From the NCBI GenBank assembly GCA_017522795.1, contig JAFWXZ010000043.1, positions 1 through 39,013 on the forward strand: a stretch of 39,013 bases of DNA, written 5' to 3'. This document shows positions 1 through 39,013 of this stretch, piece after piece. The stretch comes from Clostridia bacterium (GTDB lineage Bacteria > Bacillota > Clostridia > Oscillospirales > CAG-272). Under the pieces are notes generated by a model. That model saw nothing but the letters and a program-made list of their open reading frames with translations, made no database searches and had not been told where the DNA came from. Position 1 is the first letter of the stretch. Each line of letters starts with the position of its first letter. Made by a program: the position numbers and the translations under genes.

Positions 1-289
1 CGCGAAGAAGCCAGGGACGGAACTTGCCGTTCTTATTCTGCTTGCGTGCGAACGCTTTATCCATAAGCGCGCCCATCATAGGATCGTTTACCGCATCCCA
101 GATAGTCCATATAATAGTAAGCACACCCATTACGGTCGCGTTTACTCCAAGCACGTTAGTGCAATACATAGAGAAGATGCTCGCCATAAGTGCAAAGGTC
201 ATACAGCCACCGAAGTCGCCGAACATATAACCGAGCCAATGCTTAGTAGTGAGTCCACCCTTAGATGCTTTCGTCTTTGATTTAAGCAT
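1..289 (-). CDS. GPH/MFS-family sugar:cation symporter, N-terminal part (truncated by window edge)
   Basis: Only the first 96 codons are in the window. The reading begins MLKSKTKASKGG, then a first membrane helix with GYMFGDFGG and a second containing the D-x-x-N-D-P signature (IWDAVNDPMMGAL) followed by the basic loop. This is typical of the glycoside-pentoside-hexuronide (MelB-like) cation symporters. The family imports sugars with Na+ or H+ across the cytoplasmic membrane. The start at 289 has a good ribosome site (AAGGAAGG) about 8 bases upstream and lies just downstream of a consensus promoter. A second member of the same family is at 22874. The substrate cannot be inferred. Confidence 0.85.
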   Translation of the reverse strand, partial: MLKSKTKASKGGLTTKHWLGYMFGDFGGCMTFALMASIFSMYCTNVLGVNATVMGVLTIIWTIWDAVNDPMMGALMDKAFARKQNKNGKFRPWLLR

Positions 290-329
290 TTTAAAAACCT
301 TCCTTTGTTTATTTTTAAAAACCAAGGAT

Positions 330-358
330 ATTATAGCACAATAATTGTCAGTTGTCAA
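330..358 (-). promoter_or_regulatory. Sigma-A promoter of the GPH symporter
   Basis: Minus-strand TTGACA (358-353), 17-base spacer, TATAAT (335-330), about 40 bases before the start codon at 289. Both hexamers match the consensus exactly. Confidence 0.85.
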
Positions 359-370
359 ATAAGATGCAAA

Positions 371-404
371 AAAGAAAAGAGCCCTCTGCTTTGGGCTCTT
401 TTTT
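371..404 (-). terminator. Intrinsic terminator of the GtrA-like gene
   Basis: Eight-base-pair stem AAGAGCCC/GGGCTCTT with U-runs on both sides, immediately after the stop of the minus-strand GtrA gene. It also insulates the symporter promoter. It could work in both directions. Confidence 0.8.
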
Positions 405-409
405 CGGGT

Positions 410-868
410 TTATTTTTCGACCTTTTCCTCGGGATTTTCCTCTGTCTTTTCGGGTTTTTTCTCCGCGCTGTCGCAGGAATTTCTGTAAATGACGAAGCGG
501 CAGAAAAGGAACTCGAGAACGAAGTTAAGTATCATAGTGACGATCTCAACGATAAGTCCGTGAACGCCAAGCCCCTCAACCCACTGACCGCCCAGCATAG
601 TGACGGGAGTGAACACCGCGTAGAAGCCGAGCAACTGCGCCATTGCCTTCGGCACGTTGGCAGCCGACTTAAAGGTGACCTTGCGGTTGATGGTGAAGTT
701 CCAGATTATCGACAAAAGGAGGCTGACAAGATAGGAGATCCAATAGTCAAGCTGACACAGCTCGTACAAAAGGGTGAACGAGCCGATCTGTATAATTCCC
801 GCGCTGATGGAGATAAGGGTGAACTTTGCCGCCCTGATAAGCTCCTTGATTTTCTCTGATTTCTGCAT
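410..868 (-). CDS. GtrA-like polytopic membrane protein
   Basis: The 152-residue protein has four hydrophobic helices and the GtrA-family pattern: a first helix beginning KFTLISISAGIIQ, a central WNFTINRKVTFK segment after helix two, and a C-terminal F-C-R-F-V-I-Y-R motif. GtrA proteins are thought to move or retain polyprenyl-linked sugars for glycosylation of surface polymers, but few have been tested. The tail is a charged stretch rich in Glu, Lys and Pro. The start at 868 (MQKSEK) is preferred over the upstream ATG at 901 because GGAAAGGAAA sits just before it and because the promoter -10 box overlaps the upstream ATG. No glycosyltransferase lies next to it. Confidence 0.85.
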   Translation of the reverse strand: MQKSEKIKELIRAAKFTLISISAGIIQIGSFTLLYELCQLDYWISYLVSLLLSIIWNFTINRKVTFKSAANVPKAMAQLLGFYAVFTPVTMLGGQWVEGLGVHGLIVEIVTMILNFVLEFLFCRFVIYRNSCDSAEKKPEKTEENPEEKVEK

Positions 869-900
869 AAAGTCTGTTTCCTTTCCGAAGATGCGAAACA

Positions 901-929
901 ATTATAGCATATTTGTCAACCAAAATCAA
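901..929 (-). promoter_or_regulatory. Promoter of the GtrA-like gene
   Basis: TTGATT (929-924), 17-base spacer, TATAAT (906-901) on the minus strand. The predicted transcript starts near 894, which rules out the ATG at 901 as the start codon. Confidence 0.75.
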
Positions 930-996
930 TAGTTATACGGGATATTGAGCTTTTGTGCGCTATCTGATGCAAAGAATAAATAATTAAAACGGGCTA

Positions 997-1767
997 TTAA
1001 AGCGGCATACCTATGCGTCCGAGACGGTCAAAAAGCTCATCATCCTCGCTTACGGCATCCTCGGCAAGCTCGATATCCCGTCTCAGCTCCAGCATTCTTC
1101 GATCGGTCCTTGCCATATCCTCCGCCACCTCGCGAAGCTGACGGCTTACCCTCTCGGCATCGGGAATATCCTTCTTATATTTCATCTGATGCTCAAGGCT
1201 TGCCCAATAGTCCATAGCTATGGTGCGAATCTGCACCTCAACCTTTACCTCTTTTCGGGATTCCGAGAGAAACACGGGCACGGTCACTATGAGATGAAGG
1301 CTACGGTAGCCGTTGTCCTTCGGATTATGTATGTAATCCTTCCTTGAAAGAAGCTTTATATCATCCTGCGCCAGTAGGGCGTCTGCAATAGCGTAGACGT
1401 CATCCACGTAGGAGCAGATAACCCTCACACCCGCGATATCGTTTATATTATGCTCAATGCTTTCTATGGTAAAGGGATATCCGCGGCGATGCAGCTTTTC
1501 AATAACGCTTTCGGTCCTTTTCAGTCTGGAGGAAATAGAGCTTATGGGATTGCGCTTATACCGCACCTTGAATTCGGTGTCGAGAATATCAAGCTTGGTT
1601 TTTATCTCCTTGATAGCGCAGGTATACAGCATCTGAATCTCCTTATATTCAACGACAGACCACATCATTTTCTTTGCCTGGCTATAAATAAACTCTGCCG
1701 CACTGCTATCGGAAAGCATACCAATCACACCCGCAACGTTTCTGTCGGATAAAGAATTTCGGTCCAT
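997..1767 (-). CDS. Small alarmone synthetase, RelA/SpoT synthetase-domain protein
   Basis: The 256-residue protein consists of one (p)ppGpp synthetase domain without the hydrolase, TGS or ACT domains of long RSH enzymes. Visible motifs are RYKRNPISSISSRLK, DIAGVRVICSYVDDVY, a nucleotide-binding NPKDNGYRSLHL and EVQIRT followed by DYWASLEH, in the usual order of RelQ/RelP-type enzymes. The enzyme transfers pyrophosphate from ATP to GDP or GTP to make the stringent-response alarmone in the cytoplasm. The start at 1767 (MDRNSLS) has GGAG 6 bases upstream and a TATAAT at 1794-1789. The longer reading would start upstream of the promoter. I cannot tell RelP from RelQ. Confidence 0.9.
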   Translation of the reverse strand: MDRNSLSDRNVAGVIGMLSDSSAAEFIYSQAKKMMWSVVEYKEIQMLYTCAIKEIKTKLDILDTEFKVRYKRNPISSISSRLKRTESVIEKLHRRGYPFTIESIEHNINDIAGVRVICSYVDDVYAIADALLAQDDIKLLSRKDYIHNPKDNGYRSLHLIVTVPVFLSESRKEVKVEVQIRTIAMDYWASLEHQMKYKKDIPDAERVSRQLREVAEDMARTDRRMLELRRDIELAEDAVSEDDELFDRLGRIGMPL

Positions 1768-1851
1768 ATTTTCTCCTTTTTTTATTTTATTATACCACCA
1801 AAACCGAGAAATATATTGTATCTTTTTGTAAACTCCCTGCAAAAATAATGT

Positions 1852-1898
1852 AAACAAAAAGGCTGTCTTAAATCAAAAAACGATCCAAAACAACCTTT
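1852..1898 (-). terminator. Probable terminator of the ZIP transporter gene
   Basis: In minus-strand RNA, GGUUGUUUU pairs with AAGACAGCC (9 pairs, two G-U) and is followed by UUUUUGUUU. It lies 20 bases after the ZIP stop codon. Confidence 0.65.
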
Positions 1899-1916
1899 GA
1901 ATTTTTATTAAACACC

Positions 1917-2693
1917 TCAGCCCCCGAGCAGAAAGTCCATACAGAGCATCAGAGCAAATCCGCCGAGAAGGGCGTAGGTCGCGCCGCGCTGACCGCCGTG
2001 GGCGTGGGTTTCGGGAATCATCTCGTCGCTGATGACGTAGAGCATCGTTCCACCCGCAAAGGCGAGTGCAAAGGGCAAAATCACCTCCGAAGCACTGACT
2101 GCAAGGTAGCCTATCAGCGTGCCGACAACCTCAACAAGACCTGTAAGGGCGGCGATAAGCAGAGTGCGCTTTTTGCTCACACCCGCGGCAAGCATAGGTG
2201 CGATAACCACCATACCCTCGGGAATATTCTGAAGCGCAATACCGCCCGCGATAATAATCGCGCCAGAGGTGTCTCCCGAGCCAAAGCCAACGCCTGCCGC
2301 GATTCCCTCGGGCAGATTATGTATGGCGATAGCCATAACGAAAAGCAGCACCTTTGACAGTCCCTCGTTATGATGCTCCTCGGGCTCAACTCCCGCGAGA
2401 GCGTGAAGATGGGGCACGAGCTTGTCTATCAGATTAAGGCAGAGAGCTCCGACGAATATACCCGCAACGGTGATAAGCAGAGCCACGGGCATACCGTAGT
2501 CCGATCCGCGCTCCACCGAGGGAATGATAAGTCCAAGCACCGCCGCCGCAAGCATAACCCCCGCCGCAAAGGATAGTATGATATCCGAAAATCTGTGGGA
2601 TATATTTTTAAATGCAAAGCCGATCAGCGCGCCGACGATAGTTGCGCCGCCGACGCCCAAGGCTGCCAGGGCTGTAAGCAATATGGGATCCAT
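1917..2693 (-). CDS. ZIP-family divalent metal transporter
   Basis: The 258-residue, eight-helix protein carries both ZIP metal-site helices: HNLPEGIAAGVGFGSGD in helix IV and ALQNIPEGMVVIAP in helix V, where the His/Asn/Glu residues line the transport path. A His- and Glu-rich loop (GVEPEEHHNEG) lies between helices III and IV. ZupT-like members import zinc, iron or manganese across the cytoplasmic membrane. The start at 2693 has AGGAGG 5 bases upstream. It sits downstream of the ferritin gene on the same strand, but a repeat-like spacer separates them. The metal cannot be assigned from sequence. Confidence 0.92.
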   Translation of the reverse strand: MDPILLTALAALGVGGATIVGALIGFAFKNISHRFSDIILSFAAGVMLAAAVLGLIIPSVERGSDYGMPVALLITVAGIFVGALCLNLIDKLVPHLHALAGVEPEEHHNEGLSKVLLFVMAIAIHNLPEGIAAGVGFGSGDTSGAIIIAGGIALQNIPEGMVVIAPMLAAGVSKKRTLLIAALTGLVEVVGTLIGYLAVSASEVILPFALAFAGGTMLYVISDEMIPETHAHGGQRGATYALLGGFALMLCMDFLLGG

Positions 2694-2702
2694 AACGCCT
2701 CC

Positions 2703-2802
2703 TGCGAATTCAAAATTCAGAATTGAAAGATAGAACTCAGGGCGAGCAATGCTCGCCCCTTTTGTTATTTTTTATATGGAGAATTGAAGAATGAAGAATT
2801 GT
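2703..2802. repeat. Possible degenerate intergenic repeat (MITE-like) with a central hairpin
   Basis: The AT-rich flanks repeat short AATTC/GAATT units (AATTCAAAATTCAGAATTG on the left, GAATTGAAGAATGAAGAATT on the right), roughly mirrored around a perfect hairpin GGGCGAGC-AAT-GCTCGCCC at 2740-2758. No coding potential. The T-run lies on the plus-strand side, the wrong side for terminating ferritin, so this is not simply the ferritin terminator. There is one copy in the window. Confidence 0.4.
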
Positions 2803-2805
2803 TGA

Positions 2806-3315
2806 TTAAAGAACCAGAGAGGGTGCGGAGTATACCCTCGCCGCAAGCTCCTGATTGAGCATATAGAGGCTTTTGGGATCAGAGCCGAACAGCTCCATCT
2901 TTGTGATCATATCGTTGGCGTTTGTCTCCTCCTCGCCCTGCTCCTTTACAAACCAGTCAAGGAACTGCATAGTGCGGAAGTCGTGGATCTTATACGCCTC
3001 GGCATAAATGTCGTGGATAAGACTTGTCACATACTTTTCGTGCTCAAGACCCGCCTCGAGAACTGCCATATGGCTGTCAAGCTGCTTGTCGGGCTTGTCG
3101 ATCGCTTTAAGAGTGACTACCTGATTTTCGTTCTGAAGATACTGATAGAAGAGCATCGCGTGATCGCGCTCCTCCTGCGCCTGGATCATATACCAATTTG
3201 CGAAGCCGTCAAGGCCCACGCGCTTGAAGTAGTTGGAAAAATCAAGATAAAGATACGCGCTGTAAAGCTCCTTATTTATTTGATCGTTAAGTAGCTCGTG
3301 TACTCTTTCGTTCAT
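2806..3315 (-). CDS. ftnA: Ferritin
   Basis: The 169-residue four-helix protein has the full ferroxidase-site set in FtnA order: Glu16, Glu49 and His52 (in QEERDHA), Glu93, Gln126 and Glu129. It oxidises Fe(II) and stores iron in a 24-subunit shell in the cytoplasm. No haem-ligand Met of bacterioferritin is obvious. The start has GGAG 7 bases upstream. It lies 38 bases downstream of desulfoferrodoxin with no terminator between, so both are probably transcribed from the promoter at 3779-3784, linking iron storage to superoxide removal. Confidence 0.95.
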   Translation of the reverse strand: MNERVHELLNDQINKELYSAYLYLDFSNYFKRVGLDGFANWYMIQAQEERDHAMLFYQYLQNENQVVTLKAIDKPDKQLDSHMAVLEAGLEHEKYVTSLIHDIYAEAYKIHDFRTMQFLDWFVKEQGEEETNANDMITKMELFGSDPKSLYMLNQELAARVYSAPSLVL

Positions 3316-3353
3316 ATTTTCACTCCTTTTGTCAAGTCTGATCTACAAATTTC

Positions 3354-3734
3354 TTATATTTCGGTCTTCCAGAGGCCGTGGAGATTGCAGTATGCATAAA
3401 CCTCAAGAGGCTTTTCATCTGCGAGGGCGAAGATAACTACAGGGGGCTCGCCAACCACAAGGTTCTTTCTCTGAACACCCTTGTCGGTTTTAAGCTCTAC
3501 CCAAAGGATAGAATGCTCCTCTGCCATAGGATGCTCTACAGAGCCAACCACTACCTTTACGGTGCTGCCCTCTACGGTTGCAACGGGAATGTGCTTCTCG
3601 CGGCTCGCCTCAACTGTGCCAGCCTCAATGGGAGTCATCTTCTGACCGCAGCATACAACGGGAACGCCCGAATCGTCGATCTTCTCGATCAGGTTTCCGC
3701 ACTTCTCACAAATATAGAATTTAGTTTTAGACAT
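3354..3734 (-). CDS. dfx: Desulfoferrodoxin (class I superoxide reductase)
   Basis: The 126-residue protein has two iron sites. The N-terminal rubredoxin-like centre I uses Cys9, Cys12, Cys28 and Cys29 (CEKC and VCCGQ). The catalytic centre II uses His48, His68, His74, Cys116 and His119 (EKHIP, EHPM, EEHS, CNLHG), with Glu46-Lys47 next to the first ligand. It reduces superoxide to hydrogen peroxide without making oxygen, a hallmark of anaerobes. The start has CGGAGG 9 bases upstream. It is the first gene of a likely dfx-ftnA operon. Its promoter has a weak -35 box and a Crp/Fnr-type palindrome in the activator position. Confidence 0.97.
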   Translation of the reverse strand: MSKTKFYICEKCGNLIEKIDDSGVPVVCCGQKMTPIEAGTVEASREKHIPVATVEGSTVKVVVGSVEHPMAEEHSILWVELKTDKGVQRKNLVVGEPPVVIFALADEKPLEVYAYCNLHGLWKTEI

Positions 3735-3778
3735 GATTTTATTCCTCCGTGGATTGTTTTTTTTGTTGTTGTGATTAT

Positions 3779-3807
3779 ATTATAGCACACTTTTTTGCAT
3801 TTGTGTG
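3779..3807 (-). promoter_or_regulatory. dfx-ftnA promoter
   Basis: TATAAT at 3784-3779. The hexamer 17 bases upstream (3807-3802) reads CACACA, a poor -35 box, so an activator is likely needed. The 15-bp palindrome at 3806-3820 overlaps this -35 position. Confidence 0.7.
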
Positions 3808-3820
3808 TGACTTTGTCACA
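3806..3820. promoter_or_regulatory. Putative Crp/Fnr-family operator upstream of dfx
   Basis: Perfect inverted repeat TGTGACTTTGTCACA. Its centre (3813) is 29 bases upstream of the -10 edge, about -41 from the predicted start, the classic class II activator position. The same arrangement recurs at trxA (5789-5803). The Crp/Fnr gene at 4685 has the recognition-helix residues expected for TGTGA half-sites. Confidence 0.7.
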
Positions 3821-3852
3821 TTTTTTTCGATTTTTTTTATTTTTTTATATTG

Positions 3853-3881
3853 TTGACATAAATAAGTTTTAGTGATATAAT
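3853..3881 (+). promoter_or_regulatory. Promoter of the MBL hydrolase-Crp/Fnr operon
   Basis: TTGACA (3853-3858), 17 bases, TGA-TATAAT (3876-3881). It is divergent from the dfx promoter and shares its operator region. The palindrome centre is about 75 bases upstream of this start, so autoregulation is possible. Confidence 0.85.
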
Positions 3882-3920
3882 TTTTTTACAGGTAAATTTA
3901 GGAGAAAACGGTTCTTTTTT

Positions 3921-4682
3921 ATGAAAATTATCTCCCTTATTGAAAACACCTCGGCAAGCGAGGATATAAAAAGCGAGCACGGACTGTCGCTGTATATTGA
4001 GGCAAACGGAAAGCAGATGCTTTTTGATATGGGGCAGACGGGCGACTTTGCCGAAAATGCCGAGCGGCTTGGCGTGGATCTTGCGAAAATCGATCTTGGG
4101 ATAATCTCCCACGGTCACTACGATCACGGCGGTGGACTTAGAAAATTCCTTAAATTAAACGACCGCGCGCCCGTCTACATAAATAAAAAAGCCACCCTTC
4201 CCTACTACAACGGCGAGCGGTACATCGGTCTTGATACAGAGCTTTTCGGCGACGGACGGCTGATATTCCTTGAGGGCGAAAAAAGAATTGGAGATGGTCT
4301 GACGCTTATAACCCTTGATGCAGAGCCAACCGATGCAGGTAATATGCGCGTGCGCTCGGGCGACCGATTCTTGCCCGACAGATTTGACCACGAGCAATAT
4401 CTGCTGATCGAGGAGGGTAGCAAGCGGGTGCTGATAAGCGGCTGCTCCCACAAGGGAATATTGCAGATTCTAAGAAGCTTTAACCCCGACGTGATGGTGG
4501 GCGGAATGCACCTGATTAATATGCCGCTCGACGAGGGGCTTACCGTTTTAGCAAAAGAGATTGGTCACCTTGGCTGTGAGATATACACCTGTCACTGCAC
4601 GGGCAAGGAGCAATTTGAATATATAAAAAAATACATTGATAGGATAGAATATCTGTCGGCAGGCGACAGAATAGAGATCTGA
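3921..4682 (+). CDS. MBL-fold metallo-hydrolase (COG1237-like)
   Basis: The 253-residue protein has the dinuclear metal motif HGHYDHGGG (His64, His66, Asp68, His69), a later GCSHKG and a C-terminal CHCTG, matching the metallo-beta-lactamase subgroup annotated as dihydropterin-ribofuranosyl-aminobenzene-phosphate synthase-like. The physiological substrate of this subgroup in Clostridia is unknown. It is expected to be cytoplasmic because no signal peptide is present. The start has AGGAG (AATTTAGGAGAAAACGG) upstream. It is followed after two bases by the Crp/Fnr gene, so the two are cotranscribed. The pairing suggests it makes or removes a signal for, or is governed by, that regulator. Confidence 0.85.
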   Translation: MKIISLIENTSASEDIKSEHGLSLYIEANGKQMLFDMGQTGDFAENAERLGVDLAKIDLGIISHGHYDHGGGLRKFLKLNDRAPVYINKKATLPYYNGERYIGLDTELFGDGRLIFLEGEKRIGDGLTLITLDAEPTDAGNMRVRSGDRFLPDRFDHEQYLLIEEGSKRVLISGCSHKGILQILRSFNPDVMVGGMHLINMPLDEGLTVLAKEIGHLGCEIYTCHCTGKEQFEYIKKYIDRIEYLSAGDRIEI

Positions 4683-4684
4683 AA

Positions 4685-5362
4685 ATGAACGAAAATCAGC
4701 TTACACAATTATTTGAAACCGCATTTCCCTTTTGGGAGGGACTAAGCAAGTGGGATAAGGAAACCTTCCTACACTCCTCATACGAGGTCAATTTCCGCGC
4801 GGGCGCAAACGTCCACGACGGCGGTGAATGCACCGGCGTTATACTTGTAAAATCCGGCTCACTGCGCCTTTACCTGCTCTCCGACGAGGGCAAGGAGGTG
4901 ACGCTCTACCGTCTGTTCCCCGGGGATATGTGCATACTCTCGGCGTCCTGTGTGCTTAACAGTCTGACCTTTGACGTGCTTATCGACGCAGAGGAGGACA
5001 GCGAGTGCGTAGTAGTTGGCGGCTGCGCCTACGAGGGTGTGTGGCAGAGATCGGATGCGGTAAAGATATTTACCTACGAGACCGCCCTATCCCGCTTCTC
5101 CGACATAATGTGGGTAATGCAGCAGATACTCTTTATGAGTATGGACAAGCGCCTTGCCATTTTCCTGCTTGACGAGGTGGCAAAAAACGGCGGCGATACG
5201 GTAAAGCTTACCCACGAGCAGATAGCAAAATATATGGGCTCTGCCCGCGAGGTGGTGTCAAGAATGTTAAAATACTTCGCCTCCGAGGGACTCGTAACCG
5301 CCTCAAGAAGCGAGGGTATCAGAATCATTGACAAAAAGAGGCTGAGAAAGATAGCCACATAA
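4685..5362 (+). CDS. Crp/Fnr-family transcriptional regulator
   Basis: The 225-residue protein has an N-terminal cyclic-nucleotide-binding-type beta barrel (about residues 20-120: SGSLRLYLLSDEGKEVTLYRLFPGD) and a C-terminal winged helix (LTHEQIAKYMGSAREVVSRML). The recognition helix AREVVSR keeps the Arg-Glu-x-x-x-Arg spacing with which CRP reads TGTGA. The N-terminal cysteine cluster of FNR is absent, but five other cysteines occur (about 49, 83, 88, 108 and 113), so a thiol or haem sensor is possible. It starts two bases after the MBL hydrolase stop. TGTGA palindromes lie on both sides, upstream of dfx and trxA, making those genes its likely targets. The signal is unknown. Confidence 0.9.
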   Translation: MNENQLTQLFETAFPFWEGLSKWDKETFLHSSYEVNFRAGANVHDGGECTGVILVKSGSLRLYLLSDEGKEVTLYRLFPGDMCILSASCVLNSLTFDVLIDAEEDSECVVVGGCAYEGVWQRSDAVKIFTYETALSRFSDIMWVMQQILFMSMDKRLAIFLLDEVAKNGGDTVKLTHEQIAKYMGSAREVVSRMLKYFASEGLVTASRSEGIRIIDKKRLRKIAT

Positions 5363-5385
5363 CCGCGAGGTAATAAAACGTCCAA

Positions 5386-5418
5386 TAAAAAAGAGGCTCT
5401 GTTTAAGAGCCTTTTTTC
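5386..5418. terminator. Bidirectional terminator between crp/fnr and trxA
   Basis: Stem GGCTCT/AGAGCC extended by A/T pairs, with T-runs in both directions, between two convergent genes. Confidence 0.85.
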
Positions 5419-5420
5419 TA

Positions 5421-5729
5421 TTATACTGAAACAAGTTCCAGTATCTGTCCCTTGCTTCTCGCGCCGCTGACCTGCTTTACTACCTCGCCGTTCTTCATAA
5501 CAACGAGCGTGGGGATAGAGTATACCTTAAACTCCTTTGCAAGAGCGGGGTTATCGTCCACGTTTACCTTTGCGACCAGAAGATCTGCCCTCTCGGACGC
5601 GATCTCCTCCACTATGGGAAGCACCATACGGCAGGGGCCGCACCAATCTGCGTAAAAGTCGATAAGCGAAATACCCTCGTGGGATCTTACCTCGTTAAAA
5701 TTGCTTTCATTTATTATCTTTGCACTCAT
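5421..5729 (-). CDS. trxA: Thioredoxin
   Basis: The 102-residue single-domain protein has the WCGPC redox site (Cys30, Cys33) and the cis-proline in YSIPT (Pro73). It reduces protein disulfides in the cytoplasm with electrons from thioredoxin reductase, which is not in the window. The start has GGAG 7 bases upstream (AAGGAGAAACGCAAATG). The gene is monocistronic, between the bidirectional terminator and its own promoter, whose only strong element is the -10 box plus a Crp/Fnr-type palindrome. Confidence 0.96.
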   Translation of the reverse strand: MSAKIINESNFNEVRSHEGISLIDFYADWCGPCRMVLPIVEEIASERADLLVAKVNVDDNPALAKEFKVYSIPTLVVMKNGEVVKQVSGARSKGQILELVSV

Positions 5730-5761
5730 TTGCGTTTCTCCTTCGTTTGTTTTGTGAGTTT

Positions 5762-5790
5762 ATTATAGCAGAGAAACCGAAATACTTCTG
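5762..5790 (-). promoter_or_regulatory. trxA promoter
   Basis: TATAAT at 5767-5762. The hexamer 17 bases upstream (5790-5785) reads CAGAAG, a poor -35 box, as at dfx. Confidence 0.65.
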
Positions 5791-5803
5791 TGACAAAATC
5801 ACA
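5789..5803. promoter_or_regulatory. Putative Crp/Fnr-family operator upstream of trxA
   Basis: TGTGACAAAATCACA, a TGTGA-N5-TCACA palindrome whose centre (5796) is 29 bases upstream of the -10 edge, exactly as at dfx. Confidence 0.7.
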
Positions 5804-5836
5804 AAAGAAAAAGCGGCTCGGGTGAGCCGCTTTTAA
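5804..5836 (-). terminator. Terminator of the pectate lyase gene
   Basis: Stem AAGCGGCTC/GAGCCGCTT followed on the minus strand by TTTCTTTT. It lies between the pectate lyase stop and the trxA operator. Confidence 0.85.
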
Positions 5837-5839
5837 AAT

Positions 5840-8215
5840 TTAATCCTCAATGCCGAAAAGCCACTTGAAGAAATCTACTATAGCTTTCCAGATCCTCTCG
5901 AAGAAGCCAAGCTCCTCCTCGGGCTCATCGTCCTCGGGGTTCTCGGGGTCGGGTATGGGTTCCGGATCGGGTTTGGGATCAGGATCGGGCGCGGGATCTA
6001 CGGTGGGATCATCCTCGGGGATATAATCGGGATCGTCGATGCCGCAGTTCACGCAGAAGCCGTCGGAGAAATCGTGGCCGCTCGCCTCTACCGTCTCGGT
6101 ATAGCTGTCGCCGCAGGAGCAGATATAGGTATCAAGACCCGCCTCGGTACAGGTGGCAGGCTTGGTCTGCTGCCTTTCATAGCTGTGGGTATGAACCGCA
6201 TTCGGAAGGAAGGACATATAGAACAGATTTATAGAATCGTCCTTTGTGACGGTGTGTCTGCCCTCGGCAACCTCGATGGTGACCGTCTGATCTGCGCCGA
6301 TGTCATAGGACTTGCCGTCAAGCTTTATCTGCTTTCCCGCCGCGGAGGTGGTTCCGCCAAAGACGAGAATAAGCTTACCCGCCTCGGAGGCAAAGCCGAT
6401 CTGCGTCTTGCTCTCTATTTTGAGACATACGGTGAGTGTCTCGCCGTTAAGAGTGACACTTCCCTTTGAGTCGGAGGTATTACAGTCCGTAAAGCTGAAG
6501 AAGCCCTCGGGATCCACCTTGCCGTCTGCGGTAAAGCTGTGGGACTGATTTCCCGCGGGAACGATAACCTCGGGAGTGCTGCCCGAACCGCCTGTGCCGC
6601 TGCCTGTGCCGCTACCGCTGTTTCCGCCTGCGCTATCGTCGGGAGTATAGCTCTCGTGCCCTCTGTGACCTGCATCCCTTGAAACCACCGCCTTCATCTC
6701 GGCGATGCTCTCCTGAATAATATATTCACCCGTCGGAATATAGCTTACTGTGGAGTCAAGCTCAAAGCTTGCGTATCTGTTAGCTGATGAGACCACGGTG
6801 CTTCTGTCACTTACGATAGTCGCGTCGTTATCCTTTGTGCAATTCACGAAGGAGTCGCCGTAGCTCTTTACCGCGCCGGACTTGATGGTGACGGGGTTCT
6901 TGGAATTAAGGAACAGGTTGTACTCCGAGAAGATATATCCGTTTTCTCTCGGGTTCATACAGTAGGAGGTCTGTCCCTCAAAGATATTGTTGTACATATG
7001 AATGTTTGCCTGGCGGGCAAGAGGTCCGCGGGACTCGCAGTTTCTCCAGTAATTATGATGATATGTAATATGGAACTGCAGATTGGAGTCGGATGCGCCA
7101 AGCAGATTCGTCTTATGATAGCCGCTATAGAGGCAATAGGAGTTGGTGAAATACTGTCCGCGCTTGAAGTCGCAGGCGCCGTCACCGCCATCCTTATCAC
7201 TCTCGGCGGGATTTGCGATCTTGGGGGCGTAGAAGGAGCAATGATGTATCCAGCAGCGCTCAACGGGAGCGGTAAGATTGCTTCCCGACTGTACGCCCTC
7301 CATACCTACGCAGTCCTCGGGCACGTTTCTGAAGGCGATGTTTCTGACCTCAAAGCTTCTGCCGAAGCCGCGGGAGTAATCGGAGGTCTGACACATGAAG
7401 TGAAGTCCCCAGCCGTCAATGGTAGCGTCATAGCCAACACCCTCGATGGTGACGTCCTTGCCGCCCTGCATGCGCGCCATAAAGCCGTTGTCGCCCTCGC
7501 TGCCGCCGTAGTCCTTCGAGTCAAAGGCGGTAAGTCCCTCGGGGGCGGTCACTCTGCCGATAATACGAACCACGAGAGGCGTGCCGTCCTCGGCAAGCTT
7601 ACGAATTATATCCGAGTTTGTGTTGGCAATTCCGCCTGCCGCGGTCTTGCCGCCGCCTGCGCTCTTACCAACCGAGTTGAGAATATTTCCAATACCGACA
7701 ACAGTCGTTCCGTCCTTCGATGTGACAGACACGGTGTTCTTGTTTTCCTCGGTGACGTAGAGGACTATGGCATTGTCCTTCAGCGTTCCGTCATCCTTAT
7801 ACGCGCCGACGCCCTCGGTGTAATTAAAGTGAGCATAGCCCGAGCGGTCGTAGGGGAGAACGGTGACACTCTCGCTTGTCAGGGCGGTCTGCTCTGCTCC
7901 GCCGGCGATAGAAACTATCTTAAAGAGGTATTTTCCCGCGCCAAGACCTACCGCATCCGCGCGGTATCCGCCCTCGGTCCTGCGAACGAGAGCATCGTCA
8001 AGCAGAGTCCAGCTGTCCGAGCCGTCCTTTGCGATATATACCTTATATCCATCAGCGTCCGCGGTGGCTGTCCACTCAACCGAAGCCGACTCGAACCACC
8101 CCTCCGTCTTTGTAATTCCTCCCTCAGCGGCAAGGCTGCCTACCGCCATTACCGAAATCATAGAGGCAAATATAGAAAGAGATAAAATTATACTGATTAT
8201 TCTACGGATTGTCAT
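5840..8215 (-). CDS. Secreted multidomain polysaccharide lyase family 1 pectate lyase
   Basis: The 791-residue exported protein starts with a signal peptide (MTIRRIISIILSLS..., likely cut after about residue 30). A fibronectin-III-like domain follows (about 36-120), then a PL1 right-handed beta-helix (about 130-480) with CWIHHCSF, YHKTNLLGASDS, ITYHHNYWRNCESRGPLAR and HMYNNIFEG, the conserved pectate-lyase segments including the catalytic Arg region. Next are a Gly/Ser linker, a beta-rich accessory domain (about 560-670), a His/Cys module (675-725), an acidic Pro-rich linker and a 20-residue amphipathic helix at the C-terminus. It would cleave polygalacturonate outside the cell. There is no LPxTG or dockerin. 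The start has GGAGG 7 bases upstream. Confidence 0.88.
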   Translation of the reverse strand: MTIRRIISIILSLSIFASMISVMAVGSLAAEGGITKTEGWFESASVEWTATADADGYKVYIAKDGSDSWTLLDDALVRRTEGGYRADAVGLGAGKYLFKIVSIAGGAEQTALTSESVTVLPYDRSGYAHFNYTEGVGAYKDDGTLKDNAIVLYVTEENKNTVSVTSKDGTTVVGIGNILNSVGKSAGGGKTAAGGIANTNSDIIRKLAEDGTPLVVRIIGRVTAPEGLTAFDSKDYGGSEGDNGFMARMQGGKDVTIEGVGYDATIDGWGLHFMCQTSDYSRGFGRSFEVRNIAFRNVPEDCVGMEGVQSGSNLTAPVERCWIHHCSFYAPKIANPAESDKDGGDGACDFKRGQYFTNSYCLYSGYHKTNLLGASDSNLQFHITYHHNYWRNCESRGPLARQANIHMYNNIFEGQTSYCMNPRENGYIFSEYNLFLNSKNPVTIKSGAVKSYGDSFVNCTKDNDATIVSDRSTVVSSANRYASFELDSTVSYIPTGEYIIQESIAEMKAVVSRDAGHRGHESYTPDDSAGGNSGSGTGSGTGGSGSTPEVIVPAGNQSHSFTADGKVDPEGFFSFTDCNTSDSKGSVTLNGETLTVCLKIESKTQIGFASEAGKLILVFGGTTSAAGKQIKLDGKSYDIGADQTVTIEVAEGRHTVTKDDSINLFYMSFLPNAVHTHSYERQQTKPATCTEAGLDTYICSCGDSYTETVEASGHDFSDGFCVNCGIDDPDYIPEDDPTVDPAPDPDPKPDPEPIPDPENPEDDEPEEELGFFERIWKAIVDFFKWLFGIED

Positions 8216-8259
8216 ATTTATTTCCTCCGCGGTAAAAATTTTATATTCCTCTATTTTAA

Positions 8260-8289
8260 ATTATATCATCTGATTTGCTTGCTTGTCAA
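8260..8289 (-). promoter_or_regulatory. Pectate lyase promoter
   Basis: TTGACA (8289-8284), 18 bases, TATAAT (8265-8260) on the minus strand. Confidence 0.85.
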
Positions 8290-8312
8290 TATATTTTTTT
8301 ACGCACTGTTAA

Positions 8313-8342
8313 TTGACAAAAGGGTGAGGCTTCTGCTATAAT
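8313..8342 (+). promoter_or_regulatory. Cyclophilin gene promoter
   Basis: TTGACA (8313-8318), 18 bases, TATAAT (8337-8342), divergent from the pectate lyase promoter. Confidence 0.85.
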
Positions 8343-8374
8343 TGAATTGATATTCCAAAAAGGAGTCTTGAAAA

Positions 8375-9061
8375 ATGGCAAAGCAAAAGAAAAATTCTAA
8401 CTACTCTACCGAGAAAAAGCAGGCGAAGGAGGCAAAGGCCGCCGAGATAAAGCGCAAGGAACAGACGGCAAAGACCGTAAAGCTGGTTGCCATCTGGGCT
8501 GGCGGCGCACTTCTGCTTATCGCGCTGGTTGTCGGTCTGTTGTTTGCCCTCGGTGTGTTTGACTACGTTCCCGAGGCAACATATCACGCAAGCTTTACCT
8601 TCAGTGACGGAAACACTATCCACGTCGAGCTGTACGGCAACGATGCGCCCGAGACCGTAGAGCATTTCATAGACCTCTGCGAGAGTGATTACTTCACGGG
8701 AATGACTCTACGCTCTATGCTTGACGGTATGCTGAAGCTGGGTTCGGGCACCGCAGACGGCGGCGACCTTGGAATCAAGGGTGAGTTCTCAAGCAACGGC
8801 TTTAATAATCAGATACCTATGAAGCGAGGCTACGTTGGTCTCTCCCGTGGCACGAGCGCCGACTCTGGCTACGGTCAGTTCTTCATCCTCACCTCCGACA
8901 GACGCGACCTGCAGGGCAAATACGCTATCTTCGGCGGTGTCACCGATATGAGCGTGGTTGACGCTATGCTCTCAAAGCTTACCGTTAATAAGGACGGTAC
9001 TATCTACGAGGGTAATGCGCCGAGAATTCTCTCGGTTTCGCTCCACGCAGCGCATCATTAA
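8375..9061 (+). CDS. Membrane-anchored cyclophilin-type peptidyl-prolyl isomerase
   Basis: The 228-residue protein has a Lys-rich N-terminus (about 1-35), one membrane helix (about 36-62) and an extracytoplasmic cyclophilin domain. Core pieces are ELYGNDAPETVEHFIDLCESDYFTG, MKRGYVGLSRG and the strand QFFILT followed by GKYAIFGGV. The fold is recognisable, but the usual catalytic FHR is replaced around YFTGMTLRSM, so isomerase activity may be weak. Such proteins assist folding of exported proteins. The start has AAGGAG 9 bases upstream. The gene stands alone between its promoter and a bidirectional terminator. Confidence 0.85.
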   Translation: MAKQKKNSNYSTEKKQAKEAKAAEIKRKEQTAKTVKLVAIWAGGALLLIALVVGLLFALGVFDYVPEATYHASFTFSDGNTIHVELYGNDAPETVEHFIDLCESDYFTGMTLRSMLDGMLKLGSGTADGGDLGIKGEFSSNGFNNQIPMKRGYVGLSRGTSADSGYGQFFILTSDRRDLQGKYAIFGGVTDMSVVDAMLSKLTVNKDGTIYEGNAPRILSVSLHAAHH

Positions 9062-9084
9062 TGACATTTTGTAAATAATAATTG

Positions 9085-9135
9085 ACAAAAACGGCTATCC
9101 AAGGCGATTTTTCCAAGGATAGCCGTTTTTTATTT
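9085..9135. terminator. Bidirectional terminator between the cyclophilin and FAD oxidoreductase genes
   Basis: Ten-pair stem ACGGCTATCC/GGATAGCCGT, extended by A/T pairs and ending in T-runs on both strands. Confidence 0.9.
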
Positions 9136-9144
9136 ATTTGTTTT

Positions 9145-10602
9145 TTATCTTTTCACAAGCTTGTTGATCGCTTTAATTGCGTTCTTTCCCTGCTCTGCCG
9201 CGATCGGCAGACCGCCCGGGGACTGTAGCCACTGGGTAGCGAGAAGCAGATTATCCACGCCGTCCACACTCTGACTTAAAGGTATGGGCAGGAATTTCTC
9301 GGGAATGGCAAAGCTCATAAAGCTGCCAAGCCTTGAGCCGACGAATCTCTCGTAGCTTGCGGGTGTCCAGAAGTCGATAAGCGAGAGCCTGCCGCGAAGG
9401 GTGGGACAGTGATCCTCGATAAGATATTGAAGCACCGAGGCAAGTCGCTCGCATTTTGCTTTATACGCCGCCCTGTCCTCTCTGCGAAGTCTGATAAACT
9501 CCTCGCAGTCCTCGCCAAAGCAGAAGGTCATAGTCTGCAAAATATTATTACCCTCGGGCGCATATGAGGGCTCGTGGGAGAACTCGCGGAGGATAAGCTG
9601 CTTTGTTCCCAGCTCCACCGCATACTCCTTCGGTACGTCGAAGATAAGATCGCCCTCGAAGGGAAGCTCTGTCAGGTCGCAGGCAAATGCCGCGTGATAC
9701 GCGGAAAACGGACGGAGCTTCGGGTTATCATATTGCGCCTTCAGCTTCTTGGGCATAGGCATATCAAGGATTCTGCCAAAGGTTGCCGCGGGATCGGTGG
9801 TGAGGACGATATAATCCGCCTCAATTCTGCTGCCGTCGGTAAACACTACCGCGCGAGCCTTGCCGCCCTCAATTTCTACCCTTGCCGCCTCCTTTTTCAG
9901 ATGAAGAGTGCCGCCAAGGGACTTAAATTTCTCGGTCATTCTCTCTGCTGCCTTCAGCGAACCGCCCTCGGGGAGCGCACCGTTTCTACCGCAATAGGTG
10001 GCATAGACGTAAATGAGCGCAAACGCGCCGAAGTCGTCACCCCAGAAGCCTGTGATAAAGCACTGAAGAGCGGGATGCTTGAACCTTGCCGCCAGCTGTC
10101 CCGTAGTAAGTCCGTAATATTTAAGCAGCGGGCCGACTCCGCGGAAAACTCTGCCCGCGTTCAGCCCCTCGTCGCAGTTCTCACCCGCGATGTTATCAAC
10201 ACCCATAAGGAATTCTACCGCGCTGCAGAATTTTCTTATCTCACCCTCATCCTCGGGAGAAATCTCTACCATATCCCGATACAGATCTCTGAGCGAGGGC
10301 TTTAAGGAAAGGCGGAATCCGTCTCTCTCGCAGGACATAAGGCTGTTTCCCTGCACTGTGCCAACACCGTTGCCAAGCACGCCAAGGTCAAGCCACATCT
10401 GATGCAAGGGCGAGTGGGGATTTGAGCCCGTCAGCCAATGGATACAGTTGTCGATGTGATAATCTCCTCTGTCCCAGCCCGTAAGATTGCCGCCTGCGAT
10501 AATATGCTTCTCGCAGACTGTTGCCTCGTGGCCCGACATACGCGCGTAGATTCCTGCGGAAAGTCCCGCAACACCGCCGCCTATAATAAGTACCCTTGCC
10601 AT
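9145..10602 (-). CDS. FAD-dependent oxidoreductase, phytoene desaturase/CrtISO-like
   Basis: The 485-residue protein has an N-terminal Rossmann motif (VLIIGGGVAGLSAGIYA), a Glu ending the second strand, an ADYIVLTTDP segment and a C-terminal FAD contact (LLATQWLQSPGGLPIAAEQGK). This is the architecture of the phytoene desaturase/retinol saturase/CrtISO superfamily. These enzymes oxidise, saturate or isomerise lipophilic polyenes, but no carotenoid synthesis genes are present, so the substrate is unknown. I chose ATG 10602 over GTG 10608 because GAGG lies 8 bases before it. A TATAAT occurs at 10643-10638 with a weak -35. A paralogue-like enzyme is at 24268. Confidence 0.82.
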   Translation of the reverse strand: MARVLIIGGGVAGLSAGIYARMSGHEATVCEKHIIAGGNLTGWDRGDYHIDNCIHWLTGSNPHSPLHQMWLDLGVLGNGVGTVQGNSLMSCERDGFRLSLKPSLRDLYRDMVEISPEDEGEIRKFCSAVEFLMGVDNIAGENCDEGLNAGRVFRGVGPLLKYYGLTTGQLAARFKHPALQCFITGFWGDDFGAFALIYVYATYCGRNGALPEGGSLKAAERMTEKFKSLGGTLHLKKEAARVEIEGGKARAVVFTDGSRIEADYIVLTTDPAATFGRILDMPMPKKLKAQYDNPKLRPFSAYHAAFACDLTELPFEGDLIFDVPKEYAVELGTKQLILREFSHEPSYAPEGNNILQTMTFCFGEDCEEFIRLRREDRAAYKAKCERLASVLQYLIEDHCPTLRGRLSLIDFWTPASYERFVGSRLGSFMSFAIPEKFLPIPLSQSVDGVDNLLLATQWLQSPGGLPIAAEQGKNAIKAINKLVKR

Positions 10603-10680
10603 ACCCACGACCTCGTTTTCTTTGGTTTTATAATTAAATTATACTACCAAAATATTAAATATTAGTTAAAAAACTGTAAT

Positions 10681-11331
10681 TTATTTCAGCTTTACAAGCT
10701 TGGCGGGGTTTGCTATAACGATAAGCGAGGAGTCGGCGGTAAGCTTTTCCTCGGGATTTATATTGACGTTCAGCTTTTCGGCGCGCTTGATAGCGACGAC
10801 GTTTATGGCGTATTTTTTACGAAGATTAAGCTCCATAAGGTTTTTGCCAACCCATTCCGGCTTTACTCCAAGCTCTATCATCGAGAAATCCTTTGACAGA
10901 GTGAGCATATCCACGAATCCAGAGCTTAGCAGATTCTTCGCCAGGCGAACGCCGCTCTCCTCCTCGGGAAATACTACCATATCCGCGCCCACTCGCGTAA
11001 GTATCTTCTGATGCATCTCGCTTCCGCACTTGGCAATAACCGTCTTGACTCCTGCCTCCTTGCAGAGAGTGACAGCCATAACGCAAGCCTCAAGATTATC
11101 AGCCATAGCGATTATTACCACGTCAATACTGCCTATACCAAGCTGCTTAATAACGTCGGGATCGGTAATATCCGCGCACTTGCACACAGGAATAACTGCC
11201 GTAGCGGCGTTTACCTTAGCCTCGTCAATATCGACCGCGATAAGCTCGGCTCCGCTCGCCGCAAGCTCTCTCGCCACAGCAGTACCGTATCTGCCAAGTC
11301 CAAACACGGCGTATGTTTTATTCGTTTTCAT
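10681..11331 (-). CDS. ktrA: Potassium uptake regulatory subunit KtrA (TrkA/RCK family)
   Basis: The 216-residue protein has an RCK_N Rossmann domain (YAVFGLGRYGTAVARELA, then AVDID, and ADITDP) that binds NAD(H) or ATP/ADP, and an RCK_C domain (about 135-216). It forms an octameric cytoplasmic ring gating the KtrB channel. It starts 9 bases after the ktrB stop, so the two subunits are cotranscribed. The length matches the KtrA family. No terminator is visible after it before the FAD oxidoreductase promoter region. Confidence 0.93.
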   Translation of the reverse strand: MKTNKTYAVFGLGRYGTAVARELAASGAELIAVDIDEAKVNAATAVIPVCKCADITDPDVIKQLGIGSIDVVIIAMADNLEACVMAVTLCKEAGVKTVIAKCGSEMHQKILTRVGADMVVFPEEESGVRLAKNLLSSGFVDMLTLSKDFSMIELGVKPEWVGKNLMELNLRKKYAINVVAIKRAEKLNVNINPEEKLTADSSLIVIANPAKLVKLK

Positions 11332-11340
11332 AATCTTCTC

Positions 11341-12684
11341 CTATCCTACGCTGATGTCCTCTGTAGGATTTTTCACAGCGTTTGTGGTTTTTTTGTTTCC
11401 GTTAAGGGCAAGAGCCAGAGATATAGGACCTACCCTTCCGAGATACATATTGATAATGATTATTGTTTTTCCTATAACCGAAAGCGTCGGCGTTATTCCC
11501 CTCGTAAGACCTACGGTCGCGGTTGCGCTCGCCGTCTCGTACAGCACGTCCATAAAGGGCGCGTCGGTCACCGCCGCTAAAAGCAAGGTGGAAATAAAAA
11601 GTATTGTAAATGAGGTCGTACACACCGCAGACGCCTTGCTTACCGCCTGCTTTGAAACCGTGCGGTTGAATAGAGTGACGTCATTTTTTCCCGTCACGCT
11701 TGCCATAGCGGAGGCAATAAGCACCGCCAGTGTGACAGTCTTGATACCGCCCGCCGTTCCAACGGGCGAGCCTCCGATAAACATAAGCAGTATGCTGATT
11801 ATCGCCGACGGGTCTGTGAGATCCTGCTGCGGTATGCTCGCAAAGCCCGCAGTACGCGTCGTCACCGATTGGAACAAGGAAACCTGTATTTTATCAAAGA
11901 GTGAAAGACTGCCGATAGTAGCGGGATTATTATACTCAAAAGCAAATATACATACACCGCCCACAAGCACGAGCAAAAGTGAGACCGAAAGGGCGATCTT
12001 GCTATGCAGGGTAAGCCGTCTCAACCTGTGCTTACCCTCCGTGCCAAACACTCTGATAACGTCCCACCAGACGATATATCCGATACCGCCGAGAATTATA
12101 AGCGCGATTGTGGTAAGATTAACGAGGGGGTTCGTAGCATAGTCGTAAAGGCTGTTCTCTCCGATAATATCCATTCCCGCATTGCAGAAGGCAGATACCG
12201 AGTTAAACACCGATATCCATATTCCCCTCACGCCGAAATCAGATACGAAAACAGGCATATAAAGTAGCGCGCCAGCGCCCTCAATAATAAGAGTGCCCAG
12301 CAGGACCTTTTTAATAAATTCGCCAAGGCCCGACATAGTGTTGAGATTGAACGCATCCTGAATCAGAAGCCTGTCTCCAATGCCCATACGGTGATTAATA
12401 AGTATCATAAGTCCGCTCATTACCGTGATAATGCCCAAACCGCCGATCTGTATAAGCAGCAGAATAACGACCTGTCCGAACACGCTCCATGCAGATGCCG
12501 TGGTCACGGTCACAAGTCCCGTCACGCAGGTGGCGGTGGTAGCCGTAAAGAGCGCGTCAATATACGGCACGCCCTTGCCGTCCGCCGAGCTTACGGGCAG
12601 GGCGAGCAGAAAACTTCCTACAAGTATAGCCGCAAGAAAGCTGAGCATTATTATATGTGTGGTAGAAAGCCTCGGAGCTTTCAT
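11341..12684 (-). CDS. ktrB: Potassium uptake membrane subunit KtrB (TrkH family)
   Basis: The roughly 447-residue membrane protein has four repeated M1-P-M2 units with the selectivity-filter-like segments TATCVTGLV, SAFCNAG, TTRTAGF and TATVGLT. It is the K+ (Na+-stimulated) translocating subunit partnered by KtrA. The start is uncertain. ATG 12684 (MKAPRLS) fits the family N-terminus. TTG 12693 lies closest to the only good purine-rich site (GGGGGTGG, 12707-12700). GTG 12702 and TTG 12708 are further options. A promoter ends at 12727, so all are within the transcript. Confidence 0.92.
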   Translation of the reverse strand: MKAPRLSTTHIIMLSFLAAILVGSFLLALPVSSADGKGVPYIDALFTATTATCVTGLVTVTTASAWSVFGQVVILLLIQIGGLGIITVMSGLMILINHRMGIGDRLLIQDAFNLNTMSGLGEFIKKVLLGTLIIEGAGALLYMPVFVSDFGVRGIWISVFNSVSAFCNAGMDIIGENSLYDYATNPLVNLTTIALIILGGIGYIVWWDVIRVFGTEGKHRLRRLTLHSKIALSVSLLLVLVGGVCIFAFEYNNPATIGSLSLFDKIQVSLFQSVTTRTAGFASIPQQDLTDPSAIISILLMFIGGSPVGTAGGIKTVTLAVLIASAMASVTGKNDVTLFNRTVSKQAVSKASAVCTTSFTILFISTLLLAAVTDAPFMDVLYETASATATVGLTRGITPTLSVIGKTIIIINMYLGRVGPISLALALNGNKKTTNAVKNPTEDISVG

Positions 12685-12726
12685 TTTTGTCAAGTCTGCC
12701 ACCCCCAATACATCTTAATTAAGCTT

Positions 12727-12755
12727 ATTATATCACAAATTATAGTTTTTTTCAA
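12727..12755 (-). promoter_or_regulatory. ktrBA promoter
   Basis: TTGAAA (12755-12750), 17 bases, TGA-TATAAT (12732-12727). The predicted 5' leader is only 10-40 bases. Confidence 0.8.
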
Positions 12756-12763
12756 TATATATT

Positions 12764-13309
12764 TTATTTAATTAGTCCATCGCCTACCTGCGAGAGCTTT
12801 TTCGCAAGAAAAAGAAAAACCGTAGGGAACAGAGCCGCGTTCGTAGCTATCTGCACGATATAAAACACAACGCCCCTGGCATAATAAATGGGTAGATTAA
12901 TAAAATAATTCTCGTTTATTCCAAGATAAAAGGCGCAGTCTATTACCGAGGATATGACACCGAACATAAAGGTCATTCCCACCGCCGAAAGTGTCAGCCA
13001 AAGTCTGCTCTTTACACCTTTTTTCGCGAGGAGCATAAAAATCATCGCCACCGAGGGCCAATAGATAATATAGGTTATCACCCAGCTTCCAAAGCCCCAG
13101 ATAAGCGGTTCTATCAAAACGAAAACCGCCGTGGCTATCACTCCGTAGATGCCGAACACGTAGCCGTACAGGGCGCAGAGGACGGTGACCACCTCCACGT
13201 TTGGCAGAGCCGCCAGCACAAGCTTTCCGCACTCGAGTGTTGCAGCCATAATTCCAACGAGTGCCACCGTCCGCGCCGCCGACAGTTTTGATTTTTTACC
13301 GTTTTCCAT
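12764..13309 (-). CDS. ECF transporter substrate-binding S component, probably for a corrinoid
   Basis: The 181-residue protein has about six membrane helices and an N-terminal ARTVALVGIMAATLECGKLVL, the pattern with which S components contact the shared EcfT. S components bind one vitamin and use a common EcfAA'T module, which is not in this window. It lies 12 bases downstream of a DUF4430-like lipoprotein. Both are behind a cobalamin riboswitch, so the ligand is most likely B12 or a precursor, as in CbrT/CblT-type systems; that is an inference from context. The start at 13309 has TAAGAAATA upstream, a weak ribosome site suggesting coupling to the upstream gene. Confidence 0.8.
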   Translation of the reverse strand: MENGKKSKLSAARTVALVGIMAATLECGKLVLAALPNVEVVTVLCALYGYVFGIYGVIATAVFVLIEPLIWGFGSWVITYIIYWPSVAMIFMLLAKKGVKSRLWLTLSAVGMTFMFGVISSVIDCAFYLGINENYFINLPIYYARGVVFYIVQIATNAALFPTVFLFLAKKLSQVGDGLIK

Positions 13310-13321
13310 TATTTCTTAGGA

Positions 13322-13798
13322 TCAATAGGGCGACTTTTCAAGTCTGAAAAGTATAACCGTGCCTGCCTCTACAGTCATACTGCTGAGACCGAGGCCCGCC
13401 TGATACATAGTTGTGCCCTCGTAGTCCACCGTAGGCGCGCCCGCGTAGCTATCGGCCTTCACCGAGGTATAGACTATAACGTACATTCCCTCCGACGCGT
13501 TTTCCTTGATAGAGCCGATAGCGCTCACGTAAGCACCGTAGGTAGAGTCCACCATCTCAAGCGCAAGAGGATTTTCACCTCTCTTATTCAGATGCTCGAC
13601 AACACCCTTTGCACCCTCGTGTTTGTTTTCTACCGACTCAAGATAGGTCTTATAGACCTGATACGTGCCGTCGGTCGCCTCGACCACCACGGTGACGTCA
13701 CCAGCCTCGGCTACGTCGCCGAAAATATAGTCGCAACAGCAGAGCGAAAGCAGGCATATAGCTGCTAATAAAATGATAGAAATAATCCTGTTTTTCAT
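13322..13798 (-). CDS. DUF4430-like exported (lipo)protein, putative corrinoid-capture protein
   Basis: The 158-residue protein has a signal sequence (MKNRIISIILLAAICLLSLC) ending in three cysteines. One is probably lipidated although the lipobox is irregular. A compact domain follows with YGAYVSAIGSI, GMYVIVYTS and a C-terminal GTVILFRLEKSPY, resembling DUF4430/transcobalamin beta-domain proteins. That family includes cobalamin-binding domains in animals; binding here is inferred from the fold resemblance plus the riboswitch. It shares long similar stretches with the gene at 14175 (TVVVE-x(7)-YQVY, ENKxxG, GxYVxAIG, YTSxxxDSY, ILFRLEK). The start has GAGG 9 bases upstream. It is cotranscribed with the ECF S component. 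Confidence 0.75.
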   Translation of the reverse strand: MKNRIISIILLAAICLLSLCCCDYIFGDVAEAGDVTVVVEATDGTYQVYKTYLESVENKHEGAKGVVEHLNKRGENPLALEMVDSTYGAYVSAIGSIKENASEGMYVIVYTSVKADSYAGAPTVDYEGTTMYQAGLGLSSMTVEAGTVILFRLEKSPY

Positions 13799-13852
13799 TG
13801 TTTTTTGACCTCTTTTTCTTTGTTTTTTTATAGAAAAAGCATATCAGTGGGT

Positions 13853-13882
13853 AAAAAACCGCCCGAGAGATCGGGCGGTAAG
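13853..13882 (-). terminator. Riboswitch-controlled intrinsic terminator
   Basis: ACCGCCCGA-TCTC-TCGGGCGGT followed by TTTTT on the minus strand, upstream of the DUF4430-like gene. A second exact TCGGGCGGT at 13984-13976 can compete for the same ACCGCCCGA, forming an antiterminator. Confidence 0.92.
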
Positions 13883-13972
13883 AAAACAATGCAAATCAAA
13901 GCCTATAAGCAAAGCTTATACGCCGTGAAAATATTGCCATTCTTCCCCCGTTTGCCCAAGGAATATGCGCTG

Positions 13973-14136
13973 TCAACCGCCCGAGCTTTACAGGCTGTTG
14001 ACTATCGTCCGGCAGGCCTTCCGACTGAGAGCGTGGCTGCGTGAAAAAAACAAACGCTTTTCTCACCGCTCATCACGGCAATGGCTGTTGTGGCGGAGCT
14101 TCCCCGCGCTTTCCCTGCTTTGAATTAACGGACGAT
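13973..14136 (-). ncRNA. Cobalamin riboswitch with anti-antiterminator hairpin
   Basis: The aptamer runs from 14136 to 14004 and is closed by a perfect P1 stem (ATCGTCCG with CGGACGAT). It contains the B12 box AGTCGGAAGGCCTGCC (14026-14011) and the conserved GGGAA...GCCACAACAGCCATTGCCGTGATGAG-type core. Just 3' of P1, GTCAACAGCC (14002-13993) can pair with GGGCGGTTGAC (13983-13973), one mismatch, hiding the TCGGGCGGT that would otherwise prevent terminator formation. B12 binding should therefore stop transcription of the lipoprotein-ECF genes. It is a compact version, about 133 bases. Confidence 0.9.
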
Positions 14137-14138
14137 TT

Positions 14139-14167
14139 ATTATATATTATTTTTCTTTATTTGTCAA
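14139..14167 (-). promoter_or_regulatory. Promoter of the B12 riboswitch transcript
   Basis: TTGACA (14167-14162), 17 bases, TATAAT (14144-14139). It starts 8 bases after the stop codon of the upstream DUF4430-like gene, with no terminator between. Confidence 0.9.
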
Positions 14168-14174
14168 TAGTGCA

Positions 14175-14645
14175 TCAGAACTGCTTCTCGAGGCGGAAAA
14201 GTATCACGCTATCCTTATAGGCAGACATACCCGTGATGCCGAGTCCACTCTGATACAGAGTCATTTCTCCATACTCTACCACCGATGCCCTGCCGTAGCT
14301 GTCAGAGGCAGTAGAGGTATAAACTATTATCGAAAGTCCCTCGTCTGCTTTCTGGGAAATTCCACCTATGGCGGCAACGTAAGAGCCGAAGCGGTTTTCC
14401 TCTATCGTAAGAGGAAGCTTGTTCTCCTCTCTCTCGCTCATATGCAAAAGAACGCACATAAGACCGTTCTGTTTGTTTTCTATATCCTCAAGCATAGCGG
14501 TGTATACCTGATATTCCTTCTCCGCCATCTCAACGACCACGGTGATCTGTCCCCTTACCTCAACAACGCCGATACGCTTCGTACAGCTAATCAGCGAGAT
14601 CAGGGATATGGAGAGAATAAGCATTAATGCAACTGTTTTTTTTAT
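14175..14645 (-). CDS. Second DUF4430-like lipoprotein (paralogue), possible AUA start
   Basis: From the first ATG (14624) the protein is 149 residues and begins MLILSISLISLISC, a canonical lipobox (LISC) but with no positive charge ahead. Reading back in frame to ATA at 14645 adds seven residues and gives (M)KKTVALMLILSISLISLISC, a proper lipoprotein signal. An AAGGA ribosome site lies 7 bases before the ATA but over 25 bases before the ATG. I therefore place the start at ATA with caution. The mature domain resembles the riboswitch-controlled paralogue at 13322. It is last in the SDR/flavin reductase/XRE operon, 38 bases after the XRE gene, and is not behind the riboswitch itself. Confidence 0.7.
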   Translation of the reverse strand: MKKTVALMLILSISLISLISCTKRIGVVEVRGQITVVVEMAEKEYQVYTAMLEDIENKQNGLMCVLLHMSEREENKLPLTIEENRFGSYVAAIGGISQKADEGLSIIVYTSTASDSYGRASVVEYGEMTLYQSGLGITGMSAYKDSVILFRLEKQF

Positions 14646-14682
14646 TTTCTTTTCCTTTATAGTGTGTTAGTATTGCTCTCCC

Positions 14683-15057
14683 TTACTTGCGGGAACGACC
14701 TTCCTTTGCCGCAAGATACATATTTATCGTGCTTTCCAGGGTATCCTTCAGAGCCAGACGCATCTTTTTGGGCAGGGTGTGGGTTTTTCTGTAAAGAGAA
14801 ATAAGCTCAAGCTCGTCATCCGAAAGCTCGGAGCTATCGGGACTGATGGGAATATCCATAAGCTCACCCACCGTGACGCCAAAGACCTCGGAAAGCCTGG
14901 GCAGCATACGCATAAAGGAGGCGGATCGGCCGCGTCGCCAGTTGTTCACCGTCTTTTCTGCAAGCTCCATTTCTCTCTCAAAGGCGGCGTCGCTTGGAAA
15001 CTCCGAGTCGATAAGCGAGAGCAGATGCTCTCTGACCCTCTCTATATCCTCTCTCAT
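14683..15057 (-). CDS. XRE-family helix-turn-helix regulator
   Basis: The 124-residue protein has one helix-turn-helix (about residues 20-65: FEREMELAEKTVNNWRRGRSASFMRMLPRLSEVFGV, then TVGELM). It is followed by an acidic linker and a C-terminal helical segment that may dimerise. It is a cytoplasmic DNA-binding protein of unknown target. Its ATG overlaps the flavin reductase stop (ATGA), so translation is coupled to that gene. It may control its own operon, whose promoter region holds a 9-bp inverted repeat. Confidence 0.85.
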   Translation of the reverse strand: MREDIERVREHLLSLIDSEFPSDAAFEREMELAEKTVNNWRRGRSASFMRMLPRLSEVFGVTVGELMDIPISPDSSELSDDELELISLYRKTHTLPKKMRLALKDTLESTINMYLAAKEGRSRK

Positions 15058-15797
15058 TTCTTCACGCTCCTTTTGCCGTGGGGCGCGCCCTTGTTTTTAT
15101 CGGTCGGCTTTCTTTTCACCGATCTGCCCTTTGGCGCAGATTCATAAAAGGGCTTCTTTTCGCTCTTTTCGGACTTGCTTTCGAGAATTTTTGTGAATTT
15201 TTCTGTATTTTTCTCGGGCTTTGCCGCCTTTTTCGGCTTATCCGTGGAGAAGCCGAAGCGACCGACAACCTCGCCAAGCGAATAATACTCACCGTGAGCA
15301 TAGGCAAGAAGGTCTGCCCGCTCAAAGTGGAGCTTTCCCTCTGCATCAAGCAGGCTGTCGTGGCAGGAAACGCCAACGATATCCGCAATAAAAACGTCGT
15401 GGGTGCCCATTGGCAGAACCTCTGCCACCCGACATTCAAGGGCTATGGGACACTCGGCAATGGTGGGGGGCGCGACCTTATCGCTTCTCTGCTTCGTAAG
15501 TCCGCATCTCTCGAACTTATCCATCTTTGCCCCCGTGTAAATACCCACGAAATCCACCGATCGAGCAAGGCTGACCGATGGGAGATTTATAACAAACTCT
15601 CCCCTCTCCTTCAATATTCCGTAGGAGTGGCGGCTTGGACGCACCGAGATATATGTGCGTGGAGGCTGGGTGGCAAGTATGCCCGTCCAGGCAATAGTCA
15701 GCACGTTTGCATTTTCAAAGTCACCCACCGTCACCATTGCGGGAGGAATTGGCGCTTCAAGTGTGCCGGGCGCGAGGTTTATTCTTTTATTTTTCAT
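15054..15797 (-). CDS. Flavin reductase-like (FMN-binding) protein with long basic tail
   Basis: The 247-residue protein's first ~180 residues are a flavin-reductase-like split barrel (PPAMVTVGDFENANVLTIAWTG, the FMN phosphate loop SVRPSRHSYGIL, FVINLPS and SVDFVG, then ALECRVAEV). Such proteins bind FMN and often act as NAD(P)H:flavin reductases or electron-transfer partners. The last ~65 residues are an unusual Lys/Arg/Pro/Ser-rich tail of low complexity that is not part of the family. The start at 15797 (MKNKRINL) has GGAGAAG 5 bases upstream and overlaps the SDR gene end by 11 bases. It is followed by XRE with a 4-base overlap. Confidence 0.85.
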   Translation of the reverse strand: MKNKRINLAPGTLEAPIPPAMVTVGDFENANVLTIAWTGILATQPPRTYISVRPSRHSYGILKERGEFVINLPSVSLARSVDFVGIYTGAKMDKFERCGLTKQRSDKVAPPTIAECPIALECRVAEVLPMGTHDVFIADIVGVSCHDSLLDAEGKLHFERADLLAYAHGEYYSLGEVVGRFGFSTDKPKKAAKPEKNTEKFTKILESKSEKSEKKPFYESAPKGRSVKRKPTDKNKGAPHGKRSVKK

Positions 15798-16566
15798 TTT
15801 TCTTCTCCAGCATTCCAAGCCATAAATGTGTAAGAATAGGATCGGGAACGATTTTAAATAATACGTGCTGCAGCTTCGTGTACCAATTGGTCACGTACAT
15901 TGTTCTGCCCTTATCGGATGCGCGAACACAGCCTGCGACTACCTTCTCACAGCTAAGCAGAGGCTTCATCGCGTTGTCGCGAGGACGGGTGACGCCCTCC
16001 TTCGCGGTAGCCTTGCCGAGGAACTCGGTGTGTACCCAACCCGGACAGAAGCAGGTAGCGCGAACGCCGTATTTCTTTATCTCGTGATTTAAGGACTTGG
16101 TGTAGTGAAGCACGAACACCTTGCCCGAGGAGTAGGTGTTGAAGTAAGGCAGGGGGGTGAAGCAGGAGCCCGATCCAAGCTCTATGATTCTGCCGCCACG
16201 CTCCATATAGGGCACGACCATATGGGTGATAAGCACGGTTGCCTTTACGTTCAGGTCTATCATCATCTCGACCTTGCTCTCGTCAATCTCGTCAAATCCT
16301 CCGAAATCACCGAAGCCTGCCGCATTTACGAGATATTTTACCTTGGGCTTTTCGCTCTCAAGCGCCTGGCGGATAGCGTTAATGCCCTCCTTTTTACAAA
16401 GGTCGGCAGAGATAACTCTGTATTTTACGCCGAGACTATCGCCAAGCTCGATCATTCTCTCTTTTCTGCGAGCAACGAGCCACAATTCGTCAACTCTCTT
16501 TGCATAATGTTTTGCAAACTCCGCGCCAATACCGCTTGACGCGCCTGTAATAATTGCAACGGTCAT
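15787..16566 (-). CDS. Short-chain dehydrogenase/reductase
   Basis: The 259-residue classical SDR has the cofactor motif TGASSGIG near the N-terminus, VNAAG (NNAG equivalent), a GSGSC catalytic Ser strand and the YSSGK catalytic pair, then CPGWVHTEF. The Arg-Arg-Lys after LWLVA suggests NADP(H). The C-terminal extension (about 215-259) is hydrophobic and may touch the membrane or shape a lipophilic substrate pocket. The start at 16566 has GAGGAG 8 bases upstream. It is the first gene of an SDR-flavin reductase-XRE-DUF4430 operon. The substrate is unknown. Confidence 0.9.
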   Translation of the reverse strand: MTVAIITGASSGIGAEFAKHYAKRVDELWLVARRKERMIELGDSLGVKYRVISADLCKKEGINAIRQALESEKPKVKYLVNAAGFGDFGGFDEIDESKVEMMIDLNVKATVLITHMVVPYMERGGRIIELGSGSCFTPLPYFNTYSSGKVFVLHYTKSLNHEIKKYGVRATCFCPGWVHTEFLGKATAKEGVTRPRDNAMKPLLSCEKVVAGCVRASDKGRTMYVTNWYTKLQHVLFKIVPDPILTHLWLGMLEKKNEK

Positions 16567-16647
16567 AATTTTTCTCCTCATAAATACAATATTTTACAAT
16601 ATAACTATTGATTATTAATTTGAAATTTGATATAATTTTATATAATT

Positions 16648-16676
16648 ATATTAGCACCTACATCTTTATTTGTCAA
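16648..16676 (-). promoter_or_regulatory. Promoter of the SDR operon
   Basis: TTGACA (16676-16671), 17 bases, TAATAT (16653-16648) on the minus strand. Confidence 0.8.
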
Positions 16677-16677
16677 T

Positions 16678-16704
16678 CAAAATTCGTAAAAAATGCGAAT
16701 TTTG
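16678..16704. promoter_or_regulatory. Inverted repeat between divergent SDR and HtrA promoters
   Basis: CAAAATTCG, 9-base spacer, CGAATTTTG: a perfect 9-bp inverted repeat directly upstream of the SDR -35 box and directly before an AT-rich TATATA at the HtrA side. It is a candidate operator for either gene. Confidence 0.5.
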
Positions 16705-16731
16705 TATATATTTACGAAAGGAAAATACAAA

Positions 16732-18009
16732 ATGAAAAGCAAAAACATACTTCGGCTTACGGCGGCAATAGTACTTTGCTGTACTATGATGTTCTCGCTG
16801 TCCTCCTGCATTATCGACTTTGGAATTTACGGAGATATTCTTGATATACTGAATCAGGAAAACCAGAACGGCGGCAACGAGGACAATGACGACAACAAGA
16901 ACGACGGCGGAATTATTCCCGATCTTGGTGGCGGAAGCAACGATATAGAAAGCGACAACTACGGTGACTTTATGGACGGAAGCGGCACGGGCAGCACCGA
17001 GGGGATCGTAGGAGTAAACAGAACCCTGCTCTCCACAGTCAGCATCATCTGCGACTTCGGCGGATCGGCAGGTGCAGGCTCGGGCGTTATCTATAAGGTA
17101 GACAGAGAAAAGGGTGACGCGTACATCATCACCAACTACCACGTTGTATATATGTCTGGCTACGGCAGAGCCGATAACGTAAAGCTCTATCTCTACGGAA
17201 TGCACCTTGAGCCCTATGCAATAAAGGCAACTATTCTCGGCGGCTCGGTCACCTATGATATTGCCGTGCTTAAGGTTAGCGGCAGCGAGGTTATCAAGAA
17301 CAGCTATGCCACCGCGGCAAGCATCGGCAAATCCGAAAACGTACGCGTCTTTGACAGAGTGTATGCGGTGGGCAACTCCGAGGGTATGGGAATGTCGGCA
17401 ACCGAGGGCATAGTAAGCGTTGAGAGCGAAAGCCTTGATATTTCGGGCGCGGACGGCTCGCTTATTTCGTTGCGCGTTATGCGCGTGGATGCGGCTGTCA
17501 ACCACGGAAACTCGGGCGGAGGTCTTTACGACAAAAGCGGCAGGCTAATTGGCATCGTGGTTGCGAAGGACGTAAGCTCCGACGTTGATAATATGAGCTA
17601 CGCGATCCCCGTGGATCTGGCTGTCAGAGTGGCAAACAATATTCTCGACAACTGTGACGGCGTAAAGGTCACCAAGCCCCAGAAGGCTCTGATGGGAATT
17701 ACCATAACCGCCTATGTATCGGGAATTGAGATATCTCCCGAGGGCGATGAATTCTACGAGGTAAATCTGGTTGAGGTCGTTGAGGTTTCAAGCGGAAGTC
17801 TTGCCGATGGTAAGGCGCAGGTTGGCGACACCATCAACTCTATAACGGTTGACGGCGTGACACACGAGGTGTGGAGAGTTCATCACGTGACCGACGCGAT
17901 GCTTGAGGCTCGCGCAGGCAGCACCGTTATACTGAACGTCCTCCGCGACGGTCAGCGAGTGAATATTGTATTCAATATAGAAAGAAATAATTTAAGTCCT
18001 GTAAATTAA
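16732..18009 (+). CDS. HtrA-like (S1C) trypsin-fold protease, lipoprotein, with C-terminal PDZ-like domain
   Basis: The 425-residue protein has a lipoprotein signal with lipobox LSSC (Cys26), then a long Asn/Asp/Gly linker (about 40-90). The trypsin-like domain has catalytic His137 (TNYHVV), Asp176 (TYDIAVLKV) and Ser261 (NHGNSGGGL). A PDZ-like domain follows (about 325-420, GDTINSITVDG). It is expected on the outer face of the membrane degrading or chaperoning misfolded exported proteins. Unlike usual HtrA it is lipid- rather than helix-anchored. The start at 16732 has AAAGGAAA 7 bases upstream. It is monocistronic, ending at a strong terminator. Confidence 0.92.
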   Translation: MKSKNILRLTAAIVLCCTMMFSLSSCIIDFGIYGDILDILNQENQNGGNEDNDDNKNDGGIIPDLGGGSNDIESDNYGDFMDGSGTGSTEGIVGVNRTLLSTVSIICDFGGSAGAGSGVIYKVDREKGDAYIITNYHVVYMSGYGRADNVKLYLYGMHLEPYAIKATILGGSVTYDIAVLKVSGSEVIKNSYATAASIGKSENVRVFDRVYAVGNSEGMGMSATEGIVSVESESLDISGADGSLISLRVMRVDAAVNHGNSGGGLYDKSGRLIGIVVAKDVSSDVDNMSYAIPVDLAVRVANNILDNCDGVKVTKPQKALMGITITAYVSGIEISPEGDEFYEVNLVEVVEVSSGSLADGKAQVGDTINSITVDGVTHEVWRVHHVTDAMLEARAGSTVILNVLRDGQRVNIVFNIERNNLSPVN

Positions 18010-18024
18010 TCTGAAAATAGAAAA

Positions 18025-18069
18025 ATAACGCGTATTTGTAAACTCAGGCTTACAAATACGCGTTTTTTA
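18025..18069. terminator. Bidirectional terminator between htrA-like and addA genes
   Basis: Fifteen-base perfect stem AACGCGTATTTGTAA/TTACAAATACGCGTT with T-runs on both sides. Confidence 0.93.
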
Positions 18070-21000
18070 TTAAAGAACAGACACCGTATCACCGAGAGGT
18101 AATGAATAAATCTCAACACGCGAAGGAGTTTTTCCAAAGATCCTTTCGATGGCGAGTGAGTAAAGACCAAGCTGCATACCGTGACTTGCGCGAAGCTTCT
18201 TTTCCGCAAGACTGCGGTCGGCAAGCTCGGCTCTCGTCAATCGGTCGGTCTTATAGTCGCAGAGGATAAGCTGTCCGTCCTCGCCCTCTATAATGCAGTC
18301 GATAACTCCCTGAACGAGAATATCCCTGCCACTAAGGGCACGGCGTTTTTCCTCATCGGCGGTGAACTCACCCGCGGGCAGATATACGTTGAAGCGAAGC
18401 TCGCGGTGTACCCTTTTCGCCGAGAGCATCTCGGTGATAAGGCCCGATCCTCTGAACAGCTCTATCTCGTTTACCCTCACGCGCGCGGCATCCTCGGGGC
18501 TGATAAATCCAAGAGCTGTAAGCCTGTCAAGCTCGGCGCGAGCGCCCTTCTTCAAAAGGTTATCAAGGTCGCAGAACTGAAGCACAAGGTGGGTTGCAAT
18601 ACCCCGCTTCGCGCTCTCGTCTGCATCTCCGCCAAGGGCGAAGGCGGGTAGGATCTTCCGCTTTTCCTTTTCGCCATCAAGATTGATCGGCTCGTCGGAG
18701 GAAACATCGTCAAGGGTTAGCTTCATCGCCTTTTCACTCTCGCTACCGTCAAGGACGGTGGGTGACATAAGCGAAACCGACATCTTCTCGGGTAATGTAG
18801 TCAGGTGGGGCGTAGGATATTCAAAGCCGAAGCGGCGCACAAGCTCACCGTACAGATCGGCATCCCTTTCCACCGTTTTTTCCTCGGCTTCGATCTTTTC
18901 TTCAGGCTCATCCGTCGATTCTTCAACACCGCAGAATGCCGCCTCGTCAAGCGCGGGACTTCCCTCGCAGGCGAGGATTACCTCAAGATAAGAGGCGAGC
19001 GAGCGGAAGGAGTACTCCGATAGATTCTCGCGGATAATTTCAAGGCGGGAAAGGTATTCATCCCGCTTTACGGTCGGGCAAACACCCACCACGTATAGCT
19101 TCTCACGGGCGCGTGTCAGGGCGACGTAAAGCACGCGAAGCTCCTCCTCATAGAGCTTTCTCGTAATTCTGTGATTGATGATATCCTGCACAGGATTATT
19201 CACCACCGCAAGTCCGGATGGAGTGCGCAGACGGAAGGATATTCCGAAATCCTCCGAGAATGCAAGACGGGAGTTGCGATCCTTGTTATAGATCTTACCG
19301 TCCGCCTCAACCAGAAATACGATAGGATATTCAAGTCCCTTTGACGCGTGGGCGGTGACGATCTTTACCGCATCCACACCCGAGCGGGCGCGGGCATCGT
19401 CAAAGGTGGTCTTTTTATCAATAATGTTATTTATAAAGCTGATGAAGTTGTAAAGTCCCTTGAAGGAGCCCGCCTCATAGCTTCGCGCATAGTCGTAAAG
19501 CAGGGTGAGGTTCTCCTTACCGCCCGAGCGGGAGGCAAGCGACATAAGCCCCGTCTCACGATAGAGCTTATAAATAAGCGTATCAACGCCAACGCCCTCG
19601 GCAATGGTGCGGTAGTATTCAAGGGTGTTAAGGAAGGATGCGCCCTTTGCAAAATCGGGGTTGGCTTCCACATACTTAACAAGCGACTCATAAAGGCTCT
19701 CGCCCCCCACCTTACCGATAAGATAAAGCTCGTCGGCGGTGAAGTCAAAGAGGGGTGAGCAGAGCAGACCTGCAAGGTAGATATCACGTCTCGGATTATC
19801 CACGGTGTTAAGCAGGCAGAGCGCCAGCAGTACCTCGGGAGAGAGGAAGAAGTCCTTTGCGCCCGAGATACAGGAGGGTATTCCCCGTCTTTCAAGGGCG
19901 GCGGCGTACTCACCGTCGCGGCCTCTGGCATTACGGAGAATTATTGCAATATCCGAGGGGCGCACGCTCTCTCCGCTGTCAAGTTTGCCATCGGCAAGGA
20001 TCTGCTCGATCTTTCTTGCCAACGCATCAGGCGCATAAGATCCGTCCCCCTCCGATTTATCAAGCATACAGACGGTGGGATAGCTGTACTTCGGCTCGCC
20101 GCCCTCGTGAATTTTAGCATAGCCGAGGCGGTCGCTGTCCACGTAGCCGATGGACTCGCCGACCAAGGAAAATGCGCGGTTGAAAATGTTGTTTACGAAG
20201 TTCACTACGCCCTCGTCGCATCTGAAATTACGGGACATAAAGATGGAGGCGCAGTCGCCATCGGCATCCTCAAGCCTTGGGAAAGAGGACTTCATCTGTG
20301 CGAAGATCTCGGGACAGGCAGAGCGGAAGCCGTAGATACTCTGCTTAATATCGCCGACCATAAACCTGTTGTTCGGGCGGGAGATAGCCTCGAAAATACG
20401 GTTCTGCAGGCTGTTTACGTCCTGGTACTCGTCAATGTAAATAGCATCGAACTGCGCCGCCACGTTCCTTGCAATATCGGTAGGCTCACCGTCGTTTATA
20501 AGACACTTATAGGTATAGCGCTCGATATCGGCATAGGAGAGAGCACCAAGACGGCGCTTTTCCTCGGTAAAGAGGCGGTCGAACTGCACTTCAAAGCGGT
20601 AAAGCACCGAGAGAAGCCTGTACATAGAGGCAAAAAGCGTCTGCCACTGCTCGTCGGTATATACAAAGTAGTCGCGCATATCGAAAGCGTCGTCCTTGCA
20701 CATATCGCGCAGAAGAGAGAAGCTCTCCATACGATCGGTCTTGTCCTTGCGGACGGTGGGCTTTCTTATAAATTCAATACCGCGTATAGCCTCGCGCGCC
20801 GCAGAATAGCTCTCGGCAGAGCGAAGCCTCATCAGCGCGCATCTGTCGCTCTCGGCGCAGTCGAGGTATTTTTTCTCGGCGTCGGTACCGTTAGAAAAAT
20901 CGCGAATATATCTGCCGTAGGAATTAATGTAATGCTCTGCCATCTCGTGCAGGCGGTCCATAAGATAAGCGCCGTATCTGGTGCTTTCCACGGGAGTGTC

Positions 21001-21624
21001 GGGACAGTTATAGCACTCGATAAGTCTGCCCAAGAGGTCAATACCCTCCTCCGCGCTGTCGCACTTCAGATGAATGTACCTGAACATCTCGGCGAGCTCC
21101 TCTGTCCTACCAGAATCGGTAAGACAGTCGGCAAGCTCCTCAAACTCCTCGGGCGAGGCGATCTCTGGAAGACTACCGTTATAGGTTGCCTCAATAAGTC
21201 CCTCAATAATGGAGATAGCAAGCAGCTCGCACTCGGCGGTGTCGGCAATGCGGTAGCCGGGTGTCAGCCCAACGCGGTCACAGTTGGCGCGCAGGATCTC
21301 GTTGCAGAAGGAGTCTATGGTGCGTATCTTTGCCGATGGAAGAAGGTAAAGCTGACGCTTTAAGTGCTTATCCTCAGGGTTTTCCTCCACCGCTTTTGTC
21401 AGCGCACGGGAGATCTTCGCCCGAAGCTCGCCTGCCGCCGCGTTGGTAAAGGTGACCACAAGAATAGAGTCGATATCCATAGGAGAGTCCTTATCGGTCA
21501 GCGAACGGATTATTCGCTCGGTCAGGGTTGCGGTCTTTCCCGATCCTGCCGCCGCAGAGACCAAGAGGGTCTTATCCCTTGTGTTTATCGCAGAAAGCTG
21601 CTCGTCGGTCCAGCGTGTTGCCAT
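18070..21624 (-). CDS. addA: ATP-dependent helicase-nuclease subunit AddA
   Basis: The 1184-residue UvrD/Rep-type superfamily 1A helicase has Walker A AAAGSGKT (residues 25-31), a DEYQD Walker B (YIDEYQDVN), VGDIKQSIYGFR (motif III), motif V TAHASKGLEYP and motif VI YVALTRAREKLYV. The C-terminal PD-(D/E)xK nuclease has GVIDCII...LILCDYKTD. AddAB processes DNA double-strand ends for RecA loading and also degrades foreign linear DNA. Length and order match AddA. The usual partner addB, normally directly upstream, is absent: the upstream neighbour is divergent dusB. The start has AAAGGAGAG upstream. Confidence 0.95.
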   Translation of the reverse strand: MATRWTDEQLSAINTRDKTLLVSAAAGSGKTATLTERIIRSLTDKDSPMDIDSILVVTFTNAAAGELRAKISRALTKAVEENPEDKHLKRQLYLLPSAKIRTIDSFCNEILRANCDRVGLTPGYRIADTAECELLAISIIEGLIEATYNGSLPEIASPEEFEELADCLTDSGRTEELAEMFRYIHLKCDSAEEGIDLLGRLIECYNCPDTPVESTRYGAYLMDRLHEMAEHYINSYGRYIRDFSNGTDAEKKYLDCAESDRCALMRLRSAESYSAAREAIRGIEFIRKPTVRKDKTDRMESFSLLRDMCKDDAFDMRDYFVYTDEQWQTLFASMYRLLSVLYRFEVQFDRLFTEEKRRLGALSYADIERYTYKCLINDGEPTDIARNVAAQFDAIYIDEYQDVNSLQNRIFEAISRPNNRFMVGDIKQSIYGFRSACPEIFAQMKSSFPRLEDADGDCASIFMSRNFRCDEGVVNFVNNIFNRAFSLVGESIGYVDSDRLGYAKIHEGGEPKYSYPTVCMLDKSEGDGSYAPDALARKIEQILADGKLDSGESVRPSDIAIILRNARGRDGEYAAALERRGIPSCISGAKDFFLSPEVLLALCLLNTVDNPRRDIYLAGLLCSPLFDFTADELYLIGKVGGESLYESLVKYVEANPDFAKGASFLNTLEYYRTIAEGVGVDTLIYKLYRETGLMSLASRSGGKENLTLLYDYARSYEAGSFKGLYNFISFINNIIDKKTTFDDARARSGVDAVKIVTAHASKGLEYPIVFLVEADGKIYNKDRNSRLAFSEDFGISFRLRTPSGLAVVNNPVQDIINHRITRKLYEEELRVLYVALTRAREKLYVVGVCPTVKRDEYLSRLEIIRENLSEYSFRSLASYLEVILACEGSPALDEAAFCGVEESTDEPEEKIEAEEKTVERDADLYGELVRRFGFEYPTPHLTTLPEKMSVSLMSPTVLDGSESEKAMKLTLDDVSSDEPINLDGEKEKRKILPAFALGGDADESAKRGIATHLVLQFCDLDNLLKKGARAELDRLTALGFISPEDAARVRVNEIELFRGSGLITEMLSAKRVHRELRFNVYLPAGEFTADEEKRRALSGRDILVQGVIDCIIEGEDGQLILCDYKTDRLTRAELADRSLAEKKLRASHGMQLGLYSLAIERIFGKTPSRVEIYSLPLGDTVSVL

Positions 21625-21650
21625 ATTACTCTCCTTTCACTTTTTTATAT

Positions 21651-21679
21651 ATTTTAGCATATTAATTTTGCTTTTTCAA
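21651..21679 (-). promoter_or_regulatory. addA promoter
   Basis: TTGAAA (21679-21674), 17 bases, TAAAAT (21656-21651), minus strand. Confidence 0.75.
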
Positions 21680-21698
21680 GTTAAAATCCTTCATTCTA

Positions 21699-21727
21699 TT
21701 GAAAAGAGGGGAGATTTGTGGTAAAAT
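21699..21727 (+). promoter_or_regulatory. dusB promoter
   Basis: TTGAAA (21699-21704), 17 bases, TAAAAT (21722-21727). The upstream ATG at 21699 lies in the -35 box and so cannot be the start codon. Confidence 0.75.
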
Positions 21728-21755
21728 AAGAAAAAAACGGAAGGAGGATATTGCT

Positions 21756-22733
21756 ATGGGAATAAAGCTTGGCGGCATAGATATGCCCCACGGTCTTTGC
21801 CTTGCGCCGATGGCGGGATATACCGACAGAGCTATGCGACTCGTCTGCCGGGGTTACGGCGTCGAGCATTCGGTGACCGAGATGGTCAGCGCAAAGGCGG
21901 TGGTGTACGGTGACAGAAAGACCTTTGCCCTTGCAAAAATCCTACCCGACGAGGGGCCCGTTTCGGTGCAGATATTCGGCTCGGAGCCCGAGATCATGGC
22001 AGAGGCGGCGCATATTCTGACGAACACAATGGAATCTATGCCCCCTGTTGCCATTGACATAAATATGGGCTGTCCCGTCAACAAGATCTTCGGCAACGGC
22101 GAGGGCTCGGCGCTGATGAAAAACCCCGAGCTTATCGAACGCATTACAAGAGCCGTATCGAGCGCCATAAGCATTCCCACCACCGTGAAGATACGCGCAG
22201 GAATAAACAAAAGCAGCATCAACGCGATAGAGTGTGCCCTTGCCGCAGAGGAGGGTGGCGCATCGCTTATCTGCATACACGGACGGACGAGAGAACAGAT
22301 GTACGGCGGACTTGCAGACCGCGAAATCATTAAAAATGTAAAGTCTACTTTGCATATTCCACTGATTGCCAACGGAGATATAGTAGACGGCGCATCTGCG
22401 CTTACCATGCTTCGTGACACGGGAGCTGACGGAATTGCGGTAGGCAGAGGGGCTGTGGGCAACCCGTTTATATTCTCCGAGATACTATGCGCTTTAGATG
22501 GCAGAGAGTTCACTCCTCCAAGTCTTGCACAGAGAGTAGAAGTTGCCCTGCTTCAGCTTCGTACCGCTGTAGAGGACAAGGGCGAGCGCATAGCAATACC
22601 CGAGGCGAGAAAGCAGATCGCGCTTTACCTTCGTGCCTTTCACGGTGCCGCGCGCATACGCGCTGAGATCAACCGCGCAACCGCATACACAGAGGTTGAG
22701 GCGGCTCTGAGAAGCGCTCTTTCCGAAGATTAA
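21756..22733 (+). CDS. dusB: tRNA-dihydrouridine synthase
   Basis: The 325-residue FMN-dependent TIM-barrel enzyme reduces uridines in the tRNA D-loop. It has the N-terminal LAPMAGYTDRAMRLVCRGYG, the catalytic-Cys motif NMGCPVNKIFGNGEGSALM, IHGRTREQMYGG, IANGDI and the phosphate-binding GIAVGRGAVGNPFIF. The C-terminal helical domain includes RKQIALYLRAFHG. The start at 21756 has AGGAGG 9 bases upstream. It is monocistronic. DusB is the commonest bacterial type in Firmicutes; target-position assignment is by family, not by test. Confidence 0.93.
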   Translation: MGIKLGGIDMPHGLCLAPMAGYTDRAMRLVCRGYGVEHSVTEMVSAKAVVYGDRKTFALAKILPDEGPVSVQIFGSEPEIMAEAAHILTNTMESMPPVAIDINMGCPVNKIFGNGEGSALMKNPELIERITRAVSSAISIPTTVKIRAGINKSSINAIECALAAEEGGASLICIHGRTREQMYGGLADREIIKNVKSTLHIPLIANGDIVDGASALTMLRDTGADGIAVGRGAVGNPFIFSEILCALDGREFTPPSLAQRVEVALLQLRTAVEDKGERIAIPEARKQIALYLRAFHGAARIRAEINRATAYTEVEAALRSALSED

Positions 22734-22742
22734 GAATCATAT

Positions 22743-22775
22743 TTAAGCCGCTGCTTTTCAGCGGCTTTTTTCTAA
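22743..22775 (+). terminator. dusB terminator
   Basis: AAGCCGCTG-CTTTT-CAGCGGCTT followed by TTTT. Confidence 0.92.
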
Positions 22776-22789
22776 TGAATATATTTTTG

Positions 22790-22819
22790 TTGACAAAATG
22801 TGTTTATTTGTGCTACAAT
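22790..22819 (+). promoter_or_regulatory. Promoter of the GPH transporter-FAD oxidoreductase operon
   Basis: TTGACA (22790-22795), 18 bases, TACAAT (22814-22819). Confidence 0.85.
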
Positions 22820-22873
22820 TAACGATGTAGATAGGTTTTATACATATCTAATTAATTAAAAGGAGACTTCGTT

Positions 22874-24271
22874 ATGAAAAACGGAAAGCTCAGCGTAGCT
22901 ACAAAGCTAAAATACGGCGTAGGTGACTTTGGTATGGCGGTCGTGACCGCTATGCTTCAGTTCTCGATGCTGTTCTACTACACCGACATAGTTGGCGTAA
23001 ACCCCGCCCTTGCGGGAACTGCGATGCTGATCGGCAAAATCACATGGGATCTTATAAACGACACCCTCTTTGGCTATCTTGAGGACAAGACCAAGTCCAA
23101 GTGGGGTAAGCGCAGACCTTATCTTATCTTCGGCGCACTTCCCTTTGCCCTTTCGTTCTGGGGAGTCTTTTCTATTCCTCAGGGCATTGACAACGACCTT
23201 ATCTACGCGCTGCTTATCATCGGCAGCTTTATTCTCTTCGATACCTTCCATACACTGACCGCTACAGCATACGCGGCTATGACGGCGGAGATCACCGAGG
23301 ACTACAATGAGAGAACCTCGCTCTCCACCTACAGAATGGTATTCTCGGTTATCGGTTATATTGCAGGAGCAGGCGTCAGCGGCACTCTTGCGGGTGTGTT
23401 CAGTGATATCTTCGGTGTGTCCATTCACCAGGGCTGGAGCCTTGTAGGTCTTACCTTCGGTGTTCTCGGCGGCATCTCTATGCTGGTTCCCGGTCTGTTC
23501 CTTAAATACGAGCCCGCGGTTGAGTCAAAGCCCTCTGAGCTTCCCCCCATCAAGTCCATTATCTCCACCTTTAAGAACAAGCCCTTCGTCAGCTACATCA
23601 TCGTCACCTCTATTATGTCTGTAAGCTTTACTATGGTGACCGCGATGCTTAACTACTACATAAACCATCAGCTCCATATGGAAGAATCCGGTCTGCTTAT
23701 TATGCTGGCGATGATGGGAACGCTTGCTGTGTTCCTCGTTCCCTGCGGAATACTGATGAACAAGATCGGCAAGGCAAAGGCGTATGCTGTAGGTCTTACT
23801 ATTGCATCTGCTGCGCTTATCGTCGTATTCTTCCTGCCCACAGGTCCCAGCCCCCTTATCTTCGTGCTGGCAGCCGTTGCGGGCCTTGGCTTCTCGGCGC
23901 AGTGGGTATGCCCCCACTCTATGATCCCCGACGTTATCGAGTACGACGAGCTTGTGACAGGTGAGCGCCGCGAGGGCGTTTACTACGGTGTTCAGGCAAC
24001 GGCAACAAAGGTGACCGGCGCCCTTGCATCCGCGGCGTGCGGCTGGGGTCTTGAGATCGGTCGCTACGTTGAGAACAGCGCAGAGCAGCCCGAAAGCGCG
24101 CTTCTGTCTATCCGTGTTCTCTTCGCTCTTATTCCCGCAATATTCCTCCTTATCTGCGTTCCTCTCCTTATCAAGTATCCCATTACCAAGGCTTCTCACG
24201 CTGAGGTTATGCGTCAGCTAACCGAGAAGAGAGCGGCAAAGTCCGAGGAAAAGGCGGAAAACGTAAAATGA
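22874..24271 (+). CDS. GPH-family (MelB-like) cation symporter
   Basis: The 465-residue, 12-helix protein has GVGDFGMAV in helix 1, the cation-site region WDLINDTLFGYLEDKTKSKWGKRRPY (D-x-x-N-D plus the G-K-R-R-P loop), and a second-half loop with PDVIEYDE and RREGVYYG, all GPH signatures. Members import sugars or glycosides with Na+/H+. The gene overlaps the following FAD oxidoreductase by 4 bases (ATGA), so the two proteins are probably made together and the transported compound may feed that enzyme. The substrate is not evident. The start has AAAGGAG 8 bases upstream. Confidence 0.9.
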   Translation: MKNGKLSVATKLKYGVGDFGMAVVTAMLQFSMLFYYTDIVGVNPALAGTAMLIGKITWDLINDTLFGYLEDKTKSKWGKRRPYLIFGALPFALSFWGVFSIPQGIDNDLIYALLIIGSFILFDTFHTLTATAYAAMTAEITEDYNERTSLSTYRMVFSVIGYIAGAGVSGTLAGVFSDIFGVSIHQGWSLVGLTFGVLGGISMLVPGLFLKYEPAVESKPSELPPIKSIISTFKNKPFVSYIIVTSIMSVSFTMVTAMLNYYINHQLHMEESGLLIMLAMMGTLAVFLVPCGILMNKIGKAKAYAVGLTIASAALIVVFFLPTGPSPLIFVLAAVAGLGFSAQWVCPHSMIPDVIEYDELVTGERREGVYYGVQATATKVTGALASAACGWGLEIGRYVENSAEQPESALLSIRVLFALIPAIFLLICVPLLIKYPITKASHAEVMRQLTEKRAAKSEEKAENVK

Positions 24272-25773
24272 AAATAAACATTATCGGCGCAGGCCTTGGC
24301 GGTCTTACCTTCGGCGCGCTTGCGGCAAGGGACGGCCACGAGGTACATATCTTTGACAAAAACCGTAAGCCCGGCGGAGTGGTTGCGCTCCTTGAGCACG
24401 AGGGCTATAAGTTTGAACAGGGCCCTCTGCTTATCGGTGATATGCTCCCGGGTGAGCTGATATACGACCTGCTTGACGAGCTGGGCATCCATCTGGACAC
24501 CGTGCGCGCGGACAGAGATATCATTATGCCCGACTACGATATGATCACTCCCAAGGAGTACGGCGGCCCCTATTGGCGCCGCGACAGGCTGAAGGAGCTG
24601 TTCCCCGAGGATGCCGATGGCATCGACGCATACTACAGATTCTACGACGACGTAATGCATCTGCGCTATATCGCTACGCAGAAGCCAGGCCTTTTGCAAA
24701 AGGCTCGCCTTGCCCTCGCCTTTATGAAAATAAAAAGTTATGCGGGTATGAACGCAGACGAGCTGACGCGTCATTTCTTTAAATCCGAGAAGATCTGCAC
24801 CCTCTTTACAGGTATTTTTGCAGACTTCTGCGCAGATCCTTCCGAGGCAGAGGGACTCGGGGTTGTGTTCACCAACTTTGAGACCGCATTTGACAAGCGT
24901 ATTCCTCTTGAAAGAAAGGGCAAAAAGTACTACCCCGGCTACTGCTACGTAAAGGGCGGCTGCCAGAAGATACCCGAGGCTCTTGCCGACTATATCACCT
25001 CCCACGGCGGAGAGATCCACTACGGCAGGATTGTGGAAAAGGTGCTTGTTGAGAACGGCGAGGCGCGAGGCATAAGACTTGCAGACGGCAGCGAGATCGC
25101 CTCTGATATGGTGGTCGGCTGTGGCGCGGGCAAGGATTTCTTTGAGGATATGGTAGGACGTGAGTTCCTCGATGACGAATACAGAGAAATTATCGACACC
25201 TTCAGACCTATGGAAGCGGTGTTTATGCTTCACCTCGGTGTGAACTATGATCCTATGGAGTATCTGCGCGCGGCTCTGGTCTACTGCTACGGTATGTACG
25301 ATCTTCACTCGGCGACAGTGAAGCTCCGCTCGGGTGAGTACCACGAGGGCAACGACGGCTATCTTATCTTCGTTCCCTCCGACCACGCGCCCGAATTTGC
25401 CCCCGAGGGCAAGCACTGCGTGACCATTTACACCGTCGCTCCAGACACGCTGAAGGATGGCGATTGGGAAAGCAAGAAGCAGGAGTATGCCGAGAAGCTT
25501 ATCAAGCTGGCAGAAAGGCAGCTGCCGAACCTGTCCGAGCATATTGAAACGATGAAAATTATGACCGCACGCGACTACTCGGAGTACACTCATATGAAGA
25601 AGTCCTCCTTCGGCGGCGTAGTTCCCATCCGCGGACAGAAGAATCCGCCCCACAAGACACCCGTCAAGAACCTCTGGTTCGTGGGACAGCAGTCGGAGAA
25701 CGCAGGCGGCCTCGGCGCAGTTATCGGCGGCGCAAAATCCGCCTACGAAAAGGCGTTTCCAAAGAAAAAGTAA
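24268..25773 (+). CDS. FAD-dependent oxidoreductase, phytoene desaturase/CrtISO-like
   Basis: The 501-residue protein has the N-terminal FAD-binding motif INIIGAGLGGLTFGALAA, then HIFDKNRKPGGV, an SDMVVGCGAG strand and a C-terminal LWFVGQQSENAGGLGAVIGGAKSAYE, the arrangement of the phytoene desaturase/CrtISO/retinol saturase superfamily. There is no membrane helix. It is translationally coupled to a GPH symporter, which is odd for an enzyme class known for lipophilic polyenes. It may instead act on an imported aromatic or glycosidic compound; that is speculation. Length and layout are like the enzyme at 9145, but sequence identity looks low. Confidence 0.82.
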   Translation: MKINIIGAGLGGLTFGALAARDGHEVHIFDKNRKPGGVVALLEHEGYKFEQGPLLIGDMLPGELIYDLLDELGIHLDTVRADRDIIMPDYDMITPKEYGGPYWRRDRLKELFPEDADGIDAYYRFYDDVMHLRYIATQKPGLLQKARLALAFMKIKSYAGMNADELTRHFFKSEKICTLFTGIFADFCADPSEAEGLGVVFTNFETAFDKRIPLERKGKKYYPGYCYVKGGCQKIPEALADYITSHGGEIHYGRIVEKVLVENGEARGIRLADGSEIASDMVVGCGAGKDFFEDMVGREFLDDEYREIIDTFRPMEAVFMLHLGVNYDPMEYLRAALVYCYGMYDLHSATVKLRSGEYHEGNDGYLIFVPSDHAPEFAPEGKHCVTIYTVAPDTLKDGDWESKKQEYAEKLIKLAERQLPNLSEHIETMKIMTARDYSEYTHMKKSSFGGVVPIRGQKNPPHKTPVKNLWFVGQQSENAGGLGAVIGGAKSAYEKAFPKKK

Positions 25774-25802
25774 ACTCTCTCGGCAAAGCCGACAGAGCCA
25801 CA

Positions 25803-25838
25803 AAAAACGGCGAGAAATTCTCGCCGTTTTGCTTTATT
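25803..25838 (+). terminator. Terminator of the transporter-oxidoreductase operon
   Basis: AAAACGGCGAGAA/TTCTCGCCGTTTT followed by GCTTTATTTTT. Confidence 0.92.
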
Positions 25839-25871
25839 TTTGATATTTCTAACTAATTACATAAATTGAAA

Positions 25872-25918
25872 ACAAAGAAAATGCCGATGCACTTTGTGGG
25901 CGCATCGGCAAAAAAATT
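25872..25918 (-). terminator. Terminator of the metzincin-like protease gene
   Basis: GCCGATGC/GCATCGGC stem with an 11-base loop. The minus-strand 3' side reads ATTTTCTTTG. Confidence 0.75.
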
Positions 25919-25923
25919 GAATT

Positions 25924-27444
25924 TTACTCGGTTTCTAAATTATCGTCCGGATAATAGAATTCAAGCGTTCCCGCAAAGTATGCTTCTATATCCTCTCTGA
26001 CGAGTACTATAACACCGTTAGGCAATATAAAGCTTCCGTTTTCAGTGCGAAGAAGATCGCTTGTTGTTGGATGGATAGTCATTCCTACCGTTACCAAGGC
26101 GCGGCAACAAAGGCAAATCGCATATTTATTAACACCGGTATATGAGCCGCTTTCAATCACGTGAGGCTCTGTCCACTCTTTTCCACATTCGCAGTATGCT
26201 CGATGGCTGTACTCGTTTATTTTTTCATATCTGTAAGGATTATGAATTTCTAATGCCGATGTTTCGCATTCAGAACACTTATTACCTACAATATCATGTT
26301 CTTCATAAAATGTATACTGCAGTCCGGGAACGGTGTTCACGCATACATGCATCTCACAATTATAATATGTCTTGCTGTAATTTTGCTCAACAATAGAAGA
26401 AAACGGGGCTACGTATCTGCAATACTTGCATTTATAATAATCGCTGTCACCATAGCTCGCTACCGCAAACATATTACCGCTTGATAAGCTGTGATTTTCT
26501 CCGCAAGCATTGTATGTATTATATGTATATCCACTCAAGCTGTCCACTTCTTTTACACCGTTGCATATTGAGCATACAAGTTTGTGCTTTCCGTTGCTCT
26601 GCTGACCCATATTTAGCCACTTGTGGTCGGAATCGGTATGGAATCCTCTTGTTATTGCTACCCCGGCTATGTCTTTGTAGGTTATGTTTGATGCTCTCTG
26701 GGTTATAGGAAATCCGTAACCCATTAATAATTCAAAATGATGTTCTTCCTCTGCATTGGCATTACAAGAATTGTAATAGTCTATATCACGCAAGCCTAAA
26801 ACATGTCCAAGCTCGTGTGCGCCGGTTCTCTCTAATGTTAAATTAACTTCATTCGGAGTAAAGCCAGCATCATCAAAAAATGGATTAAGATAAACTGTCA
26901 TTGTCCATTGATTATAGTGATTATGAAAGAAGTAATTGTCTCCAGGATCACTATGTGATGAAATGACTTTTTCTGTTAGGGCAAAAGATCCAACCTCTTT
27001 TCCGGGATATATTATTAAGTTATGATCTTCCGGTGTGCCTTCTACAATATTGATGATTTTGTGTTTTGATACAATATCATCTGAGCCGTGAGAATAAAAG
27101 TACACATTATTCCATTTTTTCATACTGATTGCATATGCATTTTTTACTTGCTCAGCCACGGATTTTGAAATGTCGGTTGTCCAAGTATAACCGCTGGGAG
27201 ATGATTCGGCAAAATAATATTTTATAGTAGTAATTTCATCACTCAAATGATAGCATCCATTTGCATTATCAATTAAATACCACATTTCACCCAGTCCATC
27301 ACTATTCAAATCTGCTTGACAATCATCATAATCCACACTCAAGTGAATATCGTGAGCAAAAGCTTCTGTGACCACCAGTCTAAAAAGTATAGCTACAAAC
27401 AATACCACGGATAAAAAGCTAATGTTTTTTCTACATATCTCCAT
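25924..27444 (-). CDS. Secreted metzincin-like zinc metalloprotease with Cys-pair-rich C-terminus
   Basis: The 506-residue protein has a signal peptide (to about residue 30, ending EAFA). Its catalytic domain holds HELGHVLGLRD (His210, Glu211, His214, Gly217, Asp220), the extended HExxHxxGxxD metzincin form with Asp as third ligand. LLMGYG follows about 20 residues later as the probable Met-turn (Met241). The last ~230 residues hold repeated C-x-x-C pairs (CSIC, CKYC, CSEC, CECG, CLCC) that probably form small zinc or disulfide modules. Codons are distinctly AT-rich compared with neighbours. It starts 2 bases after the upstream lipoprotein stop with AAAGGAG ahead. The family is not closely recognised; the protease call rests on the motif. 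Confidence 0.75.
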   Translation of the reverse strand: MEICRKNISFLSVVLFVAILFRLVVTEAFAHDIHLSVDYDDCQADLNSDGLGEMWYLIDNANGCYHLSDEITTIKYYFAESSPSGYTWTTDISKSVAEQVKNAYAISMKKWNNVYFYSHGSDDIVSKHKIINIVEGTPEDHNLIIYPGKEVGSFALTEKVISSHSDPGDNYFFHNHYNQWTMTVYLNPFFDDAGFTPNEVNLTLERTGAHELGHVLGLRDIDYYNSCNANAEEEHHFELLMGYGFPITQRASNITYKDIAGVAITRGFHTDSDHKWLNMGQQSNGKHKLVCSICNGVKEVDSLSGYTYNTYNACGENHSLSSGNMFAVASYGDSDYYKCKYCRYVAPFSSIVEQNYSKTYYNCEMHVCVNTVPGLQYTFYEEHDIVGNKCSECETSALEIHNPYRYEKINEYSHRAYCECGKEWTEPHVIESGSYTGVNKYAICLCCRALVTVGMTIHPTTSDLLRTENGSFILPNGVIVLVREDIEAYFAGTLEFYYPDDNLETE

Positions 27445-27446
27445 TG

Positions 27447-28529
27447 CTATTCTCCTTTTCTTATTACGTCAATTAATGCGTCAATTTCAATCAACCCATA
27501 ATACGTTGTCTGCGTTTCGTTTTCCGTTTTGTACTTGTCGGTTATCATTATCTTCATCAAATCGTCATAGTATTCTTCAAAATCATAGTAATTGTCTCTA
27601 TCAACTCTTTTATCGTTTTCGTAATGATTGATAGAATGTGTATGCACACAGATATAATAGCGTCCTTCCCAATATACACAGGGGATTGTTATTAAACCGC
27701 TATCCCATTGCTGAAAGCTGAAATAAACCTCATCTTTTTCTGACGAATTTAGATAAATAAAGGATTGAAACATTTTTTTTACGGTATATGGCTCGGTGAT
27801 AATTGTTACGTTTTCAAAAAGCGGGCGCAACATGCGGAATTGCTCAAAAAACGGAGCATCCGCTTGTTCATTCAAAATATCCAAGGCATAAGTGGTCCTG
27901 TTTATCTGAAAGATCGTAATAATGTTCTTATCGTAATAGCGCTCTGTAATTTCTCCTATAGTCTCGTACTTAACCCAGACGTACTTGGTTGCGTTTTCAA
28001 AGCTCGTAGCATATTCACCTTTTATTTCTCCTTCATAGTATGCGCACACAAAGTAGTAGCTCGAAGGATCAACAACCACGTGCAGCGGCTGTTTTCCGCT
28101 CTTAATATCGTTGATATTATCCGCAAGAGATTTGCCAATTATATCATAATCGACGGAAGTGTTATCCAAGTATTCAATTAAAGCCGCCACGAGTTCGCTT
28201 TCATCAGCGTTTAATTCCTCAGGCACATTGGGCGTGGGAATTTCGGTATTCTCCTCAATCTTGTCACCGCACTCACACTCTTTGTGCTTAACTCCGGGGG
28301 TAGTGTAGGTAGGCTCAATATCGGTCACCCACTCGTAAAAATGAGTGTGCTCGGTGTTGTCACCGTTTCCGTTTTCTTCACTGCCTTGATTCGTTTCGCC
28401 ACCGCTGTTATTTTCTCCGCCTGCATGATCTCCGTCATTAACCTCTGGATTTACACAGCCTGAAAGCGCAGAAAGCAGTATAAATAAAATCAACAGAACT
28501 CCAACCGATTTTTTAAAGTAATTTTTCAT
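27447..28529 (-). CDS. Lipoprotein of unknown function with a His/Cys module
   Basis: The 360-residue protein has a lipoprotein signal (Cys25 in ALSGC) and a low-complexity Asn/Gly/Glu linker (30-60). A module follows (61-98) with HTHFYEWV, TYTTPGVKHKECECGDK, the same kind as in the pectate lyase tail. The ~260-residue globular region (YYFVCAYYEGEIKGEYATSF, CVYWEGRYYICVHTHSIN) matches no family I know. It is cotranscribed with the metalloprotease and similarly AT-rich, so it may be a partner or inhibitor on the cell surface; that is a guess from position. No good ribosome site except AGGAG 7 bases upstream (ATAGGAGAAAAATG). Confidence 0.7.
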   Translation of the reverse strand: MKNYFKKSVGVLLILFILLSALSGCVNPEVNDGDHAGGENNSGGETNQGSEENGNGDNTEHTHFYEWVTDIEPTYTTPGVKHKECECGDKIEENTEIPTPNVPEELNADESELVAALIEYLDNTSVDYDIIGKSLADNINDIKSGKQPLHVVVDPSSYYFVCAYYEGEIKGEYATSFENATKYVWVKYETIGEITERYYDKNIITIFQINRTTYALDILNEQADAPFFEQFRMLRPLFENVTIITEPYTVKKMFQSFIYLNSSEKDEVYFSFQQWDSGLITIPCVYWEGRYYICVHTHSINHYENDKRVDRDNYYDFEEYYDDLMKIMITDKYKTENETQTTYYGLIEIDALIDVIRKGE

Positions 28530-28667
28530 TTTTCTCCTATCTGCCGCATATGCGGCTGTGGAAATTTGGGTGAGAGGAATTCTCTCATATATATTACTCT
28601 TTTTTTCGCTTTAAGTTCTTCAAATTTGGTATAATTAATTCAAAAAAATAATTTATCCAAAACGCCA

Positions 28668-28750
28668 TAAACAAAAAGCGCAGAAACAGGGAAACCACCC
28701 CATCTCTACGCAGAAAAAACCTTCTTTAGTTTTACAGGGTTTTGCCCTTT
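28668..28750 (-). ncRNA. Structured leader or small RNA upstream of the lipoprotein-protease operon
   Basis: From a promoter at 28785-28757 the transcript would carry a small AGGG-CAAAA-CCCU hairpin. It would then carry a 14-pair stem GCGUAGAGAUGGGG/CCCUGUUUCUGCGC (28711-28678) with four G-U pairs on the minus strand only, followed by UUUUUGUUU. The G-U pairs show the RNA is made from the minus strand. It looks like an intrinsic terminator about 75 bases after the start and 140 bases before the gene. No riboswitch class was recognised. The remaining 28530-28667 is AT-rich with nothing else clear. Confidence 0.55.
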
Positions 28751-28756
28751 TATTTT

Positions 28757-28785
28757 ATATTATCATATAGGCTTTATTTTGTCAA
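28757..28785 (-). promoter_or_regulatory. Promoter of the lipoprotein-protease leader
   Basis: TTGACA (28785-28780), 17 bases, TAATAT (28762-28757). Confidence 0.75.
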
Positions 28786-28794
28786 TACGTATGT

Positions 28795-28826
28795 AAAAAA
28801 GCACCTGCGCATTTGCAGGTGCTTTG
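28795..28826 (-). terminator. ileS terminator
   Basis: GCACCTGC/GCAGGTGC stem followed on the minus strand by TTTTTT, 10 bases after the ileS stop. Confidence 0.92.
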
Positions 28827-28834
28827 GTATTTTT

Positions 28835-31800
28835 TTAAATCTTCTCAACCGAGATAACAACCTTCTCGCCGTTAATATTCCACTCTTTTGCGTGAGTGAG
28901 AGTGCTGCCGACGGTAAGCTCTACGGCGAGGGTTTCGTCCTTGATCTCCTCGGCGTTGCGCTCGGCAATAGCCGCGATGGTATCATTGCCTGTGAAGGCT
29001 ACGCGGATGTTGTCCATAACCTCAAAGCCAGAGTCCTTACGCATAGTCTGGATCTTGGAGATGATCTCACGGACGTTGCCCTCCTCGATAAGCTCGGGAG
29101 TGAGGTTCTTGTCGATTACGACGGTGACGCCGCGGTCGCCAAGGCTCTCGTAGCCCTCCTTCTTGGTCATCTCGATAAGGAGATCCTCCTCGGCGAGAAC
29201 TATCTCGTCACCGTTTACGGTGAACCTGATAGCGCCGTTTGCCTTCAGCTCGGCATAAGCCGCATTGCCGTCGATGGTGGCAAGGGTCTGTCTGATGCCG
29301 CCAAGGTACTTGCCGTACTTAGGACCGACGGTGCGGAGCTGGGGCTTGAAGTTATAGGTGGTGAAGTCGGATACGTTGTCGGTAAACTCAACGCACTTAA
29401 CGTTAAGCTCCTCGGCAATTACCGAGATAAAGCTCTCGTCGGGTGTCTTATCCGCCTTAACGTACATCTTTGCCACGGGCTGACGGTTCTTGATAGCGGC
29501 TGCATTACGGCAGGCACGACCGAGAACTACGACGTCGATAACCTCGTCCATATTCTCCTCAAGATCCTTGTCGATCAGGCTCTCGTCAGCCTCGGGATAA
29601 TCGCAGAGATGTATGGAGATGGGCGCAGACTTGTCAACCGAGCAAACGAGGTTGCGGTAGATATCCTCGGTCATGAAGGGAATCATAGGAGCGGCAACCT
29701 TGGCAATGGTCACGAGGGCGGTATAAAGGGTGAGATATGCGTTTACCTTATCGGTGGGCATATCCTTTACCCAGAAGCGCTCACGGCTGCGGCGAACGTA
29801 CCAATTGGAAAGAGCGTCAACGAAGCTCTCAAGAGCGCGAGATGCCTCGGGAAGCTTATAATTTGCAAGGCAATTATCAACCGTCTTTACGGTGGAATTC
29901 AGCTTGGAAAGCACCCATCTGTCCATTACCGAAAGGGTGGAATAGTCAAGGGTGTACTTTGTGGGATCAAAGCCGTCGATATTGGCGTAGAGAACGTAGA
30001 ATGCATAGGTGTTCCAGAGAGTACCCATAAGCTTACGCTGTCCCTCAACCACCGCGTCACCGAAGAAGCGGTTAGGAAGCCAGGGCGCAGAGTTGGAGTA
30101 GAAATACCAACGGATAGCGTCGGCGCCGTAAGCCTCAAGAGCCTCAAAGGGATCGACCGCGTTGCCCTTGGACTTTGACATCTTCTGTCCCTCTTTGTCA
30201 AGCACGTGACCGAGAACGAGAACGTTCTTATAGGGTGCCTGATCAAAAATGAGAGTGGAGATAGCCATAAGAGAGTAGAACCAGCCGCGCGTCTGGTCAA
30301 CGCCCTCGGAGATGAAGTCTGCGGGGAACTGGCTCTCGAACACTTCCTTATTCTCAAAGGGATAGTGCCACTGTGCGAAGGGCATAGAGCCCGAGTCGAA
30401 CCAGCAGTCGATAACCTCGGGAACGCGCTTCATCTCGCCGCCGCACTTCTCACACTTAATGGTGACGGCGTCGATAAAGGGATGGTGAAGCTCAATATCC
30501 TCGGGACAGTTAGAGGACATAGCCTTCAGCTCCTCGATAGAGCCGATAGAATGCTTGTGTCCGCACTCACACTCCCAAATATTAAGGGGTGTGCCCCAAT
30601 ATCTGTTTCTGGAAAGTCCCCAGTCCTGTACGTTCTGAAGCCAGTCGCCAAAGCGTCCCTTACCGATATTCTCGGGGATCCAATTTACTGTGTTATTATT
30701 CTTGATAAGGTTGTCGCGCACCTTGGTCATCTCAATGAACCAGGTATCGCGGGCATAGTAGATAAGAGGAGTATTACATCTCCAGCAGTGAGGATAATCG
30801 TGCTCAAACTTGGGCGCGGAGAAGAGCTTGCCCTCCTTTTCAAGATCGGCGAGGATCACGGGATCTGCCTTCTTGACGAAGAGACCCTCGTAGGGAGTTT
30901 CCTTGGTCATCTGGCCCTTGCCGTCAACGAACTGAACGAAGGGCAGACCGTAGCGGCGGCCAACCTTGTTATCGTCCTCACCAAATGCGGGCGCGATGTG
31001 TACGATTCCCGTACCGTCGGACATAGTGACGTAGTTGTCGGCGGTAATATAATGAGCCTTCTTGCCCTGGGCGTCGGCGCTCTCCTTGGTGCAAGCCCAA
31101 AGAGCCTCGTAGCATCTGCCCTCAAGCTCGATACCCTTCATTTCCTCAAGGATCTCGTAGGCGGGAGTGCCCTCCTCGCGCTTGATAGAGCCGAGAACCG
31201 AGTCAAGCAGAGCCTTTGCCATATAATAGGTGTAGCCGTCAGCCGCCTTTACCTTACAATAGGTGTCGGTGGGGTTTACACAAAGAGCAACGTTAGAGGG
31301 GAGTGTCCAGGGGGTTGTGGTCCAGGCGAGGAAGTATGCATCCTCGTCCACACACTTGAAGCGAACGACCGCAGATCTCTCCTTAACCAGCTTATAGCCC
31401 TGAGCTACCTCGTGGCTGGAAAGCGGAGTGCCACAGCGAGGGCAATAGGGAACGATCTTGAATCCCTTATAGAGCAGGCCCTTGTCCCAGATCTTCTTGA
31501 GCGCCCACCACTCCGACTCGATAAAGTCGTTGGTATAGGTGACGTAGGGGTTGTCCATATCTGCCCAGAAGCCAACTGTGCCCGAGAAGTCCTCCCACAT
31601 TTCCTTGTACTTCCATACGGACTCCTTGCAATGAGCGAGGAAAGGCTCAAGGCCGTACGCCTCGATCTGATCCTTGCCATCGATGCCAAGCTTCTTCTCA
31701 ACCTCAAGCTCAACGGGAAGTCCGTGGGTATCCCAGCCCGCCTTACGAAGAACGCGTCTGCCCTTCATTGTCTGGTATCTGGGTACCATATCCTTGATAA

Positions 31801-31993
31801 CTCTGGTAAGAACGTGGCCGATGTGAGGCTTGCCGTTTGCTGTAGGGGGGCCGTCAAAGAAGGTGTAGTTCTCACCGTCTTGGCGAAGATCGATGGACTT
31901 CTCAAAGACCTTGTTATCCTCCCAGAATTTTCTCGTTTGTTTTTCTCTCTCAACGAAATTCAGGTTCGTTGACACCTTTTCGTAGATTTCCAT
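28835..31993 (-). CDS. ileS: Isoleucyl-tRNA synthetase, eukaryote-like (type 2) form
   Basis: The 1052-residue class I synthetase has PHIGHV (HIGH site), GWDTHGLPVE, the CP1 editing domain (TTTPWTLPSN, then GTGIVHIAPAFGEDD), WFIEMTKVRDNL, CWFDSGSMPFAQWHYPFEN and KMSKSKGN, an anticodon-binding helical domain and a C-terminal extension. The sequence style is the IleS2 subtype, often less sensitive to mupirocin. It charges tRNA-Ile in the cytoplasm. The start ATG 31993 has TTGGAG 9 bases upstream; the TTG at 32008 overlaps that site. It is controlled by an upstream Ile T-box. A repeat element lies between the T-box terminator and the start codon. Confidence 0.96.
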   Translation of the reverse strand: MEIYEKVSTNLNFVEREKQTRKFWEDNKVFEKSIDLRQDGENYTFFDGPPTANGKPHIGHVLTRVIKDMVPRYQTMKGRRVLRKAGWDTHGLPVELEVEKKLGIDGKDQIEAYGLEPFLAHCKESVWKYKEMWEDFSGTVGFWADMDNPYVTYTNDFIESEWWALKKIWDKGLLYKGFKIVPYCPRCGTPLSSHEVAQGYKLVKERSAVVRFKCVDEDAYFLAWTTTPWTLPSNVALCVNPTDTYCKVKAADGYTYYMAKALLDSVLGSIKREEGTPAYEILEEMKGIELEGRCYEALWACTKESADAQGKKAHYITADNYVTMSDGTGIVHIAPAFGEDDNKVGRRYGLPFVQFVDGKGQMTKETPYEGLFVKKADPVILADLEKEGKLFSAPKFEHDYPHCWRCNTPLIYYARDTWFIEMTKVRDNLIKNNNTVNWIPENIGKGRFGDWLQNVQDWGLSRNRYWGTPLNIWECECGHKHSIGSIEELKAMSSNCPEDIELHHPFIDAVTIKCEKCGGEMKRVPEVIDCWFDSGSMPFAQWHYPFENKEVFESQFPADFISEGVDQTRGWFYSLMAISTLIFDQAPYKNVLVLGHVLDKEGQKMSKSKGNAVDPFEALEAYGADAIRWYFYSNSAPWLPNRFFGDAVVEGQRKLMGTLWNTYAFYVLYANIDGFDPTKYTLDYSTLSVMDRWVLSKLNSTVKTVDNCLANYKLPEASRALESFVDALSNWYVRRSRERFWVKDMPTDKVNAYLTLYTALVTIAKVAAPMIPFMTEDIYRNLVCSVDKSAPISIHLCDYPEADESLIDKDLEENMDEVIDVVVLGRACRNAAAIKNRQPVAKMYVKADKTPDESFISVIAEELNVKCVEFTDNVSDFTTYNFKPQLRTVGPKYGKYLGGIRQTLATIDGNAAYAELKANGAIRFTVNGDEIVLAEEDLLIEMTKKEGYESLGDRGVTVVIDKNLTPELIEEGNVREIISKIQTMRKDSGFEVMDNIRVAFTGNDTIAAIAERNAEEIKDETLAVELTVGSTLTHAKEWNINGEKVVISVEKI

Positions 31994-32027
31994 AACGTTT
32001 ATCTCCAAAAAAAATTATATTTTCAAG

Positions 32028-32143
32028 AAGCCTTCCCCTTGAGGGGAAGGTGTCAGGCTTGCCTGACGGATGAGGTGTGTTTGTATCAGATTCATCCACC
32101 TCATCAGTCGCTACGCGACAGCTTCCCCTCAAGGGGAAGCCTA
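32028..32143. repeat. Palindromic repeat element, copy A (complete)
   Basis: Two inverted arms. The left arm has the hairpin CTTCCCCT-TG-AGGGGAAG, then GTCAGGC-TT-GCCTGAC, then GGATGAGGTG. The right arm has CACCTCATCA, GTCGC-TAC-GCGAC and CTTCCCCT-CA-AGGGGAAG. It is related to copies at 36215 and 37665. In minus orientation it begins directly after the T-run of the T-box terminator, inside the ileS leader. Confidence 0.85.
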
Positions 32144-32181
32144 AAAAAAAGCCCCGACGGTTGCAAAACAACCATCGGGGC
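32143..32181 (-). terminator. T-box-controlled terminator
   Basis: Thirteen-base stem (one G-U) at 32181-32151 followed by eight Ts on the minus strand. Confidence 0.93.
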
Positions 32182-32408
32182 GCAAAAAGCACGGTACCAC
32201 CCGAAATTACGAAGCAAGGCTTCGCATCTCTTGCGTCTTAACGCGACGAAACGGCAAGGCTTACTGAACACAAAAAGTATAGTTCTCATTCAGCCGGGCA
32301 ACTCGGGAGTGATTTTCACACGAGGGTAGTCGCTTACGGCTTTCACCAACCGCCGCTTCTCTGTACGCTTTCGCCTCTGCTACTGTCTCCGTCACAGTTA
32401 TTACTTTA
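32143..32408 (-). ncRNA. T-box riboswitch for isoleucine ahead of ileS
   Basis: The transcript contains stem I with the AGAGAAGCGGCGGTTGGTGAAAG-type internal features. The specifier loop GAAAATCAC has codon AUC (Ile) at 32313-32311. Stem III is CTGAA...TTCAG. The T-box/antiterminator segment is CGGGTGGTACCGTG, whose NCCA-binding bulge pairs with uncharged tRNA. The competing terminator GCCCCGATGGTTG/CAACCGTCGGGGC plus eight Ts ends at 32143. Uncharged tRNA-Ile should allow read-through into ileS. Confidence 0.95.
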
Positions 32409-32410
32409 AC

Positions 32411-32439
32411 ATTATAGATGATTATTTATTAAAAGTCAA
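32411..32439 (-). promoter_or_regulatory. ileS T-box promoter
   Basis: TTGACT (32439-32434), 17 bases, TATAAT (32416-32411). Confidence 0.92.
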
Positions 32440-32462
32440 TAGTTTAAACAAAATATTTTGTC

Positions 32463-32492
32463 TTGACAGGTCTGCCCGCACCGTGATATACT
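32463..32492 (+). promoter_or_regulatory. birA promoter
   Basis: TTGACA (32463-32468), 18 bases, TATACT (32487-32492), divergent from ileS. Confidence 0.85.
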
Positions 32493-32516
32493 AAAGAAAA
32501 ACGAAGGAGGCGGGAT

Positions 32517-33281
32517 ATGCTTGGTAAGAAAAAAATTGAAAAAGAACTGAAAAAGCTTGGCGTATCTGTGCCTGAAATCATATATTACGACCTGACCGAC
32601 TCCACCAACACCCGCGCGAGGGAATACGCGAGGGCAACCCCCGATAGCAAAAAGCCCGTGGTGTTTATTGCCGACGGACAGACGGCAGGCAGGGGTAGGC
32701 GCGGCAGAAGCTTCTTTTCCGAGCGGGGCGCGGGCATATATATCAGCATACTTACCTATCCAAAGGAGCGCGGCTTTGACGCCACGCGCGCCACAGCCGA
32801 GGCGGCGGTACTGCTGTCAAGAGCCATAGAGAGCCTTTGCCACTGCGAGATCAGTATAAAGTGGGTGAATGATCTCTACCTCGGCGGCAAAAAGCTTGCA
32901 GGAATTCTAACCGAGGGGGAGATGGATAAAGAGGGTAAAATCGCCTATCAGGTAGTCGGAATGGGAATAAATATTTACAAAAATGCTATTTCCGACGAGA
33001 TTTCTACCGTTGCGACTTCTCTTGAAAGCGAGAAAATTCGCACGCCAGACAGGTCGGAATTAGCCGCCCATATTATAAGAGAGCTTCTCTCACCCCACGG
33101 CGAGCTTTTCACCGAGTACAAGGAGCGCTCGGTAATAATCGGCAAGACGGTGACGGTTATGAAGCCGAGTGAGAGCTATACCGCAAGGGTGCTTGACATA
33201 AATCCCGATTATTCGCTGAAAATCGTCACAGAGAGCGGTGTGGAAAGCCTGTTTACAGGCGAGGTCAGCCTGAAAATATAA
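32517..33281 (+). CDS. birA: Biotin--[acetyl-CoA-carboxylase] ligase
   Basis: The 254-residue group I (catalytic-only) ligase lacks the N-terminal DNA-binding domain of bifunctional BirA. It has the biotinyl-AMP loop GRGRRGR, the GAGIYISILTYP strand, KWVNDLYLGGKKLAGILTE with the catalytic Lys, VVGMGINI and a C-terminal SH3-like cap (TVMKPSESYTARVLDI...GVESLFTGEVSLKI). It attaches biotin to carboxylase carrier proteins. The start has AAGGAGG 7 bases upstream. Its last ~100 bases are repeated, with synonymous changes, at 33799-33904 on the far side of an AT-rich gene. Confidence 0.93.
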   Translation: MLGKKKIEKELKKLGVSVPEIIYYDLTDSTNTRAREYARATPDSKKPVVFIADGQTAGRGRRGRSFFSERGAGIYISILTYPKERGFDATRATAEAAVLLSRAIESLCHCEISIKWVNDLYLGGKKLAGILTEGEMDKEGKIAYQVVGMGINIYKNAISDEISTVATSLESEKIRTPDRSELAAHIIRELLSPHGELFTEYKERSVIIGKTVTVMKPSESYTARVLDINPDYSLKIVTESGVESLFTGEVSLKI

Positions 33282-33295
33282 AAAGGAGTACTTTT

Positions 33296-33775
33296 ATGAT
33301 AGAGTGGAAAAATGTAGATAATAAAGATGACATTAACAATTTGCTTGAAGAGTTTGCAGGCTTTCATGATTCATGTATCGTACAACTTTACTACGAAACG
33401 GGTAATTATGTAACAAAAGATAATGCAATGGTATTTTCAAACCCTGATGAATACAAATTACACATTATTTTACAAAGTCAGTGGAATGAACTCGCCGTTG
33501 ACTTGTGCTTTGTCGGGGTAAGACGTATGAATATTGTAGGATTACAAGACAACTATGGTGCGGACATATTTGATAGTTACTTAGCCTTTCACCACAACAT
33601 TTTACCTTCGCGCTATCAAGCTTCGTCAAAAGTAATTGTTTGGGCAGATGACTGTAATTTTGATGTAAATAATATTCCAAACACATTAAAAGAGCCGGCA
33701 ACCAGCTATGTTATAGCAAGCTCGCTCAAATGGAAAAGAATTGATCTTTTCAAAGAAGCTCCCTTTGCCGAATGA
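33296..33775 (+). CDS. Hypothetical protein in a birA-flanked islet (possible orphan immunity-type protein)
   Basis: The 159-residue soluble protein has no signal peptide or helix anchor. It includes an early FAGFHDSC motif, a beta-rich centre (YKLHIILQSQWNELAVDLCFVGVRRM) and a late VIVWADDCNFD, with a C-terminal SYVIASSLKWKRI. I do not recognise a named family firmly. The F-H-D-S start and size recall immunity-like proteins of polymorphic toxin systems, a weak resemblance. Codon use is clearly AT-rich compared with birA and the next gene. It has its own AAAAGGAG 8 bases upstream and starts 14 bases after birA. The flanking birA 3' duplication marks it as acquired. Confidence 0.7.
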   Translation: MIEWKNVDNKDDINNLLEEFAGFHDSCIVQLYYETGNYVTKDNAMVFSNPDEYKLHIILQSQWNELAVDLCFVGVRRMNIVGLQDNYGADIFDSYLAFHHNILPSRYQASSKVIVWADDCNFDVNNIPNTLKEPATSYVIASSLKWKRIDLFKEAPFAE

Positions 33776-33798
33776 CAAAAGGCTCTCTTTACAATATG

Positions 33799-33904
33799 CC
33801 GTAAGAGTGATTGATATAAAACAAACCCCGATTATTCGCTGAAAATCGTCACAGAGAGCGGTGTAGAAAGTCTGTTTACAGGCGAGGTCAGCTTAAAGAT
33901 ATAA
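33799..33904 (+). pseudogene. Duplicated 3' fragment of birA
   Basis: Aligned to 33181-33284. The last 80 bases differ at 5 positions, all synonymous in the birA frame, and end with the same stop codon (NPDYSLKIVTESG... reading). Upstream, similarity continues for about 22 bases with a 5-base insertion, then stops. It has no start codon or function of its own. Confidence 0.88.
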
Positions 33905-33930
33905 AAAAGTCATAAAATGTCGCTAAGCTA

Positions 33931-33959
33931 TTTACAAAAGCCTTTCTTTGAGTTATAAT
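33931..33959 (+). promoter_or_regulatory. Promoter of the YwaF-like gene
   Basis: TTTACA (33931-33936), 17 bases, TATAAT (33954-33959). Confidence 0.8.
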
Positions 33960-33991
33960 AATCCCGATCAAACTTTAAACGAGGATTAAAA

Positions 33992-34825
33992 ATGAAAGAA
34001 TTTTTTGGCTTTGGTGGATATGAGCGACCTGCCGAGGGCTTTCTGTCCTGGCAGCACCTGGTTTTCGTCAGCTCGTTCCTTGCCGTGATAATCGTTCTGG
34101 CGATTTATTTTGGACGGAAGTTCCGTGGCAAAAGCTACGAGGAAAAGAACAAGGTTCTTATCTGGACGGCTATAATTCTCGACTCTATCGAGATTATCAG
34201 AATAATAATTTCCTGCATCAGAAGCGGCGAGCCCGACAGAGTTTTATACGAGCTTCCCCTTTTCCTTTGCAGCATACAGCTTATTGCTATACCCGTTGCC
34301 GCCTTTTCAAAGGGTAGGCTGAAGGAGGCGAGCCTTGATTTCGTCTTTATCTTCGGTATGCTGGGCGCGGTGCTTGGCACATACGGAGCGGGACAGAACT
34401 ACGCCGCATATCCCGTACTTTCCTTTGACAACGTCTTCTCTGCCCTTACCCATACCATTGCAGGCTTTGCCACAATCTATATCGGCATCTCGGGTATGAA
34501 GAGCATGAAGCCGAGGAACATTCCCATAACCTATGCAATTCTACTCGCCTTCTGCGTTTTGGCAGCGATCGGCAACACCATAGTTCCCTACAACTATATG
34601 TTCCTTGTCAGCGGCGACGGAACTCCCTACGATATTCTCTATAATCTCGTTGGCGGAAACCCCGTGCTTTATCCTATGATGGTAATACTTCTCTTCCTTA
34701 TATACATTGCCGCCTTTTACGGAGTGTATATGCTTATTGCCAAAAGGCTCGGGAAGAATAAAACTGCCACCGAGCCCATCACCGATACCGCAGAGGAAAA
34801 TGCACCCGAAGCTATAACAAAATAA
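33992..34825 (+). CDS. YwaF-like (TIGR02206-like) integral membrane protein
   Basis: The 277-residue protein has about seven membrane helices, with LSWQHLVFVSSF before helix 1, a conserved RIIISCIRSGEPDRVLYELPLFLCSIQ segment linking helices 2-3, and NTIVPYNYMFLVSGDGTP between helices 5-6. The pattern LPLHLC/N-Y-x-F-L resembles the YwaF family, whose function is unknown. The last 25 residues are a hydrophilic Thr/Glu-rich tail. The start follows GAGGA 6 bases upstream (ACGAGGATTAAAAATG). It is monocistronic, with a terminator shared with the convergent decarboxylase gene. Confidence 0.8.
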   Translation: MKEFFGFGGYERPAEGFLSWQHLVFVSSFLAVIIVLAIYFGRKFRGKSYEEKNKVLIWTAIILDSIEIIRIIISCIRSGEPDRVLYELPLFLCSIQLIAIPVAAFSKGRLKEASLDFVFIFGMLGAVLGTYGAGQNYAAYPVLSFDNVFSALTHTIAGFATIYIGISGMKSMKPRNIPITYAILLAFCVLAAIGNTIVPYNYMFLVSGDGTPYDILYNLVGGNPVLYPMMVILLFLIYIAAFYGVYMLIAKRLGKNKTATEPITDTAEENAPEAITK

Positions 34826-34827
34826 AA

Positions 34828-34860
34828 AAGTAAAGCTCCCTTGCAAAAGGGAGCTTTTGT
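34828..34860. terminator. Bidirectional terminator between the YwaF-like and decarboxylase genes
   Basis: AAAGCTCCC/GGGAGCTTT stem with A/T tracts on both sides, between convergent stops. Confidence 0.88.
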
Positions 34861-36176
34861 TATTTCACTACACTGACGGTTTTAATTCCATAATGTATAA
34901 ACAGCCTCACGTCCTCGGCGGTGATGCGCTCGCCGCTGATAACGATGGGAACGGCGGGAGGACAGGAGACGGTGGGAGATGCGCAGATGCGTCCCTCGGA
35001 GTGCTCTACGGCGATGATCTCACAGGGGGAAAGCACCGCCTCGCGAATGGTCATCTCTGCCCTATGGGGTTTCGGCGCGATTGGCTCGGCGCTTACCGCA
35101 AGGCTTGACGGATCAAAGCTCGAGAGAGCTGACAAAAGCCTCTCAAAATCAGCCTCACTATTCTCGGGAGTGAGCATCAGCACGGTGTAATAGCCGTCGG
35201 AGAACTCGGGCTCTATTCCCTGCTCTCGCAGATGATGCGCCAGGCTTTCGTCTGCCTTTATCACAATTTTAAGTGGCTCGCCGTCGCAGATCTTATAGCC
35301 CAGAGAAGTTATTTTCGCCTTTAACTCGACAGACCTCTCTGCAAGGGCGCGGATTTTCTCGGGATAATCCTCCGAAAGTCGCTTATTGCACAGGTCAAGC
35401 GAGGCAAGCGTCAGATAGGACGGGCTTGTAGATGCAAAAAGCGACAGAGCGCCCCTCGCCCTCTCGGCATACTCGGGATAATCGGGTGAGATGTGCAGAT
35501 ATGTGCCACCCGTCAGCACGGGCAGAGTCTTATGCGCCGAGTCGGCACACATTGCAGCACCCTGGGTGATAGGGTGCATATCCTCGGGCAAAAGCTTCAG
35601 ATACGCGCCGTGAGCGTTGTCAACAAGGAGAGGAATGCCGTATTTCTTACAGGTCTTTGCCAGATTGGCAATATCCGAGATATTTCCAAGATAATCGGGG
35701 GATGTGACGTATACAGCAGAAATTCTTCTGTCACTGCGCTCCACGGCGATCTGGATATCGCGGGGGGAGATTATGCATCTACAAAGATGCTCCTCCTCAT
35801 TAGGATAGATCCACTCCACGTCAAGATCAAGCAAAGCCGCCGCCCGAACGAAAGCCGCGTGGACGTTTCTCGCCGCCAGGATAAGCGGACGCTCGTCCCC
35901 CTTTCTCTCGCTGACGAGGGCAAGCATAGCCTTTATCGCCAGGGTTGAGCCCTCGGTGGAATAGAAGCTGTGGGCGCTGCCGTAAAGGCGGGAGAGATTA
36001 TCCTCGCTCTCGGCGATTATTCCATTGGCAGAGTAAAGCACGTCTGCACCCGAGATCTCGGTTATGTCAAACTCCTCGCAGCCGATGAGGGACACGCCCT
36101 TGTGCCCCGGCATATGAAAACGAGCCGCACCACTCTCCGAATATTTTTTTACAAAATCATAAATTGGTGTTGTCAT
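34860..36176 (-). CDS. Orn/Lys/Arg decarboxylase-family PLP enzyme
   Basis: The 438-residue fold-type I PLP enzyme has the N-terminal FHMPGHKG, a YGSAHSFYSTEGST cofactor loop, DNAHGAYL (PLP-Asp region) and SAHKTLPVLTGG with the Schiff-base Lys. The shorter C-terminal domain retains VSCPPAVPIVISGE. Members make cadaverine, agmatine or putrescine; the substrate is not clear and the protein is shorter than SpeA/CadA. The start at 36176 (MTTPIYDF) fits the family but has no ribosome site, and a TATAAT ends only 10 bases upstream, so the mRNA may be nearly leaderless. An ATG at 36230, inside a repeat copy, is the alternative. Confidence 0.88.
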   Translation of the reverse strand: MTTPIYDFVKKYSESGAARFHMPGHKGVSLIGCEEFDITEISGADVLYSANGIIAESEDNLSRLYGSAHSFYSTEGSTLAIKAMLALVSERKGDERPLILAARNVHAAFVRAAALLDLDVEWIYPNEEEHLCRCIISPRDIQIAVERSDRRISAVYVTSPDYLGNISDIANLAKTCKKYGIPLLVDNAHGAYLKLLPEDMHPITQGAAMCADSAHKTLPVLTGGTYLHISPDYPEYAERARGALSLFASTSPSYLTLASLDLCNKRLSEDYPEKIRALAERSVELKAKITSLGYKICDGEPLKIVIKADESLAHHLREQGIEPEFSDGYYTVLMLTPENSEADFERLLSALSSFDPSSLAVSAEPIAPKPHRAEMTIREAVLSPCEIIAVEHSEGRICASPTVSCPPAVPIVISGERITAEDVRLFIHYGIKTVSVVK

Positions 36177-36186
36177 TTTAAAAACA

Positions 36187-36192
36187 ATTATA
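36187..36192 (-). promoter_or_regulatory. -10 box of the decarboxylase gene
   Basis: TATAAT ending 10 bases before the start codon. The -35 position (about 36210-36215, GACTTC) is poor and lies at the edge of the repeat half-copy. Confidence 0.5.
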
Positions 36193-36214
36193 GAAAGATC
36201 AATAAAATTGAAGT

Positions 36215-36262
36215 CCACCTCATCAGTCACCTTTGGTGACAGCTTCCCCTCAAGGGGAAGCC
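36215..36262. repeat. Palindromic repeat element, copy B (half element)
   Basis: Right arm only: CCACCTCATCA, GTCACC-TTT-GGTGAC, then CTTCCCCT-CA-AGGGGAAG and CCT. It sits between the maturase stop and the decarboxylase -10 box, in the same orientation as copies A and C. Confidence 0.85.
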
Positions 36263-36273
36263 TTGGTAGGTTG

Positions 36274-37647
36274 TCATTCTTCCGAATTTGCTATGTTAAG
36301 CATTACAGCGCACTCAATGCGCTTCTTGAACAGCTCGCAACCATACTTATACACACCGCCGATAGAGCCTGTTGCGTGGTAGGAGTTTGCCGCGCAGCCG
36401 CCCGAGCAATAAAGCTGTGCCCAACAGGTTCTGCACTCCTCTCTGGAGTAGGCGTTGCAGGAGCGGAACTCGTCCTGAACGGCGGTGTTCTTCACACCGT
36501 CCCAGATATTGCCGAGAAGATATTTCTCATCTCCAACGAACTGGTGACAGGGATAAAGATCTCCCCAGGGGGTGACAGCCATATATTCTGTACCCGAGCC
36601 GCAGCCCGTAATGCGCTTATAAATACAGGGGCCGTGCTTCAAGTCAAGCATATAGTGATAGAAGGTAAAGGGGCGTCCCTCTCTCTTTCTCTTGATCATC
36701 TCTTTTGCAAGGATCTCATACTGCTCGAAGAGCCTCGGCAGATCCTCCTCGGTCAGCGCGTAAGGATCGCCCGGGGGACAAACGACGGGCTCCATAGAAA
36801 GCTCGGTAAAGCCCAGATCTGCCATATGAATAATATCGTTTGTAAAGTCCACGTTGTTGTGGGTGTAGGTTCCGCGGACGTAGTAGCCCTTGCCGCCGCG
36901 GCTCTCTACAAGCTTTTTGAAGTTGGGAACAATGGTATCATAGCTTCCCCTGCCTGCGTAGTCAACGCGGAAGTGATCGTTTACTTCCTTTCTTCCGTCA
37001 AGAGACAGAACTACGTTGTGGCACTCCTTATTAAGAAACTCCATCATCTCGTCGGTGAGGATCATACCGTTGGTGGTGTAGGTGAAGCGGAAGTTCTTGC
37101 CTCTCTCACCCTCAACAGATCTCGCGTACTCAACGAGGCGCTTTACCACATCAAAATTAAGCGAGGGCTCACCGCCGAAAAAGTCAACCTCAAGGTTGCG
37201 CCTCGTGCCCGAGTTTTCCATAAGGAAATCAAGAGCGCGCTTACCCACCTCAAAGGACATAAGAGCGCGATCGCCCTGATACTTACCCTGGCTGGCAAAG
37301 CAGTAGGAGCAGTTAAGGTTGCAGGTGTGGGCAACGTGAAGGCAGAGCGCCTTTACCACCTTGCTGTTATTCTTAAAGCCTGTCGCAAGTCCCTCATAGA
37401 CGTCGGTGGAATAGAGCTTTCCCGCCGCCTCAAGAGCGCGGATATCCTCTATGCACTCGAGGATCTCGCCCTCGTTCACATCATCTAAGTGACCGTATTT
37501 ATTCATTATCTCTCGAACGATCTCGTCGGGCGAGTGTGTCTTATACATAGCGATGATGTCGTAAGCCACCTCGTCAACCGTATGTACCGAGCCCGACGCG
37601 GTGTCGAGAACTATGTTGTATCCGTTTAATTTATACTGGTGTACCAT
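36274..37647 (-). CDS. scfB: SCIFF peptide radical SAM/SPASM maturase
   Basis: The 457-residue protein has an N-terminal peptide-recognition region (about 1-95), a radical SAM core with CNLNCSYC (Cys109, Cys113, Cys116 binding the SAM cluster), DFFGGEPSL and TNGM. The SPASM domain has CGSGTEYMAVTPWGDLYPCHQFVG and CRTCWAQLYCSGGCAANSY, binding two further clusters. It forms a thioether link in the SCIFF precursor encoded just upstream at 37824. The start at 37647 has TAGGAG 8 bases upstream. A terminator and repeat copy C lie between the peptide gene and this gene, so the enzyme should be made at lower level than the peptide. Confidence 0.97.
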   Translation of the reverse strand: MVHQYKLNGYNIVLDTASGSVHTVDEVAYDIIAMYKTHSPDEIVREIMNKYGHLDDVNEGEILECIEDIRALEAAGKLYSTDVYEGLATGFKNNSKVVKALCLHVAHTCNLNCSYCFASQGKYQGDRALMSFEVGKRALDFLMENSGTRRNLEVDFFGGEPSLNFDVVKRLVEYARSVEGERGKNFRFTYTTNGMILTDEMMEFLNKECHNVVLSLDGRKEVNDHFRVDYAGRGSYDTIVPNFKKLVESRGGKGYYVRGTYTHNNVDFTNDIIHMADLGFTELSMEPVVCPPGDPYALTEEDLPRLFEQYEILAKEMIKRKREGRPFTFYHYMLDLKHGPCIYKRITGCGSGTEYMAVTPWGDLYPCHQFVGDEKYLLGNIWDGVKNTAVQDEFRSCNAYSREECRTCWAQLYCSGGCAANSYHATGSIGGVYKYGCELFKKRIECAVMLNIANSEE

Positions 37648-37664
37648 TATTTTCTCCTATTTAA

Positions 37665-37781
37665 GTCTTTCCCCAAGAGAAAGGTGCTGAACGAATGTAA
37701 TGCGGATGAGGTGCTGTTTTGTGTGTATTCCACCTCATCAGTCGGCTTTGCCGACAGCTTCTCCTCGGAGGAGAAGCCTAA
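37665..37781. repeat. Palindromic repeat element, copy C
   Basis: The right arm is intact: CACCTCATCA, GTCGGC-TTT-GCCGAC, CTTCTCCTCGGAGGAGAAG, CCT. The left arm is degenerate (CTTTC...GAAAG, then GCGGATGAGGTG). In minus orientation it begins right after the T-run of the scfA terminator. Confidence 0.85.
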
Positions 37782-37811
37782 AAGAAAGGCGTCGCAGATT
37801 TGCGACGCCCT
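37780..37811 (-). terminator. Terminator between scfA and scfB
   Basis: GGCGTCGCA/TGCGACGCC perfect 9-bp stem followed on the minus strand by TTTCTTTT. Confidence 0.9.
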
Positions 37812-37823
37812 TTGAAAATCAAA

Positions 37824-37970
37824 TTACTTGTTCTGATTCTCGCACTGCTGATTTGCAACGCCGCAAGAGGTCTTGCAAGCAGACTGGCAGGAGGTCTGGC
37901 ACTCGCCGCAGCCACCGTTCTCAACGGTCTTTGCAATATCCTTAGTTTCGATAGTGTTGATTCTCTTCAT
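37824..37970 (-). CDS. scfA: SCIFF (six cysteines in forty-five) ribosomally made peptide precursor
   Basis: The 48-residue peptide begins MKRINTIETKDIAK and has a core with six cysteines (21, 24, 28, 32, 36, 43) in CGECQTSCQTSCKTSC then VANQQCENQ, the near-invariant SCIFF pattern of Clostridia. The maturase directly downstream joins a Cys sulfur to a Thr in the core. Its biological role is unknown. The start has GGAGGG 8 bases upstream and a consensus promoter. It is a small gene easily missed. Confidence 0.96.
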   Translation of the reverse strand: MKRINTIETKDIAKTVENGGCGECQTSCQSACKTSCGVANQQCENQNK

Positions 37971-38011
37971 TATTAAAGCCCTCCGCTTTTATTTTTTTAA
38001 ATAACATTGTT

Positions 38012-38040
38012 ATTATATCACAGCGAAAAAATAATGTCAA
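38012..38040 (-). promoter_or_regulatory. scfA promoter
   Basis: TTGACA (38040-38035), 17 bases, TGA-TATAAT (38017-38012). It starts 5 bases after the MATE stop codon. Confidence 0.92.
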
Positions 38041-38044
38041 TAGG

Positions 38045-39013
38045 TTATAAAGTTTTTTCTTTTTCGTCCATTTCCCGAAGCGCCCGCTTAAACTGCACGG
38101 CAAACAGCACCGCAGTAAAGCTGACTGCAAATATATCCGCGATAGGCTCGGCAAGATAAACTCCCATGGTCTTTTCCGCACCCTCAAAGAACAGGGGAAC
38201 AATGTAAATAAGAGGCAGGAGCAGCACGAACTTTCGCATTATCGCAACGATCATAGAGGAGAGAGCCTTGCCAAGCGCAACGAAGGTCATCTGACAGGCT
38301 ATCTGTATACCGAAGATGCCAAGCACGCCGCAGTATATGGGCAGAGCCTTGGCGGTGAACTCAATATAAGCCTCATTCTGAGTAAAGATCGTAGCAAAGA
38401 CCTGGGGGAATATCATTATAAGCGCCCAGAGAGTCATTGAATAAATAAGACTGGATACGAGGAGAATCTTGAACGCTGATTTTACTCTGTCCTTATTTCC
38501 CGCGCCGTAGTTGTAGCTTACGATAGGCTGAGAGCCCTGTGCAAGTCCCTGCAGCGGGAGCATAGCAAACTGCATTACGCTGGTAAGCACCGTCATAGCT
38601 CCGACCGCTATATCTCCGCCGTAGGTACGCAGTGAGGTATTGAAGCATATTGAAATAATGCTCTCCGAGGACTGCATAATAAAGGGCGCAATGCCGAGGG
38701 CGATACAAGGCAACAAAAGCTTCATATCAAGACGGAGAGTGCTTCTCTTCAGACGAAGAATACTGTTTTTGCCCGAGAGGAAGAATACCACCCATACGCA
38801 AGAGACGCCCTGGGAGATAACCGTGGCAAGAGCCGCGCCGCTAACACCCATATCAAAGGCAAAAATAAAGATAGGATCAAGGATTATATTAACTACCGCA
38901 CCGATCATAACGGTAAGCATACTTATCTTAGCAAAGCCCTGCGCCGTAATAAAGGCATTCATTCCAAGGGTGAGCTGAACGAAGATAGTACCTATCGAGT
39001 ATATCTGCATATA
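38045..39013 (-). CDS. MATE-family multidrug/cation antiporter, C-terminal part (truncated by window edge)
   Basis: About 322 codons are visible, without the N-terminus. They hold roughly eight helices with the MATE landmarks LDPIFIFAFDMGVSGAALAT in the middle loop and GLAQGSQPIVSYNYGAGN at the start of the second half, then a charged C-terminal tail (REMDEKEKTL). It exports drugs or metabolites by Na+ or H+ exchange. No terminator separates its stop from the scfA promoter, so read-through into scfA is possible. Confidence 0.92.
   Translation of the reverse strand, partial: YMQIYSIGTIFVQLTLGMNAFITAQGFAKISMLTVMIGAVVNIILDPIFIFAFDMGVSGAALATVISQGVSCVWVVFFLSGKNSILRLKRSTLRLDMKLLLPCIALGIAPFIMQSSESIISICFNTSLRTYGGDIAVGAMTVLTSVMQFAMLPLQGLAQGSQPIVSYNYGAGNKDRVKSAFKILLVSSLIYSMTLWALIMIFPQVFATIFTQNEAYIEFTAKALPIYCGVLGIFGIQIACQMTFVALGKALSSMIVAIMRKFVLLLPLIYIVPLFFEGAEKTMGVYLAEPIADIFAVSFTAVLFAVQFKRALREMDEKEKTL

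Follow-up and report, generated by a model that had tools for sequence, protein, structure and literature searches.

The Crp/Fnr protein encoded at positions 4685 to 5362 of the window (the whole stretch of 39,013 nucleotides analysed here) is very probably a class II activator that governs a regulon for oxygen and thiol defence through a 15-bp operator, TGTGA-N5-TCACA. We infer its binding and activation from the conservation of the sites in relatives, their fixed geometry within promoters, their half-site spacing and their co-occurrence with the regulator gene. The features of the window that bear on this are:

2806..3315, minus strand: ftnA, ferritin (PF00210, 1.1e-34)
3354..3734, minus strand: dfx, desulfoferrodoxin / superoxide reductase (PF01880, 5.9e-20; PF06397, 2.7e-6; TIGR00320, 115 bits, below the cut-off of 146.9)
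3779..3784, minus strand: TATAAT, the -10 box of the dfx-ftnA promoter, which lacks a -35 box (from sequence)
3806..3820, no strand: operator 1, TGTGA-N5-TCACA, exact match, its centre (3813) 29 nt before the dfx -10 box on the upstream side; kept with dfx/ftn in relatives
3853..3881, plus strand: consensus promoter TTGACA-N17-TATAAT of the MBL-regulator operon (from sequence)
3921..4682, plus strand: MBL-fold metallo-hydrolase; leads the regulator operon but is no general partner (PF00753, 3.6e-11; near the regulator in 4/80 loci)
4685..5362, plus strand: Crp/Fnr regulator with cysteine triad C49/C83/C89 and helix AREVVSR (PF13545, 1.4e-16; PF00325, 3.6e-9; PDB 3dv8, E = 1.7e-61)
5421..5729, minus strand: trxA, thioredoxin (TIGR01068, 107 bits, above the cut-off of 96.8)
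5762..5767, minus strand: TATAAT, the -10 box of the trxA promoter, which lacks a -35 box (from sequence)
5789..5803, no strand: operator 2, TGTGA-N5-TCACA, exact match, its centre (5796) 29 nt before the trxA -10 box on the upstream side

Both palindromes lie where the sequence-only reading had placed them and match the motif with 0 mismatches (TGTGACTTTGTCACA for operator 1 and TGTGACAAAATCACA for operator 2), and the distance of 29 bases that it gave from palindrome centre to -10 box is true of each (centres 3813 and 5796, TATAAT at 3784-3779 and 5767-5762). Where that reading saw poor -35 boxes we find none at all, the six bases found 17 bp before each -10 box reading CACACA and CAGAAG, and because of this lack the two promoters look activator-dependent. 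With start sites inferred from the -10 boxes, the operator centres fall near -41, which is the class II arrangement. A terminator-like hairpin adjoins operator 2. The window holds three matches to the palindrome at up to one mismatch, the third (38008) with one mismatch, compared with a mean of 0.51 in shuffled windows, of which 1/100 reached three; the combined pattern GTGAYNNNRTCAC-N22-TANNNT occurs only twice, at the dfx-ftnA and trxA promoters, and under first-order resampling it averaged 0.003 per draw and occurred twice in 0/300 draws.

The regulator gene itself stands 2 nt behind the MBL gene and shares the consensus promoter of the operon, 40 bp from operator 1, so that autoactivation is not needed. 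The proposed cotranscription with an MBL-fold enzyme fits the operon layout in the window; as a general rule it fails, and the presence of the enzyme in only 4/80 loci rules it out as a fixed partner of the regulator.

Membership of the Crp/Fnr superfamily is secure, with a Crp-type helix-turn-helix and a cNMP-binding-like beta-roll all scoring above cut-off (PF13545 60.6 bits, PF00325 36.6, PF00027 28.6) and a fold match in addition. In E. coli, CRP and FNR at class II promoters use an operator near -41 without a good -35 box, and an R-E-x-x-x-R helix reads TGTGA. The recognition helix AREVVSR (residues 187-193) of the gene lying between the two operators does carry the CRP-type Arg-Glu-x-x-x-Arg noted earlier, and R188, E189 and R193 are each invariant in 81/81 regulator sequences. 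As also noted earlier, the protein has no FNR-type N-terminal cysteine cluster, since its first cysteine is residue 49. Cysteines are conserved at C49 (81/81), C83 (80/81) and C89 (81/81). The protein is neither FNR proper (NCBIfam Fnr, 20 bits against a cut-off of 228) nor CRP proper (equivalog, 35.7 bits against 266), and in both its missing N-terminal cysteines and its CRP score it is unlike the E. coli pair. Its best match in sequence (E = 1.7e-61) and in fold (Foldseek E = 3.7e-25, 46% identity) is EUBREC_1222 of Eubacterium rectale, a putative Crp/Fnr protein (PDB 3dv8), whose sequence aligns cysteines with C49, C83 and C89. We propose a 3dv8-type subfamily, characterised by this triad, an AREVVSR-like helix and a nearby trxA; the regulator has the triad and the helix, and trxA is nearby in 66/80 loci, a set that lies outside 3dv8's own locus.

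Across related regulator loci, the palindrome occurs at up to one mismatch in 71/80, a count that includes loci resting solely on chance-like one-mismatch words, and 40 sites are exact. Other spacings (2-4 and 6-11) give 0-1 exact sites and 6-21 loci at up to one mismatch, and reversed half-sites give 0 exact sites in the 80 loci. The spacing of 5 rather than the 6 of E. coli CRP is thus borne out, TGTGA-N6-TCACA having 1 exact site in the same 80 loci. Where trxA is nearby, the site lies upstream of it in 53/66 loci at up to one mismatch (it is absent there in 13/66, and absent altogether from 9/80 loci), and in 51/53 of these promoters TAnnnT stands exactly at +29, compared with at most 15 for any other offset. 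Of ten dfx/ftn promoters, the window's included, nine have the site at +29 to the -10 box; the tally varies with the rule, the first script giving 7 and the second, which takes TAnnnT at +29, giving 8, with L145 (TATTCT at +29, though the second script read it out of register) making 9 and L136 having TATAAT at +28. The palindromes are therefore conserved in orthologous promoters, a point on which the sequence-only reading had said that it could be refuted, and many relatives appear, from their sequences, to keep the same regulator-operator wiring.

The class II promoter pattern also follows the regulator across genomes, being found in 36/40 genomes that have the regulator (86 matches) versus 8/58 that do not (9 matches; Fisher p = 1.2e-14, which overstates independence because the genomes are akin to each other), where the match count takes the palindromes of G016 and G019 twice, once per direction. 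Four regulator-bearing genomes (G027, G068, G069 and G074) do not show the pattern, and its reverse matches once in 99 genomes. The N6 version is unlinked to the regulator (by hand count, 10 matches in the 40 regulator-bearing genomes and 21 in the other 59); spacing and co-occurrence counts rule it out as a general operator, yet N6 palindromes lie near a regulator gene in G029 and G068. Genomes without the regulator yielded one one-mismatch word in each of two control sets, 30 trxA-like loci (genes at most 58% identical, for which strict orthology is uncertain) and 21 dfx loci; one such word is TGAGAGCCTTTCACA, some 90-100 nt upstream of dfx in G041.

Bare palindromes require separate treatment. 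They average 2.6 per genome with the regulator and 0.6 without, but this count is a weak measure, because G027 has 23 exact N5 sites of which the seven compared all belong to one dispersed repeat; we prefer the promoter pattern, for which G027 has 0 matches. Palindromes free of promoter geometry occur, for example in L111, L123 and L082, and the window's own genome has four exact N5 palindromes, one of which (C36:62840) is without a class II promoter. Such palindromes, the G027 repeat and the hairpin beside operator 2 speak for reading the sites as words that arose by chance, as terminator hairpins or as parts of repeats; the spacing, offset and co-occurrence tests contradict this, as does the G027 result for the repeat, and leave it next to no probability. 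Taken over the entire class II set, that reading is refuted in each of its forms, although single matches can still be chance.

The sequence-only reading had spoken of a small oxidative-stress regulon. The data support the regulon but make it larger, with three more promoters in the same genome (rubredoxin, trxB and grcA) bringing the class II set to five together with dfx-ftnA and trxA, all preceding redox or oxygen-repair genes. Further candidate targets in relatives are rubrerythrin, a flavodiiron protein, ferredoxin-thioredoxin reductase, DsbD-type proteins and redoxins. The families of the five own-genome targets serve in superoxide removal, iron storage, disulfide reduction, supply of electrons to reductases of O2 and reactive oxygen species, and mending of pyruvate formate-lyase cleaved by O2. 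A dGTPase-type gene with a site near -60 is perhaps an additional target in the same genome. The class II search covered 60 stretches (20 from bare-palindrome matches and 40 from pattern matches of regulator-bearing genomes), while matches within regulator loci were mostly seen in the separate locus comparison. The resulting tally, 54 proteins out of 58 rows, leans towards good sites because eight pattern matches of regulator-bearing genomes were left out, seven of them chance-like (G052:C52, G046:C26, G029:C44, G092:C55, G040:C44, G040:C51 and G093:C18) and the eighth (G039:C17) adjoining a regulator fragment. Four rows are missing from it: L319 lacks a gene, L325 lacks a clear one, L117 was miscalled (rubredoxin is read in another frame), and L048 appeared a second time. 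Of its members, L309 and L321 match nothing in Pfam, and a short-chain dehydrogenase (L315) and a 2-hydroxyacid dehydrogenase (L317) are also included.

Mechanistically, we suggest that the protein would act as a dimeric Crp/Fnr-type activator, binding the 15-bp palindrome TGTGAY-NNN-RTCACR, usually followed by GAA, at a centre near -41, and would, in the manner of a class II activator, bring RNA polymerase to promoters whose -10 box is not paired with a usable -35 box; in its own genome the predicted targets are dfx-ftnA, trxA, trxB, rubredoxin and grcA. Since binding by this protein is our inference, the sites might be real and yet be bound by another one, a second Crp/Fnr or other helix-turn-helix dimer, with the regulator a bystander co-inherited with them. 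A profile search of the own genome returned four further HTH_Crp_2 matches, comprising one more Crp/Fnr protein (helix GRASVYR), two LexA- and MarR-type proteins and one match below cut-off. That additional Crp/Fnr protein has no R-E-x-x-x-R helix, the three contact residues are unvarying in the regulator, and the sites track the regulator over all 98 genomes compared, including promoters on other contigs, all of which makes another binder very unlikely. It is likewise most improbable that the regulator is a repressor which blocks polymerase at -41 until oxidation frees it, in the manner of PerR. The site does overlap the -35 region, and passages of PMC3828012 describe PerR repression of an overlapping gene set in C. 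acetobutylicum (reverse rubrerythrins, dfx, rubredoxin and flavodiiron-type proteins); against repression are the missing -35 boxes of the window promoters, the nearly invariant +29 offset, as expected for polymerase contact, and a further promoter set (HD/dGTPase-type and rubrerythrin) in which the site precedes a -35-like box and lies 48 or 41 nt from the -10 box. Unlike the PerR regulon, the one here has a Crp/Fnr protein at an activator position, with trxA, trxB and grcA added to the targets. We take PerR to be a Fur-family protein; no Fur-family or PerR gene was found in the own genome (78% complete).

For the activator, the signal would be oxidation. Given the conservation of C49, C83 and C89, we tentatively favour a thiol switch on this triad that may be reset by thioredoxin, one of the regulator's own putative targets. 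As the main alternative, the same activator and regulon could instead use heme, as CooA or PgRsp do, or another ligand, with the cysteines as ligands or structural residues, which we consider rather unlikely. Among relatives of solved structure, CooA, a CO/heme sensor, ranks second by sequence (1ft9, E = 1e-8), and its cysteines lie in the same segment: GDMFCMHSGC aligns ungapped with GDMCILSASC, with C89 facing the second cysteine of CooA and C83 preceding the position of the first by one residue. The heme-ligand histidine of CooA, which we take to be His77, is however missing, Ser86 being opposite to it; it is cysteines that are conserved as reactive residues in the sensor segment, and thioredoxin recurs very commonly among the targets. 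Porphyromonas gingivalis belongs to a different phylum from the own genome. Its Crp/Fnr protein PgRsp is tied to redox stress, was modelled on 3dv8 and, unlike what we favour for the regulator, binds heme, and no N5-type operator was found in the passages of PMC6955866 that describe it.

Sites of CRP and FNR have an even spacer, N6 or N4, and the N5 operator is one base shorter. One published motif for comparison is that of HcpR, a Crp/Fnr regulator of anaerobes whose Desulfovibrio consensus is given in parts of PMC1274295 as wTGTGAnnnnnnTCACAw; HcpR shares the half-site, but these parts give it a spacer of 6 or other even-spaced variants and hcp as core target, in contrast to the spacer of 5 and the different target set here, with no target named hcp among those examined. 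For CooA of Desulfovibrio, the site quoted in an excerpt of PMC545781 is TGTCGGCnnGCCGACA. In the open-licence literature we found no published description of the operator or regulon and no occurrence of the exact motif strings, none of the corresponding terms in PMC8457756 on C. thermocellum binding sites, and EUBREC_1222 named in a single paper, as a modelling template.

It is possible, though somewhat doubtful, that in a large group of gut Clostridia, most of them uncultured, a main regulator of oxygen and thiol stress is a Crp/Fnr activator that senses through a cysteine triad, and not PerR; it would act on an N5 palindrome with a dimer geometry unlike that at known CRP/FNR sites, would be reset by the thioredoxin that it induces, and would have wholly replaced Fur/PerR in several lineages, this one among them. 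Little is known of the ways in which strict gut anaerobes that lack PerR sense oxygen and survive it, and a candidate regulator is now offered. The arrangement raises the structural question of how a Crp/Fnr dimer sits on half-sites one base closer together, and many uncultured Clostridia offer sequences from which the target list and the operator rule (15 bp, with 29 nt between its centre and the -10 box) can be read.

Two perfect TGTGA-N5-TCACA palindromes of 15 bp occur in the window:

3806-3820, TGTGACTTTGTCACA, operator 1, preceding dfx-ftnA
5789-5803, TGTGACAAAATCACA, operator 2, preceding trxA

The sequence-only reading had proposed twin palindromes of equal geometry before promoters with poor -35 boxes, and each element is borne out: both centres lie 29 nt upstream of a TATAAT on the minus strand, and neither promoter (dfx-ftnA or trxA) has a -35 box. 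The composite pattern GTGAYNNNRTCAC-N22-TANNNT matches the window at these two operators only (mean 0.003 in resampled sequence). Between them stand an MBL-fold gene (3921-4682, forward strand) and, 2 nt further on, the Crp/Fnr regulator gene (4685-5362, forward strand), a pair with a consensus promoter of its own. A G+C-rich hairpin (AAAAGCGGCTC/GAGCCGCTTTT, 5809-5834) adjoins operator 2 and is likely to serve as terminator for the 791-aa gene (5840-8215).

We compared the loci of the best 80 of at least 566 regulator relatives, drawn from named genome records with titles such as Clostridia, Oscillospiraceae and Lachnospiraceae; these are mostly MAGs, many from gut samples, and part of them are the same contigs as in the genomes of our 99-genome comparison set. 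The MBL-fold gene lies near the regulator in only four of these 80 best loci. With at most one mismatch, TGTGA-N5-TCACA is present in 71 of the 80 (40 exactly), part of the 71 being chance-like one-mismatch words, since the other spacings from 2 to 11 also match in 6-21 loci, with 0-1 exact matches; reversed half-sites give no exact match in the same 80 loci. Sixty-six of these best loci include a thioredoxin gene inside the fetched stretch, 53 of the 66 carry an N5 site upstream of it, and at 51 of those 53 trxA promoters a TAnnnT lies exactly 29 nt from the site centre (at the next best offset, 15 promoters). The same offset recurs in nine of ten dfx/ftn promoters, the window's counted, the tenth standing at +28. 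The promoter alignment has the consensus TGTGAC-N3-GTCACRGAA, followed by TATAAT or TATACT.

Genome-wide, 36 of 40 regulator-bearing genomes (E at most 1e-40; 86 matches) contain the class II pattern, an N5 site centred 29 nt upstream of a TAnnnT -10 box, compared with 8 of 58 without the regulator (E above 1e-10; 9 matches), one genome with an intermediate match being left out and two palindromes being counted in both directions; the Fisher p value of 1.2e-14 overstates independence, because the genomes share ancestry. The other four regulator-bearing genomes have no match. The reversed pattern matches once in 99 genomes, and an N6 version with two offsets allowed matches 31 times, with 10 matches falling in the 40 regulator carriers. 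The controls were 30 genomes that lack any relative of the regulator or have weak Crp-type matches only. Their 30 trxA-like and 21 dfx loci hold one one-mismatch word per set, inside a trxA match and about 90-100 nt upstream of dfx (in genome G041), respectively; the control trxA genes share no more than 58% identity with the window's and are perhaps not strict orthologues; dfx identity reaches 70%.

Five class II promoters occur in the window's own genome (1.65 Mb, 78% complete), the two described above and those of three further genes:

rubredoxin, PF00301 at 8e-22, adjoining a flavodiiron-type gene (PF19583)
thioredoxin reductase, TIGR01292 above cut-off
GrcA3, a glycyl-radical repair protein, NF038360 above cut-off

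All five targets fit oxygen or thiol defence. Exact N5 palindromes in this genome number four: operators 1 and 2, one ahead of a dGTPase-type gene, and one at C36:62840. The last (TGTGACACTCTCACA, L001:1501-1515) is without class II promoter geometry and lies downstream of a gene that, judged by eye, resembles polynucleotide phosphorylase.

Class II targets in relatives are thioredoxin, ferritin, rubrerythrin, a flavodiiron-flavin reductase-rubredoxin fusion, flavin reductase-rubredoxin, ferredoxin-thioredoxin-reductase-like proteins, DsbD/CcdA-type proteins, a Bcp-like peroxiredoxin, redoxin lipoproteins, rhodaneses, pyruvate formate-lyase and one Fur-family regulator. A tally of 54 proteins, with overlapping classes and partly hand-picked sites, gives thioredoxin 16, AhpC/TSA 9, ferritin 6, and rubredoxin, DsbD and rhodanese 4 each. 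At one locus (L115) an operator with one base changed precedes a ferredoxin-thioredoxin-reductase-like gene and then trxA. At another (L297, G019:C34:69565-69633) a single palindrome serves the divergent promoters of trxA and the fusion gene, and TATAAT stands at +29 in either direction.

In a second type of promoter a -35-like box is retained, and the N5 site stands further out than in class II. In HD/dGTPase-type gene promoters of three genomes (L004, L120, L121; in the own genome L004:1501-1515, G000:C57:22354) the palindrome lies exactly 48 nt from the -10 box with a -35 present, and is likely a class I site. Three similar promoters of this type, each from a different genome (L112, L113, L118), have a TTGATT -35 and a distance of 41 nt between palindrome and -10 box, which makes a third fixed geometry; two of their genes are rubrerythrin by Pfam and the third is a look-alike 177-aa gene. 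Genome G027, whose regulator is more distant (44% identity), has a dispersed repeat holding many copies of TGTGACTTCGTCACA without the promoter pattern (e.g. L335-L341). N6 palindromes near a divergent regulator gene (G029:C14:38336, G029:C14:38479 and G068:C1:1446177) hint at possible differences in operator spacing among subfamilies.

The operator is conserved, its spacing and offset are fixed, its target set is coherent, and it co-occurs with the regulator gene. HTH and cNMP-domain scores above cut-off make the regulator a Crp/Fnr protein, NCBIfam scores supporting neither CRP nor FNR identity, and R188, E189 and R193 are invariant in 81 of 81 regulator sequences. Four further HTH_Crp_2 matches in the own genome, one below cut-off, include one Crp/Fnr protein whose recognition helix differs and two proteins of LexA and MarR type. 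The regulator would bind the N5 operator at -41 and act as a class II activator, with oxidation as the probable trigger.

Its first cysteine is residue 49; C49 and C89 occur in all 81 sequences, and C83 and C108 in 80 each, C108 being lost in some more distant relatives. These conserved cysteines, with trxA so common a target, lead us to prefer, tentatively, a sensor acting as a thiol switch with feedback through thioredoxin. Heme sensing, the main rival, seems rather unlikely to us; it draws on CooA, a close solved relative, and on PgRsp, which according to excerpts of PMC6955866 binds heme and was modelled on 3dv8. This structure is the closest solved relative of our regulator by sequence and by fold (predicted regulator model, pLDDT 86.6, pTM 0.60).

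According to excerpts of PMC3828012, PerR represses an overlapping gene set in C. acetobutylicum, whereas the search of the own genome (78% complete) yielded no member of the Fur/PerR family; C. difficile uses PerR, OseR and sigma-B (excerpts of PMC11980386). Nor was Fur found in the regulator-bearing relatives G004, G012, G013, G019, G022, G039 and G052. Within the genus it is missing from 8 of 27 regulator-bearing genomes versus 1 of 33 that lack the regulator (p = 0.008), a difference that weakens over all 98 genomes (9/40 versus 5/58, p = 0.08), genome incompleteness adding noise. At one locus (L298, G035:C72) separate N5 class II promoters precede a Fur-family gene and trxA, so in some genomes a PerR-like regulator may be under the control of this factor. 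Neither an N5 TGTGA operator nor this regulon turned up in searches of open-licence papers, and HcpR sites, in the portions of PMC1274295 and PMC545781 consulted, have even spacing, in contrast to the odd N5 here. The Crp/Fnr class II oxygen-defence regulon suggested by the sequence-only reading is supported and extended, as a putative regulon with an odd-spaced operator conserved across relatives.
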